Program-made: the position numbers and the translations under genes | Notes under the pieces: model-generated | Database searches by the model: none | Told to the model about the DNA's origin: nothing | Seen by the model: only the letters and a program-made list of their open reading frames with translations | Shown here: positions 1 to 64,000 of the stretch, one piece after another | How positions within the stretch are numbered: the stretch's first letter is position 1 | Layout of the letters: each line of letters starts with the position of its first letter | Source of the DNA: Caldicellulosiruptor danielii | GTDB taxonomy: Bacteria; Bacillota; Thermoanaerobacteria; Caldicellulosiruptorales; Caldicellulosiruptoraceae | DNA: 64,000 nucleotides | Direction of reading: 5' to 3' | Assembly: GCF_034343125.1 (NCBI RefSeq) | Contig: NZ_CP139957.1 | Location: forward strand, 2,102,001 to 2,166,000

Positions 1-762
1 GTCCCACTTGCTTCGTATTCCTATTTTGAGCTGGGGATACTTCATCTTTAGTCTTTTAGCTTTGACCATTATGTCTTCTGGTACAGGTGGTTTGAATTTT
101 TCCATTGCCTTTCCCACATATAATCTTAATGTCCAGAAAAGATTTTCGTTCTCGCATGATAGCAAAAATTCCGCTATCCTTTCCAGTTCCTCTCCTTCTG
201 TGTCACCAAACACCGTCGTTCTGACCTCAAGCGGTATGTCATACCACGAAATCAGTTGTATGCTTTGCAATGTGTTCTCAAGATATTTCTCACTTTTCCT
301 GCCAGTCCCGGTCAATATCCTGAACCTCTCCGGTTTTATGCTCTTCAAATCTACTGCCCAGAAGTCTGTATATTCGATTAGCTTTTCCACAAATTCAGGA
401 CTTGAACCGTTGTGGGCTATTGATACCATCCCGCCTGCCTTCTTTATCGCTTTTGCAAGAGTTTTAGTGATGTTTGGAAAGCAACATGGGTCGCCACCCG
501 AAAAGCGTATTGCATATCCCCTATCCATGTGCTGCCTTGCCTTTTTTGCTATGTCCCTTAATTCCATCCACACACTTCCCTCTATTACCCCCTTTGTCTT
601 CCTGTACCCGTTGCGTTTGCACCATGGACATGAGTAGTTGCAAGCGCCAAAGGATAAAATCTTCATTGGTATGGGGTTGTCCTTTCCTATCGCCTGCATA
701 AAATGTGCGTACCGCACTTCCTCAAATACCCCGTCCCTGTGTGGTATCACAGGTATTTGCAC
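1..762 (-). CDS. Radical SAM protein (3' end off window)
   Basis: A leftward reading frame opens at a GTG (760-762) preceded by an AGGGGG ribosome site and stays open to the window edge. About 40 residues in it has CxxxCxxC (CNYSCPWC), the radical SAM [4Fe-4S] signature, and later GGDPCCFP, matching the family's GGE/GGDP glycine motif for SAM binding. The remaining helix-strand pattern (AVDLKS, LEVRTTV) resembles activating enzymes of the PflA/NrdG type. The substrate is unknown. It sits downstream of the S1-domain gene behind a hairpin, as the last visible ICE gene and probable cargo. The C-terminus is missing from the window. Confidence 0.8.
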   Translation of the reverse strand, partial: MQIPVIPHRDGVFEEVRYAHFMQAIGKDNPIPMKILSFGACNYSCPWCKRNGYRKTKGVIEGSVWMELRDIAKKARQHMDRGYAIRFSGGDPCCFPNITKTLAKAIKKAGGMVSIAHNGSSPEFVEKLIEYTDFWAVDLKSIKPERFRILTGTGRKSEKYLENTLQSIQLISWYDIPLEVRTTVFGDTEGEELERIAEFLLSCENENLFWTLRLYVGKAMEKFKPPVPEDIMVKAKRLKMKYPQLKIGIRSKWD

Positions 763-784
763 TTCTATCCCCCTGAAAAATAAA

Positions 785-811
785 AAAGCCCTGGCGTAAA
801 ACCAGGGCTTT
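785..811 (-). terminator. Intrinsic terminator, bidirectional-looking
   Basis: A 10-bp stem AAAGCCCTGG / CCAGGGCTTT with a 7-nt loop. On the minus strand a T-rich run follows. It lies between the S1-domain gene and the radical SAM gene and could end or attenuate the S1 transcript. Confidence 0.7.
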
Positions 812-899
812 ATTTTTTATATTCCTGTAGGACACATTTTTTGTCCTTTTTCCCCCTTATGGCTATATTATACTACTCCTGCTTTGCTTTTGCAAGTTG

Positions 900-1646
900 C
901 TATCTCAAAATCCTTAAAATTGTCCCAAATATCCTTCTGTTTTCTACGTCCACTGTCTTTATCAGCACTGCCACTTTTGTGCCTATTATCGGATTCTCTC
1001 TTGCGTTTGTGTATGGTGGGCACAGGCATTGCTTGCCATCAGGCAGTCTCACAAGTATCCCAAACGGTGCTATCGCATCTACTGGTGCTGCTATCGTCTG
1101 CTCAGGCTGTACTTCGGGTGGTGTCGACCATGGGTCAGGCATTGCCTCTTTCACGCTCACTCTTGGCGGATTTGTCGCTAATATCTTAACTTTCACCCTC
1201 TGCCCAAGCTTGAAATGTCTCCTCAAGTCGTTTGTATAGTTCCATAACATCTCCTCTACTGGCAGTGGAAATTCATAACCGTATACCTCTACAAACGCAT
1301 TCCTGGGTGTGATTCCTGTTATCCTGCCATTGACTATATCACCTATCTTTAAGTTCGCCCACTGCTTCCTTCTCTGTTCCATTGCTTTCCTGCGTGATAC
1401 CAGAAATTGCCCATTGCTCTCTGCAATAACTACAAACTCTACTGGCACTCCCAGTAGTGCATTTACCTTGTCCTTTACGTCGTCTTTTACTCCAAGCTCG
1501 CTCTCTGGACAAAATACCTTGAGCCCCTTGAAGTTTATCACTGCTGCAGGCTGGTTGTCTACCTGCCCCTTCGTTATAATTTCTCCAAGCAAAATCTTCC
1601 CGGTTCTCTGTGAATCCATCAGTTCTTTGATTCTCCTGTCTTCCAT
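900..1646 (-). CDS. S1-domain RNA-binding protein
   Basis: About 248 residues with two or more OB-fold S1-like stretches (LKIGDIVNGRITGITPRNAF near the centre, then GILVRLPDGK near the C-terminus), the arrangement seen in ribosomal protein S1-like proteins that bind single-stranded RNA. An open frame exists up to 1709, but the ATG at 1644-1646 has a strong AGGGAGG site 8 nt upstream and is the likely start. Hairpins lie on both sides, so it may be its own transcription unit inside the ICE series. Its role in the element is unknown; control of element mRNAs would be a guess. Confidence 0.75.
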   Translation of the reverse strand: MEDRRIKELMDSQRTGKILLGEIITKGQVDNQPAAVINFKGLKVFCPESELGVKDDVKDKVNALLGVPVEFVVIAESNGQFLVSRRKAMEQRRKQWANLKIGDIVNGRITGITPRNAFVEVYGYEFPLPVEEMLWNYTNDLRRHFKLGQRVKVKILATNPPRVSVKEAMPDPWSTPPEVQPEQTIAAPVDAIAPFGILVRLPDGKQCLCPPYTNARENPIIGTKVAVLIKTVDVENRRIFGTILRILR

Positions 1647-1691
1647 CTTCTCATACCTCCCTGCAAACTTATTTTTTGTTGCAAACAATAA

Positions 1692-1725
1692 AAAAAGCCT
1701 CTGGTACAAAATCCAGAGGCTTTTT
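1692..1725 (-). terminator. Intrinsic terminator after the coupling-protein gene
   Basis: A 13-bp perfect stem AAAAAGCCTCTGG / CCAGAGGCTTTTT with an 8-nt loop, starting at the stop codon of the coupling-protein gene. It is A/T-flanked so could act in both directions. The stem base AGCC/GGCT recurs in other hairpins of this ICE. Confidence 0.75.
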
Positions 1726-3635
1726 CACAGCAATTCGTCTTCTTCACCTGTAGTTTGCTGGTTTTGCAGTTGTGGTTCCTGCTGGGCTGTCAACTGTGGG
1801 GATTGTTGTACAGTCAGTTGCCCGGACTGTTGCTGGGTTTGAGTCTGCCACGACTGCCCTGTCTGCACCTGATACTGGGCTGTTAACCTCGCCTGTTCTT
1901 TTATCGCCTCTATCGCCCAGTCCCTTTCATACTCCCTTACTCCCCTCCTGATAAGTTCCTTGCTCTCTCTCAGTTCATCTATGTCAACCTTATCCACTAT
2001 CAGCGGTTTCTGTCCCCTTACCATCACTATCGCCTTACTGTTCTCAAATCGCAATACCTCGTCTGCGTTCAACAACTGTCTCTTCCCCACTGACTGCGTT
2101 ATCCTGTCTATCTCCGTCAACCCTTCAAGCCCGCCTTGCCTCGATATGGACCTCGTGTGTATCGACTTTGTCCCCAAAAGTTCCGATACATACTCCGCTG
2201 TCTTTAAATCATTCGCTCCTAAAAAGTACTTGGTGTCGCAGCACCCTATTATGTTCTCCCAGTCAAGGGGATATATCTTCGCTAATTGGCCAAGGCTTTG
2301 GAATATAACACTGCAATGCAGTCTTCTGGAACGTATTGTAGCAATCTTTTCTTGAAACTCTGGTATCTCACCTATGTTCGGAAACTCATCAAGCAGGAAA
2401 TATACCTCTCTCGCTTTTATTTCAGGGTCAACTGTCGTGTCATGCAAATTGACAAGCTTTATAAACAAAAAGCTGAAAAACAGTGAACTCAAAAAGCTAA
2501 ATGCCCTGTGTGTGTCGCTGATAATACAAAAATACGCTACCTTTCGTCTCTTTGGAGCTTCTAAGTCTATATCGCTCACTTCCGTCATCTTCTGCACAAG
2601 CTTGTTCTGAAATACCTGCAACCTTGTCCCAAGCCCTATTATAACTCCTGTCCTTACCTGCTCCGATGCCTGCGCAAATATGTTATATGCCATCTTCGAT
2701 GCACGGTCGTTCGGTATGCCCATAAACATGCTCTGCAGCCCTGCCATGTTCGTTGTTGCGAGTAACTTGTATAGTTCTCCTAAATTCTGTTCTTCTGGTG
2801 GTCTGGTTTCTTTAATGTACAGCACAAGCGCCTTGAGCAGATTCAACTCTGCCCTGTCCCAGAATGGGTCTCCACCTGCCTTCTTCATACCCGTTTGCGT
2901 ATTCCTAATCACTACATCCGCAAATACTGAAGCATCCATATCATCTGCTACTGCGTCCAGTGGGTTCCACCGGTCTGAACATTCAATGTTCACCAGATTC
3001 AATGCCTTCACATCATACCCCTGCCTCTCAAGCCATACCGCCATGTCCTCAAATAATTCACCCTTTGGATCGGTTATTATCATGCTCTGCCCCATCTGCG
3101 CTATCTTGATTATGTTCGGTCTTGCAAATGTCCTCGACTTGCCTGTACCAGGTGCACCAAATATCGCTATGTGCTTGTTGTACTTCGTGTCCGCCGGCAG
3201 TATCACATGCTCTCCTCTTACCTTCCCCAGTAGTATCCCTTTGTTGTTGTATCCAAACTTGAATACCTTCCTCGCTTCATTATGGCTCATCCAGTCCGCT
3301 GTCCCATATGTTCCCCGCTCGTCTGTCGCTACCCCCTTCCCAAAATGTATCTTGAGTTCCTCTCTGTACGCAAACACAAATACTACCACTACCACTAACA
3401 GCACTGTGCTTATTATTAGCCATAATTTCGCTACTGCAGAGTTTGTTAACACCTTTTGAATTGCTGCTACTGGGTCGGTTTGTATCTCTGCCTTCGGTGC
3501 CTTCCCCGACATAATTGCCTCCCACGAACTGTTATCCACTGCACTCGTCAGCACCCCTGAAAACATACCTACTAAATACGCCATTATCAAATAGTATATC
3601 ACCAGTATCGCCACTATACCCAATGCCTTCTTCAT
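1725..3635 (-). CDS. VirD4/TraG-type conjugative coupling ATPase (T4CP)
   Basis: A 636-residue inner-membrane ATPase that links the relaxase-DNA complex to the type IV channel. It has two N-terminal membrane helices (about 5-30 and 71-90), Walker A GAPGTGKSR (160-168), the VirD4 motif ITDPKGEL (187-194), and Walker B VYFLLDEFPN (411-420) followed by the family's QSLGQL segment. The C-terminal ~50 residues are Gln/Thr-rich low complexity. The ATG overlaps the upstream stop as ATGA and has a GAGGTGAT site, implying translational coupling to the wHTH gene. Confidence 0.95.
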   Translation of the reverse strand: MKKALGIVAILVIYYLIMAYLVGMFSGVLTSAVDNSSWEAIMSGKAPKAEIQTDPVAAIQKVLTNSAVAKLWLIISTVLLVVVVVFVFAYREELKIHFGKGVATDERGTYGTADWMSHNEARKVFKFGYNNKGILLGKVRGEHVILPADTKYNKHIAIFGAPGTGKSRTFARPNIIKIAQMGQSMIITDPKGELFEDMAVWLERQGYDVKALNLVNIECSDRWNPLDAVADDMDASVFADVVIRNTQTGMKKAGGDPFWDRAELNLLKALVLYIKETRPPEEQNLGELYKLLATTNMAGLQSMFMGIPNDRASKMAYNIFAQASEQVRTGVIIGLGTRLQVFQNKLVQKMTEVSDIDLEAPKRRKVAYFCIISDTHRAFSFLSSLFFSFLFIKLVNLHDTTVDPEIKAREVYFLLDEFPNIGEIPEFQEKIATIRSRRLHCSVIFQSLGQLAKIYPLDWENIIGCCDTKYFLGANDLKTAEYVSELLGTKSIHTRSISRQGGLEGLTEIDRITQSVGKRQLLNADEVLRFENSKAIVMVRGQKPLIVDKVDIDELRESKELIRRGVREYERDWAIEAIKEQARLTAQYQVQTGQSWQTQTQQQSGQLTVQQSPQLTAQQEPQLQNQQTTGEEDELL

Positions 3636-4678
3636 TGTTCCATCACCTCGTTTTGTATTTGTGTTTGTTCGTCGCTACTTGGCTGTTCTATATAACCCAC
3701 TGCACTCAAAAACTCCTGCATGGTTATCGTCCTTAATACTACTGGCAACCCTTCATATCTCCATCCTTGCCCCTTCAGTATCAGTACCTCCACCGCTTGC
3801 CTCATGCCTGCCTTCAGTACATCCTCTACCGCCTTCTTCCCTATCATGTCCCCATCTATCCCTATATAAACATACCTACCTCCCGCTTCAAAGTCAAATA
3901 CCCTGTGCCTACTGGGAAATGTACTGCTGTAAACCTTCCCCGCCACCTTCTGCTTCCACCCAGCTATCCCTACTATCACATCCATTATTCTCATCCCTGA
4001 TTCATTCAATGGCAATGCGTGCAGTGCCTTTGCCCTTATCTTCGTCCCATGCTTTAATATAACGTCCAGAAAGTCCTTTAACTTCTCCTGCCCCTCACAT
4101 AAAAATATAAACCGCTCTATACCATAGTTCACTAACTCGTCCATGTCGCTTATCATCTCCGACAATACCTTCATGTTCGACTTGCTCGATACCTTGAATA
4201 TACCATAACCATTCGCCTCTCCCAGTATCTTGTTCTTGTCGCTTATCCCATCCTTCCTGCCTCCTTCCCTGCTCTGTTGCTTTAGTTCCCACGCCGTCCT
4301 AAAATGCGGATATATATATGCCCTGTTACCTACCATCACTATGTTCTTCCACCTGTACACCATCTCCTTGCTCGTAGGATTGCTCAGTGGCTCAAAACTC
4401 TCCCCTAACTCTATCGCTGCGTACTCTATCCCGCCTGTGTCTAGCGTTAAGTATTTGCCCGCTACTTTCTTCAGTACCTTCTCCTCTATTAGCCTGTCTA
4501 TTCGCTTGTAATACGCCCACTTGTTCTTGTATATCTCCCTCGCCATTTCGTAATTAACCATCTTAAACCTTAGTATCTTCCTTATCAGTTGCTCATCACG
4601 TTCTGTTATCTGTATCATCCCACTTAACACCCCTTCCTTGTATTGTTTTGCTCCCGTAGAGTTGATTGCTGGCTTCAT
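3632..4678 (-). CDS. wHTH protein, replication-relaxation-like
   Basis: A 348-residue protein, or 328 from the internal ATG at 4616-4618. The N-terminal ~60 residues from MIQITERDEQ form a winged helix-turn-helix, as in the replication-relaxation family that accompanies mobilisation genes of Firmicutes plasmids. The rest is alpha/beta with no motif I recognise. A stop codon two codons upstream of the first ATG limits the frame; the ribosome site is ambiguous for both starts. It is coupled to the T4CP gene by ATGA overlap, so a role in preparing DNA for transfer is plausible but inferred. Confidence 0.6.
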   Translation of the reverse strand: MKPAINSTGAKQYKEGVLSGMIQITERDEQLIRKILRFKMVNYEMAREIYKNKWAYYKRIDRLIEEKVLKKVAGKYLTLDTGGIEYAAIELGESFEPLSNPTSKEMVYRWKNIVMVGNRAYIYPHFRTAWELKQQSREGGRKDGISDKNKILGEANGYGIFKVSSKSNMKVLSEMISDMDELVNYGIERFIFLCEGQEKLKDFLDVILKHGTKIRAKALHALPLNESGMRIMDVIVGIAGWKQKVAGKVYSSTFPSRHRVFDFEAGGRYVYIGIDGDMIGKKAVEDVLKAGMRQAVEVLILKGQGWRYEGLPVVLRTITMQEFLSAVGYIEQPSSDEQTQIQNEVMEQ

Positions 4679-5118
4679 CGCTGCTGGCTTTTACTGGCTG
4701 TATTGCTACTGGTTCCTTGCTACTGGTCTTTTCCTGCTGGAAATTAATTCGGCTACTGGCTTTTTGTCCGCTACCAATCCCATTCGCCTGCCTCACATCA
4801 CTGTACACTGACTATACGTCAGTTGGTTTTGATTGGCTACTGCGTGCAGAGAAACTAAAGATTTCTCTGCACCTTGATTTTCCCACGCTTTTTTTCAGGA
4901 GCATTTAACCCTCGATAGTATTGCTTTCTGCCTGTCAAGTTCGCTATCCAAGTTCGCTATCCAGTACTGTTTCCATTTTATAATTGTAGTTTGGATACCT
5001 TTTTGGTTACTTTCTTGGTAATCGTTTTTGATAGTCTTGCTATTTCAAAGTATTGCCATATACTCCCTTTATTGCTTTGTGTTTACTGGCAATGAAATAG
5101 AATTACTTTGTTTTGCTG
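4679..5118. repeat. Non-coding repeat-rich segment, possible oriT or cis site
   Basis: A 440-bp gap without a convincing gene. It holds three perfect GCTACTGG octamers (4705, 4719, 4752) with near-copies around them, a perfect 11-bp inverted repeat GTGCAGAGAAA / TTTCTCTGCAC (4844-4854 / 4862-4872), and a 13-bp tandem duplication AAGTTCGCTATCC (4937-4949, 4950-4962). Such clustering beside the coupling-protein operon would suit an oriT or another protein-binding site. No relaxase is in view to match it with. Confidence 0.5.
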
Positions 5119-5739
5119 TTAGATATTTACTGGTAATTTATCAGCTACTGTTGTGTCCGGCTTTACTGAAATTATTTGCAGCATATTGTGTCTGTCGGTT
5201 ACTTTTATTAATGTTTTTGGGTACATATTGTCTATTGGGAAGCCAACGCATGAGAATGATATATGAGTCATTGTGTCGCTTGGTATAATCCCATGCATAA
5301 CTAATGCGTCTATTATTGTTTTTATCATTCGATTATCCGTATCAGCCTTTAAAGCTACACTTTCAGGAACATAGAATTCAAAAGCAACATGAGCCTTTTC
5401 AAAGTGAGGTTTTGTAGGCAATAGCGTAATTGCTTTGTTCATGATTTCTTTCCACTTGAGAATATCTGATGTGGTAGTAACTTTGTATATTGGTGGAACG
5501 TCAAAGATTGTAATTTTGAGAATGTTGTCCTTGTACTCTGCTTCAACGTTGTCAATTATTAAGTCAGTATCCATCTTAAAGCCATACTCCTGTTCTAATA
5601 TATCTGTGGTGAATCTAAACTGGCTTTGGGCATCAAATAAAGCACTTCGCATTTTGTATATGGCTTTTTCAATTTCTTTTAACTGCTTGTTGTACTCTTT
5701 GGCAATGTATTTAATGTTGTCTTCAAGAAAGTTGGACAA
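5119..5739 (-). CDS. Unknown protein with a RusA-like motif
   Basis: 206 residues. The TTG start at 5737-5739 has an AAAGGAG site 8 nt upstream. The N-terminal ~50 residues are helical and charged (possible coiled coil). The centre holds ADTDNRMIKTIIDALVMHG...SDT, which resembles the metal-binding D-x-DN...K..(L)DAL...D pattern of RusA Holliday-junction resolvases. The match is from memory and the overall length exceeds RusA (~120), so a resolvase fused to a helical domain is only a suggestion. It lies between the partition genes and the repeat-rich gap. Confidence 0.5.
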   Translation of the reverse strand: MSNFLEDNIKYIAKEYNKQLKEIEKAIYKMRSALFDAQSQFRFTTDILEQEYGFKMDTDLIIDNVEAEYKDNILKITIFDVPPIYKVTTTSDILKWKEIMNKAITLLPTKPHFEKAHVAFEFYVPESVALKADTDNRMIKTIIDALVMHGIIPSDTMTHISFSCVGFPIDNMYPKTLIKVTDRHNMLQIISVKPDTTVADKLPVNI

Positions 5740-5780
5740 ACCGTATCACTCCTTTATTTTGCAGGACTTCTATAAAACAA

Positions 5781-5809
5781 AAGGCAGGAAGCTTTGAACT
5801 TCCTGCCTT
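5781..5809 (-). terminator. Intrinsic terminator after parR-like gene
   Basis: An 11-bp stem AAGGCAGGAAG / CTTCCTGCCTT with a 7-nt loop and a TTGTTTTAT tail on the minus strand, just past the stop of the 5819-6067 gene. Confidence 0.75.
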
Positions 5810-5818
5810 AGGTGAAGG

Positions 5819-6067
5819 TTATAGTTTTGAAAATGCATCAAGAAATGACCGAACAGCTTTTTTGTTTTTTAGCAAATTATTCGTTTTGTCTTCTGGCTCA
5901 TTGTTATTTGCTACTGGTAGCTGGATTGTTTTAAGTTTGACTGTACCACTTAAAACTGCTTTTGTTGCGTAGTATAATTCAAGTGCATCCAAGATAACTT
6001 GAGTTTTGTTTTCTTCTTGCCAGATAGGGTGCTTAGGGTCTATACGTATAGTAATTGACTTTTTCAT
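5819..6067 (-). CDS. parR: Small ParR-like DNA-binding adaptor
   Basis: 82 residues beginning with a short basic strand (KKSITIRIDPKH) followed by helices, compatible with a ribbon-helix-helix fold. It lies directly downstream of the ParM-like actin gene, the place of ParR in type II partition operons. ParR binds the parC repeats and caps the ParM filament. Sequence alone would not prove this; position and size are the main evidence. A terminator follows, closing the parMR unit. Confidence 0.6.
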   Translation of the reverse strand: MKKSITIRIDPKHPIWQEENKTQVILDALELYYATKAVLSGTVKLKTIQLPVANNNEPEDKTNNLLKNKKAVRSFLDAFSKL

Positions 6068-6249
6068 GCAACCACTACCTTTTGTAATGCAACTCTAATC
6101 CTTATTATATCTCATTTCGTAGCACTTTGACCAGTCATTTTGTCTTGCAACTTTATGATTTTTTGCCCTGCTGGGCAGCATTGCATTACAGATTGCACCT
6201 CCCAGCAGGGTCTATCTCAGTTTTATCAAGCCTTTGAGTTGTATTACAA

Positions 6250-7194
6250 TTAAGCATCCAATAACCTTAAAAATCCCCTTGCGTTTGCAAATTGAGCATT
6301 GTCAAGTACCTGTACATTTTCGAAGGTTCTTTGCAGTATAGATGCAGCATAGAAAGCACCGCCGCCAGCAACAAAAATACCGCCGAGTGAGTTAAGTTCG
6401 CTGTGAAGTTTTTTGAGCACTGACTGTACTATGTCATTAGCAACTGCGTGGTACACATCGCTTTTCATCTCTTCGATGTTTATATTTCTGCCACGAACGG
6501 GTATGGTTGAACGTTCGTGAATGTCCATAAGAAATTTGGAGTCATAGCTAATATTAAATTTTCTTTCAAAAAGCAGGCTTAGTTTTTCAATTGCAAGTGA
6601 CATTCCCTTATCGACTGTGAAGCACAGGTCAAGTACAGGTTCAATATTCTCTCCCTCAATTTCGACAGTCACAACATCGGTTGTTCTGAACCCAACATCG
6701 ACCAAGCAGTATCTACCGTTGAGCTGCTGGTCAAGGGTGAAGAATGCTCCAACGCCTTGAGGAAAAACCTCACACCTGACAATGTGATAGTTATGAGCAA
6801 CATTGTCTTTGTCTACAATTGTATCTTCTGAGTATTCAAAGTAGTCCTTGACCTTGTCACGGAGCAATTTGTAAAACATAAGCGGAAGTCCTAACCCCAG
6901 TTCGACTTCCCCTTCAGTGATTCCTGTAGCCAGAAATGATGTGAGCACAAGTATTCTTGCAAAGTTAGAAGTAAATCTTTCTGGTGTGAAATTAGTTTCT
7001 GGTGCAATAGAATCCAGTGCTGCCTTCCCAACGGCATATGTTTGATTGTTGTAGTTGATATAGTAATCTTTGAATGTGCCAAAGCCCAAGTCGGTGAGGA
7101 CTGTCTTTGCCACTGCGGATGGGAAAACAACTTCTTTCTCCTGTTCAGAAACAGCTTTTGTAAAACCAAAGCCTATATCAACAGCGCATTTCAT
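6250..7194 (-). CDS. parM: ParM/StbA-like actin ATPase for DNA segregation
   Basis: 314 residues from the ATG at 7192-7194, which has an AAGGGGG site. The frame is open to 7404 but that extension overlaps a terminator and has no motif. It shows the actin-fold phosphate loops DIGFGFTK (N-terminus) and LVDVGFRTTDV (middle), and the adenosine motif IFVAGGGAF near the C-terminus. Such proteins polymerise to push plasmid copies apart; in an ICE they stabilise the excised replicating circle. Followed by the small parR-like gene; a 180-bp gap with a CCCTGCTGGG / CCCAGCAGGG inverted repeat separates them. Confidence 0.88.
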   Translation of the reverse strand: MKCAVDIGFGFTKAVSEQEKEVVFPSAVAKTVLTDLGFGTFKDYYINYNNQTYAVGKAALDSIAPETNFTPERFTSNFARILVLTSFLATGITEGEVELGLGLPLMFYKLLRDKVKDYFEYSEDTIVDKDNVAHNYHIVRCEVFPQGVGAFFTLDQQLNGRYCLVDVGFRTTDVVTVEIEGENIEPVLDLCFTVDKGMSLAIEKLSLLFERKFNISYDSKFLMDIHERSTIPVRGRNINIEEMKSDVYHAVANDIVQSVLKKLHSELNSLGGIFVAGGGAFYAASILQRTFENVQVLDNAQFANARGFLRLLDA

Positions 7195-7482
7195 TTTATC
7201 AATCCCCCTTCTTGTTAATAATTTTGTGGATATTTTGTATTCCTGAAAACAAAAAATCCCGTAGACCTTTGAAGACCTACGGGTTTTCATGTCGGTTGTT
7301 TTTTGAGCAAAATTTTGGGTAAAATTTTGAGTATAGAAGCCGGTTGTTCGCTTTTTTGTTCGGTAGACTGTGTGATAAACTGTAATTGAAGAGTTCGCAA
7401 ACATATAGTTTGCCCATAAGGAGTTTGCATAGTAAAGGGGAGAATGGGACCCTCCCCCCTTATGTGAAATATGAACCTCACA
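7195..7482. promoter_or_regulatory. parM leader region with terminator and short repeats
   Basis: About 290 bp upstream of parM. A hairpin CCCGTAG / CTACGGG (7258-7264 / 7277-7283) is followed on the minus strand by ATTTTTTGTTTT, a good intrinsic terminator just before parM. Upstream are two AAAATTTTG copies and two CGGTTGTT copies (7287-7350), and CAAAC-N5-GTTTG at 7398-7412. Direct repeats upstream of parM are where parC centromeres usually lie, but these are few and short. No gene is convincing in this stretch. Confidence 0.45.
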
Positions 7483-7508
7483 AGCCCTGAAGTTTTATCT
7501 TCAGGGCT
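7483..7508. terminator. Hairpin at the stop of the zinc-ribbon gene
   Basis: A 10-bp perfect stem AGCCCTGAAG / CTTCAGGGCT with a 6-nt loop. The stop codon of the leftward gene lies within it. The T-run lies on the plus-strand side, so as a leftward terminator it is weak; it may mainly protect mRNA ends. Confidence 0.5.
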
Positions 7509-8046
7509 TTTTTGATGTTGCAAGCAATTTTTTCTGGACAATTCGCTTTTTTATTTCTTCCCATTCCTGCTGTGTTATAACATAATCATTGGACATTTGC
7601 AAAAAGGCTATTAGTTTGTCTTCTATCCAGTCAGCATACACTACATCTCCACAACTTCTAACAACTGTTGCAAACACTTCTTTGTCAAGTTTAAAATTTC
7701 TAAACCCCAAATCTCTGAAATAGTACTGGATGTTCCTCATTTGCTTTTCGGTAAACAATACTTCAATATTGATTTCCTTGTTGTTGAACGTGAGAAACAG
7801 AACATTTACTGGTTCTTTTTCAATAATGTATCTTTCAACATAGTCCCACAGACTTCTGTTAAGCAATTGTTGGTAGTGTTTTTCGCAGAATCGGACTCCT
7901 GCACGGTGAAGTTTATACATAGCTTTTTCTTTGCAGCCAGAAACTTCGCAAAGCACGTTGTCAGATGTTTCATACACAATTGACTCTTTTTTGTTGCTTT
8001 TTGGAAACAGAAGTGCAATTCGTGCTCTATCAAGTACGTCAGTCAT
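7501..8046 (-). CDS. Unknown protein with Cys4-type zinc site (paralogue 1)
   Basis: 181 residues. C33-x4-C38 ... C54-x2-H57 forms a probable zinc-binding site at the N-terminus; the C-terminus has DYVITQQEWEEIKKR. The next gene upstream has the same plan (CxxxxC...CxxH and a YIITREEWQEIKER tail), so the two are tandem paralogues. The ATG overlaps the upstream stop by one base (TAATG), so they are translated together. No family is recognised. A ParMR accessory or T4SS regulator role is possible but unsupported. Confidence 0.7.
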   Translation of the reverse strand: MTDVLDRARIALLFPKSNKKESIVYETSDNVLCEVSGCKEKAMYKLHRAGVRFCEKHYQQLLNRSLWDYVERYIIEKEPVNVLFLTFNNKEINIEVLFTEKQMRNIQYYFRDLGFRNFKLDKEVFATVVRSCGDVVYADWIEDKLIAFLQMSNDYVITQQEWEEIKKRIVQKKLLATSKKP

Positions 8047-8585
8047 TACACGAATTCCCCCAATCTTTCTTTAATCTCCTGCCACTCTTCCCTGGTTATG
8101 ATGTACTCATCGTTTGTTTCATCGAGGTAGTATACAAATATGATGCTGCCAACAACATCAGCATATGCTATTCTTTCTTGAGTTCTCAGTAAACTCAAAA
8201 ACACATCAGTGGTTAGTATTTCGTTCTCTTCTAAGATTCCTGTATCTTTCAAAAACTTCTCTGCTTCAAAAACAAGACTTATATCACCCAGTTTTGTTAC
8301 TTTAATCTTTTTATCATTTATTACAACCGGTATCTCAACTGTTTTTGGAGAATCTATGATATTTAGCAACGCATACTCCATAGTGTTTGCCTTGACATAG
8401 TCAAAGTGTTTTTTGCACAGATAAATTGTCTCTTCTGGTTCTTCATATTCAATTTTGTGCTCTGCACTTTCTATGCACTCAGGTTCAGAACAAATAAAAC
8501 CAGAGGTATTGCTTAATCTTGACACCTTTACGCCGAACTCACCGATATCAACAGCAACATCAATTAAGCTCCATCTTTTTTTCAA
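8046..8585 (-). CDS. Unknown protein with Cys3His zinc site (paralogue 2)
   Basis: 179 residues with C32-x4-C37 ... C57-x2-H60 and a C-terminal YIITREEWQEIKER, closely matching the following gene. The N-terminal 30 residues include AVDIGEFGVKVSRLS, which faintly recalls an actin phosphate loop but lacks the rest of that fold. Probably arose by tandem duplication. It lies after the VirB6-like gene and a terminator, so it may start its own unit with the parMR genes. Confidence 0.7.
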   Translation of the reverse strand: MKKRWSLIDVAVDIGEFGVKVSRLSNTSGFICSEPECIESAEHKIEYEEPEETIYLCKKHFDYVKANTMEYALLNIIDSPKTVEIPVVINDKKIKVTKLGDISLVFEAEKFLKDTGILEENEILTTDVFLSLLRTQERIAYADVVGSIIFVYYLDETNDEYIITREEWQEIKERLGEFV

Positions 8586-8677
8586 CCAGAACCACCCTTC
8601 CTTTTTGTAACTTCTACAAAAACCATACCACTATTGAACCGTGATTGGTACTGCAAACATGCTTTTGGACACACAAA

Positions 8678-8707
8678 AAGCCCCAGAGCTGTACTTCCCT
8701 GGGGCTT
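8678..8707 (-). terminator. Intrinsic terminator after the VirB6-like gene
   Basis: A 9-bp stem AAGCCCCAG / CTGGGGCTT with a 12-nt loop, followed on the minus strand by TTTTTGTGTG. It marks the end of the T4SS gene run. Confidence 0.75.
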
Positions 8708-8712
8708 CACAG

Positions 8713-10866
8713 TTAGACTTTGAATATAAAGGCTTCTGCTGCATTTCTGTATGGGTGTTTTTTGTAGAAGTACGTTTCAAAACTTTCTGCACCCTTACCC
8801 ATTCGCAAAGACGCACCCAACTTACTAATACCAAGTTGTTTTTCTGTAACTTCTCTTTCTTTTTTAAATGCCTCATGCAGACTCTGGACTGTATCAGCAA
8901 AATCTACTGGTACAGGACTACCTTTTTCATTAAGGAATTGGACAACCTTATCGACCTTGCCTGTTTTAATTGCTTCTGTTAGCAAGTGCCCTTTTTCATT
9001 CTGTGTCAGGAAGTTAGAAACAGGTGCGATTTTTTGCATAAGTTTCCCATAATTCGGGTCAGTTGCCATCCTATGCAGTGTCGCATAGTCCATTGCCTGC
9101 CCTATCTTTGTGCTACTGCCTGCTATTTTCAAAGCTGAACCTGCAACCGAAGCAAATGCAGCAAACATTGGGTTGTCCATATGAGTAGCATTTGCAATAT
9201 GATGCAAAGCATTACCTGCCTTATACAATACACTACTGCCTGCAAACGCTCCAAAGCTCTGTAGAAACGCTTTGCGTGTCAAATCTGTACCGGCATATTC
9301 GTTTCTTGCTTTTGCAATCTCTTCTGAAAAACCTGATGCTTTAGAAGTTCCAGCTGAAGTTGAGGCGGTTGCAGTTGCAAGTCCACTTCCTACAGCACCA
9401 CCAAAACTGCCGCCAGTAGGTGTACCTGTTTTTGTTGTAGCAGTGCTAACTTCACTACCACCAGTTGTACCTGCAGTTGTACCTGTAGTTTCGGTTTTTG
9501 CTTTAGCACCAGAGAATGCATGTGCAAGCGATGTTGTTGAACCTTTTATCATTGGGAAAACACCGGTGAAAAACGGATTGACAGCATTTTCTTCGTTTAT
9601 CCCGCTCATTCTCTGGAACCAGTTCTGCAGCATGTTTCTTAGTGTTCCGCCAAGTTGTGGAAGCATCCACATTGCCAAAAGTGAGAAGAACCAACCACTA
9701 AACCCAGCTCCGTTTATAAGGTGCAATATTGCTAAAAGTGCAAATGCATAGAAGAAACCCATGGAAGCATTGGTGATTATTTCACCTATCCATACATTCA
9801 TGACGTTGGAGTCTTTCTTGACACCCCAGAGTGCTGCTGCTATTGGAGCGAATAAGAAGAAAACTCCGAGAACAATCTTCCTGACAAGGAATATCATGTT
9901 CAATTTGAAAAACATATAAGCATACATAACCTTGACAATTGCCGTATTGAGCAGGTTCTGAGTATTTACCTGTGATATAAACGTGTCTACGTCTGAACTT
10001 GTTGCAAAATTGTTGTTTCCCATGTAGGTATATTCAGCCTGTACATATCTGTATAGCCAGCCAGTAAGCAGGTCAAAGAATTTGCAAAGATACGCAAATA
10101 TTAATGGATATGCAGCAATAAGAAGAATAACCTCAAACCATGTATAAATCTCTTCCATCAGGTCAGCACGTTTTCTTGCACTGTAACCTGATGCAATTAA
10201 CTGTATTGCGGTTTTACCAATCATTACTGCTATAAACGCTGTTGCAACAAGTGTAACCAGCCAGTAGAAACTTAACATAAACTTGTACTGGTCCTCTGTA
10301 AAAACTGATCCAGAACTAAAAAGCAATTCACTTATTGGTTTGAATCCGATGACCTTACCGACCCATACAAACAAATTTGTTATACCGTTTAGAATTGCAA
10401 CAATAGCATGAACGATAAAGTTGTCTTCACCGTTGTCTTCAGCGGTTGCTTCTGGACCAGCTCCTGGTGGTGTACTTGTTCTGGGTAGTTCAAAAGCTTT
10501 ATAGAACTTATCTTCAAAGCCTACAACAAGCCCTATAACTGTTGTTAGTATCGTGAGTATTATTGAACCAATGATGACATACTTGAGCCAGTCATAGGTT
10601 TTTGCAGCTTCCTCTGAGTTTTTTACAATTGCAAATCTGATACCGATTATCATAACAGTAATGACTGCAAAGGCTATGCCGACTATCATAAAGATGTTCG
10701 AAATATTAGAAACAAGTTGCCTGCCAGATACTGCTGGCAGTTGCGATTGTGGTAACCCTCCTGTCTCATCAGTACCCGCAAAAGCCAAATGAGATAGAAA
10801 TAAAAAAACGAGTCCTGACAGAGTACCTGTCAGGACTTTGAACCTGTTTTTTGCATTTGCACCCAT
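8713..10866 (-). CDS. VirB6/TrbL-like conjugation channel protein with a VirB2-like N-terminus
   Basis: 717 residues. A signal peptide ends near AFAG, followed by two hydrophobic helices (about 50-80 and 93-115) laid out as in VirB2/TrbC pilins. Then come at least six membrane helices (about 150-420) typical of VirB6/TrbL polytopic channel proteins. The C-terminal third is a Thr/Gly/Ala-rich cytoplasmic or surface segment. AAGGAGGG precedes the ATG. The start overlaps the JAMM-like gene by 37 bp. The pilin-like head on a VirB6-like body is noteworthy, as two separate pilin-like genes exist upstream. Confidence 0.8.
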   Translation of the reverse strand: MGANAKNRFKVLTGTLSGLVFLFLSHLAFAGTDETGGLPQSQLPAVSGRQLVSNISNIFMIVGIAFAVITVMIIGIRFAIVKNSEEAAKTYDWLKYVIIGSIILTILTTVIGLVVGFEDKFYKAFELPRTSTPPGAGPEATAEDNGEDNFIVHAIVAILNGITNLFVWVGKVIGFKPISELLFSSGSVFTEDQYKFMLSFYWLVTLVATAFIAVMIGKTAIQLIASGYSARKRADLMEEIYTWFEVILLIAAYPLIFAYLCKFFDLLTGWLYRYVQAEYTYMGNNNFATSSDVDTFISQVNTQNLLNTAIVKVMYAYMFFKLNMIFLVRKIVLGVFFLFAPIAAALWGVKKDSNVMNVWIGEIITNASMGFFYAFALLAILHLINGAGFSGWFFSLLAMWMLPQLGGTLRNMLQNWFQRMSGINEENAVNPFFTGVFPMIKGSTTSLAHAFSGAKAKTETTGTTAGTTGGSEVSTATTKTGTPTGGSFGGAVGSGLATATASTSAGTSKASGFSEEIAKARNEYAGTDLTRKAFLQSFGAFAGSSVLYKAGNALHHIANATHMDNPMFAAFASVAGSALKIAGSSTKIGQAMDYATLHRMATDPNYGKLMQKIAPVSNFLTQNEKGHLLTEAIKTGKVDKVVQFLNEKGSPVPVDFADTVQSLHEAFKKEREVTEKQLGISKLGASLRMGKGAESFETYFYKKHPYRNAAEAFIFKV

Positions 10867-11894
10867 TCTTTAAAACCCTCCTTTTGGCTTTTTATTCTTG
10901 GCTGCTTGTCTTTGTATTTCAGTTTAATTCCCAGCAAGGTTGGGTGCAATTGCTCATCCTTTCTGATTGCATTGTATACTTCGTTGAAGTATTCTTTGGG
11001 GTAAATTTCTTTTAACAACTTCTTTGAGTGACTGTACCAATTCCCTCTTGCGTAAATCTTGTCAGGAGAAATTCCTCTTGCATATTCCCGCTCAAATGTT
11101 GTCAAATCCATTACGTAGCATCGAGTACCAATCATCCCCGGTATTATAAGTGCATATTTGACTTCTACTGGTGCAATCAGGTGTCGCAATCCCATATAGT
11201 GTAGCATGTCTTCGTTGGATGGGCATGTTGCTACGGAATAAAGATATTCTTCATGTGTTCCGTACTCTAAATCTACTGATGCTGTATGTGTATGTGCCCA
11301 CACTACCTTTTTACACTGCCCATTGAACGAAGTATTATACGAATACACCACTTCGTGACAGTTTGGCTTTACACAGTTGAATATTCCCACACTATCTATT
11401 GTGGCAACAAGTAGTTTGTCGTTTTCATCGAGCAAAAGAGTCATTGAGAGTTCACGTTCCATGGTGAGCTTTTTGGACTTTATCCCGTTAAACAGCATCA
11501 TCCTGTAAAATACTTTCAATGCGTCATCTATGGTCTTGATGTAAATATCTTTTCTGGGTTCAAGTATTAAACCTAAATTGTATCTCACAATGCGTGGTAG
11601 GAATATAGAGTTTGGTCCATAAATCGTAAAATTTTTCTTGACCCAGTAGAATGTTTTCTTTGCAAGATTAAAAGCAAAATAGATTATAGGTGAGAGAAAA
11701 ATCATTTCGATTACAAAATCAGTTACCTGGTCACTATACATAAAGTGTACAAATTGATTCCATTTGATATTGAGCCACAACTGTGGATCTACAACAAAAG
11801 CCCTGAATTCGTTTGAAAGTGTTTGAATAATCTGTTGTACGTACAAACATATTGTTTGCCAAAACTGTTGTGCGTGCAAAAGTGCGGTATTCAT
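10830..11894 (-). CDS. Membrane-anchored protein with a JAMM-like metalloprotease motif
   Basis: 354 residues from the ATG at 11892-11894 (AAGGGG lies 9 nt upstream; an ATG three codons earlier abuts that site). One hydrophobic helix at about 60-80. The C-terminal half has an early Glu in an EL-x4-LLLDE strand (E148), then HTHT (H201, H203) and CPSNED (S226, D229). This is the E...HxH...SxxD order of JAB1/MPN/Mov34 metalloproteases, with a longer than usual gap between HxH and S. The known fold is a Zn isopeptidase/protease; here activity and substrate are inference. It sits between virB4 and the VirB6-like gene, so it may process or assemble transfer proteins. Confidence 0.6.
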   Translation of the reverse strand: MNTALLHAQQFWQTICLYVQQIIQTLSNEFRAFVVDPQLWLNIKWNQFVHFMYSDQVTDFVIEMIFLSPIIYFAFNLAKKTFYWVKKNFTIYGPNSIFLPRIVRYNLGLILEPRKDIYIKTIDDALKVFYRMMLFNGIKSKKLTMERELSMTLLLDENDKLLVATIDSVGIFNCVKPNCHEVVYSYNTSFNGQCKKVVWAHTHTASVDLEYGTHEEYLYSVATCPSNEDMLHYMGLRHLIAPVEVKYALIIPGMIGTRCYVMDLTTFEREYARGISPDKIYARGNWYSHSKKLLKEIYPKEYFNEVYNAIRKDEQLHPTLLGIKLKYKDKQPRIKSQKEGFKEWVQMQKTGSKS

Positions 11895-11969
11895 AAAAAA
11901 CATCCCCTTACTGTTTTAATTTGTTCTATTATCTTTATACCGCACTTTTTAAATTTTCGACAAAAAATT

Positions 11970-13850
11970 TTAGAAATTGGTTGTTGTAACATAGTCCCAT
12001 TCAAAGCTGAACGGTGTAATTTGCAGTGCAACTTTTTCAAGTGGGTTTACTAGAATTGCCTGACCCTTGTTGGCTGTAATAAGGAAATTTCTTGCGGCGT
12101 CCGACAGTTTGAAGTATTCTGCTGTTTCGCTTGCGAGGTCCGGCTCTTGCTTGAGCAAAAACTTGGTGTGGCACATATTGAGCATTGTTCTTCCCGCGTC
12201 TGTCCTTAAAAACTCCAAGATTGTTTGTGAAGCGACCATAAGCGATATTCTGTACTTTCTTCCACGTCGTGAAAGTGATTCTAAGTAATCATTGGAACTT
12301 TCGTACTTCGTGAACATCCATGCCTCATCAAACATAACCATTTTCTTTCTCTTTTTCATTCTCTCATGTGAAAACTTGTTCCAAATCCAGTTCATGATAA
12401 CAACCGAAGCAAAGAATTTCAAGAATTCATCCTTGTCAAACTCCTTTAGATTGAATCCAATAATTCTATCCTTTTCTTGTATGTCAACACTGCTCTGGCA
12501 GTCGAACAGGCTCAAAGTTCCTTCGCCTGTGAAAATTTCAAGTACATCAGAGAGTTGTTTTGTTTCTTCATGGTTTGCGAGTTCTCTTTTCAGGTCGCTC
12601 AGTGTTGGGAGTCGTTTTTTGATTTTCCCAATATAGATTTGACCTGACTCATCGACGTCCATGTCTGTGTAGAGCGATGCTGGGTCTGTTGTAATACCGT
12701 AGTCGCTGTATAACTTCCTCACAACACGTTCTATGATTGCAAGCTGTATACCGTCAAGTCTTTTCCCCACGAAACTCTCTGAAATTATACCAAGTAAAAA
12801 CCTGATTTCAGAGATTTTCCCTTCGATGTTTAGGAATCTCTTTCCTTCATCTTCTTCAACCTCTAAATCAAACGGGTTTATTCCTGCCTTACCACCTGCT
12901 TTAACTTCGATGTATTTTCCGCCGAGCATGTTTATAAGTTTTTTATATTCGCCTTCCGGGTCAAGGACAGCTGCCCAGAATCCGAACGCTGCACTTCTTG
13001 CCAGTATGATTTTCATTGTGGTTGATTTACCGCTTCCTATTGTGCCAAAGATAGCAATGTGTGGACCGGGCAAACTGTCTGCAAATTGGTTATAAAACAC
13101 TGGAGACCCTGTTGTTAGGTTGTAACCCAGAAATACTCCACCCTCATAATATACTTCAGTGTTGCCTGTAGGTACACAACATGCAGCAGCTCCGGTTGTC
13201 ATTGTCTTTGTGTCGTTAATATACAACTGTCTGCCAAGTGGTAGAGTTGTCATATAGCCTTTTAATTGTTCGAATGTAAGAGCTTTCGGTCGCATATTGT
13301 ATGCTTCACATCTGCTCCTGAATTCCTCACACTTCTCTTTGAGTTTTTCTAGACTGTCAGCATAGATTGTTATGAAAACCTGCGCATAAAGGATTTTTTC
13401 CAGGTTTCGCTGCAAGGATGCTCTTAACATTTCAAAGTCTTCTGCCTGTTGAATTTTCTCATAGTCGGGCTCTGTTCTTTCATTTTCAAGCCTTATATGT
13501 GCTTTGAGTTTGACAATCATTTTCGTCAGTTTTTTGATAACATCACCTGTATCTGCTGGTTCTAAATAGATTGACATTGAAATTTGTCCGAGATTGAAAA
13601 ATGATTGAAAGAAGGACATATAGATGTCGCTGGGATACACTGAAATTACATAGGTCCTTGCGTACCTTTCTGGACCAAGATAGATGTAATCTTTGCCTTC
13701 TTCTATACAGTCGGGAAGTATCAGGTCTAAAAGTCCAGTCGCATTTTTTGTGAGGGTATTAGGTTCAGGTTCATCATTTCTTTTAAAAGCCGAATCCAGT
13801 TTATTATTTTGCTGGGTTTTCATTGTTGACTTCTTGAATAACTTCATCAT
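11970..13850 (-). CDS. virB4: VirB4/TrbE-type conjugation ATPase
   Basis: 626 residues; a cytoplasmic ATPase energising T4SS assembly. It has an N-terminal VirB4 domain (about 40-230), Walker A GTIGSGKST (269-277), LDPEGEY shortly after, and Walker B KKMVMFDEAWMF (near 510) followed by RRGRKYRISL and ASQ, the usual VirB4 C-terminal signature. Two adjacent ATGs start it with AAAGGGGG upstream. It overlaps the preceding gene by 47 bp, so translation is coupled. It appears complete. Confidence 0.95.
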   Translation of the reverse strand: MMKLFKKSTMKTQQNNKLDSAFKRNDEPEPNTLTKNATGLLDLILPDCIEEGKDYIYLGPERYARTYVISVYPSDIYMSFFQSFFNLGQISMSIYLEPADTGDVIKKLTKMIVKLKAHIRLENERTEPDYEKIQQAEDFEMLRASLQRNLEKILYAQVFITIYADSLEKLKEKCEEFRSRCEAYNMRPKALTFEQLKGYMTTLPLGRQLYINDTKTMTTGAAACCVPTGNTEVYYEGGVFLGYNLTTGSPVFYNQFADSLPGPHIAIFGTIGSGKSTTMKIILARSAAFGFWAAVLDPEGEYKKLINMLGGKYIEVKAGGKAGINPFDLEVEEDEGKRFLNIEGKISEIRFLLGIISESFVGKRLDGIQLAIIERVVRKLYSDYGITTDPASLYTDMDVDESGQIYIGKIKKRLPTLSDLKRELANHEETKQLSDVLEIFTGEGTLSLFDCQSSVDIQEKDRIIGFNLKEFDKDEFLKFFASVVIMNWIWNKFSHERMKKRKKMVMFDEAWMFTKYESSNDYLESLSRRGRKYRISLMVASQTILEFLRTDAGRTMLNMCHTKFLLKQEPDLASETAEYFKLSDAARNFLITANKGQAILVNPLEKVALQITPFSFEWDYVTTTNF

Positions 13851-14613
13851 TTATTGCAATCCCCCTTTGTGAAGTAATAACTAAATCTAAAGCTCCTTTC
13901 TTAATTGCTTCTTCTACTTTGAACACCTGATTTTTATTTAACTCATCGCCGAGTAATTGTAATGCTTCTGGCATAGAAAGCTGGTAAATTTTGAAATCTG
14001 CTTTCTTTAAAAGTGCCACTGCATTTTTAACACGCTGGTTTAGTTTTTCGAAGGCAACTTTTTCGTTGGGTTCTCTCACCCAGATAACCATGTAACTTTT
14101 TCTAACAAGCAATTCTTTTTGCCTCTGCAAGTCTTCAAGTTCAGACTTGAGACTTTGACAGTATTGCCTGAGCGTGTCTGACATAATTACTGCAGGATTT
14201 TTTAAAAACTGCTCTATTTCTTTCACCTGCTGGGCAGTATCCACTCTCTGTGTTGTTGTAAAGAACTGCACAGGACAGTCCAAAGCACGCATTGCTGCTA
14301 TAAGATTTAGTTCCAAAGCTTCCTCTTCAGCTTCACTCATCAGGTCTATATCCTGTGACGACAGGTAGAAAATTCTTGCATATCTGTAGTCGTCCATTAC
14401 AACAGTGCCATCAGGAAGTATTTCTTTTATCCCCAAAAGTTTCTTTAGTTGATTTTTGCTGTTGTTCACACTTTGTTTACCTTGCCCCTGAGTATTGGCA
14501 GTAGACTTTTTAGTGCCTGTCTTTGCAAAATTCAGCAGTCCACTCTTTGAAATATACCAGGATACAACAAGAACCACTCCACCAACAACAAGTATCAGTA
14601 AATCAGATGACAA
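13804..14613 (-). CDS. Membrane-anchored T4SS protein resembling a VirB4 N-terminal domain
   Basis: 269 residues with one N-terminal membrane helix (about 5-22), a polar Gln/Asn/Lys linker, then a domain starting LLGIKEILPDGTVVMDDYRYARI. This reads like the N-terminal domain of TraC/VirB4 ATPases (compare DYIYLGPERYARTYVI in the next gene). It has no Walker motifs. It lies between PrgI and VirB4, overlapping the latter. It may be a duplicated, membrane-tethered N-domain acting as scaffold; family membership is inference. Confidence 0.6.
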   Translation of the reverse strand: MSSDLLILVVGGVVLVVSWYISKSGLLNFAKTGTKKSTANTQGQGKQSVNNSKNQLKKLLGIKEILPDGTVVMDDYRYARIFYLSSQDIDLMSEAEEEALELNLIAAMRALDCPVQFFTTTQRVDTAQQVKEIEQFLKNPAVIMSDTLRQYCQSLKSELEDLQRQKELLVRKSYMVIWVREPNEKVAFEKLNQRVKNAVALLKKADFKIYQLSMPEALQLLGDELNKNQVFKVEEAIKKGALDLVITSQRGIAINDEVIQEVNNENPAK

Positions 14614-14616
14614 GAG

Positions 14617-14910
14617 TTACTCCTCCTCTCTGTTAAGAATTATTCTTTTTCTCGTCATGAAATCATAGTACTTCTTCAGGAAAGTAATAAAGTCATCGCC
14701 GTTAACTTTGACAAAGGCAAATATGCTACACACAGCAATAGTTAGTAGTTCAACTATAAGAGCAATAGCAAACGGTACATGAAAGTTTGAAAGCATAGAA
14801 AACATTGCAAGACTAGGAACAACAAGTATAAGCGTTTGTCGCCATGTTAAAAAACCACCTACTATCTTGTCTTCAAACTTGAATTCGTAAGGTATCCTGT
14901 ACCTTTGCAA
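14617..14910 (-). CDS. prgI: PrgI family conjugation membrane protein
   Basis: 97 residues starting with a YRIPYEF strand and FEDKIVGGFLTWRQ, then two closely spaced membrane helices (about 27-65): the layout of PrgI family proteins found just upstream of VirB4 in Gram-positive conjugation operons (VirB3 equivalent). It is 3 bp from the next start, so clearly in the same operon. Confidence 0.85.
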   Translation of the reverse strand: MQRYRIPYEFKFEDKIVGGFLTWRQTLILVVPSLAMFSMLSNFHVPFAIALIVELLTIAVCSIFAFVKVNGDDFITFLKKYYDFMTRKRIILNREEE

Positions 14911-14926
14911 TGTTAAAACCCCTCCT

Positions 14927-16237
14927 TTAAGCTGATTTTGGTTTTGGAATGCCTAAAAATACGAAAACATCTTCTTCGTCATCTACATAATCACATGTTC
15001 TTTCAGCGGTAGTACCAGAAGAAGGAATACCAAGTTCGTTCAAAACCTGCTGAATATCTTCTTTGCTGTTTTTCAGATATTCCTTGTAAAGCATTTCCAT
15101 TGCTGTATAAGTTTCTGCAGGACGTTCCTCATGCAATACCTTCTCATGTTTTTTGCCTCTATAGCTTGAACGTTTATGTACACCCAAACCTTCTTTTCCC
15201 TTCTCTACTGGCATCTCAAATCTGTCAGGACAGTCTAGGAAAGCAATCATAAACGCTGTTTTATCTCTGACTCTCTGAGCAAAATAGTTTGTTTTAGTAA
15301 ACTCAATCAACTTGCCCAGGTACTGAATATTAAGCACTGCCTTTTTTAGAACAAAGTTGATGGTTTCTTCTTTTGTCTGTGTCTTTTCAAGTATTCCCCT
15401 AATATTAGCAAGCTGTTCAAGTTGCTCTTTTGTCAGTTGTAATTGCACCTTTGCAGGTTTTGTTACAGTCTGCTGGTGGGGCGTGTTTGCTTTTTTCTTT
15501 TCTTCCCCAGCAGCTTTAAGCCCAAGGTAGTTATAGCAGTGAGGATTTCTAACCAGTGCAAGCACAATAGCAAGTCTGTCACGCACATCTTCTAAAAAGT
15601 ACTTTGAATCCACTAAACAAACAAGATTTTTAAATAGCCACTTATCGGTTTGAGCTTTTCTAAGTACGTACTTAATAGCACCTTCTGGTAGACCTACTCT
15701 AATTAGTTTTTCCCTTAATTCAAGTATTTTTGGTTTTTCTTGGGAGTGTGTGTATCTCTCCTTGTTTTCTCTCTCAATAGAAGATATATTTATATTAGGA
15801 CGTGGTTTTGGTGAAAACCTTGGATTTACTGGTTTTTGCATAGTTTTACAACGATAGTTGCGGTGAAAACCGTGGGATTGCTGGTTTTCAGGCTTGTCCT
15901 TCCAGTATGTTTTTTGGTGAAAACCATGAGTTTTCTGGTTTTCACCTTTTTTGTTTTTCCCAGCACACAACCTCTCGACAACACCAAGACTTTGTGATAC
16001 AATATGAACATGAAGGGTTGGTTTCCCTTCATGTTGTTTGACAATTGTATCAATTACACCGAATTTTCTCAATTTTTCGAAAATTCGGTCAATTTGTCTT
16101 GGTGTAAGACCAAGTTTTCCCCAGTAGGTGCGAGGGATAACAAAGTATTCCTTGCCGTCAACAAACCTGCTGGGGAATGACTTGGTCAGAAGTTCGTCAA
16201 CGACGGCAAGGAGTGTTGTGTTTGTTCTTCTCATCAT
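14927..16237 (-). CDS. Replication-initiator-like wHTH protein with iteron-coding repeats
   Basis: 436 residues, with AAGGAGG before ATGATG. The N-terminal ~85 residues (EYFVIPRTYWGKLGLTPRQI ... FGVIDTI) read as a winged helix like those of plasmid and phage initiators. Next comes a repeat zone with ENQKTHGFHQ and ENQQSHGFHR, whose DNA carries the inverted repeats listed separately. The C-terminal half has two similar modules (LREKLIRVGLPEGAIKYVL... and IRGILEKTQTKEETINFVL...), each followed by aromatic residues and VRD(R/K)(L/T)A. Role as initiator is inferred from fold, repeats and ICE context. Confidence 0.55.
   Translation of the reverse strand: MMRRTNTTLLAVVDELLTKSFPSRFVDGKEYFVIPRTYWGKLGLTPRQIDRIFEKLRKFGVIDTIVKQHEGKPTLHVHIVSQSLGVVERLCAGKNKKGENQKTHGFHQKTYWKDKPENQQSHGFHRNYRCKTMQKPVNPRFSPKPRPNINISSIERENKERYTHSQEKPKILELREKLIRVGLPEGAIKYVLRKAQTDKWLFKNLVCLVDSKYFLEDVRDRLAIVLALVRNPHCYNYLGLKAAGEEKKKANTPHQQTVTKPAKVQLQLTKEQLEQLANIRGILEKTQTKEETINFVLKKAVLNIQYLGKLIEFTKTNYFAQRVRDKTAFMIAFLDCPDRFEMPVEKGKEGLGVHKRSSYRGKKHEKVLHEERPAETYTAMEMLYKEYLKNSKEDIQQVLNELGIPSSGTTAERTCDYVDDEEDVFVFLGIPKPKSA
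15810..15946. repeat. Three iteron-like inverted repeats inside the initiator-like gene
   Basis: GGTGAAAACC occurs at 15810-15819, 15862-15871 and 15916-15925. Each is followed 11 nt later by GGTTTT; the third unit is a perfect 10-bp inverted repeat GGTGAAAACC-N11-GGTTTTCACC. Spacing is 52 and 54 bp, about five helical turns, so proteins bound there would lie on one DNA face. Origins with iterons inside the initiator gene are known from lambda O. Since they also encode repeated peptides, a protein-level cause is possible. Confidence 0.65.
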
Positions 16238-16280
16238 CGCAATTCCTCCTTGTCGTTTTTTTGTTTCTTCTAAAAAAGAA

Positions 16281-16307
16281 AGCCCACAGGAGTTTTTCCT
16301 GTGGGCT
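16281..16307 (-). terminator. Intrinsic terminator after pilin-like gene
   Basis: An 11-bp perfect stem AGCCCACAGGA / TCCTGTGGGCT with a 5-nt loop and T-runs on both sides. It separates the pilin-like gene (16325-16663) from the initiator-like gene. Confidence 0.8.
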
Positions 16308-16324
16308 TTTTACTTTGCTTTTTT

Positions 16325-16663
16325 TTATTGTCCTATTGCATTGACAACAAAACCAACTATGGATGCAGCAAAAAATACGAGTATTAGACCTATAATAGTT
16401 CTACCAAGTGCTTTGGCAACCTCTGCTTGTCTCTTTTCATCGTTGATAGCTGCAAGAATTACTCCTCTCAGCATAACAAGTATTACAGCGAGACCTACTG
16501 CAATGATTTGAATCGGTGTTTTTATTTTTGTGATTAAATCTGTAACAACTGCTTTTGTATCTTTGTTTTCAACTATTCCCGTAAAGTTTGTAGCATACAC
16601 AGCAAGATTATAAAGCGCAATTATAATCGAAGTGGTTAACGCTGTTAAAGTTTTCTTTTTCAT
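16325..16663 (-). CDS. VirB2/TrbC-like pilin
   Basis: 112 residues with a signal peptide (MKKKTLTALTTS... to about residue 24), a short polar loop, then two membrane helices (about 48-70 and 86-110) separated by a charged NDEKRQAEVAKALG loop. This is the size and topology of VirB2/TrbC pilin subunits. GGAGGTG precedes the ATG. A second pilin-like gene lies just upstream. Confidence 0.7.
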   Translation of the reverse strand: MKKKTLTALTTSIIIALYNLAVYATNFTGIVENKDTKAVVTDLITKIKTPIQIIAVGLAVILVMLRGVILAAINDEKRQAEVAKALGRTIIGLILVFFAASIVGFVVNAIGQ

Positions 16664-16692
16664 TCTAAAACACCTCCGCTTATTTTATTTTT

Positions 16693-16983
16693 TTATTTAC
16701 CGAATGTGTTGTAGATGACTCCTAGAATATAGGGAGCAAGTAAGTAAATGATGACAACAAAACCAACACCACCTAGAATTGATGCGCCCATTTTCTTGGC
16801 GCTTTGCACATGGAAAATATATCCTACCAGGAGCAATAGAACAGCAATCATAATACCTAAACCCGCAATTGGTTTTATAAAGTTTTGAACTGTCTGCAGG
16901 AGCGTGACAAAAAGCTTAACGAGAATATTTGAAAACTGCTCAGGTGTAACAGGTTCTATAAGTCCATTCAGGTCATTTTTCAA
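16693..16983 (-). CDS. VirB2-like small membrane protein
   Basis: 96 residues from a TTG start (16981-16983) with AAGGGGGTGA 7 nt upstream. Two hydrophobic helices (about 38-62 and 72-92) with a short basic loop (HVQSAKKMG), similar in layout to TrbC/VirB2 and to the next gene, but with no clear signal peptide. Probably a pilin or channel subunit of the same T4SS. Confidence 0.6.
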   Translation of the reverse strand: MKNDLNGLIEPVTPEQFSNILVKLFVTLLQTVQNFIKPIAGLGIMIAVLLLLVGYIFHVQSAKKMGASILGGVGFVVIIYLLAPYILGVIYNTFGK

Positions 16984-17019
16984 AATCTCACCCCCTTAGA
17001 AGGTTCTAAAAACACGAAA

Positions 17020-17064
17020 AGCCGCTATTGTCGAGGTACATACAATAACCCCGACATAGCGGCT
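17020..17064 (-). terminator. Hairpin terminator between small genes
   Basis: AGCCGCTA (17020-17027) pairs with TAGCGGCT (17057-17064), and the adjoining bases pair imperfectly to extend the stem. On the minus strand a TTTTCGTGTTTTTA run follows. It overlaps the stop of the 17063-17329 gene. Confidence 0.65.
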
Positions 17065-17329
17065 AACTGTCTTTAGGCAAACTCTTCTTTTTGTTCCAGA
17101 AGCCCTTAAAGTCAGAACGTTCTACTGTCCTTATTATATTTATACCACCTTCTTGGTGGATGATTAACACAATGTTATCTTTTTTTACAGCCTTTTGTTT
17201 CCCCTTCTGGGCGAGGAAGGTCCCATGTATGTAAGCATCCAGAATGCGTAGTTCAGCCTCATAATCCGACGAACAAGGCGAAATACGTTCTTTGAAACGT
17301 TTAATGGCATGTGGAGATACTACAATCAT
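17063..17329 (-). CDS. Small unknown protein with a HAIKRFKER motif
   Basis: 88 residues starting MIVVSPHAIKRFKERI, then a helix and strands (DNIVLIIHQEGG). The 'H-A-x-x-R-x-x-x-R' opening is common in small RelE-like or DUF4258-type proteins, so a toxin-like or RNA-binding fold is possible. No partner antitoxin is obvious; the gene upstream is a basic HTH-like protein. Function unknown. Confidence 0.6.
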   Translation of the reverse strand: MIVVSPHAIKRFKERISPCSSDYEAELRILDAYIHGTFLAQKGKQKAVKKDNIVLIIHQEGGINIIRTVERSDFKGFWNKKKSLPKDS

Positions 17330-17344
17330 GGCAGCTTACCTTCT

Positions 17345-17863
17345 TTATAGTGTTTCCGTGGGATTATTAGCCGCATTGATAATAGTGTTTCTTTTGCGTT
17401 TTATACCTTCTGAATATTTGGGAACATAGATAGTTTTGGGTAAGTCATAGGGGACAAGTGTACCTGTTTCCAGAACTTCTTTTTTGATAAATTTTCCTCT
17501 TTCGTAAACATATGCGCTTTTAATGAATTCATAAGTTGATATGGTAGAAGGCAATTTATGACATGAAAGTTCTATAACAGCTTGAACGTGTTCTTTTTTT
17601 ACAATTTCATATGATTCATCAAACTGTTCCCTAGTTTGTTGTCTTACCTTTCTTTTGTAATTTCTCCACTGTTCCCTTCTACGAAGTTTGGCTTGATTTT
17701 GACGCCAAATCTTTTCGAATGGGTATCTAGGGTCAGCTTTTATGTATTTTAATGCAGTTGGATAGGAAATCTGCGCTTTTTCCGCAGATTTCTTAGCTGT
17801 TTCATGATTTTCAAAATAGAATTTGTATAGTGCTTTTATTTTTGTTTCTGCAACCTTCCTCAT
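17345..17863 (-). CDS. Basic HTH-like protein, first gene of the leftward ICE series
   Basis: 172 residues. The N-terminus (AETKIKALYKFYFENHETAKKSAEKAQISYPTALKYIKAD) looks like a helix-turn-helix that samples DNA, followed by a very basic stretch (RRREQWRNYKRKVRQQ). AAAGGGGAGGG precedes the ATG. Being the first gene after the operator-bearing promoter, it could regulate the transfer genes. No family recognised. Confidence 0.6.
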   Translation of the reverse strand: MRKVAETKIKALYKFYFENHETAKKSAEKAQISYPTALKYIKADPRYPFEKIWRQNQAKLRRREQWRNYKRKVRQQTREQFDESYEIVKKEHVQAVIELSCHKLPSTISTYEFIKSAYVYERGKFIKKEVLETGTLVPYDLPKTIYVPKYSEGIKRKRNTIINAANNPTETL

Positions 17864-17907
17864 TTGGGACCCTCCCCTTTGTTTTTGGGTTTTACAATTT
17901 CAACTTA

Positions 17908-18043
17908 AGTATATCATATTGCTTTGCAAAATGCAATATGGCATTAAGCAATTTTATTTTTATTTAATTGCATTTAGCAATGCTAATATTTATCACACTT
18001 TATTGGCATGCATTATTGTATTGTTTGTTGAATAGGTTAAAAT
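17908..18043. promoter_or_regulatory. Divergent ICE control region with operators
   Basis: Leftward promoter: TTGCAT (complement of 17931-17936), 17-bp spacer, TATACT (complement of 17908-17913). A perfect 8-bp inverted repeat CATATTGC-N9-GCAATATG (17916-17940) covers its spacer and -35. A second ATTGC-N5-GCAAT lies at 17967-17981. Rightward, a weaker TTGTAT (18016-18021) with 16-bp spacer and TAAAAT (18038-18043) can serve the repressor gene. The layout suggests repressor binding shuts off the transfer series. Confidence 0.6.
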
Positions 18044-18066
18044 ATTGTTAAGGGGGAGTGGAGAGA

Positions 18067-18486
18067 ATGCCAAAAAGAGTAACAAAAATAGGTAGGAGTA
18101 TAGGACAAAAGGTAAAACAACTGAGAGAAGCGAAGGGATGGTCGATTAATCAGCTTGGTTTATATGCTGGTGTGACGCCATCCACTATAGCACGTATGGA
18201 AAAAGGAGAAAGCGAACCGCCAATCAGCACTTTACTCAGGATTGCAAAAGCCCTTAATGTAAGCTTAGAAGAACTGTTAAGTGAAAGTGAACAAATAAAA
18301 CTGGGAGATGAAGAGTTGGTTTCAAAGGAATATGACATTTATGAAATCATTGAAAAAACAGACAATTTGATGTTTAAAGGAACACCTGTAAATACTCCTG
18401 AGATAAGACAGGCAATAATAGAAGCTATTACTTTTGCACTTAAATTAAAGGAAAAAGAAAACAACTCACAAGAAAAAAAGGAGTGA
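18067..18486 (+). CDS. XRE-family repressor (ImmR-like)
   Basis: 139 residues from the ATG at 18067 (AGGGGGA about 10 nt upstream; a GTG at 18058 touches that site). Residues about 10-70 are a classical HTH_3: VKQLREAKGWSINQLGLYAGVTPSTIARMEKGE. The C-terminal tail is charged. It is directly followed by an ImmA-type protease and an integrase, the order that defines ICEBs1-type control, and it diverges from the transfer genes. Likely keeps the ICE quiet. Confidence 0.85.
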   Translation: MPKRVTKIGRSIGQKVKQLREAKGWSINQLGLYAGVTPSTIARMEKGESEPPISTLLRIAKALNVSLEELLSESEQIKLGDEELVSKEYDIYEIIEKTDNLMFKGTPVNTPEIRQAIIEAITFALKLKEKENNSQEKKE

Positions 18487-18492
18487 ACTATA

Positions 18493-18933
18493 TTGAAGCG
18501 TGAGCTCCTGAACAATGTTTTCAATTGCATTGAGTATATCGACAGAGAATATGGAACACGCAATCCTTACAAGATTGCCAAAATTGAAAATATAATACTT
18601 TCCCCAACCAAACTTCCAGCATGTACACTTGGTATATCATTTGTTCACGGTGATACTAAATTCATTCTAGTTAATTCAAAGTTATCGGAAACTGGGAGGC
18701 ACTTTACATCTTTACATGAGATATACCATTTGATTAACAACCACAACTCAAGTAACAATACACTTTTTTTACTAACCAACTGCAGAGTGAAAAATACGGA
18801 AATTGAAAAGGAAGCTGATTTATTTGCATTTTTGTGCATGTTTGATTACGAAACAGATGAACTTTTGAAAATTTCTCCTGACTACTGGGAAGTGAAGCTT
18901 GACGAATTCAGAAGAAAGTATCTGATAATTTAA
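18493..18933 (+). CDS. ImmA/IrrE-type metalloprotease (anti-repressor)
   Basis: 146 residues from a TTG start (18493). It has the zinc motif HEIYH in SLHEIYHLINNH and a downstream EKEADLFAF glutamate segment, typical of ImmA/IrrE (DUF955) peptidases. ImmA of ICEBs1 cleaves the repressor ImmR during the SOS response or quorum signalling. Located 6 bp after the repressor gene and just before the integrase, so the same role is expected. Confidence 0.85.
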   Translation: MKRELLNNVFNCIEYIDREYGTRNPYKIAKIENIILSPTKLPACTLGISFVHGDTKFILVNSKLSETGRHFTSLHEIYHLINNHNSSNNTLFLLTNCRVKNTEIEKEADLFAFLCMFDYETDELLKISPDYWEVKLDEFRRKYLII

Positions 18934-18949
18934 AACGGAGTGAACGGCG

Positions 18950-20134
18950 TTGGCAAGACGTGGAAAAGGCGAAGGAAGCATTTTCAAACGAAAAGATGGT
19001 AGATGGTGCGGTTTCATAACACTTGGTTATGATGAAAAAGGAAATCAAAAAAAGAAGTTTTTTTATGGAAAGACCAGACAGGAGGTAGCAGAAAAAATAA
19101 ATCAAGCCTTGAATGAACTTAAGCAAGGTGTTTTAATTGCTGAAGGAAACATTACTTTAGAAGAGTGGCTAAGGACATGGTTGTGGGAGTATAAAAGACC
19201 GCAGATAAGTGAATCAACATTCGATGACTATGAGAGTATAATAAGGAACCACATAAACCCTGTTTTAGGCAAGTACAAACTCAAGGACTTAAGACCAGAA
19301 CATTTACAGCATCTTTACAATGAAAAGTTTAAAGCCGGATTATCCCCAAGAAGGATTAAGCACATTCATACAATTCTGCATGCATCCTTGGAACAGGCGA
19401 TCAAGAGTGGTTTGATAGTGAGGAATGTTAGTAAAGCAACAACATTGCCGAAGGACACAAAAGAAAAGGAAATAAGAGTACTGACGTTAGAGGAACAGAA
19501 AAAGCTACTGGAAGCTCTGGAAGGTGAAAGGTTAAAGGCGGCATTTATTCTTGCTTTGACAACTGGAATGAGACTGGGGGAGATACTGGGTCTTAAATGG
19601 GACCGGGTTGATTTGGAAAACAAACAGATTACTGTTGTCAGGTCCCTGCGCAGAATCAAGAGTCGGGACAACAGTGAAATAAAAACGAAAACTGTTTTGA
19701 CTCTGAAGGAAGTTAAAAGTGAAAAAGCCAATAGAATTATTCCCATCCCTGATATTGCTTATGAAGAACTTTTGAAGTACAGAGAACAGCAGGAAGAAGA
19801 AAAGAATAAAGCGGGCAGTGCTTACAGGGACAGTGGTTTTGTTTTTACCACTGAGGTAGGCACACCAATTGAACCAAGAAATTTTATAAGAACTTTTGAG
19901 CGGATTGTAAAGAAAGCAGGATTAGATGTGAACTTTCATGCTCTGAGACATACTTTTGCAACAAGACTTTTAGAAAAAAATGTGCATCCGAAAGTTGTTC
20001 AGGAATTACTTGGGCATAGTGATATAACGACGACTTTAAACACCTATTCCCATGTATTGGATACAGTTAAGAAGGAAGCCATTAAAGAGATAGACTGTGT
20101 TTTTACCGAACTTAAAAAGGACAATCCCACATAG
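18950..20134 (+). CDS. int: Tyrosine recombinase / ICE integrase (Tn916 type)
   Basis: 394 residues from a TTG start. N-terminal arm-binding domain (RGKGEGSIFKRKDGRWCG), core-binding domain about 66-160, and a catalytic domain with R208 (TGMRLGE), H330-x-x-R333 (HALRH), H356 (LLGHSD) and Y366 (NTYSHV). All pentad positions I can see are present, so it should be active. It lies 190 bp before the tRNA-Arg fragment and will catalyse integration and excision. Strongly similar to the second integrase at 20478. Confidence 0.95.
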   Translation: MARRGKGEGSIFKRKDGRWCGFITLGYDEKGNQKKKFFYGKTRQEVAEKINQALNELKQGVLIAEGNITLEEWLRTWLWEYKRPQISESTFDDYESIIRNHINPVLGKYKLKDLRPEHLQHLYNEKFKAGLSPRRIKHIHTILHASLEQAIKSGLIVRNVSKATTLPKDTKEKEIRVLTLEEQKKLLEALEGERLKAAFILALTTGMRLGEILGLKWDRVDLENKQITVVRSLRRIKSRDNSEIKTKTVLTLKEVKSEKANRIIPIPDIAYEELLKYREQQEEEKNKAGSAYRDSGFVFTTEVGTPIEPRNFIRTFERIVKKAGLDVNFHALRHTFATRLLEKNVHPKVVQELLGHSDITTTLNTYSHVLDTVKKEAIKEIDCVFTELKKDNPT

Positions 20135-20144
20135 GATTGTCCTT
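20117..20144 (+). terminator. Intrinsic terminator at the end of int
   Basis: An 11-bp perfect stem AAGGACAATCC / GGATTGTCCTT with a 6-nt loop containing the int stop codon. The T-run after it is weak (GCTTATTT). Confidence 0.65.
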
Positions 20145-20182
20145 GCTTATTTATGCATGTAAGCTGCATTTTTATGCGTTTC

Positions 20183-20270
20183 ATTTGACACCTATTTGAC
20201 ACCTACACGAAGAAAAATTTTTGCATTTTGAAGCAGTTAGAAGCAGTTTGCAATAGCTGTGGAAGCAGTT
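20183..20270. repeat. Putative arm-type integrase sites of the ICE right end
   Basis: Two abutting copies of ATTTGACACCT (20183-20193, 20194-20204) and three copies of GAAGCAGTT (20230, 20240, 20262) lie between int and the attachment core. Short direct repeats flanking the core are typical of lambda- and Tn916-type arm sites. Binding is inferred. Confidence 0.55.
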
Positions 20271-20322
20271 CCATCAAGTCTTCTACAATTTGGAGAAGTT
20301 TGGTAGCAATAGTGACATAGAA

Positions 20323-20375
20323 CTACGGATCTGAGGGTTGGGGGTTCGAGTCCTCCTGGGCGCGCCAGTTATTTT
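20323..20375 (+). other. Attachment core: 3' fragment of tRNA-Arg(ACG), junction between two elements
   Basis: 53 bp starting at the anticodon loop CTACGGA (anticodon ACG), continuing through the variable region, T arm (GGGGG-TTCGAGT-CCTCC) and acceptor 3' strand with encoded CCA, plus about 9 bp beyond. The 5' side lacks the matching anticodon stem, so this is not a full tRNA gene. An identical copy is at 34307-34359. Two integrases point their 3' ends at it from either side. Confidence 0.9.
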
Positions 20376-20416
20376 CAAGGTTTTTGAGACTTGGAATAAT
20401 ATTGCAAATGCATTTT

Positions 20417-20437
20417 CTACAGCTACCCTACAGCTAC
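20417..20437. repeat. Sub-terminal CTACAGCTAC repeats, left end of the satellite-like element
   Basis: Two CTACAGCTAC copies at 20417-20426 and 20428-20437, 11 bp apart, between the attachment core and the integrase gene. Three copies sit near the other end (34162-34191), so they likely are arm sites for this element's integrase. Confidence 0.6.
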
Positions 20438-20477
20438 CCGAGAAACTGTAAAAAATTAGGGTAATTACTCCACCTGT

Positions 20478-21677
20478 TTAGGAGTGATTACCCTTTGTTT
20501 TTATTATATTTTCAAATAAATTGTTCAACTTCATTGCAGCAGCCTTCTTTATTTCCGGCATAACATGGGAATAGATATTTAGAGTTGTTGAGATGTCCTT
20601 ATGTCCTAAAAGCTCTTGTACAACCTTAGGATGTTCATTGGCTTCCAAAAGCCTTGTTGCATATGTGTGCCTCAATGCATGAAAGTTTACGTCAAGATTT
20701 GCCCTTTTAATTATTCGGTAAAATGTCCTTAAAAAATTCCTTGGTTCAATTGGAGTGCCGAGTTCTGTTGCAAATACTAAATTGTTATCTTCATATAGAT
20801 TTCCGGCTTTCAACTTCTCTTCAAGCTGCCTCTTTCGGTGTTCTTTTAGCTCTTCCACAATAGCAGGTGGTATAGGGATTGTTCTTATCCCAGAAGCAGT
20901 TTTAGGTTCTTGAAACGCTAACATGGTTTTTGTCGGCAGGTTTTTATCATATGTTTTTATTCTTTTGAGAGACCTTTTTACTGTTATTGTGCCTTCTTTG
21001 AGATTTACGCAATCCCACTTCAAAGCAAGAAGCTCACCAAGCCTGACTCCACTTGCAAGAGCCAATAAGAAAGCCGGTCTTAGTCTTTCACCTTCCAAAG
21101 CAGCTATAAACCTCTTTTGTTCTTCCAGACTCAGAACTCTTATTTCTTTTTTGTCCTTTGCTTTTGGCAATGTTGTTGCTTCACTTACATTTCTTACAAC
21201 CAGTCCATTCTTTAGCGCTTGGTCTAATGCTGAGTGTAATATAACATGAATGTGCTTTATAGTAGAATACGAAAGTCCACTCTCACATTTAGAATTATAC
21301 AATGCTTGCAAATGTTCAGGTCTTAAATCTTTAAGTTTATAATTTCCTACAGATGGAACAATGTGATTATTGATAATGCCTTCATAATCTTGGAAGGTTG
21401 AAGGTCGCAACGTCTGTTTTTTATATTCCCAAAGCCATGTGTTAAGCCAATCTTTCAATGTTAGCTTTGCAGGGTCAACATAAACACCTGTTGCTATGTC
21501 ATTGAGTGCCTTTGCTATCTTTTCAGCAACCTCTTGCCTTGTCCTGCCATAAAAATACTGCCTCTTTTGTCTGCCGTTTTCGTCTCTTCCTATTGTGATT
21601 TGTCCACACCAGAGCCCGTCTTTCCGTTTGTAAATACTACCTTCATTATTTCCTCTCTTTTTTGTCTTTGTAGGCAT
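20478..21677 (-). CDS. int: Tyrosine recombinase / integrase of the satellite-like element
   Basis: 399 residues with the same plan as the ICE integrase: basic arm-binding N-terminus (NNEGSIYKRKDGLWCG), core-binding domain, and catalytic domain with R212 (GVRLGE), HALRH, LLGHKD and NIYSHV. It reads toward the left attachment core, about 100 bp away. The close relation to the neighbouring integrase explains why both elements use the same tRNA-Arg site. It looks intact. Confidence 0.95.
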   Translation of the reverse strand: MPTKTKKRGNNEGSIYKRKDGLWCGQITIGRDENGRQKRQYFYGRTRQEVAEKIAKALNDIATGVYVDPAKLTLKDWLNTWLWEYKKQTLRPSTFQDYEGIINNHIVPSVGNYKLKDLRPEHLQALYNSKCESGLSYSTIKHIHVILHSALDQALKNGLVVRNVSEATTLPKAKDKKEIRVLSLEEQKRFIAALEGERLRPAFLLALASGVRLGELLALKWDCVNLKEGTITVKRSLKRIKTYDKNLPTKTMLAFQEPKTASGIRTIPIPPAIVEELKEHRKRQLEEKLKAGNLYEDNNLVFATELGTPIEPRNFLRTFYRIIKRANLDVNFHALRHTYATRLLEANEHPKVVQELLGHKDISTTLNIYSHVMPEIKKAAAMKLNNLFENIIKTKGNHS

Positions 21678-21678
21678 A

Positions 21679-22260
21679 TTATAACACCTCTTTTATTTGC
21701 GCAAAGTCTATTATAAGGTCCTCAAAAAGAGAGACCTTCACCTTGTCGTTGAAAGTGTAAACTTTGGGATATGAATACCCTGTCTCTGGATGATATACAT
21801 ACACAAAAATGTTCTGTTCATATGGATTGACAATCCAGTATTCTTTAACCCCAAATTGAGTGTAAAGATTAAGTTTTCTGATATAATCATGTGCAGGGTT
21901 ATTTTGTGACACCACCTCAATTATCATCTCAGGAGCTCCAATGCAGCCTTTGTCAGTAAGTTTTTTCTTATCGCAAATAATCGAAATATCAGGCTGCACA
22001 ACATTGATTGCCTGCTTTTCATCCTGCCCTTCTTCTATCAGGACCACATCAAATGGAGCTGTGTAAATTTCACAGGGTTTTTTGTTGCTTTTGATATAGT
22101 TATTAATTGTCGTTGTTAATTCTACTACAATTTTCTGGTGCATTCTTGAAGGTGCAGGACTCATATCATAGATGACACCTTCAATAAGCTCCACTCTTGC
22201 GTCTTCTGGCAGCTGAAGATAGTCTGCATAGGTGTAAATCTTAGGAATCCTGGCTTCCAT
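21679..22260 (-). CDS. Uma2 family putative PD-(D/E)XK nuclease
   Basis: 193 residues from the ATG at 22258-22260, which has AAGGTGAT upstream (an in-frame GTG 9 bp earlier is weaker). Core motifs: QPDISIICD, then APEMIIEVVS...HDYIRKLNLYTQFGVKEYWIVNP, the Asp/Glu...Lys arrangement of restriction-like folds in the Uma2 (DUF820) family. Function is unproven for most members. It overlaps the XRE gene by 20 bp and is about three-quarters identical to the gene at 34358, which lies just outside the element. Confidence 0.8.
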   Translation of the reverse strand: MEARIPKIYTYADYLQLPEDARVELIEGVIYDMSPAPSRMHQKIVVELTTTINNYIKSNKKPCEIYTAPFDVVLIEEGQDEKQAINVVQPDISIICDKKKLTDKGCIGAPEMIIEVVSQNNPAHDYIRKLNLYTQFGVKEYWIVNPYEQNIFVYVYHPETGYSYPKVYTFNDKVKVSLFEDLIIDFAQIKEVL

Positions 22261-23107
22261 CGGTATCACCTTCTTTAACTGTATTTTCCCATATTATTAT
22301 GTTGTTCTTTTTTGATATTATATCTATTACTTCTTGTGGCATTCCTAAAAGTTTTAAAATTCGGCTGAAATTTGCTTTTATATTTTTTGTGTAGAAATTT
22401 TCAATATGCCACAAAGAAGCCAAGATTCCTCCCTGCTGGCTTAATAAATCGGGTAGTCCAAAATAGATATCATTAACTTCAGTAATAATTTTTTCCATAA
22501 TTTCATTGTCAATCTCTTTTTCAATCGTATATAAATTGCCTTCACTATCAGATACATGCTTAACATATTTGTGTTTTTCTAAAAGCCATTTAAATACATC
22601 TACTGGTTCATAATCACTTTTTAAAGCTATAAAATATGCTGGTTTTTGCGAGTATTTCAATAAATGTTCAAAATAAGAGTTTAAATTCTCTAAGAGATTT
22701 TTTAACAAAATAAAAACCTCTTTTTTCTCTTCTCCAAAAAGATGTTGATAAAGAACACCAGATATATTCCTTATAAGTGGTTCAACATTATTTACCAGAA
22801 TGTTGCCCAAAATTGCTTTGCTTTCTGAATCCAATGAACCTCCAATTACCTCATCAAGCTTATATTTCTCATAGAAATTCTTCCCCTTGAACTCTTCTTC
22901 TCTTGTTCTGAAATCACTGTGTCCAATTAAGTAGTCCACAGTTACACCAAAAAAATCAGCAATCTTAATCAAAGTATTATAATCTGGTTGTCTACCTCCA
23001 TTTTCGTAATTTGATATACTTTGTCTTTTGAGTCCTAACATCAGAGCTAATTCTTCCTGCGTTAACCCCTTCTCTTCTCTTAGTTCTTTTAAACGATATG
23101 GAAACAA
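22241..23107 (-). CDS. XRE-family repressor (Stl/CI-like)
   Basis: 288 residues. The N-terminal HTH_3 (LKELREEKGLTQEELALMLGLKRQSISNYENGGRQP) is followed by a long helical C-terminal domain of unknown type. Divergent from the excisionase-like and primase genes across the repeated-operator region, it takes the place of Stl in phage-inducible islands. In those systems a helper-phage protein removes Stl from DNA; the long C-terminal domain could be the site of such a contact (speculation). Confidence 0.8.
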   Translation of the reverse strand: MFPYRLKELREEKGLTQEELALMLGLKRQSISNYENGGRQPDYNTLIKIADFFGVTVDYLIGHSDFRTREEEFKGKNFYEKYKLDEVIGGSLDSESKAILGNILVNNVEPLIRNISGVLYQHLFGEEKKEVFILLKNLLENLNSYFEHLLKYSQKPAYFIALKSDYEPVDVFKWLLEKHKYVKHVSDSEGNLYTIEKEIDNEIMEKIITEVNDIYFGLPDLLSQQGGILASLWHIENFYTKNIKANFSRILKLLGMPQEVIDIISKKNNIIIWENTVKEGDTDGSQDS

Positions 23108-23172
23108 TTCTATTTCACCACCTTAGACAGACTTAATTTCAATATTAATTATATGATACTCATTTTATTAAG

Positions 23173-23302
23173 GCAACACTTTTTAAAAAATATTGTTGAC
23201 AACGCAACACTTATTAGCTATAATAAAGTATAGCAACAGATATATTTGATATCGTTAATACCAGCAACACTTATTAAAGCAAAATATGACATGTGAGCAA
23301 CA
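23173..23302 (+). promoter_or_regulatory. Rightward promoter with repeated operators
   Basis: Perfect consensus promoter: TTGACA (23196-23201), 17-bp spacer, TATAAT (23219-23224). The 13-mer GCAACACTTATTA occurs inside the spacer (23204-23216) and again at 23264-23276; shorter GCAACA versions are at 23173, 23233 and 23297. All are direct repeats. This is a textbook repressor-controlled early promoter for the excisionase and primase genes; the XRE protein is the likely binder. Confidence 0.8.
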
Positions 23303-23329
23303 AATATATAAATCAAGGAGGTTAAAATA

Positions 23330-23548
23330 ATGGAAATTTATAATCCTCAACCTCAAAGAGAGAAAATAGAAAAACTGACAATTAGCATTAAAGAAGCTGC
23401 TCAAATGCTTGGTATAAGCTATAACGTAATGCTCACCTTGGTACACAGAAAAGACTTTCCCAAAATTTTAGCTGGGCAGCGAAGAATCCTCATACCCAAA
23501 GAAGCCTTTATCAAGTGGGTCAATGAACAGGCTTGCCAGAATAAATAG
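23330..23548 (+). CDS. Excisionase / AlpA-like HTH protein
   Basis: 72 residues. SIKEAAQMLGISYNVMLTLVHRKDFPKILAGQRRILIPKEAFIKW is the HTH_17 / excisionase-type winged helix found in Xis and AlpA proteins. AAGGAGG precedes the ATG. First gene under the operator-bearing promoter, directly opposite the repressor. Expected to assist excision by the 20478 integrase or to activate the replication module. Confidence 0.75.
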   Translation: MEIYNPQPQREKIEKLTISIKEAAQMLGISYNVMLTLVHRKDFPKILAGQRRILIPKEAFIKWVNEQACQNK

Positions 23549-23682
23549 CAAGTACTTACCATGTTGGCTATTCCCTTTCTTCTCTGTAATCGCTATTCTG
23601 TGCGGTCATCGGCAGAATGGCTTAATATGAATAGTTGAGGTTACAAAGCGTTGTTGGTTTTGTAGTAAAAGGAGGAATAGAG

Positions 23683-26226
23683 ATGAAAAAGCTGTCTAAA
23701 CAAATCAACATAGATAATTATATAGACTATGAAAAATTTTACAGTAGATATCTTCACAACATGAAAAAGTCAAATGATAAAATCACAGCGCAATGTCCAT
23801 TCCACGATGACCAGCACAATAGTTTTTGGTTCCGTATTTCCAACGGCTGTTGGAAATGTGAGGCAGGTTGTGGCCAAGGCAATGCAGTAACTTTCTTAGC
23901 AAGAGTCGAAAAAATTTCTCAGAAGGAAGCATTCAAAATTTTACTCAAAGAAGCAGGGTTGTCGGACAAAAGCGAGGAGAAAAAGGGAGAAATGAGGTAC
24001 ACTTTGGAAGACTATAGCCAAGAAAAGAAATTGCCTTTAGATTTTTTAAAAGGATTAGGGCTTAAGACATGTAAAACAGGAGTTGAAATTCCATATTATG
24101 ATGAAGAAGGAAAAATTTTAAGGACAAGGATAAGACATAACCCCAAAATTGAAAATCGTTTTACTTGGGGAAAAGGAAAAGGCACTTATCCATATGGGCT
24201 TTGGAAAATAAGCGAAGCATATAAGAAAGGCTACATAGTAGTTGTAGAAGGCGAATCAGACACGCATACATTATGGCTTAATGACTATCCAGCTCTTGGA
24301 ATACCAGGAGCAACAGCCTTTAAACCAGAATGGGCAAAATACTTTGAAGGGTTAAAAGTTTACATCAGCCGTGAACCAGCGGGCGAGAAAACTGATGCAG
24401 GTCAGACCTTTGTTAATAAGATTTGTACTTCAATAAAAGAACTTGGTGTAAATTGTAAAGTTTTCAAATTTACAATTGACGAATACAAAGATCCAAGTGG
24501 ACTTTATCTTAAAGACACTACTTCTTTCAAAGAAAATTTTGACAAAATTTTGCAGTCAGCAGAAGAAATTGACCTCACAGAATATGAAGTAGCAAAAGAA
24601 AATAAAGTTTTCAGTAGTATAAAATATAATACCCCTCAAGGGTATTATATAACATCTGAAGGGATATTTAAAGAGATTATTACAAGGAAAGGTGATGTTG
24701 AGACAGTCGAGATAACAAAAACTCCAGTAATTATTTCTCAAAAATTTATAGACATAGAATCAGCACGTCAAAAAGTAGAGCTTACACATCTTTGTAATGG
24801 CATAAAAAATCTTATAGTCGTAGATAAAGAACAAATTGCTAACTCCAGAAATATATTAGAATTAGCTAATTATGGCGTTCTTGTAAATTCTATTAACGCA
24901 AAGAACTTAGTGCAATATTTCTATGACTTTGAGGCGGCTAACTTAAATACAATCCCTCTAAAATACACAACCAACAAGTTAGGGTGGTTGAAAGATAAAT
25001 TTATACCCTATGAAGACGATATAATAGTCCTGTTTAATGGCGGCGTTTATGAAGGACTAACTACAAGCGGTAGCTTGCAAGACTGGATAGAGGGCATAAG
25101 ACCTTTTAGATACAATGAGGCATTTAGATTTATGCTTGCAGCGTCACTGTCAGCACCTATCCTAAAACTTCTAAAACAAAGAATCTTTTTAGTGCACCTT
25201 TGGGGTGACAGCCGTTCTGGTAAAACAGCCACCTTAAAAGCTGCTCTCAGCGTGTGGGGTAATCCAGAAGACCTGATTGTGACATTTAATGCCACAAAAG
25301 TTGGTCTTGAAAAAATTGCAAGCTTTTTTAATGACCTACCTATTGGCATTGACGAGCGACAGGTCGCAAACAATCAAGAATTTTTAGAGGGTATCATTTA
25401 TATGTTGTCGTTGGGGAAAGGCAAATTAAGAGGCTCAAAGGGAGGAGGGCTTCAGCCTCTTACAACATGGCACACGATAGTTCTAACAACAGGTGAAGAA
25501 CCTTTGAGTTCTAACGTATCCAATGAGGGTGTGTTTACAAGAACAATTGAAACAAATTTAAAACCTTTTGAGAGCGAGGAACAGGCGAGAGCTTGTTATA
25601 AAGTTATTCAAAACAATTATGGGTGGATAGGTCGTGCATGGATTAGAGCTATTAAACAGGATAAGGACCTTTTGCAGCGCATTGAGTCAATCCAACAACA
25701 GTTATTTGACATTATTACAAATGACTACCCTAAAATACTACAAAGCCACGCAATGGCTTTGGCACTGGTCGAAGCTGTTGACATGGTGTTTTCGGAGATA
25801 TTCTTTAATGAAAAGAACACAGAAGAAATAACAAAAGTTGTCATATCAGCAATAGCCGAGCAGCAACAAGGGATTGACGATGTAGATATTGGACAGCGAG
25901 CTTATGATTATATCATTGACGTTATAAGTTCTCATGAACAGAATTTTAAAGATGATGCACGAGAACGATGGGGATTTATACAAAATGGTGTAGTTGAATT
26001 TTTCCCTTCTATGCTTGAAAAAATCTTACGTGAGCAAGGTTTTAATCCTAAAAAGATTTATACTAACTGGGAAGAAAAAGGATTAATCAAGGTTACTTTT
26101 GAAAAAGACAAGAAGAGATATTCACATTCAAAAAGAATAGGAGAGAAAGTATACAGAGTCACAGAAATAAAACTTCCTAAAGTTGAAATACCTTCTATAC
26201 TCTCTGGGGGTATATCAAAGTTGTAA
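23683..26226 (+). CDS. Primase-helicase: CHC2 zinc finger, Toprim and DUF927-type ATPase
   Basis: 847 residues from the ATG at 23683, which has AAAGGAGG (upstream in-frame codons lack a site). The N-terminus is a DnaG-like zinc finger (C38PFH41 ... C56WKC59). Next is a Toprim domain with VVVEGESDTHTL (near 197) and LGIPGA. The C-terminal half is a DUF927-like helicase: Walker A WGDSRSGKT, Walker B LPIGIDER, then a LTTGEEPL sensor. Such proteins prime and unwind DNA at the element's own origin, as Pri-Rep does in phage satellites. The iteron cluster begins at its stop codon. Confidence 0.88.
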   Translation: MKKLSKQINIDNYIDYEKFYSRYLHNMKKSNDKITAQCPFHDDQHNSFWFRISNGCWKCEAGCGQGNAVTFLARVEKISQKEAFKILLKEAGLSDKSEEKKGEMRYTLEDYSQEKKLPLDFLKGLGLKTCKTGVEIPYYDEEGKILRTRIRHNPKIENRFTWGKGKGTYPYGLWKISEAYKKGYIVVVEGESDTHTLWLNDYPALGIPGATAFKPEWAKYFEGLKVYISREPAGEKTDAGQTFVNKICTSIKELGVNCKVFKFTIDEYKDPSGLYLKDTTSFKENFDKILQSAEEIDLTEYEVAKENKVFSSIKYNTPQGYYITSEGIFKEIITRKGDVETVEITKTPVIISQKFIDIESARQKVELTHLCNGIKNLIVVDKEQIANSRNILELANYGVLVNSINAKNLVQYFYDFEAANLNTIPLKYTTNKLGWLKDKFIPYEDDIIVLFNGGVYEGLTTSGSLQDWIEGIRPFRYNEAFRFMLAASLSAPILKLLKQRIFLVHLWGDSRSGKTATLKAALSVWGNPEDLIVTFNATKVGLEKIASFFNDLPIGIDERQVANNQEFLEGIIYMLSLGKGKLRGSKGGGLQPLTTWHTIVLTTGEEPLSSNVSNEGVFTRTIETNLKPFESEEQARACYKVIQNNYGWIGRAWIRAIKQDKDLLQRIESIQQQLFDIITNDYPKILQSHAMALALVEAVDMVFSEIFFNEKNTEEITKVVISAIAEQQQGIDDVDIGQRAYDYIIDVISSHEQNFKDDARERWGFIQNGVVEFFPSMLEKILREQGFNPKKIYTNWEEKGLIKVTFEKDKKRYSHSKRIGEKVYRVTEIKLPKVEIPSILSGGISKL

Positions 26227-26559
26227 CCACTAACAAGTTGAGAACTATCAAAGTTCCAAAATAATTAGTGGTTACAGTGGTTACAAAAGTGGTTACAAAA
26301 ATAATTTAGATTTATCAAGACATACAAAGTATTTATATACCCTATGTTACCACTGTAACCACTAAAAATAATAAGTCTTTAAAAAAAACAAAATTTAATC
26401 TCCATTATATACCAATTACCATTGGAAAAATTTTACCCTCAAAAAATAAAAAAATATATATGTATTCAAAAAATAGTGGTTACACATTTTTACGAAAGTA
26501 AAATCTCGGATTTCTCAAGGGTTTTGAGACTTAAATTTGTAACCACTGCGAGTGGTTAC
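26223..26559. repeat. Iteron cluster, probable replication origin
   Basis: GTGGTTAC occurs forward at 26268, 26277, 26289, 26476 and 26552, and inverted (GTAACCAC) at 26223, 26355 and 26539. The last pair forms a perfect 9-bp inverted repeat GTAACCACT-gcg-AGTGGTTAC. The intervening DNA is extremely AT-rich, as in a DNA unwinding element. No gene lies between 26227 and 26682. Position directly after the primase-helicase gene fits the ori of phage satellites. Confidence 0.8.
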
Positions 26560-26682
26560 AAAAATAAAAATCACTCTGAAAATCAATTTTTGAGGTAAAT
26601 TTTTGTACAACATCCAAATTAGCTGGTAATGAAATAAGAACACAATAATGTATTTTGAAAACAAATGAAAGGAGTATTTTCA

Positions 26683-27336
26683 ATGTTCAAAAGCCTAAAA
26701 CAGAAATACTATCGCTTTGGAGACGAAAAGGCACTTGAACAAATGAAAAGGATAATTGAAAGCAACCCAGATTTAAAGGCACAATACATTGAGCTTTGTA
26801 AAACAGTTGAAGATGAGATAAAAGGCTATAAAGATTATGCAAATGAGCAACAGCTAAAAGAGATTGAAGCTGCTCTTATCTTTTTGGACAAGGAAAAACT
26901 GAAAGAAGCTATTCAAGCTTTAAAGCAAAACATAGCTATAGATTTTTTTAGCCTATCAGAAAACACTTCAAAGCAAGAACAGGACCAGAAAACTGATAAA
27001 AAAGTTTTGCAATGCAGCTTTTCTGAGCAAAGAGCCTCTGCCAGTGGAAAGCACTTTGTTATAAGAAGCAAAAAACCACTTGATATTAGCAAAGCCAAAG
27101 AAGCTTTTACTGATTTCAGATGTGAGATGTGCGAAGGAAATGAACTTGTCTATGTAGACGCTATAGGAGCTTTTGTATGCCCTAACTGTTTTCCTCAAAC
27201 TGATGTTGCCATCAGGGTAAAAAGCTACATGCAGCCAATGTCAAATGAGTATATCTATGAACTTTACTCTATATACAGATACCCAAAAGAGGACAATTCC
27301 AAAGGCAATGACACTAAAACAGTGGCTGCTATTTAA
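26683..27336 (+). CDS. Unknown protein with C-terminal zinc ribbon
   Basis: 217 residues from the ATG at 26683 (AAAGGAG 8 nt upstream; an ATG 18 bp earlier overlaps that site). The N-terminal ~95 residues are helical and charged, likely a coiled coil. Later CEMC ... CPNC (spacing about 20) forms a zinc ribbon. Found just after the origin; could be a replication accessory protein, but nothing identifies it. Confidence 0.65.
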   Translation: MFKSLKQKYYRFGDEKALEQMKRIIESNPDLKAQYIELCKTVEDEIKGYKDYANEQQLKEIEAALIFLDKEKLKEAIQALKQNIAIDFFSLSENTSKQEQDQKTDKKVLQCSFSEQRASASGKHFVIRSKKPLDISKAKEAFTDFRCEMCEGNELVYVDAIGAFVCPNCFPQTDVAIRVKSYMQPMSNEYIYELYSIYRYPKEDNSKGNDTKTVAAI

Positions 27337-27383
27337 AAATTTAAATAAACTCAAATCTTAAATTAGAAAGGAGATGTCTTTAA

Positions 27384-27551
27384 ATGACCAAAAAAGTTGT
27401 AGTGGAGCTTGAAGAACTGGAGAGGTTTTTGGTCTATCTGAATGACAAAGTTGATGACGTCTATAAAAAAGAGACAACAAGGGCTGTAGAGGACTTTATT
27501 AAAAACCTTCAAAAGAATAGCCTGACCAAAAGCAACACAATTAAAAACTAA
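27384..27551 (+). CDS. Very small unknown helical protein
   Basis: 55 residues beginning MTKKVVVELEELERFLVYLN, rich in charged residues and predicted helical. AAAGGAG lies 9 nt before the ATG, and the gene sits in line with its neighbours (48 bp after one, 21 bp before the next), supporting it as real. No family recognised. Confidence 0.6.
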   Translation: MTKKVVVELEELERFLVYLNDKVDDVYKKETTRAVEDFIKNLQKNSLTKSNTIKN

Positions 27552-27572
27552 AAAAAGGAGAGTGAATTTGAA

Positions 27573-28055
27573 ATGCCAAAGGTTACAGTAAATCTACCAA
27601 AGCCTGTATATGATAAGCTTTGTAAACTTACAGAAGGCAGCAGAACTATTGATGAGATTATAACCTATGCAAGTTCAATTCTGATTGATAGTTTAAGAAG
27701 AGCTATAAGAGGAGAATTAGAAACAGCGCACTGGTTTACAATTGCCTCTTCAATTGATTTGGATTACAGAAAGCTTTTGACTTCTTTTTTAGACCAGGGC
27801 TCTGAACTCTTCAAATCACATTTTGAAAAGAACCTAAAACTTGGTGACTTGCGGGAATGTGCACAAACTTTAAGAGTGCTTATCCTGATTGAATACTTAA
27901 AAGAGTGTTTGAACAATGAAGGGATTGAGTATTTGGTTGAGCTAAGGTATCAGCCTTTGGAGGATGAACTAAGATTTTGGCAGAGCAAAGGTTTTACAAT
28001 TCCCAAGGAAATTCTTTTAAAACCTAAAATAGAAAACGAGGTGATTTGTCAATGA
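27573..28055 (+). CDS. Unknown protein with RHH-like N-terminus
   Basis: 160 residues. The start PKVTVNLPKPVYDKLCKLTEGS followed by helix could be a ribbon-helix-helix. The rest is helical with no motif. AAAAGGAGAG precedes the ATG. Its stop overlaps the next ATG (ATGA), so the pair is co-translated. In satellites this interval carries small regulatory or helper-interfering genes; function here is unknown. Confidence 0.65.
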   Translation: MPKVTVNLPKPVYDKLCKLTEGSRTIDEIITYASSILIDSLRRAIRGELETAHWFTIASSIDLDYRKLLTSFLDQGSELFKSHFEKNLKLGDLRECAQTLRVLILIEYLKECLNNEGIEYLVELRYQPLEDELRFWQSKGFTIPKEILLKPKIENEVICQ

Positions 28056-28357
28056 TAACACTTGAAAAGATTCAACCAGAGAATGATTTATTTGAGAGGA
28101 TGTTCTCTCAATTTACAATAGAACTTGCAAGCTGCAGGTCCAATGAAATATTGAAGGACCAAGAGTATTTGAAGACTACAGGGACAATTAGCATTTTGGA
28201 AACCAAGCTCAAAGAGCTGCTAAATGATGAAGCATTGAAAATTTACACAGAGATTGAAGAACTCCAAAGTTACTTGTGTGCAATTTATGAACTCCATGGG
28301 TACAGACAGGGCTTTAAAGATGGTGCAAGGCTTGTGACAAAACTTTTGATAGAATGA
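28052..28357 (+). CDS. Small unknown protein
   Basis: 101 residues from the ATG at 28052 overlapping the previous stop. It is helical and ends with YRQGFKDGARLVTKLLIE; a 'Y..G..DG..L...L' tail recurs in short uncharacterised phage and element proteins. No function can be assigned. Confidence 0.6.
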   Translation: MITLEKIQPENDLFERMFSQFTIELASCRSNEILKDQEYLKTTGTISILETKLKELLNDEALKIYTEIEELQSYLCAIYELHGYRQGFKDGARLVTKLLIE

Positions 28358-28369
28358 AATGGCTGAATT

Positions 28370-28401
28370 AGAGTCGGCAGGTTTTGCAGCCTGTCGGCTC
28401 T
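28370..28401. repeat. Inverted repeat between genes
   Basis: AGAGTCGGCAGG pairs with CCTGTCGGCTCT (two G-T pairs) across an 8-nt loop. An A-run follows on the plus strand and a T-run lies on the minus side, so it is not a standard rightward terminator. Confidence 0.5.
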
Positions 28402-28431
28402 AAAAAAATCAAATAAGAGGAGGCTAAAACC

Positions 28432-29061
28432 ATGAAAGTTAATCCTTTGTTGTATCTTAAAGCTGCCAAAAGGTTGACTTCAAATTTTGTATCTGGCCAT
28501 AAATCAGGTCTGTTAGGTGAAGAGGATGCAGCAAAATTAATCCCAAAGCTTGCTTTTTACTATGTAAAGTATTTGACTACCAGAACAGAGCCTGAATTTG
28601 TTACAGAGCAGGAGGCAAAAGATAGCTTATTTTTTTACTGGCTGGTTCTTCAAATGTTTTCTTTGATGACTCCAAATCAGTTTGTGAATGTTTTCCCTAT
28701 CAAGAAGTTTTACAAAGGTCATAAATATGGCATTAAAGACTACAACACAACAAAGGCAATGCTCAGCAAGGTTGATATGGATAAGCCAATAGGTGACAAG
28801 GTTATTGAATTTCTTTGGGAATATGTCAACGACGACATAGAAGAATTTCTTGTTAAATACATGATTCTAACCAGTTGCATTAGGAGATTTGAAGGCAAAA
28901 CAACGTTAGCCGAGGAGATGGCAAAGGACCTTGGTATTAAAACTTATAAGCTGTGTCAAGACAGCCAAGGTAAAAAGTTTTTGTTTGATGTGCAAACAGG
29001 CAAAACTCTGCGAGTAAGGGAAAGACCAAAGCATTTGAAAGTTATCAAGGGCAGGGGGTAG
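28432..29061 (+). CDS. Unknown helical protein
   Basis: 209 residues, AAGAGGAGG before the ATG. Mostly helical with an aromatic-rich middle (FFYWLVLQMFSLM) and a conserved-looking C-terminal strand region (KLCQDSQGKKFLFDVQTGKTLRVRE). No family recognised. Ends just before a non-coding gap. Confidence 0.6.
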   Translation: MKVNPLLYLKAAKRLTSNFVSGHKSGLLGEEDAAKLIPKLAFYYVKYLTTRTEPEFVTEQEAKDSLFFYWLVLQMFSLMTPNQFVNVFPIKKFYKGHKYGIKDYNTTKAMLSKVDMDKPIGDKVIEFLWEYVNDDIEEFLVKYMILTSCIRRFEGKTTLAEEMAKDLGIKTYKLCQDSQGKKFLFDVQTGKTLRVRERPKHLKVIKGRG

Positions 29062-29376
29062 GGGGATGTCCAAAATTTTTGCCAAGATTTTCTGGACCGC
29101 GCGGGGCAGCTCAGCGTGCACAAAATTCGTTTTATTTTTCAAAAGGGGGTACCTATTTCAGGGTAACTTTTTTGTTGCAAGTTAAAGGATGGGATGTATT
29201 GTCCTATCCAATATAAGCAGTTTTAGCAAGGGTACCATGGTATCGGGATACCCTTTGCTGCTATAGACAAAGTAGATGCTTTGCAAATTTATTACAACCT
29301 TATGACAAAATTCGACAATGCAGTTTTTAAGATGGTATAATCAAAATAGAAACATAAGTTTGAAGGTGATTTTAAA
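29062..29376. promoter_or_regulatory. Gap with inverted repeats and a promoter for the TerS-like gene
   Basis: 315 bp without a gene. Contains a short GC-rich patch (29097-29110, CCGCGCGGGGCAGC), the inverted arms GTCCA...TGGAC around 29071-29096, and GCAAGGGTA / TACCCTTTGC (imperfect) near 29226-29260. A promoter TCGACA (29312-29317), 18-bp spacer, TATAAT (29336-29341) lies just before the next gene. A separate late promoter would fit a packaging-type gene. Confidence 0.5.
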
Positions 29377-29841
29377 ATGCCATGCTATGACTGGGAAGGG
29401 TTAAAGAGTGAGTTTATACTTGGCAGCTACAGGTCTTTAAAAGAGTTTGCAGAGGCAAAGAATATAAACTATGGACTTTTACGAAACAAGGCAAAAGGAT
29501 GGCTGCAGGAAAAACGACAAGTTGAGAGAACCAAAAACAACCTCATAGTAGAAAAGACAATTCAAAAACATGCAGAGCTTGCTTGTGATTATAACAGTTT
29601 GCATGTTGAGTATTGGAATAGACTGCTTGATTTAGTCAGACAGGCTCTTTATGATGATAAAACAATAAGGACCAAAGAAGGCAAGATAAATGTTTATGCA
29701 CTTGAGAAGCTTGCAGACGTGATAGAGAAGGTCCAAAAAGGACAGCGTTTAGCTCTTGGACTTGATGAAAAGAAGGACAACAACAATAAGGAAGAACTGC
29801 TCCAGAGGATAAGCGAAATCATACAGGCTCTTAATGATTGA
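29377..29841 (+). CDS. Terminase-small-subunit-like HTH protein
   Basis: 154 residues. The opening DWEGLKSEFILGSYRSLKEF...INYGLLRNKAKGW is the HTH layout seen at the N-terminus of phage small terminases. The middle and C-terminus are helical, with EKVQKGQRLALGLDE resembling the oligomerisation segment of that family. In phage satellites a private TerS redirects the helper packaging motor to satellite DNA. No large terminase is nearby, as expected for a satellite. The family assignment is by eye and needs a profile search. Confidence 0.5.
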   Translation: MPCYDWEGLKSEFILGSYRSLKEFAEAKNINYGLLRNKAKGWLQEKRQVERTKNNLIVEKTIQKHAELACDYNSLHVEYWNRLLDLVRQALYDDKTIRTKEGKINVYALEKLADVIEKVQKGQRLALGLDEKKDNNNKEELLQRISEIIQALND

Positions 29842-29909
29842 GATACCTGTTCTTGCACAAAGTGCAAGAGAAACCAGAGGATAAGAGAAATCATACAGGC
29901 ACTTAATGA
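29802..29909 (+). repeat. 36-bp direct duplication at the end of the TerS-like gene
   Basis: Positions 29802-29837 and 29874-29909 match at 34 of 36 bases and are 72 bp apart, so in frame. The second copy lies after the stop codon. Between them is a perfect 8-bp hairpin TCTTGCAC-aaa-GTGCAAGA (29851-29869). It may record a C-terminal extension lost by a stop, or be a binding site pair. Confidence 0.75.
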
Positions 29910-29960
29910 ACCAAACGAGGATACTGCCTTGAACTGAGCTTCAAAGGAGTGGTTGTAACA

Positions 29961-30893
29961 ATGCAAAAAGTAGCTTTGACACAGCTTACAGAAGCTCAAA
30001 GACAGCTTTTAATTACTGACAATCTAAAACTTGTCTATCACATTGCCAATAAGTTTATGCCATGTCCAAGTGGTTACTTCTATGAAGTGGATGACCTTGT
30101 AAGCGAGGGATACTTTGGACTTGTCATAGCAGCAAAAAACTTCAACCCAGAGAAGGGAAGCTTCTCAACCTATGCTTGCAAGGTGATTGAAAACAGAATT
30201 AAAAGAAGTTTGCCAAAGTACAAATTGACAGCAGCTATTTCTTTGGACAGTCCAGTATCAAAAGAACCAGATGAGGACACAGCAGTTTTGGCAGAAGTAA
30301 TATCAGATGGCTATTCTGTTGAAAGTGAAGTTATAAGAAAAGACATTTCAGAAAAGCTACAAAGATACTTTGACATATTGACAGATGAAGAGAAAGAAAG
30401 GGTTTTGTATTATATAAGCACAGGGAAAACTCCACCTGCAAGTGATAAGGTGTTCAAATCAGCAAGAAAGAAGTTGTTAGCAAGAATTAGGCAGGACAAG
30501 ATAGAGGCAGACCTTGACGACTTGACAGTATTCATTTCATGCCCAGCTGTTCATGTTGCAAGTGGCAGGTTATATAAATCCTCATCAGTTGAGGCAGCGG
30601 TAATTGCCAGAGAGGAGAAAAGAAAACAGCTTGAGGTTCTGTCATCGATACCGCAATTGGACAAGCTAAGGGTTTTAAAGCAGCAAGGAGAACAGGACAG
30701 GATGAAGCTCACTTTCGCAAAGTGGGAGGTTGAAGAGTTTATAGAGAAGAACTGGGACAATCTGACGATTAATAATCTAAGACTTTTAAAAGACTACTTT
30801 GTTTTGTGTCTTTCACATCTTTCAATGGTCCAAAAGTATGGCAGCAGTTACAGAGAGCAAATAAAAAGAGTGGTTAAAAAGATAACAGGGTAA
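29961..30893 (+). CDS. Sigma-70-like protein (region 2 clear)
   Basis: 310 residues from the ATG at 29961 (AAAGGAG upstream; a GTG 12 bp earlier abuts the site). Residues about 15-75 match sigma region 2: LKLVYHIANKFM, then EVDDLVSEGYFGLVIAAKNFNPEKGSFSTYACKVIENRIKR, including the core-binding and -10 melting segments. Region 4 is not obvious in the divergent C-terminal part. Phages and satellites often carry sigma-like late activators; the likely role is to switch on element or helper genes. Confidence 0.75.
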   Translation: MQKVALTQLTEAQRQLLITDNLKLVYHIANKFMPCPSGYFYEVDDLVSEGYFGLVIAAKNFNPEKGSFSTYACKVIENRIKRSLPKYKLTAAISLDSPVSKEPDEDTAVLAEVISDGYSVESEVIRKDISEKLQRYFDILTDEEKERVLYYISTGKTPPASDKVFKSARKKLLARIRQDKIEADLDDLTVFISCPAVHVASGRLYKSSSVEAAVIAREEKRKQLEVLSSIPQLDKLRVLKQQGEQDRMKLTFAKWEVEEFIEKNWDNLTINNLRLLKDYFVLCLSHLSMVQKYGSSYREQIKRVVKKITG

Positions 30894-30950
30894 AAATTAT
30901 TGCTTGCTAAAAAAGTTCATATACCTTGTAGGCTTTTGGCAAGATTTTTG

Positions 30951-31367
30951 TTATGCTTTCATGCGTTCTTTAATGCCCAACTTCTCTTTGAGAGCCTGTT
31001 GCAAAACCTGTGAAAAGTTAATATGTGCCTCTTCAGCTGCCTTGCTCAGCCATCTTGGCAGTGTTACAGTTTTATTTACACTTTTGTTAGCCATCTCTTC
31101 CCTAACCGGTGGCATATACGCAATAATTGGTACTACAAAAGCACCTTTTGGAATATCTAACTTCTCTGGTGGAGTTGGCTGAGGAATTTCTTCTCCATCT
31201 TCTTCTAAACCAAAGATGTGCAGCTCAAGAGCTTCTTTTGCCATGTATAAAGCCTCTTCAAGGTTTTTGCCTTCTGTTATACATCCGGGTAAATCTGGGA
31301 ATGTGACAATATAACCTTCTTTCTCTGCTGGCTCAAATATAGCCGGGTAAACATACTTATCTTTCAT
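30951..31367 (-). CDS. hicB: HicB-type antitoxin
   Basis: 138 residues. The N-terminal partial RNase H-like fold has the HicB signature YIVTFPDLPGCITEGKNLEEALYMAKEAL. The C-terminal VNKTVTLPRWLSKAAEEAHINFSQVLQQAL is a DNA-binding ribbon-helix-helix that autoregulates the operon. Follows hicA by 21 bp with a GGGGGA ribosome site. Part of a stabilisation module of the element. Confidence 0.9.
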   Translation of the reverse strand: MKDKYVYPAIFEPAEKEGYIVTFPDLPGCITEGKNLEEALYMAKEALELHIFGLEEDGEEIPQPTPPEKLDIPKGAFVVPIIAYMPPVREEMANKSVNKTVTLPRWLSKAAEEAHINFSQVLQQALKEKLGIKERMKA

Positions 31368-31388
31368 TGTTATTTCCCCCTGTTCAAT

Positions 31389-31571
31389 TTATTTTAACCC
31401 TGCTTGTTTGAGAATACTGCTTAGCGTCTTTGGGTCAAGGTCCCTGTTGTGATATGGAACTGTTACTAATCCTTTTTTAAAAGAATGTCTAAATTGTTTA
31501 TGAGAACCTCTTTGCCTCACTTCATACCAGCCATCTTCTTTTAGTATTTTTATCAATTCTTTAGGCTTCAA
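31389..31571 (-). CDS. hicA: HicA-type mRNA interferase toxin
   Basis: 60 residues from a TTG start with AGGTG 8 nt upstream. Double-stranded-RNA-binding-like fold with the catalytic His in RQRGSHKQFRHS and the usual KELIKILKEDGW opening and TLSSILKQAGL ending. HicA cleaves mRNA unless bound by HicB. Full length for the family. Confidence 0.9.
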   Translation of the reverse strand: MKPKELIKILKEDGWYEVRQRGSHKQFRHSFKKGLVTVPYHNRDLDPKTLSSILKQAGLK

Positions 31572-31590
31572 TTCTTTTGCACCTCACAAT

Positions 31591-31623
31591 ATTATATTAA
31601 CATGTGTTATTTACACGTGTCAA
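31591..31623 (-). promoter_or_regulatory. hicAB promoter with paired palindromes
   Basis: On the minus strand TTGACA (complement of 31618-31623) is followed by ACACGTGT and AACACATGTT palindromes (31613-31620, 31599-31608) and TATAAT (complement of 31591-31596). The spacing to TATAAT is 21 bp, so a TTAATA 17 bp away may be the true -10. The palindromes are likely HicB operators. Confidence 0.6.
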
Positions 31624-32698
31624 TAATATAGTGTATAGGCTTATATCTTTTTGAAAAGCTATAGCTTGATACCAAGTCGACGAAATTCATCGGCTTGGAT
31701 AACTAAATAGCATTGATATGAAATATTTTGACCATTGTGGTCAAAGATAGCAATTTCAAGAAAGCAGGTATAGGAAGACATCCCCCCCACCTTAAAATTA
31801 AAGAGCCTTGCCAAAGACCGGCGGGCCCAGCTCCAAAAACCTGCGACAGGTCCATACACGAGGGGGGTTATAGGCAAAAACATTTAAAAACAGCTAAAAA
31901 GTTTTATTTTTTGACAAAAGGAAGCAAAAATTTTTATTTTCTTTTAAAAGTCAAAAAGGAGTGCTATTTTGCTTGGCTTATTAAAAGCGTTTTAAAGGCT
32001 TAAGGAATGCTAAGAAATGCTAAGGTGATATTTTTATATGAACTTTGTTTTTGGCTGCTCTCTGAAGGCTTTTAAATGAGTTTTGATATGGTCCTATTGC
32101 ATAGCAGCAAAACAAAAATGTTGTCAAGCGTGACAAAGAGAAAAAATAGCGTGACAGAGTAGAGCTTTGGCAAAAAGAAATTCAACAGTCAAAAAGGCGG
32201 TCCTGTCTGATTCCTCATATCAGCTTGACCAAATCTCAAAGCAAAGACAAACTTTTTGAAGAACACTGCACATTGAGATTCCTTGCATTGGTTTTATGTT
32301 AAGAAATGTTAAGTATTCAAGCCATATAGCCAAACGCAAAACTTTTTTAGCTTTTTAGCAGGGTAATTTTCAAAAAATCAAGCTAACAAATGCTAACTTT
32401 TTGAAAATAAAAGGTGTCTAAAGCAACAGAACCTGCACACGTGAAAATGTTATAAGGCTGCAAGAACGCAAAATAGTATTTTTCGAGTAATTTTCTTGCA
32501 TTAGCAGCTTTAAGGACCATTTGAAAAGTAATAAGGCATACAATAGATTGCAGATTTTATAGCCTCAAGGGTTAATTAGCTTTATCCAGAGATTTTGGAG
32601 TCCTTTAAAAAGGAAACTTTCATTTGTTTTTCTGTAGTTTTTAGGTTATAATATTTAAAAACACTTCTAAAAATCTTTACCTAATAGGTTAATAAAAA
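31624..32698. repeat. 1.1-kb non-coding stretch with repeated 16-mers
   Basis: No ORF here has convincing signals. It carries GCTAAGAAATGCTAAG (32009-32024, with a degenerate copy just before), GTTAAGAAATGTTAAG (32298-32313) and GCTAACAAATGCTAAC (32382-32397), each a tandem of a GCTAA-type half site. Two GCGTGACA copies lie at about 32127 and 32150. Near 31780-31870 is a GC-rich patch unlike the rest. Possible origin, partition or packaging (pac/cos) site, or an untranslated RNA; undetermined. Confidence 0.5.
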
Positions 32699-32725
32699 TT
32701 GACTTTCAGGAGGACATATTGTATA

Positions 32726-33073
32726 ATGGAAGTGAGGTACAAAACTAAAAAGCTGCAAAAGATATGTGAAAATTATAAGCTGGCACAAAAAGAGTTTGGT
32801 CAGGATATAGCTAAAAAACTTTTTCAAAGATTAAATGAGCTTAAGGCTGCCAAATCTTTATATGACATATCTTGTTTGCCAGCTACTGGTTTTCACAAGT
32901 TAGAAGGTTCTCGGAAAGGACAATATGCTGTGTATTTAGTTCATCCATTTAGGCTGGTTTTTACATCAATTTCACCTTCCGAAAATCAAACACAAAATGA
33001 CATAGATTTAACAAAAATCATAATAATTCAAATTGAAGAGGTGATAGATTATCATGGCAAGGAAAAAAGATAA
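32726..33073 (+). CDS. higB: HigB/RelE-type toxin
   Basis: 115 residues from the ATG at 32726. RelE-superfamily fold: RYKTKKLQKICENYKLAQKEFG, LNELKAAKSLYDISCLPATGFHKLEGSRKGQYAVYLVHPFRLVF, typical of HigB-like killer proteins. AGGAGG lies 12 nt upstream. A promoter-like TTGACT-17-TATAAT (32699-32727) overlaps this ATG, so an alternative GTG start at 32732 is possible. Overlaps the antitoxin gene by 20 bp. Confidence 0.85.
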   Translation: MEVRYKTKKLQKICENYKLAQKEFGQDIAKKLFQRLNELKAAKSLYDISCLPATGFHKLEGSRKGQYAVYLVHPFRLVFTSISPSENQTQNDIDLTKIIIIQIEEVIDYHGKEKR

Positions 33074-34130
33074 AATAGAAGAAGAGTTAATTGCTATTCC
33101 ACCCGGTGAAACCATAAAAGAAAATCTTAAGTATTTAGGAATGACACAGGCTGAATTTGCCCAAAGGATGGGACTTTCAGAGAAAACTGTGAGTGAAATA
33201 ATAAATGGTATTGCTCCAATAACTTATGAAACAGCACTTAAATTAGAAAATGTCATAGGTGCTTCTGCTGAATTTTGGATGAACTTAGAAGCTAATTATC
33301 AACTTGCTAAAGCAAGAATAGCTGAAAAACTAAAATTGAAGGATGAAGAAAAAATACTAAGCCAAATTCCGTATAATGAAATGTCAAAACTTGGTTGGGT
33401 GTCAAAAACCAAAAGCAAAGAAGAAAAAATAAAGAATCTTAGAAATTTTTTCGGTGTATCCTCTTTAAATTATATACCTCAAACATTAGAAGTCTGTTTT
33501 CGAAAAGCTAACAATCCGAGAGCTTCATGCTATGCTTTAGCGGCATGGATTAGGAAAGCTGAGATAGAAGCTCACAAAATAGAAACAAAGCCTTTTGATA
33601 AAGAAAAAATTTATCAGCTTATACCAGCTATAAGAGAGCTTTCAAAACATCCTTGGGAAGAAATTTATCCAAATTTAAAAAATCTCTGTTCAGAGTGTGG
33701 GATAGCATTGGTAACACTTCCCCATTTAAAAGGCACATATGTAAACGGTGCTACAAAGTGGCTTAAAAAAGACAAGGTTTTATTAGCTTTAAGTTATCGA
33801 TATAAGTTTGCCGACGTATACTGGTTTTCATTTTTTCACGAGTTAGGACACATATTAAAACATAATAGAAAAGAGGTTTTTATTGAAGGTGATGAAGAAA
33901 CTGCAAAATGCGAATTGGAACAGGAAGCTGATAATTTTGCTGCTAACACATTAATACCTTATAGAGAGTATAAAAAGTTTATATCCGAGAATAAATCATT
34001 TACAAAAGACAAAATAATTGCCTTTGCTGACTCTCTTAATGTTCATCCTTGCATTGTAGTAGGAAGATTAATGCACGACAAAAAAATTAGTCCTTGGGAT
34101 TTTCCTGAATTGCGACCGAAAATTATTTAG
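33054..34130 (+). CDS. higA: HigA-type antitoxin fused to an ImmA/IrrE peptidase domain
   Basis: 358 residues. Residues about 10-80 are an XRE HTH of the HigA/VapI type (IPPGETIKENLKYLGMTQAEFAQRMGLSEKTVSEIINGIAPI). The C-terminal domain has the zinc motif FFHELGHILKH and a CELEQEADNFAANTLIP glutamate motif. Such XRE-COG2856 proteins can act as cleavable regulators. Co-transcribed with higB; likely antitoxin and autorepressor. It is the last gene before the right attachment site. Confidence 0.85.
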   Translation: MARKKDKIEEELIAIPPGETIKENLKYLGMTQAEFAQRMGLSEKTVSEIINGIAPITYETALKLENVIGASAEFWMNLEANYQLAKARIAEKLKLKDEEKILSQIPYNEMSKLGWVSKTKSKEEKIKNLRNFFGVSSLNYIPQTLEVCFRKANNPRASCYALAAWIRKAEIEAHKIETKPFDKEKIYQLIPAIRELSKHPWEEIYPNLKNLCSECGIALVTLPHLKGTYVNGATKWLKKDKVLLALSYRYKFADVYWFSFFHELGHILKHNRKEVFIEGDEETAKCELEQEADNFAANTLIPYREYKKFISENKSFTKDKIIAFADSLNVHPCIVVGRLMHDKKISPWDFPELRPKII

Positions 34131-34161
34131 CTAAAACATTAATGTTGATGTTAAAATTTTT

Positions 34162-34191
34162 CTACAGCTACTACAGCTACACTACAGCTAC
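34162..34191. repeat. Sub-terminal CTACAGCTAC repeats, right end of the satellite-like element
   Basis: Three copies of CTACAGCTAC (34162, 34171, 34182) lie about 120 bp inside the right attachment core, mirroring two copies at the left end. Candidate arm-type integrase sites. Confidence 0.6.
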
Positions 34192-34306
34192 CGAAATAAA
34201 AAAATGTATTTTTTATTGAGCTGGAATAAATTTTCAAAGTTTTGAAATCAAGATATATCAAGCTTTCTGTGGTTTGTCAAAGTTTGTAAAATAATATTTC
34301 GTCAAT

Positions 34307-34359
34307 CTACGGATCTGAGGGTTGGGGGTTCGAGTCCTCCTGGGCGCGCCAGTTATTTT
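34307..34359 (+). other. Right attachment core, tRNA-Arg(ACG) 3' fragment
   Basis: Identical over 53 bp to 20323-20375. It starts at the anticodon loop and includes the T arm and CCA end of tRNA-Arg; the bases before it do not form a tRNA 5' half. Chromosomal DNA begins after it. Its last two bases are also part of the stop codon of the leftward Uma2 gene. Confidence 0.9.
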
Positions 34360-34939
34360 ATAACACTTCTTTAATTTGAGCAAAGTCTATTATAAGGTCT
34401 TCAAAAATACTAACCTTTATTTTGTCATTGAAAGTGTAACTTTCTGGAGCTTGCAGCCCTTCATTATCTTTTAGTCTATAAACTAAAACTGTTTGGTTGT
34501 CAGGATTGACAATCCAATATTCTTTAACTTTAAATTGAGTATACAGGTTTAGTTTTCTTACATAGTCGTGAATCAAATTATTAGGAGAGACAACTTCAAT
34601 TATCATCTCAGGAGCTCCAACGCAACCTCTTTCAGTGAGTTTTCTCTTGTCACAAATAATTGAAATATCAGGCTGCACAACATTGATTGCTTGGTTTTCA
34701 TTTTGTTCTTCCTCAATTAGGACTACATCAAAAGGAGCTGTGTAGATTTCACATGGTTTTTTGTTTTGTCGGAGAAAGCTACCAATTGTTATTGTCAGCT
34801 CTGTAACTATCTTCTGGTGCACCCTTGATGGTGCAGGGCTCATATCAAAGATTACACCATCAATTAGCTCTACTCTTGCGTCTTCTGGCAGCTGAAGATA
34901 GTCCGCATATGTCCAAAGCTTAGGAATTTTTTCTTCCAT
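34358..34939 (-). CDS. Uma2 family putative nuclease (chromosomal copy)
   Basis: 193 residues, about three-quarters identical to the gene at 21679 with the same QPDISIICD and APEMIIEVVS...RKLNLYTQF...EYWIVNP motifs. AAGGTGGG precedes the ATG. It ends on the attachment core, so it is the first chromosomal gene and converges on the tRNA-Arg site. Function unknown; a third, fragmentary copy is at 43262. Confidence 0.8.
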   Translation of the reverse strand: MEEKIPKLWTYADYLQLPEDARVELIDGVIFDMSPAPSRVHQKIVTELTITIGSFLRQNKKPCEIYTAPFDVVLIEEEQNENQAINVVQPDISIICDKRKLTERGCVGAPEMIIEVVSPNNLIHDYVRKLNLYTQFKVKEYWIVNPDNQTVLVYRLKDNEGLQAPESYTFNDKIKVSIFEDLIIDFAQIKEVL

Positions 34940-35095
34940 TTGATTTTTCCCACCTTTTTTAAGTTGTATGAATTTTCAATCATCTATGACCCTACCTATA
35001 AAAATTATACAATAGTTTTCCTTACATATCAAAGTATTCTTCACCTTCTCAAAAACTACATAAAATCATTTTGTATTTAAAGCAAATTTATTACA

Positions 35096-35123
35096 TTGAC
35101 AAAAGGAAATTATATACTATGAT
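35096..35123 (+). promoter_or_regulatory. Promoter for the acetyltransferase gene
   Basis: TTGACA (35096-35101), 16-bp spacer, TATGAT (35118-35123), about 60 bp before the ATG at 35183. Confidence 0.55.
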
Positions 35124-35182
35124 GTTTGAAAAAAGAATGTTTCTGAACATTCCAGATTTTTACTTATTAGAGGTGAGTGATT

Positions 35183-35696
35183 ATGATTGACTTTATAATT
35201 AGACCAATAAAGCTTCAAGATGCAACAGCTATTAACCAAATAAGAAGAATGGATGGAGTCATGGAAAATACGCTTGGAATTTTCAGTGAACGGGTTTCAA
35301 GCACGGAAGAATTCATTAAAGGTTTATCTGAAAATGACCGTTTACTTGTTGCTGAAGTCAATGAAAATGGAGAAAAAAGGTGGTCGGAGTTGTATAGGGC
35401 TTCTTGTCAATAATAGAAACCCAAGATTAAGGCATTCAGCAGCTTTAGGAATAATGGTGCATCCTGAATACCAAGGAAAAGGTATTGGTACTGCCTTATT
35501 AAAAAAAGTTATAGAGCTTGCTGATAACTGGCTAATGCTTTTAAGATTAGAACTCACTGTATTTGTTGAAAATGAGAGAGCTGTTAAATTATATCAGTCT
35601 TTAGGATTTCAGATAGAAGGAATAAAGAAGTACGCCGCTATTCGAAATGGAAAATATGCGGATGTGTATTTGATGGCAAGGTATAATGTAAGATAA
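35183..35696 (+). pseudogene. GNAT acetyltransferase, frameshifted
   Basis: The first frame (from ATG 35183, AGAGGTG upstream) gives FIIRPIKLQDATAINQIRRM ... LLVAEVNENGEK and then derails at an A6 run near 35375. A second frame supplies GLLVNNRNPRLRHSAALGIM, VHPEYQGKGIGTALL (the acetyl-CoA-binding motif) and a normal C-terminus to 35696. At least two small deletions between about 35370 and 35395 are needed to restore one frame. Otherwise a typical 170-residue GNAT enzyme; substrate unknown. Confidence 0.85.
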
Positions 35697-35831
35697 AATA
35701 AAAGATTAGAGCCAAATAAATAATGAAAATTAAGTAACCGAAAAATTGTAAAAATATAATTCAAAAATGTAACCGTGTAAAAAAATGTCATAAATATAGC
35801 TTTTCAAGTTATTTTTTATATCTTAAAAAAA

Positions 35832-35899
35832 GGGCTGTCTAAAAAGTGAACTGCCACCTGTCAAGTAAACAGAGAAAATAAACAAAAATCTCTTCACAG
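35832..35899. other. Orphan insertion-sequence end
   Basis: A GGGCTGTCTAAAAAG sequence resembling an IS terminus lies 70 bp before the IS1182-like terminal repeat. No transposase belongs to it. Probably the remains of another element. Confidence 0.35.
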
Positions 35900-35940
35900 G
35901 GGGCTGTCCAAAAACAATAATTTTTAATAACCAGAATCAA

Positions 35941-37536
35941 CTATTTCATGGCATTAAATGTTAATATTGAACTATGCAGTAAAAAGCAAGAGGGTTGGCT
36001 GGCAATTTTGCCCCAACCCTCTATTATTATCTTTGCTAACCTTTCTATGTTATAGGCAATACAAACCAAACCCCACTCAAGCTTCACACCTTTCAAGCCC
36101 CTGAGCAGGAACCTCTTAAAATCCCTTATTATTCTTTATTATCCCAAATACTGTCTCAACCTTTATCTTCCTCCTGCTGTAAATCTCTTTGCCCTCTTCA
36201 CTCAAAAGCCTTTCTCTTACTTCATTCTTCAACTTCTCCAATCTTGGCCTTATCCTAAATCTCTTATTCCATCTCTTGCCTCTGTAACACTTATCCTTGT
36301 GCTCACATCCATTGCATATATCCTCACACTGATATATCTTCTCCCAACTTACAAATCCCCTCTCATTTACATCTACCCTCGGATATAAGTATTTCACCTT
36401 CTTACCAGCAGGACAAATATAAACATCTTCAGAGGCAATATACTCCCAATTCCTGCTATTAAACTTGTCCTTCTTAAATTTCCTTGTCTGCTCCAAGTCA
36501 AATGTGTTATACAAAATAGAGCTATTGATGCCACATTCTTTCAGATGAAGGTAGTTTCCATCAAGCCCATAGCCACTGTCTGCTATGACATTCTTAGGCA
36601 TGAAACCTGTTATCTTCTCCACAGCCTCAAGATGCTTTTTCCCAGACAGTGTCTGTGGGACTCTGATGGATGCTAAAGCCTATGACAAATCGGTTCTGTG
36701 TGCCGATTGTAATAAATGTGGCATCATGGTCTGTTTTTGAAAAGCTATTTCTGCCACTTAAGATCTGCCCATAAGACTCGTATTTCTTGAGTCTTAATAC
36801 ACAGTCATTTTGGAGGGTTTTTACAAGTTTTTTCACTCTCCTTTCTTTTCTTTTGTTCCCAAAGTTAGCTTCTGCTAGCTTTTTGGGTGAGTTCTTCGAC
36901 TTTTTGTTCGAGTTCTTGGCTATCATAATCAGCTTCTAAATTGACATCCAACTCGCTAAGAGTTCTGTCTTCTTCCTCATTTATCCTTTCTATTTCATTA
37001 AGGATGTCTCTTACTTTTTCTCTTAATTTCTTTTTGTATGTTCTTGTGCTTTTTGACCATACAAACGTATATTTGTTCGCATTCGCTTCAATCTTTGTGC
37101 CGTCAAGATAGTAATATTCAAAGTTTACATACCCCAGCTCTACAAGGAGTTCAATAACTTGTGCAAAAATCTCTTCAATACAGTCACCTATTATCTGTTT
37201 TCTGAATCTATTGATAGTTCTGAAATCAGGGGTTTGAAGTTTTGAAAGCCACACAAAGGTTATATTCTCTTGAAGTGCTTTTGCTATCTTTCTTGAAGAG
37301 TATATCCCCTGTATGTAAGCATAGATAAGAACTTTCAAAAGCATCAAAGGATGGTAGCTGGAAGTCCCTCCACCTTTGTATTTTTGTACTATGTGTGAGA
37401 TATCTATTTTATCAATGATTTTGTCGATTGCTCTTACCAGATGAGTTTGAGGGATAAAGGTTTCAGGGTCGATTGGCATTATTAATTGGTTAGGGTTATA
37501 TTCTTTGAAGACTATTTTATCATGTTTGCGTGGCAT
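35941..37536 (-). pseudogene. IS1182-type transposase, multiple frameshifts
   Basis: Pieces in order: N-terminal part (37536 to 36865) with HLVRAIDKIIDKI, SYHPLMLLKVLIYAYIQGIYSSRKIA and PDFRTINRFRKQ, typical of the family; a middle piece (36926-36627) in another frame; and a DDE part (36622-36116) with VIADSGYGLDGNYL and KVETVFGIIKNNKGF. A final frame change leads to KRFLLRGLKGVKLEWGLVC down to 35941. At least three frameshifts. Confidence 0.85.
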
Positions 37537-37644
37537 GATGATTCTTATAATCATTTTTGAGATATTATATCATAAATATATTATAGTGTAAATACAGTAA
37601 AAATAAAGAGACTGTCATCTCATCTCTTTGGACAGCCTCCTGTT

Positions 37645-38045
37645 TTATCCTAACATACCAAGAAGAAGGTTGCGATACTCCAATGGCGTCATACCTTTTA
37701 ATTCCTCTTGAATACAGGGCTATGATCTTGTCTTTAATCTCTAAAATTTCTCTTTTGCACTTAAGAATTAGCTTAGGTTCAAATTTGCTTCCTCTATTCT
37801 TGCTGGAATATCAAGTTCCATTTCACCAAACTAACCATTTTGATAATTTGTTGTCTGCCTGTTTTTGACATCATATCTTTCGTAACCCAAACTTTCTTCA
37901 ATTTGGGCTTCTAAAAAGCTTTGTAGGGGGCCTTTAAATAGATCCCTCAAGCTTTCGTAAATGTCGCTTACACTCTGGATGTTATTTTTCCTTATGAACT
38001 CAAGCAATTGTTTTTTGTTGAAACATTTTCTATAACAAAAAACCT
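37645..38045 (-). pseudogene. Mosaic of IS256-like and IS3 OrfB-like transposase remnants
   Basis: Minus-strand translation gives LFKGPLQSFLEAQIEESLGY, ERYDVKNRQTTNYQNG and EIKDKIIALYSRG, the N-terminal region of IS256/Mutator transposases with stops and a deletion. It runs into ELKGMTPLEYRNLLLGMLG and a stop at 37645, the usual end of IS3-family OrfB. Two different dead elements have been joined here. Confidence 0.65.
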
Positions 38046-38265
38046 CCCTCTTGGATATTTTTGTTTATATTCTGAATTCTTACCAAGAAGGAGGCTCTTA
38101 TATTTTACACAAAATTATTTATAGTTTCAGCTGGGGTAAAACTGCCACCCAACCCTCTTTTTGTTTACTATATAGTTCGATATTGGCATTTAATGGCATA
38201 AAATACTTGATTCTAGTTATTAAAAATTATTGTTTTGGGACAGCTCATTACAATATTTGGAGTGT

Positions 38266-38979
38266 TTAATTATTACTTCTTCTTGCTTCTTCTAGTTTTC
38301 TCCAAACCTCTTTTTGAATTTCATCTATTATAGGAACTTTCTCAAGCTTGTCAATTCTGTTGATTTCTTCACGAAGTTCATCTAAGGTTATATTGAAAAA
38401 TCTTTCTTTATACCTCTCATCATACCACCAGCATGCAGGATATACTGTGTTGTCGCTATTAACTTTAAATATAAATCTATTTTCAGATGCAATCCACCAC
38501 ACACCTGGTTTGTCTTTTCTTTTCTCAATCATAAAAACAAATTTTTCACCAGGCTGCATTTCAAAAAGATCTGATTTATTAAATGGATCATACAATGCAA
38601 AACAAAGCTCAATTTGTTTATTATCCACATTTCCTTTTAGGACTTTATCAACTTCAACAGTTACATATAATCTGGTTACTGTAGTTGATGGTGTTCCTAA
38701 TTTTGACTGTAACTCGTATACATTAGTCCCTGGTTTCGCCTGTACTGTTTCAGTTGTTTCTTCTTTTTTAACTAATTTTCCTACAATTACTGCTTGTGAA
38801 TTTTTGACGTAGTACTCAAAAGTCAAATGTTGATAACTTTTTAAAGGGTCATAATATATAATTGGTTTCTCATAATTTTTCATTTTATTTGTATTTTTCT
38901 TTATATAATTCAAAAACGGTAAGCTAAAAAGTAGGATCACTGTTATAAGTATACAACTAATTTTAACGCTTTTTTTCAT
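38266..38979 (-). CDS. Secreted or membrane-anchored protein of unknown function
   Basis: 237 residues. An N-terminal membrane/signal segment (about 7-27) is followed by an exported domain with strands such as SQAVIVGKLVKKEET, LYVTVEVDKVLKGN and EKFVFMIEKR, giving an all-beta impression, and a charged helical C-terminus. AGGAGG is 10 nt before the ATG. It lies downstream of the protease pseudogene, 45 bp away, so may have been its operon partner. Confidence 0.65.
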   Translation of the reverse strand: MKKSVKISCILITVILLFSLPFLNYIKKNTNKMKNYEKPIIYYDPLKSYQHLTFEYYVKNSQAVIVGKLVKKEETTETVQAKPGTNVYELQSKLGTPSTTVTRLYVTVEVDKVLKGNVDNKQIELCFALYDPFNKSDLFEMQPGEKFVFMIEKRKDKPGVWWIASENRFIFKVNSDNTVYPACWWYDERYKERFFNITLDELREEINRIDKLEKVPIIDEIQKEVWRKLEEARRSNN

Positions 38980-39024
38980 TTTGATCTAACCTCCTCATAA
39001 CTATCTGCTAAATACTCAAAATAT

Positions 39025-39759
39025 TTAATTGTAACAGTTAAAGCCATACATTATTTCAATGTCACATATATCTTGTATAGTTGGGTATTCTTCGGCATAA
39101 CTGTAATCCATAATACTTCCATAACTATCAGCTGAATAGCTATTTCTTGAGTTCGAATAATTAGGATGTTCTAAACCCATATCGTGTCCCATTTCGTGCA
39201 TTAAAATACCTTTTCGCTGAGTTGAAGTATGTGTAGATGTAGTTACATAAGGACTTACATAAATTGTGGCCTGACCAATATTCCTATCACAAGATTGAAT
39301 GGTCGAAGAATTGATTTCTGTTCCATAGATATTTTTTAATGTTGTATAACCTTCAACATATTTGGAGATTGTACTTTCGCCAAACATTGAGTCCCACCAT
39401 GTTGGATCAGCTGTGCAAAAAAACAGATTTGCATTTGAAAAAGTTGTATCTACACACTTTACATGAGACACAAAATGAATATTATACATTGTTGCATTTA
39501 CACTCCATGCATTGCTCCAATTATTCAATGCAGAATTATATACCTCCACAAATGGTGAGTTTAAGTAGTCTTTGTTAGCTTTTAAGTAAAGCTTTGTTTT
39601 GCCACTTTCAGTAATTTTAGAATACCACCTTAGAGGATACGACTGATATATTTCATGAGAATAGCTATCAACTTAGAAACAAAATACTAAAAATAGAGCA
39701 ATCAAGATGGAAACTGTTCTAGTTTTGTTATACCATCTTTTTAAGTTAAAGCAAATCAC
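39025..39759 (-). pseudogene. Matrixin-like secreted metalloprotease with a stop after the signal peptide
   Basis: The frame starts at a GTG (39757-39759) with AAGGAAG 9 nt upstream and encodes a signal peptide (MICFNLKRWYNK..., SILIALFLVFCF). Codon 29 is TAA (39673-39675). Without a frame change it continues through VDSYSHEIYQSYPLRWYSKI to a protease domain with the zinc motif HEMGHDMGLEH and Met-turn SIMDYS. The longest ATG-started piece is 39025-39549 and would lack export. A C-to-T change of CAA to TAA would explain it. Confidence 0.75.
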
Positions 39760-40131
39760 CTTTTATGACTTCCTTTTTATGGTAATTTTTGTTTGAAATT
39801 ATGTGCCAATAAGTAAAGTAGGTGAATATAAATTGACAGTAGCATCATAAATGTAATTTTTAAGTCATAATAATCACACTCATCAAATTAAAATTAGATT
39901 AACATTAATAGAATAAAATAATTAAGATAAAAAAGTGGTCTTTAAGCAAAAATAAATTTGGGACTTTTTAAAAACAAAACTTTGAAATTTTTATTTCACA
40001 ACATATAGATAAGATTCAATAAATCAAAACTGTATATATTGTAAGGAAGGGACTATCCGCTTATTTTTTTGGACAGTCCAATATTAATTTTTTTTAACTT
40101 TATATCTCGACTTTTGTTCAATTACAAATAG
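39760..40131. other. AT-rich gap, no gene
   Basis: About 370 bp with no credible ORF. An imperfect inverted repeat GGACTATCC / GGACAGTCC (40050-40058 / 40071-40079) could terminate the leftward xylanase transcript or be an IS end. Confidence 0.5.
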
Positions 40132-41209
40132 CTATTTAATCTCTATATAGCCTAAACTAACCTTCCTAACGCTATTCTCGGACGTTACTACAAATTCAAC
40201 TGTTTGATTAACCATTGCATGACCAACATTACTTATTTTATACACTGTCGGTGGTTGTACCAGTAAAGTAGAATGTTCCCACCTTCATACAGCCTATTCT
40301 TAATCACATGCTACTATATTGGCATTATTTGAGTAACCACAGAGTGAGAAAGCATGCGTTGAATTTGAAAAGTATTGAATATAGTAAGCTTTATCATTAT
40401 TAGAATATAAAGCTACTCTCGAGAACGATGAAGATATTTTTGATGCATCCTATCCAATCAGTGTCATATTTTTACATTCTACTTTTGTAATGGTTGTAGT
40501 TGTTGCATTAACTGAACTTGAATCATTTTGTAATGGAGAAAGTATTTTGCGTTATATTAGCCGACCCACTGCTCTGGTAACCTTCAACACAAAGAGTAAT
40601 TTGATCAATTGTACCAAGATTCAATCCTTTACTTGCCCATGCTTTGAAGTGATTAGTCACAGTAACTGTACCACCAGTTCTTTTTGATGTTCTAACACTC
40701 CAGTACTGAACAAACGTCTCTGTTCCTTCGATAGATGGTTGATTAACACGAGTTGTCTTGTAAATTTCATATGTTCCTCCATCGATTGTTACAGTACCCA
40801 ATGATGTTGCCCCAGGCGGACGCCAGCTTCCCCAACTTTCAACAATGTAAAACTCAACCAATGGATTTCTTGACCATCCATAGATACACAGATACGAATT
40901 ACCATTTGGATTGTAGGTAGCAGAGTATGTTATCTTCACTGTTCCAAGCTGGTTCCATGTTGTACTGAATTTTTTACCTGTTCTGAAGAGCGCATTGTTA
41001 ATATTACTCCATCGACAACTAAATCTTCCTCCTGTGTCAACTGTCATGGTTGTGTTCCCAGAATCCTTCCACAGTTCATAGTAGTAACTATCATAAGTAT
41101 CACTTGCGTTAGACGTAAGTGTTATAGCTGCTTGAGCATAAAATGGATTACCAAGAACAACACACATTACAACAGCCAGCAGTACTTTTAAAAGTTTCCT
41201 TAGCCTCAT
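40132..41209 (-). pseudogene. Ancestral GH11-CBM36 xylanase, C-terminal module decayed
   Basis: Downstream of the intact GH11 frame, minus-strand translation gives a linker (NATTTITKVEC) and pieces of CBM36: KNMTLIG, stop, DASKISSSFSRVALYSNND, AYYIQYFSNSTHAFSLCGYSNNA, then in other frames GTFYFTGTT and VYKISNVGHAMVNQTVEFVV, ending KVSLGYIEIK and TAG at 40132-40134. One frameshift separates GH11 from CBM36 near 40522, with at least one nonsense codon and two more frameshifts inside. CBM36 binds xylan via calcium, so targeting is lost. Confidence 0.8.
40523..41209 (-). CDS. GH11 endo-1,4-beta-xylanase (catalytic domain)
   Basis: 228 residues from the ATG at 41207-41209 (AGAGG 10 nt upstream; an in-frame TTG 24 bp earlier is possible). 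Signal peptide to about AQA (27). The GH11 beta-jelly-roll shows NPLVEFYIVESWGSWRPPG with nucleophile E119 and LCVEGYQSSG with acid/base E209. It hydrolyses internal xylan bonds outside the cell. It ends exactly where the frame is lost before CBM36, so the enzyme is probably still made but without its binding module. Confidence 0.92.
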   Translation of the reverse strand: MRLRKLLKVLLAVVMCVVLGNPFYAQAAITLTSNASDTYDSYYYELWKDSGNTTMTVDTGGRFSCRWSNINNALFRTGKKFSTTWNQLGTVKITYSATYNPNGNSYLCIYGWSRNPLVEFYIVESWGSWRPPGATSLGTVTIDGGTYEIYKTTRVNQPSIEGTETFVQYWSVRTSKRTGGTVTVTNHFKAWASKGLNLGTIDQITLCVEGYQSSGSANITQNTFSITK

Positions 41210-41233
41210 ACTTAAAAAACCTCTTTTTTTCAA

Positions 41234-42370
41234 GATTATTTTTTATTTGTAACGCTCTGTTAGAACGTTACTACCTTTTTCCATTTAATTTAATCTTACA
41301 TCTTAAATTTTTGGAAGATTTTATTATTTATTTTTCTTAATTTTTTCTCTTTTTAATGTAAAAATTCTGTCTTTTTGTTTATTTTTCTGACAATTTTAGG
41401 AGTAAATTTTTGTCTCCTAACAAACAACTTTTAGGAAAATTTTTGATCAACAGTATTACAATTGTAAAGACTATAATTATTAAAAAAAACAGAATTGTTA
41501 TAAATAAGTCCGTCACTTCAGTGCCTCCCTCCTATTTCTTGAAAGGTCATGAGACAATTAAAAGAACTAACTCTTATTTTTCTCCTTTTTCCTTTCTATG
41601 TTTTTTCTTTTTTAACTTAATGCATGTTATCCAATATTTCAGTAAAATCTTCTGATTTTATTCTTTTAGCAAATGGTGATTTTATTATAAATACATAACT
41701 AAAAAATGTAAACCCTGAAATTTTTAAAAAAATACCCAAAAAATAAAACCTCTTTGGTTATTGTCTTTCTATTTTTAGAATTTTTCACTACTTTAATTGG
41801 AATTATCATTATCTTATCTAACATTTAGCATTTCACAATGAAAAATACGTAAAGTCAAAATTGATAATATATATCTTTTCCTAAAATCCGAAAAATTAAT
41901 TCTTTGTATCTGGAAAATACTTTTGTAAATTAGGCATTCAAAATAATCTCTGATGCCCTTGTTTTTGCAATTATCTTTGATGGCTGTTATTACAAAATAA
42001 GAGCAAGCTCAAAAGTAATACAAGCTCCCTTTAAATTGCTCAGGATGTTGATTTAAAAGGCTAAAAGACATCCTTATGTACATTTTTGTGAGAAAAAAAA
42101 TTAATTGATTAAGAATCTTTGACGATTCAAAGCCATAAAGAAGAATATGAGATTGTTGAATAAAAGATATAATCATTGTAAGTAAAAATATCCACAGGAG
42201 AAATTAAAAAATATCCCCCTTGTTATAAAATTTTAAAATGCAAGAACACAACAAACATAAAGTGGATACAAAACATGACTAAATAGATTAAACCACAAAA
42301 GAAAAAATTTTTAAAAATCTTTTTTGCTATAAAGAAAGCAGCTCAATTCTTAAATGTTTCGGAAAAATCA
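41234..42370. other. AT-rich intergenic region, no gene seen
   Basis: About 1.1 kb, very AT-rich. An inverted repeat GTAACG / CGTTAC (41249-41254 / 41266-41271) lies just upstream of the xylanase gene and may be regulatory. The rest has only short ORFs without ribosome sites. Probably eroded IS or gene DNA. Confidence 0.5.
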
Positions 42371-43190
42371 AATAAAAGAGGAAGGTCGAGAAAATTTGAA
42401 GTATTTCAATAATAGCGTGTTTGGTTTACAAGGTAAAAAAAAGTATTACAAGTTTTAGAGAACTTGAGTACAGAATAAATGAAGATGGGGAATTTAGAAG
42501 ATTGGTAAGGATAGAAAAAGCCAGCACTATTCTTATTTTGCGAGGTATGCAGCAATGATAGAAGAAAAATATTTAGCTGATATAAAAAAATACTAGGCAG
42601 TAGCAATAAATCCAGACACAAGCATTTGTGTGGTAGAATCAACACTTTTGAGAAGTAGCAAAAATGGCAAAAAGGCTGTGACAGTCGTAAGTGGAGTTTT
42701 GGATATTTACAAGGGTTACAAATTACATTTACTTGCTACAGTGAAAGACAAGATAATACCTTTAGCGTGGAAATTTTCCTGTGCGAATGAGCATGATAGT
42801 TTGTAGAATAGAGCTTTTGTACAAGGCGTGGGCATATGGAGTCACAACAGTTGTAGCAGATGCAGGATATAACAGCAAAAAATGGTTTAAGGCAGCTCAA
42901 GGACTTGAGATAAAATTCGTTGCAGGGATAAACGAAAAGAATATGAAAAACAAGGTCAATGTAAAAAGTAAATTAAGGGCAGAGAATATGAAGTATTTAG
43001 AGACTGGGGAAGGCAAAAAGGTATACAGGAGAAGAACAACGATAGAGAAGCTTTTTCAGTAAACTTAAAGAGTAATATAAAATTAGAAAATATGGGATTA
43101 AGAGGCTTTATGACTTATAAAAGGCACGTGGAATGTATACTGATAACTTACTTATTTGAAGAGTTTGTTAGGAAATTAAAAATACGTAAA
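42371..43190 (+). pseudogene. DDE transposase remnant (IS4/IS5-like)
   Basis: Fragments across frames: NKRGRSRKFEVFQ; SITSFRELEYRINEDGEF; AINPDTSICVVESTLLRSS; GKKAVTVVSGVLDIYKGYKL; then ATG-started VTTVVADAGYNSKKWF ... YRRRTTIEKLF (42781-43062); and after another frameshift LRGFMTYKRHVECILITYLF. The DAGYNS and E...R pattern is that of IS4/IS5-superfamily DDE transposases. At least four disruptions. Confidence 0.7.
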
Positions 43191-43261
43191 TTCATTCTTA
43201 CTAATGTATGGAATCAATCTTGATAACCTTATACATACTTTTATGGAATAAATATCTATTT

Positions 43262-43369
43262 AATTTGCCACCACAAAGGTATAGCTTCAATGATAAAATA
43301 AAAGTTAACATATTTGATAACTTAGAAATTGATCTTGCAAAAATAAAGGAATATTTGCAGGGTAAATAA
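43262..43369 (+). pseudogene. C-terminal fragment of a Uma2 family gene
   Basis: Plus-strand frame reading LPPQRYSFNDKIKVNIF and DNLEIDLAKIKEYLQGK then TAA at 43367-43369. It matches the end of both full Uma2 proteins of the window (YTFNDKIKVSIFEDLIIDFAQIKEVL type). The N-terminal three-quarters is missing, probably removed by the transposase insertion before it. Confidence 0.7.
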
Positions 43370-43410
43370 AGTCTTTAACCAAAGAAAATTCCTCCAGCGC
43401 CATTAAATAA

Positions 43411-43447
43411 AAAAAGGGGCTTTTTTGGATTTTATATGCCCCTTTTT
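43411..43447 (-). terminator. Intrinsic terminator after the GH4 gene
   Basis: A 10-bp stem AAAAAGGGGC / GCCCCTTTTT with a 17-nt loop, followed on the minus strand by a T-run; 27 bp after the GH4 stop. Confidence 0.7.
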
Positions 43448-43473
43448 ATATTACATTATTTCACAAGTACATC

Positions 43474-44868
43474 TTATATCCCAAGATATGTTAAATACTT
43501 CTTAGTATTATTTATCATCTCATTAAATAACTCATTTGCCTTATCTTGGCTCAAACGCTCAATTGCAGGGTCATTCAAAAATGCTCTCTTTGCAAGATTC
43601 AAATCCTTTTCTAAAGCTGCTTTAACAATTAGCTCTTGGTTGCTGATATGCCTTGTCATTATACTTGCTAAATCAGGGGGTAAAGTGCCTGCATAAACAG
43701 GACGTACATCGTCATGCGTAAACACTGCATTTGTTTCAACAATAGCATCAGGCGGCAGATTTGGTATTTGTCCTCTGTTAGGTAAGTTAACATTTGTAAC
43801 TAAAGTATCTAATCCTAAAATTGCTTTTATTTGCATAACACCTTCTTCTCCGGAAGGATTCAAAGGAACATCTTTTTTACCCGATGCATACTCTTTGCTA
43901 AGCTCAATTAACTCTTCTCTATGCTTTATCCTCCACTCAATAGGTGTCAAATTAAATTTCCACTTTTTAACTGTTTCCCTATCAGTAAGGTAAAGATATG
44001 GGACAAATTCAGCTAAGTGCCTGTCACCTGCTGCTGCAATAAGTCCAAAGCGCTTAAACAAATCAAACTTTACTCTATTTGCAGAAGCAAAATAATCTTT
44101 TTCCCACAATCCTTTTGTTTTTTCAAAACCTTCTTCATAGTATTTGTTCACGAATTCTTTGTAAAGAGGAAATAAATCATGAGTTTTGTATGAAGCTTTG
44201 TCAAACCACGTAAAATGATTTATACCAAGAATGTTAACCTTAATTTCTCTTCTTGAGATTTCTCTTTCTTCTCCTAAAAATTCTTTTACAACCTCTGTCA
44301 AAAGCTCCTGCGTACCAAAAACTTCATGACAGCAGCCAAAAGCTTTTATTTTAGGAAATACCTCATATAGGGCTTTTAAGCATATAGCCATTGGATTTGT
44401 ATAATTGATAACCCAAGCATCTGGACAATTTCTCTTTATAGCTTCTGCAAATTCAACATACATAGGAACAGTTCTAAGTCCTCTAATAAGACCTCCGGGG
44501 CCTGTCGTGTCACCTACAGACTGGTATATACCATATTTCTCAGGAGCATGGACATCTGAATACATCTCTTCAAAAGTTCCAGGCAAAATTGAAATGATAA
44601 CAAAATCTGCACCATATAAAGCTTCATCTAAGCTCTCTACAGCAACATATTTCCACTTCCCTACTACCTCAGGTTTGTTTGACAGTTTATTGCCTATTAC
44701 TTCATTTGTTTTAGCAGCTTCAAAGTCAATGTCGTAAAGTCTCACAGTACCACCCAAGTCCTTTTCTAAAGCTAAATCAGTCATCAATCTCCATGCCCAG
44801 CCTCGTGACCCCCCACCAATGTATGCTATATCGATTTGTTTCTGTTGTTCTGATGTGGTATTCAACAT
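43474..44868 (-). CDS. GH4 family glycosidase, probable alpha-galacturonidase (LplD-like)
   Basis: 464 residues, AGGAGGGA before the ATG. NAD-binding IAYIGGGSRGW (14-24), LYDID, NYTNPM (155-160) and C180HEV183. GH4 enzymes use NAD and Mn2+ in a redox-assisted hydrolysis, with Cys and His as metal ligands. The CHEV variant has been linked to alpha-galacturonidases such as Bacillus LplD. The neighbouring importer is also of the lpl type, consistent with pectin-fragment use. It is intact although most importer genes are broken. Confidence 0.8.
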   Translation of the reverse strand: MLNTTSEQQKQIDIAYIGGGSRGWAWRLMTDLALEKDLGGTVRLYDIDFEAAKTNEVIGNKLSNKPEVVGKWKYVAVESLDEALYGADFVIISILPGTFEEMYSDVHAPEKYGIYQSVGDTTGPGGLIRGLRTVPMYVEFAEAIKRNCPDAWVINYTNPMAICLKALYEVFPKIKAFGCCHEVFGTQELLTEVVKEFLGEEREISRREIKVNILGINHFTWFDKASYKTHDLFPLYKEFVNKYYEEGFEKTKGLWEKDYFASANRVKFDLFKRFGLIAAAGDRHLAEFVPYLYLTDRETVKKWKFNLTPIEWRIKHREELIELSKEYASGKKDVPLNPSGEEGVMQIKAILGLDTLVTNVNLPNRGQIPNLPPDAIVETNAVFTHDDVRPVYAGTLPPDLASIMTRHISNQELIVKAALEKDLNLAKRAFLNDPAIERLSQDKANELFNEMINNTKKYLTYLGI

Positions 44869-45015
44869 TACTCCCTCCTATAATAATTGTGAATTTCAAA
44901 TAAATTATATCACAAAGTTCACTCAAAACCAAACCATTATTATCTTTAACTTTAATTTATGCCCAGTATATCTGGTTTTTTCATTAACTTTTCAAAAGTG
45001 TATCCTAAAAAGATA

Positions 45016-45045
45016 TTGACAATTCCACATCTCTTCCCTTATAAT
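45016..45045 (+). promoter_or_regulatory. tRNA-Trp promoter
   Basis: TTGACA (45016-45021), 18-bp spacer, TATAAT (45040-45045), 11 bp before the tRNA 5' end. Confidence 0.85.
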
Positions 45046-45056
45046 AAAATAGGTGT

Positions 45057-45132
45057 AGGGGCGTAGCTCAATTGGTAGAGTAGCGGTCTCCAAAACCGTT
45101 GGCTGGGGGTTCGAGTCCCTCCGCCCCTGCCA
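45057..45132 (+). tRNA. trnW: tRNA-Trp (anticodon CCA)
   Basis: 76 nt with encoded CCA. Acceptor AGGGGCG / CGCCCCT, D arm GCTC-AATTGGTA-GAGT region, anticodon loop CTCCAAA (anticodon CCA), T loop TTCGAGT. All stems pair. A T-run follows at once. Confidence 0.97.
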
Positions 45133-45164
45133 TTTTTTTATGCCGTTAAAAATGAGCAAAATAG

Positions 45165-45190
45165 AAGGGGCTGCATTTATACAGCCCCTT
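45165..45190. terminator. Bidirectional terminator between tRNA-Trp and binding-protein gene
   Basis: A 9-bp stem AAGGGGCTG / CAGCCCCTT with an 8-nt loop and T-rich DNA on the plus side; serves the rightward tRNA and the leftward importer genes. Confidence 0.7.
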
Positions 45191-45208
45191 TATTGTTTTT
45201 TATATTTC

Positions 45209-46790
45209 TTACTTCTTAGCTCTATTGTATGCATTTATCCTAATTGTTATCAAGCGTTGTAGACCAACTTTATTGAGAACATTCAGATATTGTTGCCAAT
45301 CTTTGTTATTACTTGGGTCTAACTGACCTGTTACAAATTTCATGCAATATTCATCCACAACTGCCATAATATTTGATTCTAACTCAGCTCTTTCTACCAT
45401 TTCCTCTTTTGTATACATCATAGGTTCTTCCCTGATGTAGTAATACTTTGGCCTATTCATAAACGTTTTTGCAAGTTCTGCATATATAGGAGCATACGTC
45501 TCTACAGCTTGGGGGTATGCCACCATAAACCCGTTTGGTGCTGCAAACGGTAATCCATAGTCTTGTAAACTATATTTACCTGACGGATTGGTTGGAGTTT
45601 GAATATAGCTCATATACACATATTTATTCCCTTCTTTTTTATAAGTAACACCATATTCACCGTAAGTATGGAATATCTGGCCTTCTTCGCTCAGTGCCCA
45701 GTTCAAATACCGGAGAAGCCTATCTAATTTTTCTTTGCTTATGCTTGAATTAAATCCGTGACCATCTGCAAAGTGCAAAGGATTCCTCTTGAAGAAATAT
45801 GCCTTTCCCGGATAAGCTGTTGGCATATCCTTCGACCATACCCAGTTGGTATTCTTTGTCGGTATTTCTATAGAGGTTGTTATAAGTAGGAATATTAGCA
45901 GGATAAGCCCACATAATTATTCCTTGACCTTGTGTTCTGAACTTGTCTAACTGGTCACGAGTTGCTGTTGCATATTCTTTCCAAATACAGCCCGCTTTAT
46001 AAAGCTTGTTTATTAAAATTAGAGCTTGGCGATAGTTGTTTTGATTAAATGCAAAAGGTACAAACTTCTTGGTAAGTTGGTCTACATAAGAAATCTGCCT
46101 TGGTGCAAGTTCAGGCAAACCATACATTAGAAAAATTCCTGTAAATGCCCATAGACTTAACTGTCCTGCTACTGGATTTGCGTGCAAATAAACCACTTTC
46201 CCTGTTTTTTGTCTTAAAAATATACATGTTTTATAAAACTCATTAACTGTGGTTGGAAATTTTAAATTATATCTATCGAATATCTCTTTTCTGTATAAGA
46301 AAGCCATATCTACTGGTGCTATACGCTTTCCATGGAAAGAATATACCTTCCCATCACTATAACGTACAACCTTATAAAGATAATCCCATTCCTCTTTTGT
46401 CCATATTTTTAAGTAGTTTGGCCATTTCTTTTTTATCTCATCCTGGGTAAAACCAATCAAATATCCTGCCGCAATCCATTCATTTAAGTTATATTCAGGT
46501 CTTAATGTCCTGATCCAATCAGGTGCCATATTGCTTGCAAAAAGTAAGGACATTTTTGTAACAAAGTCACTTTGAGGGATATATATTGTTTTCAAATCAA
46601 TACTAAATTTTTCTCTCAATTTCTTTTTATATAAATCCGTGACTGCAGGTGGTTGGCTCGAGGTTGTATGAGTAGTAATTGTAATCAACTTTTTTGAAGT
46701 AGCTGCTTTTCCAAACGATAAACCTAAGATTATAACAGAAAACAAAAAAGTAATTGTTAATAAAATTGCAAACATTCTTTTGTTTTTCAT
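45209..46790 (-). pseudogene. Extracellular sugar-binding protein (LplA-like), frameshifted
   Basis: The N-terminal frame (46790-45750) has a signal segment (FAILLTITFLFSVIILGLSF, no lipobox Cys) and a family 1 binding-protein body to KEYQLGMVEGY. The sense then continues in another frame as MPTAYPGKAYFFKRNPLHF ... LNWALSEEGQ to 45209. A single-base indel near 45835 explains it. In Bacillus, LplA captures oligosaccharides for LplB/LplC. Last gene of the importer series. Confidence 0.85.
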
Positions 46791-46818
46791 TTTTCCATCC
46801 TCCCTCTTTACAGATTTT

Positions 46819-47711
46819 TTAATCTTTTAGTGACCCTATCATAACTCCTTTGACAAAATACTTTTGTACAAATGGATAAACAGCCAACATTGGAACCATT
46901 GAAACAAAAAGTGTTGCGTATTTCACCCCCTTTGCATTAATCAAGCCCAATTCTTGTCTTGCGCTCAAATCGCCTGCTTCAGCAGCTTGCTGAAGAGTCT
47001 GAGCAAGCATTATAATATCTCTCAAAACAAGCTGCAAAGGAAATTTTTTTGGTCACTTAGGAATATCATGGCATTAAACCATGAATTCCAATGCCCAACT
47101 GCATAATAAAGCCCTACAGTTGCAAGTGCTGCTTTTGAAAGTGGCAAAACTATTCTTGTAAATATTACAAATTCATTTGCTCCATCAAGATAAGCAGATT
47201 CTTCCAATTCATGAGGAATATTTTGAAAGAATGTTCTCATAATGATTAAGTTAGTAGTATGAATTGCCCCTGGTAAAATTAATGCCCACATGGTATCATA
47301 TAGTCCAAGATTTTTTACTAATATAAAATGTGGAATTAACCCTCCTGAAAAATACATAGTTGTGATAACAAGCCAGGTATAAAAGGACTTTAGAGGCAAA
47401 TTTTTTCTTGATAGCGGATAAGCAAAGGAAGTTGTCAATATAAGATTAATTAATGTTCCTACAACAGTATAAACAACTGAGTTTTTAAATGCTCGAGGCA
47501 CAGTCCCCGCTGTAAATATCATCTTGTATGAATCCAACGTAAAACCGATTGGGAAAATTGTAACTATTCCTCTATTGTTCGCATCTGCGCTGCTTAAAGA
47601 TGAAGCAAATACATTTAGTACAGGATATAAAGTGATGATTAACACAAATATCATAGTAGTATGAACAATTAGAGTTAATATTCTGGTTGATAGCGAATTA
47701 TCTTTAACCAT
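46819..47711 (-). pseudogene. ABC sugar permease (LplC/YtcP-like), frameshifted
   Basis: The ATG at 47711 has GGAGG 9 nt upstream. The first frame covers the N-terminal helices and the EAA loop (EESAYLDGANEFVIFTRIVLPLSKAAL), then derails at an A7 run near 47045 after FLSDQK. The other frame gives QLVLRDIIMLAQTL and the final helix to 46819. One missing A restores the gene. Partner of the intact LplB-like permease. Confidence 0.88.
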
Positions 47712-47726
47712 AGAATTTCGCCTCCA

Positions 47727-48683
47727 TTAAAAGAGTCCTGTTTCTGTAACTTTCTTTGTAATCTTATTTGCTATAATTAGTATTGTGAGATTTATCAGCG
47801 AGTTAAAAAGTCCTATCGCAGTTGTATAGCTATACTCACCATATACAAGTCCCCTTCTGTAGACATATGTACTTATAACATCTGAGGTTTCATAGTTAAG
47901 AGGACTTTGCATGAGCAAAATCTTTTCTGCACCCAGCGACATGATGTGCCCAATTCTCAAAAGAAGCATTATAATAATAGTAGGCATTATCGATGGTATT
48001 GAGATATATCTCATCATTTGAACTCTTGTTGCTCCATCTATTACAGCACCTTCATAAAGCTCTGGATTAACATTGCTAAGTGCTGCTATATATATTATTG
48101 CTCCCCAGCCTAAGTGCTGCCATATGTCACTTATTATATAAAGTGTTCTAAACCATTTAGGGTCAGCCATAAAATATATTGTTGGCAGCCCAATTTTCTG
48201 AAGTATCATATTCACAACACCATCTGTTGGGGATAAAAACATTACCATCATACCTATTATTGCAGGAAGAGAAATAAAGTGAGGCAAATAACTAACTGTT
48301 TGGACAAACCTCTTATAGAAGCCATTGCTAAGTTCATTTAGAAAAAGAGCAAATAAAATTGGCAGAGGAAATACAAATATTATTTGATAAACGTTAACAA
48401 GAATTGTATTTCTTATTAGTCTCCAAAAAAAAGGGTTTTCGAAAAATCTTATGAAGTGTTTAAATCCTACCCATTCACTGCCCAAAATACCCTTTCTAAA
48501 ATTGTAGTCCTTAAATGCAATAATGACTCCATACATAGGAATATAATGAAATATTATGTAATAAAGAACACCTGGTAAAGCTAAGAGGTGAAGATACTTA
48601 GTTCTCTTCATCGATTTCCAAAACATTTTGAAACGATTCTGAAAAGTTTCTTTTTTAGACAATGTAACTTCCACCATGTCCAC
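47727..48683 (-). CDS. ABC sugar permease (LplB-like)
   Basis: About 318 residues with six membrane helices and the EAA motif for ATPase contact in YEGAVIDGATRVQMMRYISIPSI. Start is uncertain: GTG at 48683, ATG at 48677 or GTG at 48674, near GAGAGGTGG. Ends 15 bp before the LplC-like gene. Family members import oligosaccharides with a shared, unlinked ATPase. It is intact, but without partner permease and binding proteins it may be idle. Confidence 0.88.
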   Translation of the reverse strand: MDMVEVTLSKKETFQNRFKMFWKSMKRTKYLHLLALPGVLYYIIFHYIPMYGVIIAFKDYNFRKGILGSEWVGFKHFIRFFENPFFWRLIRNTILVNVYQIIFVFPLPILFALFLNELSNGFYKRFVQTVSYLPHFISLPAIIGMMVMFLSPTDGVVNMILQKIGLPTIYFMADPKWFRTLYIISDIWQHLGWGAIIYIAALSNVNPELYEGAVIDGATRVQMMRYISIPSIMPTIIIMLLLRIGHIMSLGAEKILLMQSPLNYETSDVISTYVYRRGLVYGEYSYTTAIGLFNSLINLTILIIANKITKKVTETGLF

Positions 48684-48733
48684 CTCTCACTTTTTAAATA
48701 TTTCGATTAAACACTATAAAGAACTTTTTCATA

Positions 48734-48770
48734 AGGGACTGTCCTCAATTAAATTTTTGAAGACAGCCCC
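48734..48770 (-). terminator. Hairpin between binding-protein and permease genes
   Basis: Arms GGGACTGTCCTC (48734-48745) and GAAGACAGCCCC (48759-48770) pair imperfectly. It could attenuate transcription to raise binding-protein over permease levels, or be an IS end relic (ACAGCCCC). Confidence 0.4.
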
Positions 48771-48777
48771 AATGCTA

Positions 48778-50372
48778 TTACTTTCTGTTGATATAACGGT
48801 TATATGCTTGCTGATATATTTTTATTGCCTCACCTATCCTCATTCTTTTCAATCCTTTTCTTAATTGTTCAACATCGTTGAGTTTACCTGTCATAAGTCT
48901 TACAAACATCTCATCATAATAAGTATTAATAACGTTCATAATATCTGCCAGTTTCTTTGCTTCATTCGATGTAAATGAAAGAATAGGCAAAAGCTTTTTG
49001 TTAGATGCATATCTCCAGTTTTCGCTTGCTTCTTTTTGCTGTGGAAGCCCTAAGCCTATCTGAAGAGCATTTTCTTTTGCCTGAATAAACGGCCCGCCAA
49101 AAGAAGCACATGCATATCTTGCAAGTGCAGAAGGCCTATCAAGCTGCGGGTTGTTCATAACCTCATCAGTGTAAACCGGACGTCCACCTTTTATAATATA
49201 GCTTTTGCCCAATACGCCAAAATTGAGTGCCATGAAACCTTCTTTACTCCATCCCCAGTCAAGAACCTTCATTGCAAGTGGAATATTTTTGCAAGACGTC
49301 GATATAGCAGCACCACTTTTCGCGAACTGAGGTTCGCGGTGGCTAAACTCTGGTTTTTGCCCTTTCTTAAGAACAGGATATTTAACACCCATTAAATCTT
49401 TCTTTAAGTTTACAAAGAAAGCTAAGTCTCCACCAATTAATCCCAAAAATGAACCTATTAAATCGTTCTGAATATTTGCTCTGATTATATCTCTGTTCAT
49501 AGTAAGTACATCTGGGTCAATCAATCCTTCCTTCCACCACTTTTGAAGTGTCTTTATAAAATCAGTGTATTGAGGTTTTAAAGGACCGTATTGAACTTTA
49601 TTGTTCTCCACAAAGAAATCAGTTTTGATACCCCACGCACCTACTAAAAAGCTGCAATAATCAAACGCTCGTCTTGGGCTTGTTGCACCACCTAAACTGA
49701 TAGAAAACGGCCTTTCATCATTTTTACCATTTCCATTGAGGTCATTAGCTTTAAAAGCTTTTAACATTTTGTACCATTCATCTACTGTTTCTGGTGGACT
49801 AATTTTTAATTTGTTTAGCCAATCTTTTCTTACAATAGGTCCATAGAAGGTACCTTGAATTTCCGGGTATTATCTCAAATAAGGAAAACAATACAAATCG
49901 CCATTGTCAGTCACTATCATCTTTTTCACATCCGGATGTTTTGACAAATATGATTTAAAATTTGGAGCATATTTGTCCACATACTCATTGAGCCTTATAA
50001 TCACCTTGTCTTGCAAAGCTTTTACAGGCCCACCTGGGTAACTGTCTACCCAATTCCAGTAAATAATATCAGGAAGTTTTTTGGATGCAATCATTAAATT
50101 CAGCTGGTCTTGTGGTGCAGTACCCCCATTGGAGGATGGATAAATTGAATATTCACATTTAGCTTTTTCATAAGAAGTTGATATGCTGCAATCTTGCTAA
50201 AGTTATTATACGAAACTGCAACTTTCGCATCCATCTGAACAAAATAGGTAATAGTGGGTTTTGTTGCTGCCAAACTCATTTTTGGATTTATAGCAAACAA
50301 CCCAATCACAAGAGCAAATACTACAAAAATACTAAAAAATCTCCATACCTTTAATTTCTTTTTGTCCAACAT
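48778..50372 (-). pseudogene. Second extracellular sugar-binding protein, broken twice
   Basis: Starts at the ATG 50370-50372 with AGGAG upstream and a signal segment (FFSIFVVFALVIGLFAIN). A frameshift near 50110 joins FIHPP to KKLPDIIYWNWVD. A TAA in frame at 49870-49872 follows DLYCFPYLR; the same frame continues with YPEIQGTFYGPIVRKDWLN and the full C-terminal domain to 48778. Family 1 binding protein like the first one. Confidence 0.85.
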
Positions 50373-50532
50373 TGCATTTGGTCTCCTCTTTTTTGGTTTA
50401 TTTTTTCTGATTTTTAAGGTACAGTAAGTCCTATGTTTTATCAACCTTCAACTATTTAGAAAGGGTAACAATTTATTAGGCTAATGCACATTCACTTTTT
50501 AAAATCAAGGTACACTTTTATAGAAAAAACAA

Positions 50533-50554
50533 ACCCCCTGCTATAACAGGGGGT
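50533..50554 (-). terminator. Intrinsic terminator after the AraC regulator
   Basis: An 8-bp stem ACCCCCTG / CAGGGGGT with a 6-nt loop, then TTGTTTTTTCTAT on the minus strand, about 25 bp after the regulator stop. Confidence 0.75.
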
Positions 50555-50579
50555 AGCTTCTCAATAAATTCTTTTTAGT

Positions 50580-52907
50580 TTAAACTTCTCTTAGTCTTTC
50601 ACAAAACTCACTCGGCAAGATTCCTATTACCTTTTTGAAAGCTCTTCTGAATGTATGTGCATTTGTGTATCCTACCATTTTGGCAACCTCATCAATGTTA
50701 TATTTATCCTCTTTTAAAAGTTCACATGCCTTTTCAATCCGCAGTTTTTCAATGTAATCGCTAAACTTCATGCCTGTCTGTTCCTTGAAAAAGAATGAAA
50801 AATAAGAGTTCGAAAGGTCAAATTGTGAAGCAACAAAAAGATATACTCATCTGAGAGTTATACAAATTAGAATGTATAAACTCTAATATCTTTTCTAACA
50901 ACTTTTCGTTGTGGCTCTTTTTATTCTGGTCCATTATTTTAGAAACTTCAATGAACTTTTGGATAATCTCCTCAAAAGCCACTTCTAAGTCTCGTTTTTC
51001 TTTTGAAACAAATAGTTGCTTTACTTCTAAGGTTGAAGCAATCGAATTATCACACCTGTTGAGTACTTTAATGAATGTAGCTAAAAGCTCATTTAGAAAA
51101 ATAATCTTCAGATTTTTACTGAGATTATTTTCTCTAAGGTTTTTCTCAAAAAGCATATCAAGTATAGATTTCAAGTCACCGACACGCCCTGCAAGAGTAA
51201 ATGAAATAATTTTCTCTTCTATCTCCAATGGATAATATATCACATTCAGCTTTTGCCACTCATCAGCACAGATTAAATTATTGCCAGTCTCATCGTATTT
51301 CAACAAAACACTTTCTAATACTTCTTTAGCATCCAAAAACGCATATTGAACATCAAATAAACTGCGACATATACGTCCTAATACTATCAAAGGAGTTATA
51401 GAATACTTTGTAGTTATCTCCCTTTGAGCGGTTTCAAATAAATCTTTTGTTTGTTTTTTTACTTCTTCTTCATTCTCTATATCAAAGCCCACTAATATTG
51501 AGACTTCGTTTTCTGATATAGTGTGTACGAAAATGGGACCGTTAAATTTTCTCTTCAAAATTTCTTCAATAGAAATTCTGTAAAGATCAAGTTCATTGAG
51601 TATACTTTTGGTAGCCTTTTGATACTCCTTCAATATTCTTATAATTGCCACTGCAAATCTTTTTGAATTTATGTTGAAATTCAGGTACTTCATAAGCTTT
51701 TCAATTTTACTCTTGTCATCATAGTGGCCATATAAAAGTCTTTCAAAGAAAATTTCTGTCAATATAAACTGCTGATTCTCAAGCCTTTTAGAAAGCTCTA
51801 CTTCACTCTGCATTAAATTTAAAATCTCTTTTTTGATGAAATCAAACTCTTTTTCATTTTTGTTCAAAACTGGTCTTGCTCTTCTTAAAATCCCCAAAAT
51901 TTCAGATATAGGCTTTTCATTCCTATAAGCAAAGATTATAGAAAACAGAAAACCTACAAATAATGCAACAAGCAGCACTATGATTGTAACCTTTCTTAAA
52001 AAATAAACCTCTTTCATAACAACTTCAATAGGTAACTCGGCAACATATATCCATTTATTCAGTTGCGATTTTACATACGCCCTTATTACTTTGCTTTCAT
52101 TTGTTGGTATGACTATATATCCCTCTGCTTTCTCAAAGTTTATAGACTGAATATTGCTCAATATTGCCGACTTTGTTGAATAGGTTGAGATGACCTTGCC
52201 TTCTGCCGAAATTATGTAAGCACTACCTTTGAAATTTTCTACTATTTCTCTAAGCAATTTTTGAATTTTGCTCTCATCAATAAATATCGCAATAACCCCG
52301 TCAGGACTGCGTTTTTTCCAAAAAGGAAACGAATATACATATGTAATAACTTCTTTTTTACTCCGTTAACTACAACACTTGCTTTAGGTAAAAAATCTTT
52401 GTAATGAAACTTGCTGAAAAGGTAAGTGTACCATTTTTTATATGACATTTTCTCATATCTAAAATTATTATTATAAAAATCATTTATTCCAAAATAAAGC
52501 ACAGAATTGTAGTATATAGTGTCATTGTGTCTTAGTGCAACTAATAACGAAATATCCAATTCATCTCTTAAATTAGAAACAATCTTGCAAAAATTGTTAT
52601 AATATTCCCAGAACCAATACATATCAGGAGAACCCTCAGTTGGTTTATCTAAGGAAGAAATCCATTGAAGTTTAGAATCGTATGCCATTTTTATTGCTAT
52701 TTCGTCTATCTTTTCTATTCTGCCGTCAATAAGATTTTTTAATTGATTTAGCAAAAATAATGTTGAATTAACCGAATTTTTTTGAGCTACAGCAATTGAA
52801 GTGTTAAACACAATCAATGATAATAGCAAAGGAATGAGAAGTATAGATATATATGATATTAGAAATCTTTTGAACACAAATGACTTTTTAAATTTTTCCA
52901 GTAACAT
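50580..52907 (-). pseudogene. Membrane AraC-family regulator (YesS-like), two frameshifts
   Basis: Piece 1 (52907 to about 52370) has a membrane helix (FLISYISILLIPLLLSLIVF) and an extracellular sensor. A missing A in an A6 run near 52365 shifts to the frame of piece 2, which has a second helix (VTIIVLLVALFVGFLFSIIF) and a cytoplasmic domain. An extra T near 50835 then shifts to the AraC DNA-binding part (GMKFSDYIEKLRIEKACELL ... VGYTNAHTFRRAFKKV) to 50580. It would sense and activate the importer genes. Confidence 0.85.
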
Positions 52908-53105
52908 AAAGAAAATTATCCCCCTATTTTAGTATTCCTGTCTCACAGTTAATATATTAATTCAAGATATAATTTAAGTCAATCTCAATAAATATTTGTC
53001 AAAATTTATTTTTAGTTTTGTTAAACATGACTATTTTATTTCACTTCAACCTATAAATTAAATAAATACTTTTTACTGTCGTGTTTGCTGGTATTATATG
53101 TAATA

Positions 53106-53140
53106 AAAGGCTGCAAGCCTGTTACATGCCTGCAGCCTTT
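53106..53140 (-). terminator. Intrinsic terminator after the glutamate-synthase-like gene
   Basis: A 13-bp stem AAAGGCTGCAAGC / GCCTGCAGCCTTT with one G-T pair, 9-nt loop and a TTTTATTAC tail on the minus strand. Confidence 0.8.
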
Positions 53141-53175
53141 TTATATCATATTTCAAAATAATATGTAAAATGCCT

Positions 53176-54765
53176 CTATTCTTCAAGTATTCTTTCTGCC
53201 TCTTCTCTGTACGCGTCCATTACATACGGAATACCTGATATTTTAGCCGCATCTTCAGTAAGCGCAACAAGATCTTTTCTCGAAATTGTGGAGATTCTAA
53301 AGTTTCTTGACCCTGCCATGAGCTGCTGCAAACCTGTTTTGAACTTTTGAACAAATGTATAGATACCAATTGCACCAAGAGGAATGTTCTTTATCTCATC
53401 ACCATACTTTTCACGAAGCTCTTCATATGTTATGAATATCTCTTCTGGTGTTGTACCATACTTGGACACTGTTTTTGGAATATTACCTTCTTTTATCCAT
53501 TTTTCAATATTCTTGCCTACCATGCCTGGTATCATCAAGGCTCTTCCCATACAAACAGCTTTTACATATGGTGCACCCATTGCAATTGCCTTGAACACAC
53601 CATCCTCGGTTGAAAAACCACCTGCAATTGCAAGGTCAGGAACCCTAAAGCCTCTCTTTGTAAGTTTTTCAGCAAACTGATATGCCAAAGCTTCTAAGTA
53701 GAATGTTGGAATTCCCCACTCGTTCATCATTGGCCACGGGCTCATACCTGTGCCACCCGGTGCACCATCAATTGTTATCAAATCAAGTTTTGCCTCAGCA
53801 CCAAACCTCAGGGCCATTGCAAGCTCAACCGCTGAATACGCTCCCGTTTTGAGTGTTATTCTCTTAAATCCAAGAGTTCTGAGTCTTTCAATCTCTTTCA
53901 AAAAGCTTTCCTTATCAACAAATCCAAGTCTGGAATGTCTTTCAAACTCCCTTATAGCTCCTTTTTTAAACGCTTCTTGAACATCTTTTTGGGTTGGGTC
54001 TGGCAGTACAACATATCCTCTCTTTTTGAGTTCTAAAGCCCTTTCTAAGCTCTTTACCTTTATCTCACCACCTATACATTTAGCACCTTGCCCCCACTTG
54101 AGTTCAATTGTGTCAAGTCCGTGTTTTTCAATGACATACTCTGCAACACCAAGGCGAGTATCTTCAACATTCATCTGGACTAAAATCTCGCCCCAGCCCT
54201 CGTGGAATCTTTTATATGTATTTATTCTCCTGTCCATCTCAGGAGACTTTTTGACCTTGCCATCTGAAGTAAGCTCAAGTTCTGGGTCAACTCCACATAC
54301 ATTTTCACCACACACAAGTGTAATGCCTGAAATAGCAGCCCCAACAGCAAAATGTTCCCAGTTTTTGCGTGCAATTTCGGTTGAACCAAGGGCACCAGTG
54401 AATATTGGAACCTTCATCTTAACCTTCTTTTCCCAACCGTACTCTGTTGTTGTGTCAACATTTGGGAAGATTGCCGTATCAGGATTTGCCTCAACACCTT
54501 CAGGAAGTCCTTTTGCTCCAACCGCATAACCTTGGATGTTTAAATGTGAATAGTCGACAGGATAGTTTTTGTCAGCACCTGCTGTGACTTCACCAAAAGG
54601 ACCGGGATACAAAACCTCTCTTCCTCTAAAAGACGCCAAAAAGATTTCACAATTCCCTTGACACCCGTCCACACATCTTGTACAGAGTCCTGACATTGGC
54701 ACAACATCTTTTGATCGATTAAACGTACCTGTCGCCTCATTTGCATTTGGTCTTCTTAAATTCAT
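53176..54765 (-). CDS. FMN-binding glutamate-synthase-family protein
   Basis: 529 residues. An N-terminal Cys cluster CTRCVDGCQGNC may hold an iron-sulfur centre. The body is the GltB-type FMN barrel: TIELKWGQGAKCIGGEIK, LDLITIDGAPGGTGMSPWPM, LAIAGGFSTEDGVFKAIAMGA. Such stand-alone proteins (archaeal-type large-subunit core) lack the glutaminase domain, so they may make glutamate with partners or do other amination. No small-subunit gene is adjacent. Confidence 0.85.
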   Translation of the reverse strand: MNLRRPNANEATGTFNRSKDVVPMSGLCTRCVDGCQGNCEIFLASFRGREVLYPGPFGEVTAGADKNYPVDYSHLNIQGYAVGAKGLPEGVEANPDTAIFPNVDTTTEYGWEKKVKMKVPIFTGALGSTEIARKNWEHFAVGAAISGITLVCGENVCGVDPELELTSDGKVKKSPEMDRRINTYKRFHEGWGEILVQMNVEDTRLGVAEYVIEKHGLDTIELKWGQGAKCIGGEIKVKSLERALELKKRGYVVLPDPTQKDVQEAFKKGAIREFERHSRLGFVDKESFLKEIERLRTLGFKRITLKTGAYSAVELAMALRFGAEAKLDLITIDGAPGGTGMSPWPMMNEWGIPTFYLEALAYQFAEKLTKRGFRVPDLAIAGGFSTEDGVFKAIAMGAPYVKAVCMGRALMIPGMVGKNIEKWIKEGNIPKTVSKYGTTPEEIFITYEELREKYGDEIKNIPLGAIGIYTFVQKFKTGLQQLMAGSRNFRISTISRKDLVALTEDAAKISGIPYVMDAYREEAERILEE

Positions 54766-54834
54766 CTTAGGACCGTCCTCCCTTGCTACATAATTTTTAA
54801 AAGTTTATTTTAAAAATATATTTACCCAACTAAA

Positions 54835-56250
54835 TTACAAATCAAAGGTAAATACAGTTATTATAGATATTGTCGTCTTAACAAATGCCAATAAAATCCT
54901 AATTGCTGGAATTTTGTATTCTCTCACTATATATCGAACCTTTCCGGAAGGACCACATTCAATTTCATTGACATAATCAATCTTTATTGAAATATCTCCA
55001 AATTTGCTTTTAATACTTTCTACAAACTTGCTAACCTCACTTTCATCAAATCCTTTGCCTTTTACAATCCTCAGAGTCATATTTTCCAAATCATGCTGAA
55101 TAAGCTGATACTGCAGCACCCCTTCCATCTCTCTTGCTAATACATTGAAAAAGTGACTGTCATAAACTTCTCCGTTTTTTGTGACAAATATCTCATCAAT
55201 CCTACCATCTACTTCCTTAATTGTAGGAAATCCTATACCGCAGTCACAGCCTTCATCATCAAGGGTCACAACATCACCAAGTCTATACCTTAGTCTTGGC
55301 ATTACATAATTGTGAAGATCTGTTACTAAAATTGACTTTCTCTTTTCATTCTCCAATCCTTCGATATCCACAAACTCATAAAATCCTGTCAAGGTCATCA
55401 AATGCATCTTACCTTTTGGACACTGATACGCTATTATTCCGCCATCCCTTGCACCATATTCGTTTATTACAGGGCATTTAAATACTTCTTGAATTAAATC
55501 CCTTTGGTACTCATATAAATTTTCAGCAGTGGTTACAACTCCCTTGAGCTTTAGATTCAAATCTATGCCCTTTTCTTTTAAAAGATATGCAAGTTTATAT
55601 GCTGCAGAAGGATATGCGTATATATACAAAGGTTTGAATCTCTTGATTCTTTTTGCAATTTCATTTATGGTCTTTTCGTTTATATCCCATGAAGAAATAA
55701 TAAGTCTATTTTTCAGAATTCGTTCTTTAACCTTACTTTTCAAATCCTTAACACTACCAATGTCACTTCTTGACGCCCAAAGCATCAGACACTTATCACC
55801 AATGTTTATTCCCCACCATGAAAGTCCCAAATATCTTGCTGCTTCATACCACTCAACAGTTTCTCTATCCATGTAAAACTTTACAGGCTCTCCTGTAGAC
55901 CCGCCTGTTCTATTTAAGATGCACTTCGAAAGATTTGACTTTTCTGATAAGTAAAAATCTCTATTTTTCGAAAATTCTTTTTTCTCTAAGACAGGAAATC
56001 CTTTCAAAGCCTTTTCTGGACAAGCTTCTATTTCTTTTTTGAGATAGTCGTACTTTTTATATGCTGGAACGTATTCAATACAATACAACAGCAGCTTTTT
56101 AAGCTCTTCTCTTTGAACATCTTCAATCTTTTCTTGAGAAGCTCTACTATTTTGTGACAAAATCCTTAGTTTCTTTCTTATCGTATTTCCTTTAAAAGTT
56201 TCCATCAAAGGGAAGAATATATTTCTTATCAGATAACCAATAAAATCCAT
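54835..56250 (-). CDS. PaaK/CapK-type adenylate-forming enzyme
   Basis: 471 residues with the ATP-binding motif NRTGGSTGEPVKFY, the EYGARDGG acyl-adenylate motif and YRLGDVV. It resembles phenylacetate-CoA ligase/CapK proteins, which activate a carboxylate as an adenylate. The substrate is unknown; CapK-like members act in polysaccharide modification. It has no operon partner; a terminator separates it from argS. Confidence 0.8.
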   Translation of the reverse strand: MDFIGYLIRNIFFPLMETFKGNTIRKKLRILSQNSRASQEKIEDVQREELKKLLLYCIEYVPAYKKYDYLKKEIEACPEKALKGFPVLEKKEFSKNRDFYLSEKSNLSKCILNRTGGSTGEPVKFYMDRETVEWYEAARYLGLSWWGINIGDKCLMLWASRSDIGSVKDLKSKVKERILKNRLIISSWDINEKTINEIAKRIKRFKPLYIYAYPSAAYKLAYLLKEKGIDLNLKLKGVVTTAENLYEYQRDLIQEVFKCPVINEYGARDGGIIAYQCPKGKMHLMTLTGFYEFVDIEGLENEKRKSILVTDLHNYVMPRLRYRLGDVVTLDDEGCDCGIGFPTIKEVDGRIDEIFVTKNGEVYDSHFFNVLAREMEGVLQYQLIQHDLENMTLRIVKGKGFDESEVSKFVESIKSKFGDISIKIDYVNEIECGPSGKVRYIVREYKIPAIRILLAFVKTTISIITVFTFDL

Positions 56251-56366
56251 ATTTAATACCCCTAACCAAGCTTTTTATTTACTATTCAAATTATATCACA
56301 CACTTCTAAAAACAAACAATAGATTAAATAATTTTAATGAGATTTTCGTGAAAAATAAATAAAAAA

Positions 56367-56401
56367 GTCTCTCACCCCTTTGTAAAAAATGGGTAAGAGA
56401 C
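56367..56401 (-). terminator. Intrinsic terminator after argS
   Basis: An 11-bp stem GTCTCTCACCC / GGGTAAGAGAC with one G-T pair, 13-nt loop, then TTTTTTATTTA on the minus strand. Confidence 0.85.
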
Positions 56402-56412
56402 ATCGAAAGCAA

Positions 56413-58098
56413 TTACATTTTCTCAGGAGCGTCAACTCCAAGCAGTCTCAGCATATTCCTTATGACAATTCTTACACACTCAACCAGAGAAAGCCTTGTA
56501 AACATCAGTTCTTCATTTTCATTTTTAACTCTGCACGCGTTATAAAAAGCATGGAACATAGATGCCAAATCTAAAAGATACTTTGTCACTCTGCTAACGT
56601 CTAAATTCTTTGCTGCTATCTCAATTTCTTCAGGAAGCTCTAAAAGTTTTTTCAAAAGTTCAAGCTCTTCTTCTTGCTGCAAAAGTTCTACCTTTATTCT
56701 ACTTTTATCTAACACTATCCCCTCTTCTGAAAGAGTTCTAAGTATCCCGCATGTTCTTGCATAAGCATATTGGACATAAAATACAGGGTTGTCAAGTGTC
56801 TGCTGTGTCACAAGGTCTAAATCTATCTCAATGTGGGTGTCTGCTGATTTTGTATTGAACATAAACCTTGCAGCGTCTTTACCTATCTCGTCAATCAGGT
56901 CAATAAGCGTTATTGCCTTGCCAGTTCTCTTTGACATTCTAACAATTTCCTTATCTCTTACCAGCCTTACAAGCTGCATAAGAATCACTATGAGCTTTTC
57001 CGGATCAATTCCGAGCGCCTTCATTGCAGCTTTCATTCTTGCAACATGCCCATGATGGTCAGCACCCCAGATATCTATCACAATGTCAAATCCTCTTTTT
57101 TCAAACTTGTTTCTGTGATAAGCAATATCAGCTGCAAAATATGTTGGAATCCCATTTGCTCTTATCAAGACCTCATCTTTTAAGCTCTTATCTAACTTTG
57201 ATGCTGCAAACCACAGTGCCCCATCTTTTTCATACGTGTATCCTCTTGATTTTAAATCCTCAATTGTCTCAAAAACTTCTCCACTCTCATAAAGGCTGCT
57301 TTCATGAAACCATACATCATATTCTATGCCATATTTTCTCAAGTGCTCTTTCATAAGCGAAATATTTCTCCTTAGGGCAAAGTCAACAAGCTTTTTTCTT
57401 CTCTCATCCGAGGACAAATCCTCCAAATCATCCCCGTGCTCGTCTAAATATTCTTTTACTCTTTCAATTATATCCTCACCATGATAGCAATCTTCAGGAA
57501 GATCTATATTTTCACCCTTCAGCTGTCTGTATCTAATCTCAAGGCTCTGTCCAAACTTTTCTATTTGGTTTCCAGAATCATTGACATAAAACTCCTTTGT
57601 GACATTATATCCTGCCCATTTTAAAAGATTTGCAAGGCAGTCCCCAAGCGCACCTCCGCGGGCATTTCCCATGTGCATGGGACCGGTCGGATTTGCCGAG
57701 ACAAACTCAACCATCACTTTTTTGCCATTTCCAATATTTACTTTTCCATAGTGGTCACCTTCAGACAAAATAACATCCACAACTTTGTAAAGCCAGTCTT
57801 TTTTGAAAAAGAAATTTATAAATCCTGGCCCTGCAACTTCAACTTTTTCAATGAAAGTATTTGATAAATCAATTGCGTTAACAATGCCATTTGCAATCTC
57901 TCTTGGATTTTTCTTTAGTTTTCTTGTAAGTTCCATTGCTATATTTGTTGCAAAATCGCCGTGAGATTTCTCTTTCGGCTTTTCAATCATTATATCTGGA
58001 ATGCTGTCAAGCTCAAATATTCCTTTATCAATACATTTTTTTATGGCATTTTGAACTACATCCTGAATCTGTTCTTTTGCAAGTTTTACCAAATTCAA
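56413..58098 (-). CDS. argS: Arginyl-tRNA synthetase
   Basis: 561 residues. HIGH motif variant in ANPTGPMHMGNARGG, RMSKRTG as the KMSKS equivalent, and the DALR anticodon-binding C-terminus (ARTCGILRTL..., VRIVIRNMLRLLGVDAPEKM). The TTG start overlaps the upstream stop (TTGA) with AGGTG 7 nt upstream. It charges tRNA-Arg, the tRNA family whose gene is the integration site of both mobile elements. Confidence 0.97.
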   Translation of the reverse strand: MNLVKLAKEQIQDVVQNAIKKCIDKGIFELDSIPDIMIEKPKEKSHGDFATNIAMELTRKLKKNPREIANGIVNAIDLSNTFIEKVEVAGPGFINFFFKKDWLYKVVDVILSEGDHYGKVNIGNGKKVMVEFVSANPTGPMHMGNARGGALGDCLANLLKWAGYNVTKEFYVNDSGNQIEKFGQSLEIRYRQLKGENIDLPEDCYHGEDIIERVKEYLDEHGDDLEDLSSDERRKKLVDFALRRNISLMKEHLRKYGIEYDVWFHESSLYESGEVFETIEDLKSRGYTYEKDGALWFAASKLDKSLKDEVLIRANGIPTYFAADIAYHRNKFEKRGFDIVIDIWGADHHGHVARMKAAMKALGIDPEKLIVILMQLVRLVRDKEIVRMSKRTGKAITLIDLIDEIGKDAARFMFNTKSADTHIEIDLDLVTQQTLDNPVFYVQYAYARTCGILRTLSEEGIVLDKSRIKVELLQQEEELELLKKLLELPEEIEIAAKNLDVSRVTKYLLDLASMFHAFYNACRVKNENEELMFTRLSLVECVRIVIRNMLRLLGVDAPEKM

Positions 58099-58532
58099 TT
58101 TTTTACACCTGCCTCTTTGATTTTAAGTAAAAAGTCATTCTCAGACATCATATGCGAATCCAAATCTATGGCATACTCAACCAAAACCTCACCACCGCTA
58201 TCGTCCAAGTCAACTTTCATTTTCTTTGTATAAACTCCAATCATGATAACCCCTTGGTCGGTTATATATGTTGAGATGTGTCTTTTTCCAGGCTCAAATA
58301 CAAAGGTTGATGTAACATCACCCCAGCGGATTAAAGTGATAAGGTCTGGTTGAATCTTAAAAGTTGTTGTGGTACCAGCAAGCCCAGTTAGTTCGCTTTC
58401 CTTATATGTCACAAAATAACTTTCTCCTTTTTTATAGAACTTGCCTTCTGTGAAAAATTCTATACTATTTTCAAAGCTGCTTACGGGGTATTCCTGCGTG
58501 CCTTTGACGTAAATCAGAACGTCTTTTTTCAT
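58095..58532 (-). CDS. DUF1934 domain protein
   Basis: 145 residues from the ATG at 58530-58532 (an in-frame TTG 15 bp earlier is possible). A beta-barrel-like series (KKDVLIYVKGTQEY, SIEFFTEGKFYKKGESYFVTYKESELTGLAGTTT) matches DUF1934 (YwiB), often next to argS in Firmicutes. Function unknown; translationally coupled to argS. Confidence 0.85.
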   Translation of the reverse strand: MKKDVLIYVKGTQEYPVSSFENSIEFFTEGKFYKKGESYFVTYKESELTGLAGTTTTFKIQPDLITLIRWGDVTSTFVFEPGKRHISTYITDQGVIMIGVYTKKMKVDLDDSGGEVLVEYAIDLDSHMMSENDFLLKIKEAGVKN

Positions 58533-58560
58533 ACCTCCACACCCCAAAATATAGCTATTT

Positions 58561-59364
58561 TTAGTATCTCTCTATGTCTATTTTTTCTTCACATTTTATC
58601 TTTTCATTTAAAAATATTGAAGCTACAGACTCAAATTTTTTGAGATTGTCACTTGCATAAAAATAATATGTTGGTTCCTCTTTTGAAGTGTTTAACATAT
58701 CTTTTTCCTTTAAAACCCCAAACACCTGCTTGGCTGTCTCAAGTGCAGGATTTATTAGGATAACGTCCGGCAATACCTTTTTTATGACATCCTGCAAAAA
58801 AGGATAATGTGTGCATCCCAGAACAAGAGTATCTATTTCTTTTTCTTTGAACTCTTCCAAGTACTCTTTAGCAACAAGATAAGTTACCTCTTTATCTGTC
58901 CACCCTTCTTCTACAAGCGGAACAAAAAGAGGACACGGCTTTGAAAAAACCTTTATGCTACTGTCAAACTCTAATATCTTTTTTTCAAAAGCCCCACTTG
59001 CCACTGTTCCTTCTGTTCCTATAACCCCTACTTTTTTATTTTTAGTAGCTCTTACTGCTGCTTCAGCTCCAGGTTCAATTACTGCAACAATGGGAATGTC
59101 AAATTTTTCTCTCAAAGCTTCATAAGCATAAGCAGAGGCAGTGTTACATGCCACAACCACAATCTTGACATTTTTTGATAGCAAAAACCTTGTGTTTTGC
59201 ATCGCAAACTTTGTAACTGTCTCTTTAGATTTAGATCCATAGGGAATTCTTGCCGTGTCACCAAAATAAACAATGCTTTCATTGGGCATAAGACTTACAA
59301 TCTCTTTGAAGACAGTAAGTCCGCCCAAACCAGAATCAAATATACCAATCGGTCGCAAATCCAT
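58561..59364 (-). CDS. murI: Glutamate racemase
   Basis: 267 residues. Catalytic cysteines in VVACNTAS and LGCTHYPFL; opening IGIFDSGLGGLTV. Makes D-glutamate for peptidoglycan. Lies 7 bp after ddl, so the two wall genes form an operon. Confidence 0.97.
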   Translation of the reverse strand: MDLRPIGIFDSGLGGLTVFKEIVSLMPNESIVYFGDTARIPYGSKSKETVTKFAMQNTRFLLSKNVKIVVVACNTASAYAYEALREKFDIPIVAVIEPGAEAAVRATKNKKVGVIGTEGTVASGAFEKKILEFDSSIKVFSKPCPLFVPLVEEGWTDKEVTYLVAKEYLEEFKEKEIDTLVLGCTHYPFLQDVIKKVLPDVILINPALETAKQVFGVLKEKDMLNTSKEEPTYYFYASDNLKKFESVASIFLNEKIKCEEKIDIERY

Positions 59365-59371
59365 AGCTATT

Positions 59372-60466
59372 TCAGCCCTCTTTGCTGTATTTTATGCTCT
59401 TTTTCTGCTCATTCTTTTCAATGGCAAGAGAAATTAGTTTATCAATAAGTTGAGAATATGGAATGCCACTAAATTCCATAAGCTTTGGATACATCGAAAT
59501 ATTTGTAAAACCAGGTATTGTATTTACCTCGTTGAAGTACACTTTGTTCGTATCTTTATCAACAAAAAAGTCAATTCTTGCCATTCCACAGCAGTCAAAA
59601 AGCTTATAAATCCTTACTGCCAAATCTCTTATCTCTTCAGTAACTTCTTTTGGAAGTCTTGCCGGGATGATGAGCTCTGATGAATTATCAATATACTTTG
59701 CCTCATACGAATAAAACTCTCTTGACGGAATTATTTCACCCGGCTCAGACACAAATACCTCATCATTCCCCAAAACTGCACATTCTATCTCACGAGCGTT
59801 TATGGCCTGTTCAATCAAAACCTTTGTGTCATACAAAAAAGCTTCATGTATTGCCAAAACAAGGTCTTCTCTATCTTTCGCTTTTGAGATACCCACAGAT
59901 GAGCCTGAGTTTGCAGGCTTTACAAAAACAGGATACGAAAACTCACTCTCTATTCTTCTTATGAAATAATCTTTTTTGGCTGAATATTCGTTTTTGTATA
60001 CAACCAAAAAATGGCCCTGTGGTATTCCTTCTAAAAGCGCAAGTTTTTTAGCAAATGCTTTGTCCATACATATGGCAGACGAAAGAACACCGCAGCCCAC
60101 ATACGGTATGTTAGATAACTCTAAAAGCCCCTGAACTGTCCCATCTTCACCATTCAGTCCATGCAAAACTGGAAAAACCACGTCAATGTCGATAAAGGTA
60201 GCCTCGTTATCCTTTATCTTTACAAGAGCCTTTTTGGTTCTATCAGGAGAGACAAAACATTCTGTCGACAACTGAGTCCACTTGCTATCCAAATCTTCAA
60301 TTTTACCTGTGTACAAGAGCCATTTTCCTTCTTTTGTTATGCCTATTGGGATTATTTCGTATTTCTCCTTGTCCATATTTTGCATAACCGATTTTGCCGA
60401 AACTATGGATATTTCGTGTTCTGTCGAAACTCCTCCAAATAAAACAGCAACCTTTAACTTGGTCAT
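59372..60466 (-). CDS. ddl: D-alanine--D-alanine ligase
   Basis: 364 residues from the ATG at 60464-60466 (GGAGG 11 nt upstream; a TTG 18 bp earlier is possible). ATP-grasp motifs [41 protein letters not shown] and [12 protein letters not shown]. Makes the D-Ala-D-Ala dipeptide for peptidoglycan. Upstream of murI. Confidence 0.97.
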
Positions 60467-60552
60467 TATCAGAATTACCTCCAAAAATATGCTTTTTGTA
60501 TTTTTATATATTCATCGAGCATACAACTTTATTACATTTAAAGTCGAATTTT

Positions 60553-61956
60553 TTACAAACCAAGATAGCTTCTGATATCAATCAAAATTTCTTCTAATTT
60601 GTGCTCATCTGGACTTTCACCATAAATTCTTATAAGGTCTTCTGTGCCAGATGGTCTTATCAAAAACCACGAACTATTTTCAAGGATAACCTTTAGACCA
60701 TCTCTTGTCCTGTACTCCAAGCACCTCAAACCTGCCACTTCACTTTTACCGAAATTTTTTATTCTTTCTAAAGCCTCTTCTTTTTTCTGATGAGTTGTTC
60801 TAACATCAATTCTTTTATTATAAAGCTTACCATACTCGGATTCAATGTCCCTTAAAATTTCTTTTGGAGATTTTTGAAGCTTTGCAACCGCCTCAGTAAC
60901 CAGAAGGTCTGCCAAAATCCCATCCTTCTCAGGCACATGCCCTTTTATTGAAAGTCCTCCAGACTCCTCTCCACCGATTAGGCTATCTTCTTTCATCAAA
61001 CATTCTGCAATATATTTAAATCCAACAGGCGTTTCAATACAACGCATATTGTGCTTCTCTGCAATTTTGTCGAGCATAGAAGTTGTTGCAACTGTTCTTG
61101 CAATTGACGATGCTTTCCCGCGCGTTTTTATCAAATAGTCTGCAAGCATAAAGATTACCTCATTCGCTGAAATATACTCTCCATCTGGATTTACAATTCC
61201 AAATCTGTCTGCATCCCCATCTGTTGCAAGACCTAAGTCAAATTTTTCGCTCTTTATAACCTCTAAAAGGTCTTTCATATTCTCCAAATTAGGCTCTGGC
61301 AGATGTCCACCAAAAAGCGGGTCGCGCCAATTATTGATTACCTTCACTTCACATCCAAGCCTCTTGAGCACTTCATCAATATACCCTATTCCACAGCCAT
61401 GCATAGGATTTACAAGAACTTTCAAAGTTTTTCTTTCAAATGCATTTTTATCTATTAAATTCAAAATATCATTTATATACTCTTCCTTGTGGTCAAAGTA
61501 CTCAATGAGCTTCTCGTCAGGATTTAAACTGCCAAGTCCTTCTTTTTGAATTCTTTCCACGTTTTTCACTATCCTATCTGTAATTTGTGTGTTGGCAGGT
61601 CCGCCATAGTGTGGAATAAACTTTATTCCGTTGTAGTAATATGGGTTGTGACTTGCTGTTATCATTATTGCTCCGCTTATACCTTTTTTAACAACAGCAT
61701 GTGCTAAAGCTGGTGTTGGAATTGGCTGTTTTGAAAGAAGAACGTGTATCGCATTGCTACTTAGAACCTCGGCACATACCTTTGCAAAATTTTCTGAGTG
61801 AAATCTATAGTCATAGCCAACCATTATTGTCGGGTTTTCGTAGTTTTCTAAAACATATTCAGATATTGCCTGAGCAACAACTTTTACATTCTCAAAAGTA
61901 AAATCGTCTGCTATAATTCCTCTCCAGCCATCTGTTCCAAATGTGATCTTTCTCAT
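60553..61956 (-). CDS. Phosphoglucomutase/phosphomannomutase family enzyme
   Basis: 467 residues from the ATG at 61954-61956 (GGAGGAGGG upstream; the open frame further upstream overlaps a promoter-like AT region). FGTDGWRGI opening, ITASHNPYYYNG (phospho-serine loop), ATDGDADRFG (Mg2+ loop), GGEESGGL (sugar loop) and RPSGTEDLIRIYGE (phosphate loop). Interconverts hexose 1- and 6-phosphates; specificity (glucose, mannose or glucosamine) not decidable here. Confidence 0.95.
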   Translation of the reverse strand: MRKITFGTDGWRGIIADDFTFENVKVVAQAISEYVLENYENPTIMVGYDYRFHSENFAKVCAEVLSSNAIHVLLSKQPIPTPALAHAVVKKGISGAIMITASHNPYYYNGIKFIPHYGGPANTQITDRIVKNVERIQKEGLGSLNPDEKLIEYFDHKEEYINDILNLIDKNAFERKTLKVLVNPMHGCGIGYIDEVLKRLGCEVKVINNWRDPLFGGHLPEPNLENMKDLLEVIKSEKFDLGLATDGDADRFGIVNPDGEYISANEVIFMLADYLIKTRGKASSIARTVATTSMLDKIAEKHNMRCIETPVGFKYIAECLMKEDSLIGGEESGGLSIKGHVPEKDGILADLLVTEAVAKLQKSPKEILRDIESEYGKLYNKRIDVRTTHQKKEEALERIKNFGKSEVAGLRCLEYRTRDGLKVILENSSWFLIRPSGTEDLIRIYGESPDEHKLEEILIDIRSYLGL

Positions 61957-62032
61957 CTTTTTTACCCTCCTCCAAAAAAGATTGGACAAATATATTATAA
62001 TATAGTCTGAAATTTTTACAATAAACAAAAAA

Positions 62033-62065
62033 GATGACCGGACAGAAAGTGGACTTCCGGCCATC
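62033..62065 (-). terminator. Intrinsic terminator after sigH
   Basis: A stem GATGACCGG / CCGGCCATC with one G-T pair and extra A/T pairs, then TTTTTTGTTTATT on the minus strand. Confidence 0.8.
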
Positions 62066-62074
62066 CTTCTTTGT

Positions 62075-62710
62075 TCATTTGTCAGCTGGAGCCAAGTACT
62101 TTTCAATCTTCTTTTTAACTCTTTGTAGTGCATTGTCAATTGACTTTACATCCTTGTGAATCATATCAGCAATCTCCTGATAACTCCTTCCTTCAAGGTA
62201 AAGGCTCAAAACTTTTAGTTCAAAAGGAGAAAGACATTCAGTAATGACATTTATAGCGTTTTCAAGCTCCTCTTTTGTAATCATAACCTCTTCGGGGTCA
62301 GAAATGAATGTGTCTGCTAACGTATCAATAAGTGTCCTTTCGTCATTTTCTTCGTACACAGGCTTGTTAAGTGATATGTAGGTGTTAAGAGGAATATGTT
62401 TTTGCCTACTGGCAGTTTTGATTGCAGTTATCATCTGGCGTGTAATGCACATCTCTGCAAACAATCTAAACGAAGGATATTTTGTCTCATCAAAATCACG
62501 CACAGCTTTAAACAGACCTATCATGCCCTCTTGATAGATATCCTCCTTGTCTGCTCCAATCAAAAAGTACATCCTGCACTTTGCCTTCACAAAATTTTGA
62601 TACCTGGAAAGAAGCTCCTCAAGAGCTTCCTTTACTCCTTCTCTTGAATATTTCACTAATTCTTCATCTGAGCACTCTTTAAAATTCAAAAGCCATTTTT
62701 GCAATGTCAA
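62075..62710 (-). CDS. sigH: Sigma factor SigH (sigma-30)
   Basis: 211 residues from a TTG start with AAGGAGG 9 nt upstream. Region 2: DKEDIYQEGMIGLFKAVRDFDETKYPSFRLFAEMCITRQM. Region 4: CLSPFELKVLSLYLEGRSYQEIADMIHKDVKSIDNALQRVKKKI. This matches SigH of Bacillus and Clostridia, which drives transition-phase and early sporulation genes. The order rlmB-NYN-sigH is the conserved Firmicutes arrangement. Confidence 0.93.
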   Translation of the reverse strand: MTLQKWLLNFKECSDEELVKYSREGVKEALEELLSRYQNFVKAKCRMYFLIGADKEDIYQEGMIGLFKAVRDFDETKYPSFRLFAEMCITRQMITAIKTASRQKHIPLNTYISLNKPVYEENDERTLIDTLADTFISDPEEVMITKEELENAINVITECLSPFELKVLSLYLEGRSYQEIADMIHKDVKSIDNALQRVKKKIEKYLAPADK

Positions 62711-62802
62711 GGCAATATGCCTCCTTAAGTTTTTAAGCCTTGTGTAAAAATAAAAAAACTATCAAAAATAATTATATATTATTGCTAAAGTTTCTTTCAA
62801 GG

Positions 62803-63300
62803 TCATTCCAGGTTTTTTTTGAACTTCTCCAATTTTTGAATCACCTCATCTTCTAAAGCATCTTCCAATCTATCACTTGAATGCTTCTTTTCTTTTTCTT
62901 TCTTTTCAATTTCTTTTCTATAGTGCTCTATTTCGTATATAAGTTCCCTTGGAGGTATTCTCAAAGCACCATCTCCAAGGATTATGAGCTGTTCTAAATA
63001 GTCTGAGGTTACAACACCAATCTTCTCGTTTTTGCTATTCTTGTAAACATACTGTTCTATGTAGTTGTCAGCTGTTTCACCTTCTTTTGTAAATATTACC
63101 TCTACATTACTGAAGGTCTCTTTTTTCCGCATTGCTCCTTTAACCAAGTGTGAATCAAACACAATGGTAATTTTATACCCTTTGTATCCAGAAAAATCTG
63201 CTAAAATATCAATTAACTTTTTCCGTGCACTGTCCAAATCATCTTCAGCAATTTTCCTTAATATTTCCCATGCATTTATAAAGTTATATCCATCAACCAT
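62803..63300 (-). CDS. NYN-domain RNA-binding protein (YacP-like)
   Basis: 165 residues from the ATG at 63298-63300 (GGTG 6 nt upstream; a GTG 9 bp earlier is possible). PIN/NYN nuclease fold: LMVDGYNFINAW, ITIVFDSHLVKG, EGETADNYIEQYV, IGVVTSDYLEQ, with the acidic residues of the family. C-terminal charged helix. YacP (Rae1) of B. subtilis is a ribosome-associated mRNA nuclease. Overlaps the rlmB stop. Confidence 0.9.
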   Translation of the reverse strand: MVDGYNFINAWEILRKIAEDDLDSARKKLIDILADFSGYKGYKITIVFDSHLVKGAMRKKETFSNVEVIFTKEGETADNYIEQYVYKNSKNEKIGVVTSDYLEQLIILGDGALRIPPRELIYEIEHYRKEIEKKEKEKKHSSDRLEDALEDEVIQKLEKFKKNLE

Positions 63301-64000
63301 CAAGTGCACCTTTGATTTCTCCTTCTTTGATTCTTTGTTTTAAAACCTCAAAAAATATGATACCGGCCGCAACAGACGCATTAAACGAACTGATATATCC
63401 TTTTTGGGGAATTTTTATCAAAAAATCAGCTCCTTCTTTCACAAGCCTGGAAATACCTTTTCCCTCAGAACCTATCACAATACAAGTTGGAATAGTAAAA
63501 TCACACTCATAGACAGGTTTCGGACTATTTGCATCTGCAGCAAACACCCATATGCCCTTCTCTTTCAGCTCCTCAATAGTCCTTCTTAAGTTAACAACCC
63601 TTGCAATCTTCATATACTCAACAGCACCTGCAGAAGCTTTTTCAACAGCTGGTGTCACAGGACTTGAATTTCTTGCTTCAATCACAATTCCATGCGCTCC
63701 ACACAAATGTGCAGACCTTATTATAGACCCAAAGTTCTGTGGATCGGTTATACCATCAAGCAAAACTAAAAAAGGCGTCTCTCCTCTCTGCTTTGCTTCA
63801 AACAAGATGTCATCTGTATCGCAATATTCAAACTCCCGCGCAATGGCAATGACTCCTTGTGGATTTTTTGTTTGCGCCATTTTATTTATTTTATTTTTAT
63901 CAACAAATTTTACCACTACCCCATTTTGTCTGCAAAGGTCTATTATATAGGCAGTTTCTTTATCTTTTGCTGAATTTGAAATATACACTTCCGTTATTTT
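63293..64000 (-). CDS. rlmB: 23S rRNA (guanosine-2'-O-)-methyltransferase, 5' end off window
   Basis: 236 residues seen, with the start beyond 64000. SpoU/TrmH-type knot: LLDGITDPQNFGSIIRSAHLCG (motif 1), CIVIGSEGKGISRLV (motif 2), IKIPQKGYISSFNASVAAGI (motif 3). Methylates G2251 of 23S rRNA in E. coli terms. First of the rlmB-yacP-sigH cluster. Confidence 0.93.
   Translation of the reverse strand, partial: KITEVYISNSAKDKETAYIIDLCRQNGVVVKFVDKNKINKMAQTKNPQGVIAIAREFEYCDTDDILFEAKQRGETPFLVLLDGITDPQNFGSIIRSAHLCGAHGIVIEARNSSPVTPAVEKASAGAVEYMKIARVVNLRRTIEELKEKGIWVFAADANSPKPVYECDFTIPTCIVIGSEGKGISRLVKEGADFLIKIPQKGYISSFNASVAAGIIFFEVLKQRIKEGEIKGALDG

What the first reader, a model, noticed from the sequence alone, without database searches (positions are those of the whole stretch)
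10830..11894. JAMM-like metalloprotease motif in a conjugation operon
E148...HTHT...S226xxD229 fits the JAB1/MPN zinc site within a membrane-anchored protein encoded between virB4 and the VirB6-like gene. I know of no standard T4SS component of this type; it might process pilin or remove a modifier from transfer proteins.
Basis: partly seen in the sequence, partly recalled or inferred. Interest (0 to 1): 0.6.

Follow-up and report, generated by a model that had tools for sequence, protein, structure and literature searches.

The report
Membrane-anchored RadC-like JAMM in T4SS operon
A gene sandwiched between two core parts of a bacterial DNA-transfer machine encodes a membrane-tethered relative of RadC (a zinc-hydrolase family whose job is unknown), kept by selection in several related elements but absent from most, so it looks like a real lineage-specific add-on whose function is open.

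Summary
The gene is on the minus strand (10830-11894) and encodes a 354-aa protein with E148, H201-x-H203 and S226-x-x-D229. It lies between virB4 and a VirB6-like gene, whose start it overlaps by 37 bp. Five intact relatives in the same operon slot (22-37% identical to it) and one decayed copy were found. All five motif residues are invariant among the six intact proteins, and close pairs have dN/dS of 0.07-0.12. The family belongs to the RadC clade of JAB/MPN domains. The most conservative member hits Pfam RadC at 5e-11 and PDB 2QLC at 0.0016. Other members sit at the Pfam threshold; the window protein alone is below detection but is tied to the group by motif-independent homology. It differs from ordinary RadC: no HhH domain, a predicted membrane helix (absent in the most distant member), a longer HxH-SxxD loop, and a shared C-terminal tail. 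It is restricted to one family's elements; a sister element in the same genus has virB4 and virB6 17 bp apart without it. Structure prediction failed (pLDDT 31-39), so the fold rests on homology. Substrate unknown: a peptidase-type role at the channel is my leading guess, nucleic-acid processing the main rival.

The parts
10830..11894 (-). RadC-like JAMM gene, 354 aa, ATG at 11894, stop at 10830-10832 (in-frame alternative ATG at 11903)
   Evidence: homologues
11661..11717 (-). predicted transmembrane helix, residues 60-78; lysines follow it, so the C-terminal domain is predicted cytoplasmic (positive-inside rule, inference)
   Evidence: hydropathy; also found in L028, L058, L059, L087, not in L077
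11115..11576 (-). RadC-like JAB core, about residues 107-260
   Evidence: hhalign of operon proteins against chromosomal RadC; Pfam ranges in relatives
11451..11453 (-). E148, JAMM glutamate
   Evidence: invariant
11286..11294 (-). H201-T-H203, JAMM HxH
   Evidence: invariant H201 and H203
11208..11219 (-). S226-x-x-D229, JAMM SxxD
   Evidence: invariant S and D, preceded by invariant P225
10914..10997 (-). conserved C-terminal tail (F303, N308, P318, G322, Y327 invariant), not present in chromosomal RadC
11970..13850 (-). virB4, upstream neighbour
8713..10866 (-). virB6-like gene; its start overlaps the 3' end of the JAMM gene by 37 bp
14617..14910 (-). PrgI (VirB3-like)
   Evidence: Pfam PF12666 7.5e-9
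16325..16983 (-). two small pilin-like genes (16693-16983 and 16325-16663; the second hits T4SS_pilin and TrbC above cut-off, the first below it)
1725..3635 (-). VirD4 coupling protein
   Evidence: Pfam PF02534 1e-62

Best explanation
This is a RadC-clade JAMM/MPN zinc hydrolase that one family of Firmicute-type conjugative elements has built into its T4SS operon. In most members an N-terminal transmembrane helix stands where ordinary RadC has its DNA-binding HhH part, holding the catalytic domain at the cytoplasmic face of the membrane beside VirB4 and VirB6. Shown by sequence: operon position, membership of the RadC/JAMM lineage, invariant zinc-site residues, purifying selection, lineage restriction, dispensability for this T4SS type at large. 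Inferred: zinc binding, catalysis, cytoplasmic orientation. Most likely action (inferred): peptide-bond hydrolysis on a T4SS component or transferred protein, as an accessory step. Probability that it is an active RadC-like JAMM hydrolase serving the transfer system: about 0.6; that the substrate is a protein rather than nucleic acid: about 0.4.
For: Position between virB4 and virB6 in window, L028, L058, L059, L077, L087. E, H, H, S, D invariant. Pfam RadC PF04002: G012 copy 5e-11 (43.1 bits, cut-off 22.1), L004 22.2 bits, L028 22.1, L002 21.3, L003 19.8. hhalign of four operon proteins against 30 chromosomal RadC: probability 94%, E 1e-7; best of 200 column shuffles 2.4%, VirB4 control 0.2%. 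The G012 copy joins the operon family even with the motif masked on both sides (E about 1e-9) and matches PDB 2QLC, a RadC homologue (0.0016). dN/dS 0.07 and 0.12.
Against: P0001 alone has no Pfam, NCBIfam or credible PDB match, and with the motif positions masked the direct hhalign link to RadC vanishes (1.9%), so the link relies on the motif or on the bridge through the G012 copy. No confident model. The window copy lacks the usual P after HxH. To my knowledge no RadC protein has a demonstrated activity. G006 carries the same operon without the gene.
Confidence: 0.6

Rival explanations
1. A RadC-type domain that acts on nucleic acid or nucleotides, for instance on the single strand leaving or entering through the channel.
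For: Iyer et al. [quoted passage not shown] RadC domains are frequent on conjugative elements.
Against: The operon proteins lack the HhH part and most have a membrane helix. A 2025 review reports that DALI on a RadC-like domain finds metalloproteases, not nucleases (PMC11981726).
Confidence: 0.25
2. A non-catalytic structural subunit: the RadC fold serves as a docking domain between VirB4 and VirB6.
For: Fixed position between the two genes and overlap with virB6; fast divergence (22-38% identity) while VirB4 keeps 64-83%, as for an adaptor.
Against: Exact invariance of the complete zinc site across 22%-identical proteins is more than a scaffold needs.
Confidence: 0.2
3. Passenger cargo: a mobile RadC gene of the kind found on many elements that happened to land in the operon and serves general maintenance or anti-defence, not the T4SS.
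For: RadC genes ride on elements elsewhere (Vallitalea plasmid pVpro has a JAB-domain gene a few kb upstream of virB4); the copy is decayed in G010 and absent in G006.
Against: Same slot, overlap with virB6 and shared C-terminal tail in two genera; strong purifying selection.
Confidence: 0.15

Closest known systems
RadC family (Pfam PF04002, RadC-like JAB domain; PDB 2QLC; chromosomal and plasmid RadC)
   Same: E...HxH...PSxxD zinc-site pattern and surrounding strand pattern; the G012 operon copy has the full HNHPxxxxxPSxxD and passes the Pfam cut-off
   Different: no HhH domain, N-terminal membrane helix in most members, extra residues between HxH and SxxD in five of six, conserved C-terminal tail, fixed place in a T4SS operon
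JAMM/MPN+ deubiquitinase-type isopeptidases (PfJAMM1, Rpn11, Cap3 of CBASS)
   Same: motif class and inferred fold superfamily
   Different: no detected ubiquitin-like/E1 partner in the operon; RadC clade is thought to lack the ubiquitin-tail groove (PMC5512222)
RadC domains of conjugative-element polyvalent proteins (Iyer et al. 2017)
   Same: RadC-type JAB on a conjugative element
   Different: not a multidomain polyvalent protein; a membrane-tethered single-domain protein inside the mating-channel operon
Gram-positive T4SS (PrgI, VirB4, VirB6, VirD4 type)
   Same: pilin-like, PrgI, VirB4, VirB6-like, VirD4 genes
   Different: the JAMM gene is absent from the other sampled members of this T4SS type

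Membership tests
JAMM/MPN+ metallohydrolases | E, HxH and SxxD zinc-site residues, conserved among homologues | tested here: met
   all five invariant in six intact operon homologues
JAMM/MPN+ metallohydrolases | JAB/MPN fold with the residues clustered around zinc | tested here: inconclusive
   AlphaFold models pLDDT 38.7 and 31.3, unusable; fold inferred only from homology to RadC
JAMM/MPN+ metallohydrolases | zinc-dependent (iso)peptidase activity | not testable with these tools
   needs purified protein
RadC family PF04002 | match above the Pfam cut-off | tested here: inconclusive
   met for the G012 copy, L004 and borderline L028; just below for L002 and L003; no match for the window protein itself
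RadC family PF04002 | homology detectable by profile | tested here: met
   hhalign 94-96%, shuffles at most 2.4%; motif-independent link to the G012 copy
canonical RadC (TIGR00608/NF000642) | full-length RadC with N-terminal HhH and score above NCBIfam cut-off | tested here: not met
   relatives score 18-37 bits against cut-offs of 134-180; no HhH part
core T4SS component | present in this T4SS type generally | tested here: not met
   absent from G006 and from all more distant VirB4 loci examined

The most novel reading that the evidence does not exclude
A membrane-bound RadC-type JAMM protease is a dedicated T4SS accessory that cuts VirB6, a pilin or a transferred protein at the mating channel, which would be, to my knowledge, the first known job for a RadC-clade enzyme.
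Probability: 0.25. Interest if true: 0.75.

Novelty: new variant of a known kind. Interest (0 to 1): 0.42.

Why it matters
RadC is one of the most widespread bacterial families without an agreed function. A version built into a conjugation operon, membrane-tethered in most members and without the DNA-binding part, gives a concrete and small place to look for a substrate: the neighbouring channel proteins. Two recent T4SS reviews searched here contain no mention of a JAMM or RadC component.

Tried and rejected
Searches of plasmids, phages and viral contigs with the protein or with the G012 copy gave nothing. Three weak matches elsewhere in the phylum (L024-L026) are ordinary RadC proteins, not next to virB4; L025 is probably on a mobile element. 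Search of a second class gave nothing, but only 20 genomes were held there and the query had no positive control. A partner system (E1/ubiquitin-like) was looked for by ThiF family: the above-cut-off hits lie far from the window. Paper searches for JAMM or RadC with T4SS found no description of such a component.

Full report
Observation. The protein is encoded on the minus strand, 10830-11894, 354 aa from the ATG at 11894. Motif: E148, H201-T-H203, P225-S226-x-x-D229. Upstream is virB4 (11973-13850), downstream a VirB6-like gene (8716-10866) whose start codon lies inside the last 37 bp of this gene. The operon also holds two pilin-like genes and PrgI; an actin-like ParM-type gene (6253-7404) and VirD4 (1728-3635) follow on the same strand.

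Homologues. The protein alone matches nothing credible in Pfam, NCBIfam, PHROGs (best 0.14) or the PDB. Whole-genome searches found relatives in four other species of the genus (one decayed) and in a second genus of the family. One more came with a virB4 search, on a contig labelled as a Bathyarchaeota MAG. Intact copies: L058 (=L002), L059 (=L003), L087 (=L004), L028, L077 (=L013). The copy in G010 is broken by a stop/frameshift at the HxH motif.

Conservation. Across six intact proteins, 22-37% identical to the window one, 24 of 218 ungapped columns are invariant and include E148, H201, H203, S226 and D229. dN/dS for the two close pairs is 0.07 and 0.12. The window copy has T where the relatives have P after HxH.

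Family. The G012 copy, the shortest and most canonical (HNHPNNNVNPSNTD), hits Pfam RadC at 4.9e-11 and PDB 2QLC (RadC homologue) at 0.0016. The others score 19.8-22.2 bits against a cut-off of 22.1. A profile of the four operon proteins without the G012 copy aligns to 30 chromosomal RadC proteins with 94% probability (E 1e-7); the best of 200 column shuffles reached 2.4%, the reversed profile 0.3% and VirB4 0.2%. Masking the motif removes that direct signal (1.9%), so I tested the bridge: with the motif masked in both, the operon profile still finds the G012 copy at about 1e-9. The chain operon family - G012 copy - RadC is therefore sound.

Differences from RadC. Chromosomal RadC carries an N-terminal HhH part; the operon proteins do not. 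Five of six have a hydrophobic helix before the JAB domain (window residues 60-78); the G012 copy has none. The loop between HxH and SxxD is about 10-16 residues longer (not in G012), and all share a C-terminal tail (F303, N308, P318, G322, Y327) missing from RadC. Every searched genome of the class has its own chromosomal RadC besides.

Distribution. Around virB4 loci drawn from 398 genomes of the phylum plus targeted ones, the gene appears only in this family's elements. In G006, same genus, virB4 (56% identical) and virB6 are 17 bp apart with nothing between. In G027 and G148 other reading frames without the motif occupy the gap. Thus the slot is variable and the JAMM gene is an accessory of one lineage.

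Mechanism. Shown: position, family, conserved zinc-site residues, selection, restriction to one lineage. Inferred: zinc binding, catalysis, cytoplasmic face. Iyer et al. 2017 (PMC5512222) argue that RadC-type JABs lack the ubiquitin-tail groove and may process nucleic acids; a 2025 review (PMC11981726) notes that a RadC-like domain resembles metalloproteases and not nucleases, and that further work is needed on its function. The lack of HhH and the membrane anchor beside VirB6 tilt me mildly to a protein substrate. The 'removes a modifier' idea has no support: no E1 or ubiquitin-like gene was noticed in the operon and the genome's above-cut-off ThiF-type genes are elsewhere.

Limits. Structure prediction was restricted to two sequences and failed. 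The search outside the family was a sample, and the VirB4-based genome scan used only two short patterns.

Noticed in passing
L005 1576-2260 / L088 10020-10788 (G010): A decayed copy of the gene with a stop/frameshift at the HxH motif and with its 5' part joined to an unrelated reading frame; no virB4 match was found within the stretch taken around it.
   Followed up: partly
L028 1-7712: A T4SS operon 77% identical in VirB4 to the window sits on a contig labelled Bathyarchaeota MAG: misbinning of a Firmicute contig is likelier than transfer to archaea.
   Followed up: no
window 8716-10866: The VirB6-like protein carries a T4SS_pilin-like domain (PF18895, residues 51-113) in its N-terminal part.
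   Followed up: no
window 13804-14613: A 269-aa protein before virB4 looks like a split-off N-terminal part of a larger VirB4; in a Clostridioides plasmid (L125) PrgI is followed directly by one longer ATPase gene.
   Followed up: no
window 18950-20134 and 20478-21677: Two similar tyrosine integrases face each other a few hundred bases apart, one beside an XRE regulator and an ImmA-like gene, suggesting two adjoining or recombined elements.
   Followed up: no
window 7501-8585: Two related small proteins with zinc-finger-like cysteine/histidine motifs follow virB6; relatives follow virB6 in sister elements too, including the one lacking the JAMM gene.
   Followed up: partly
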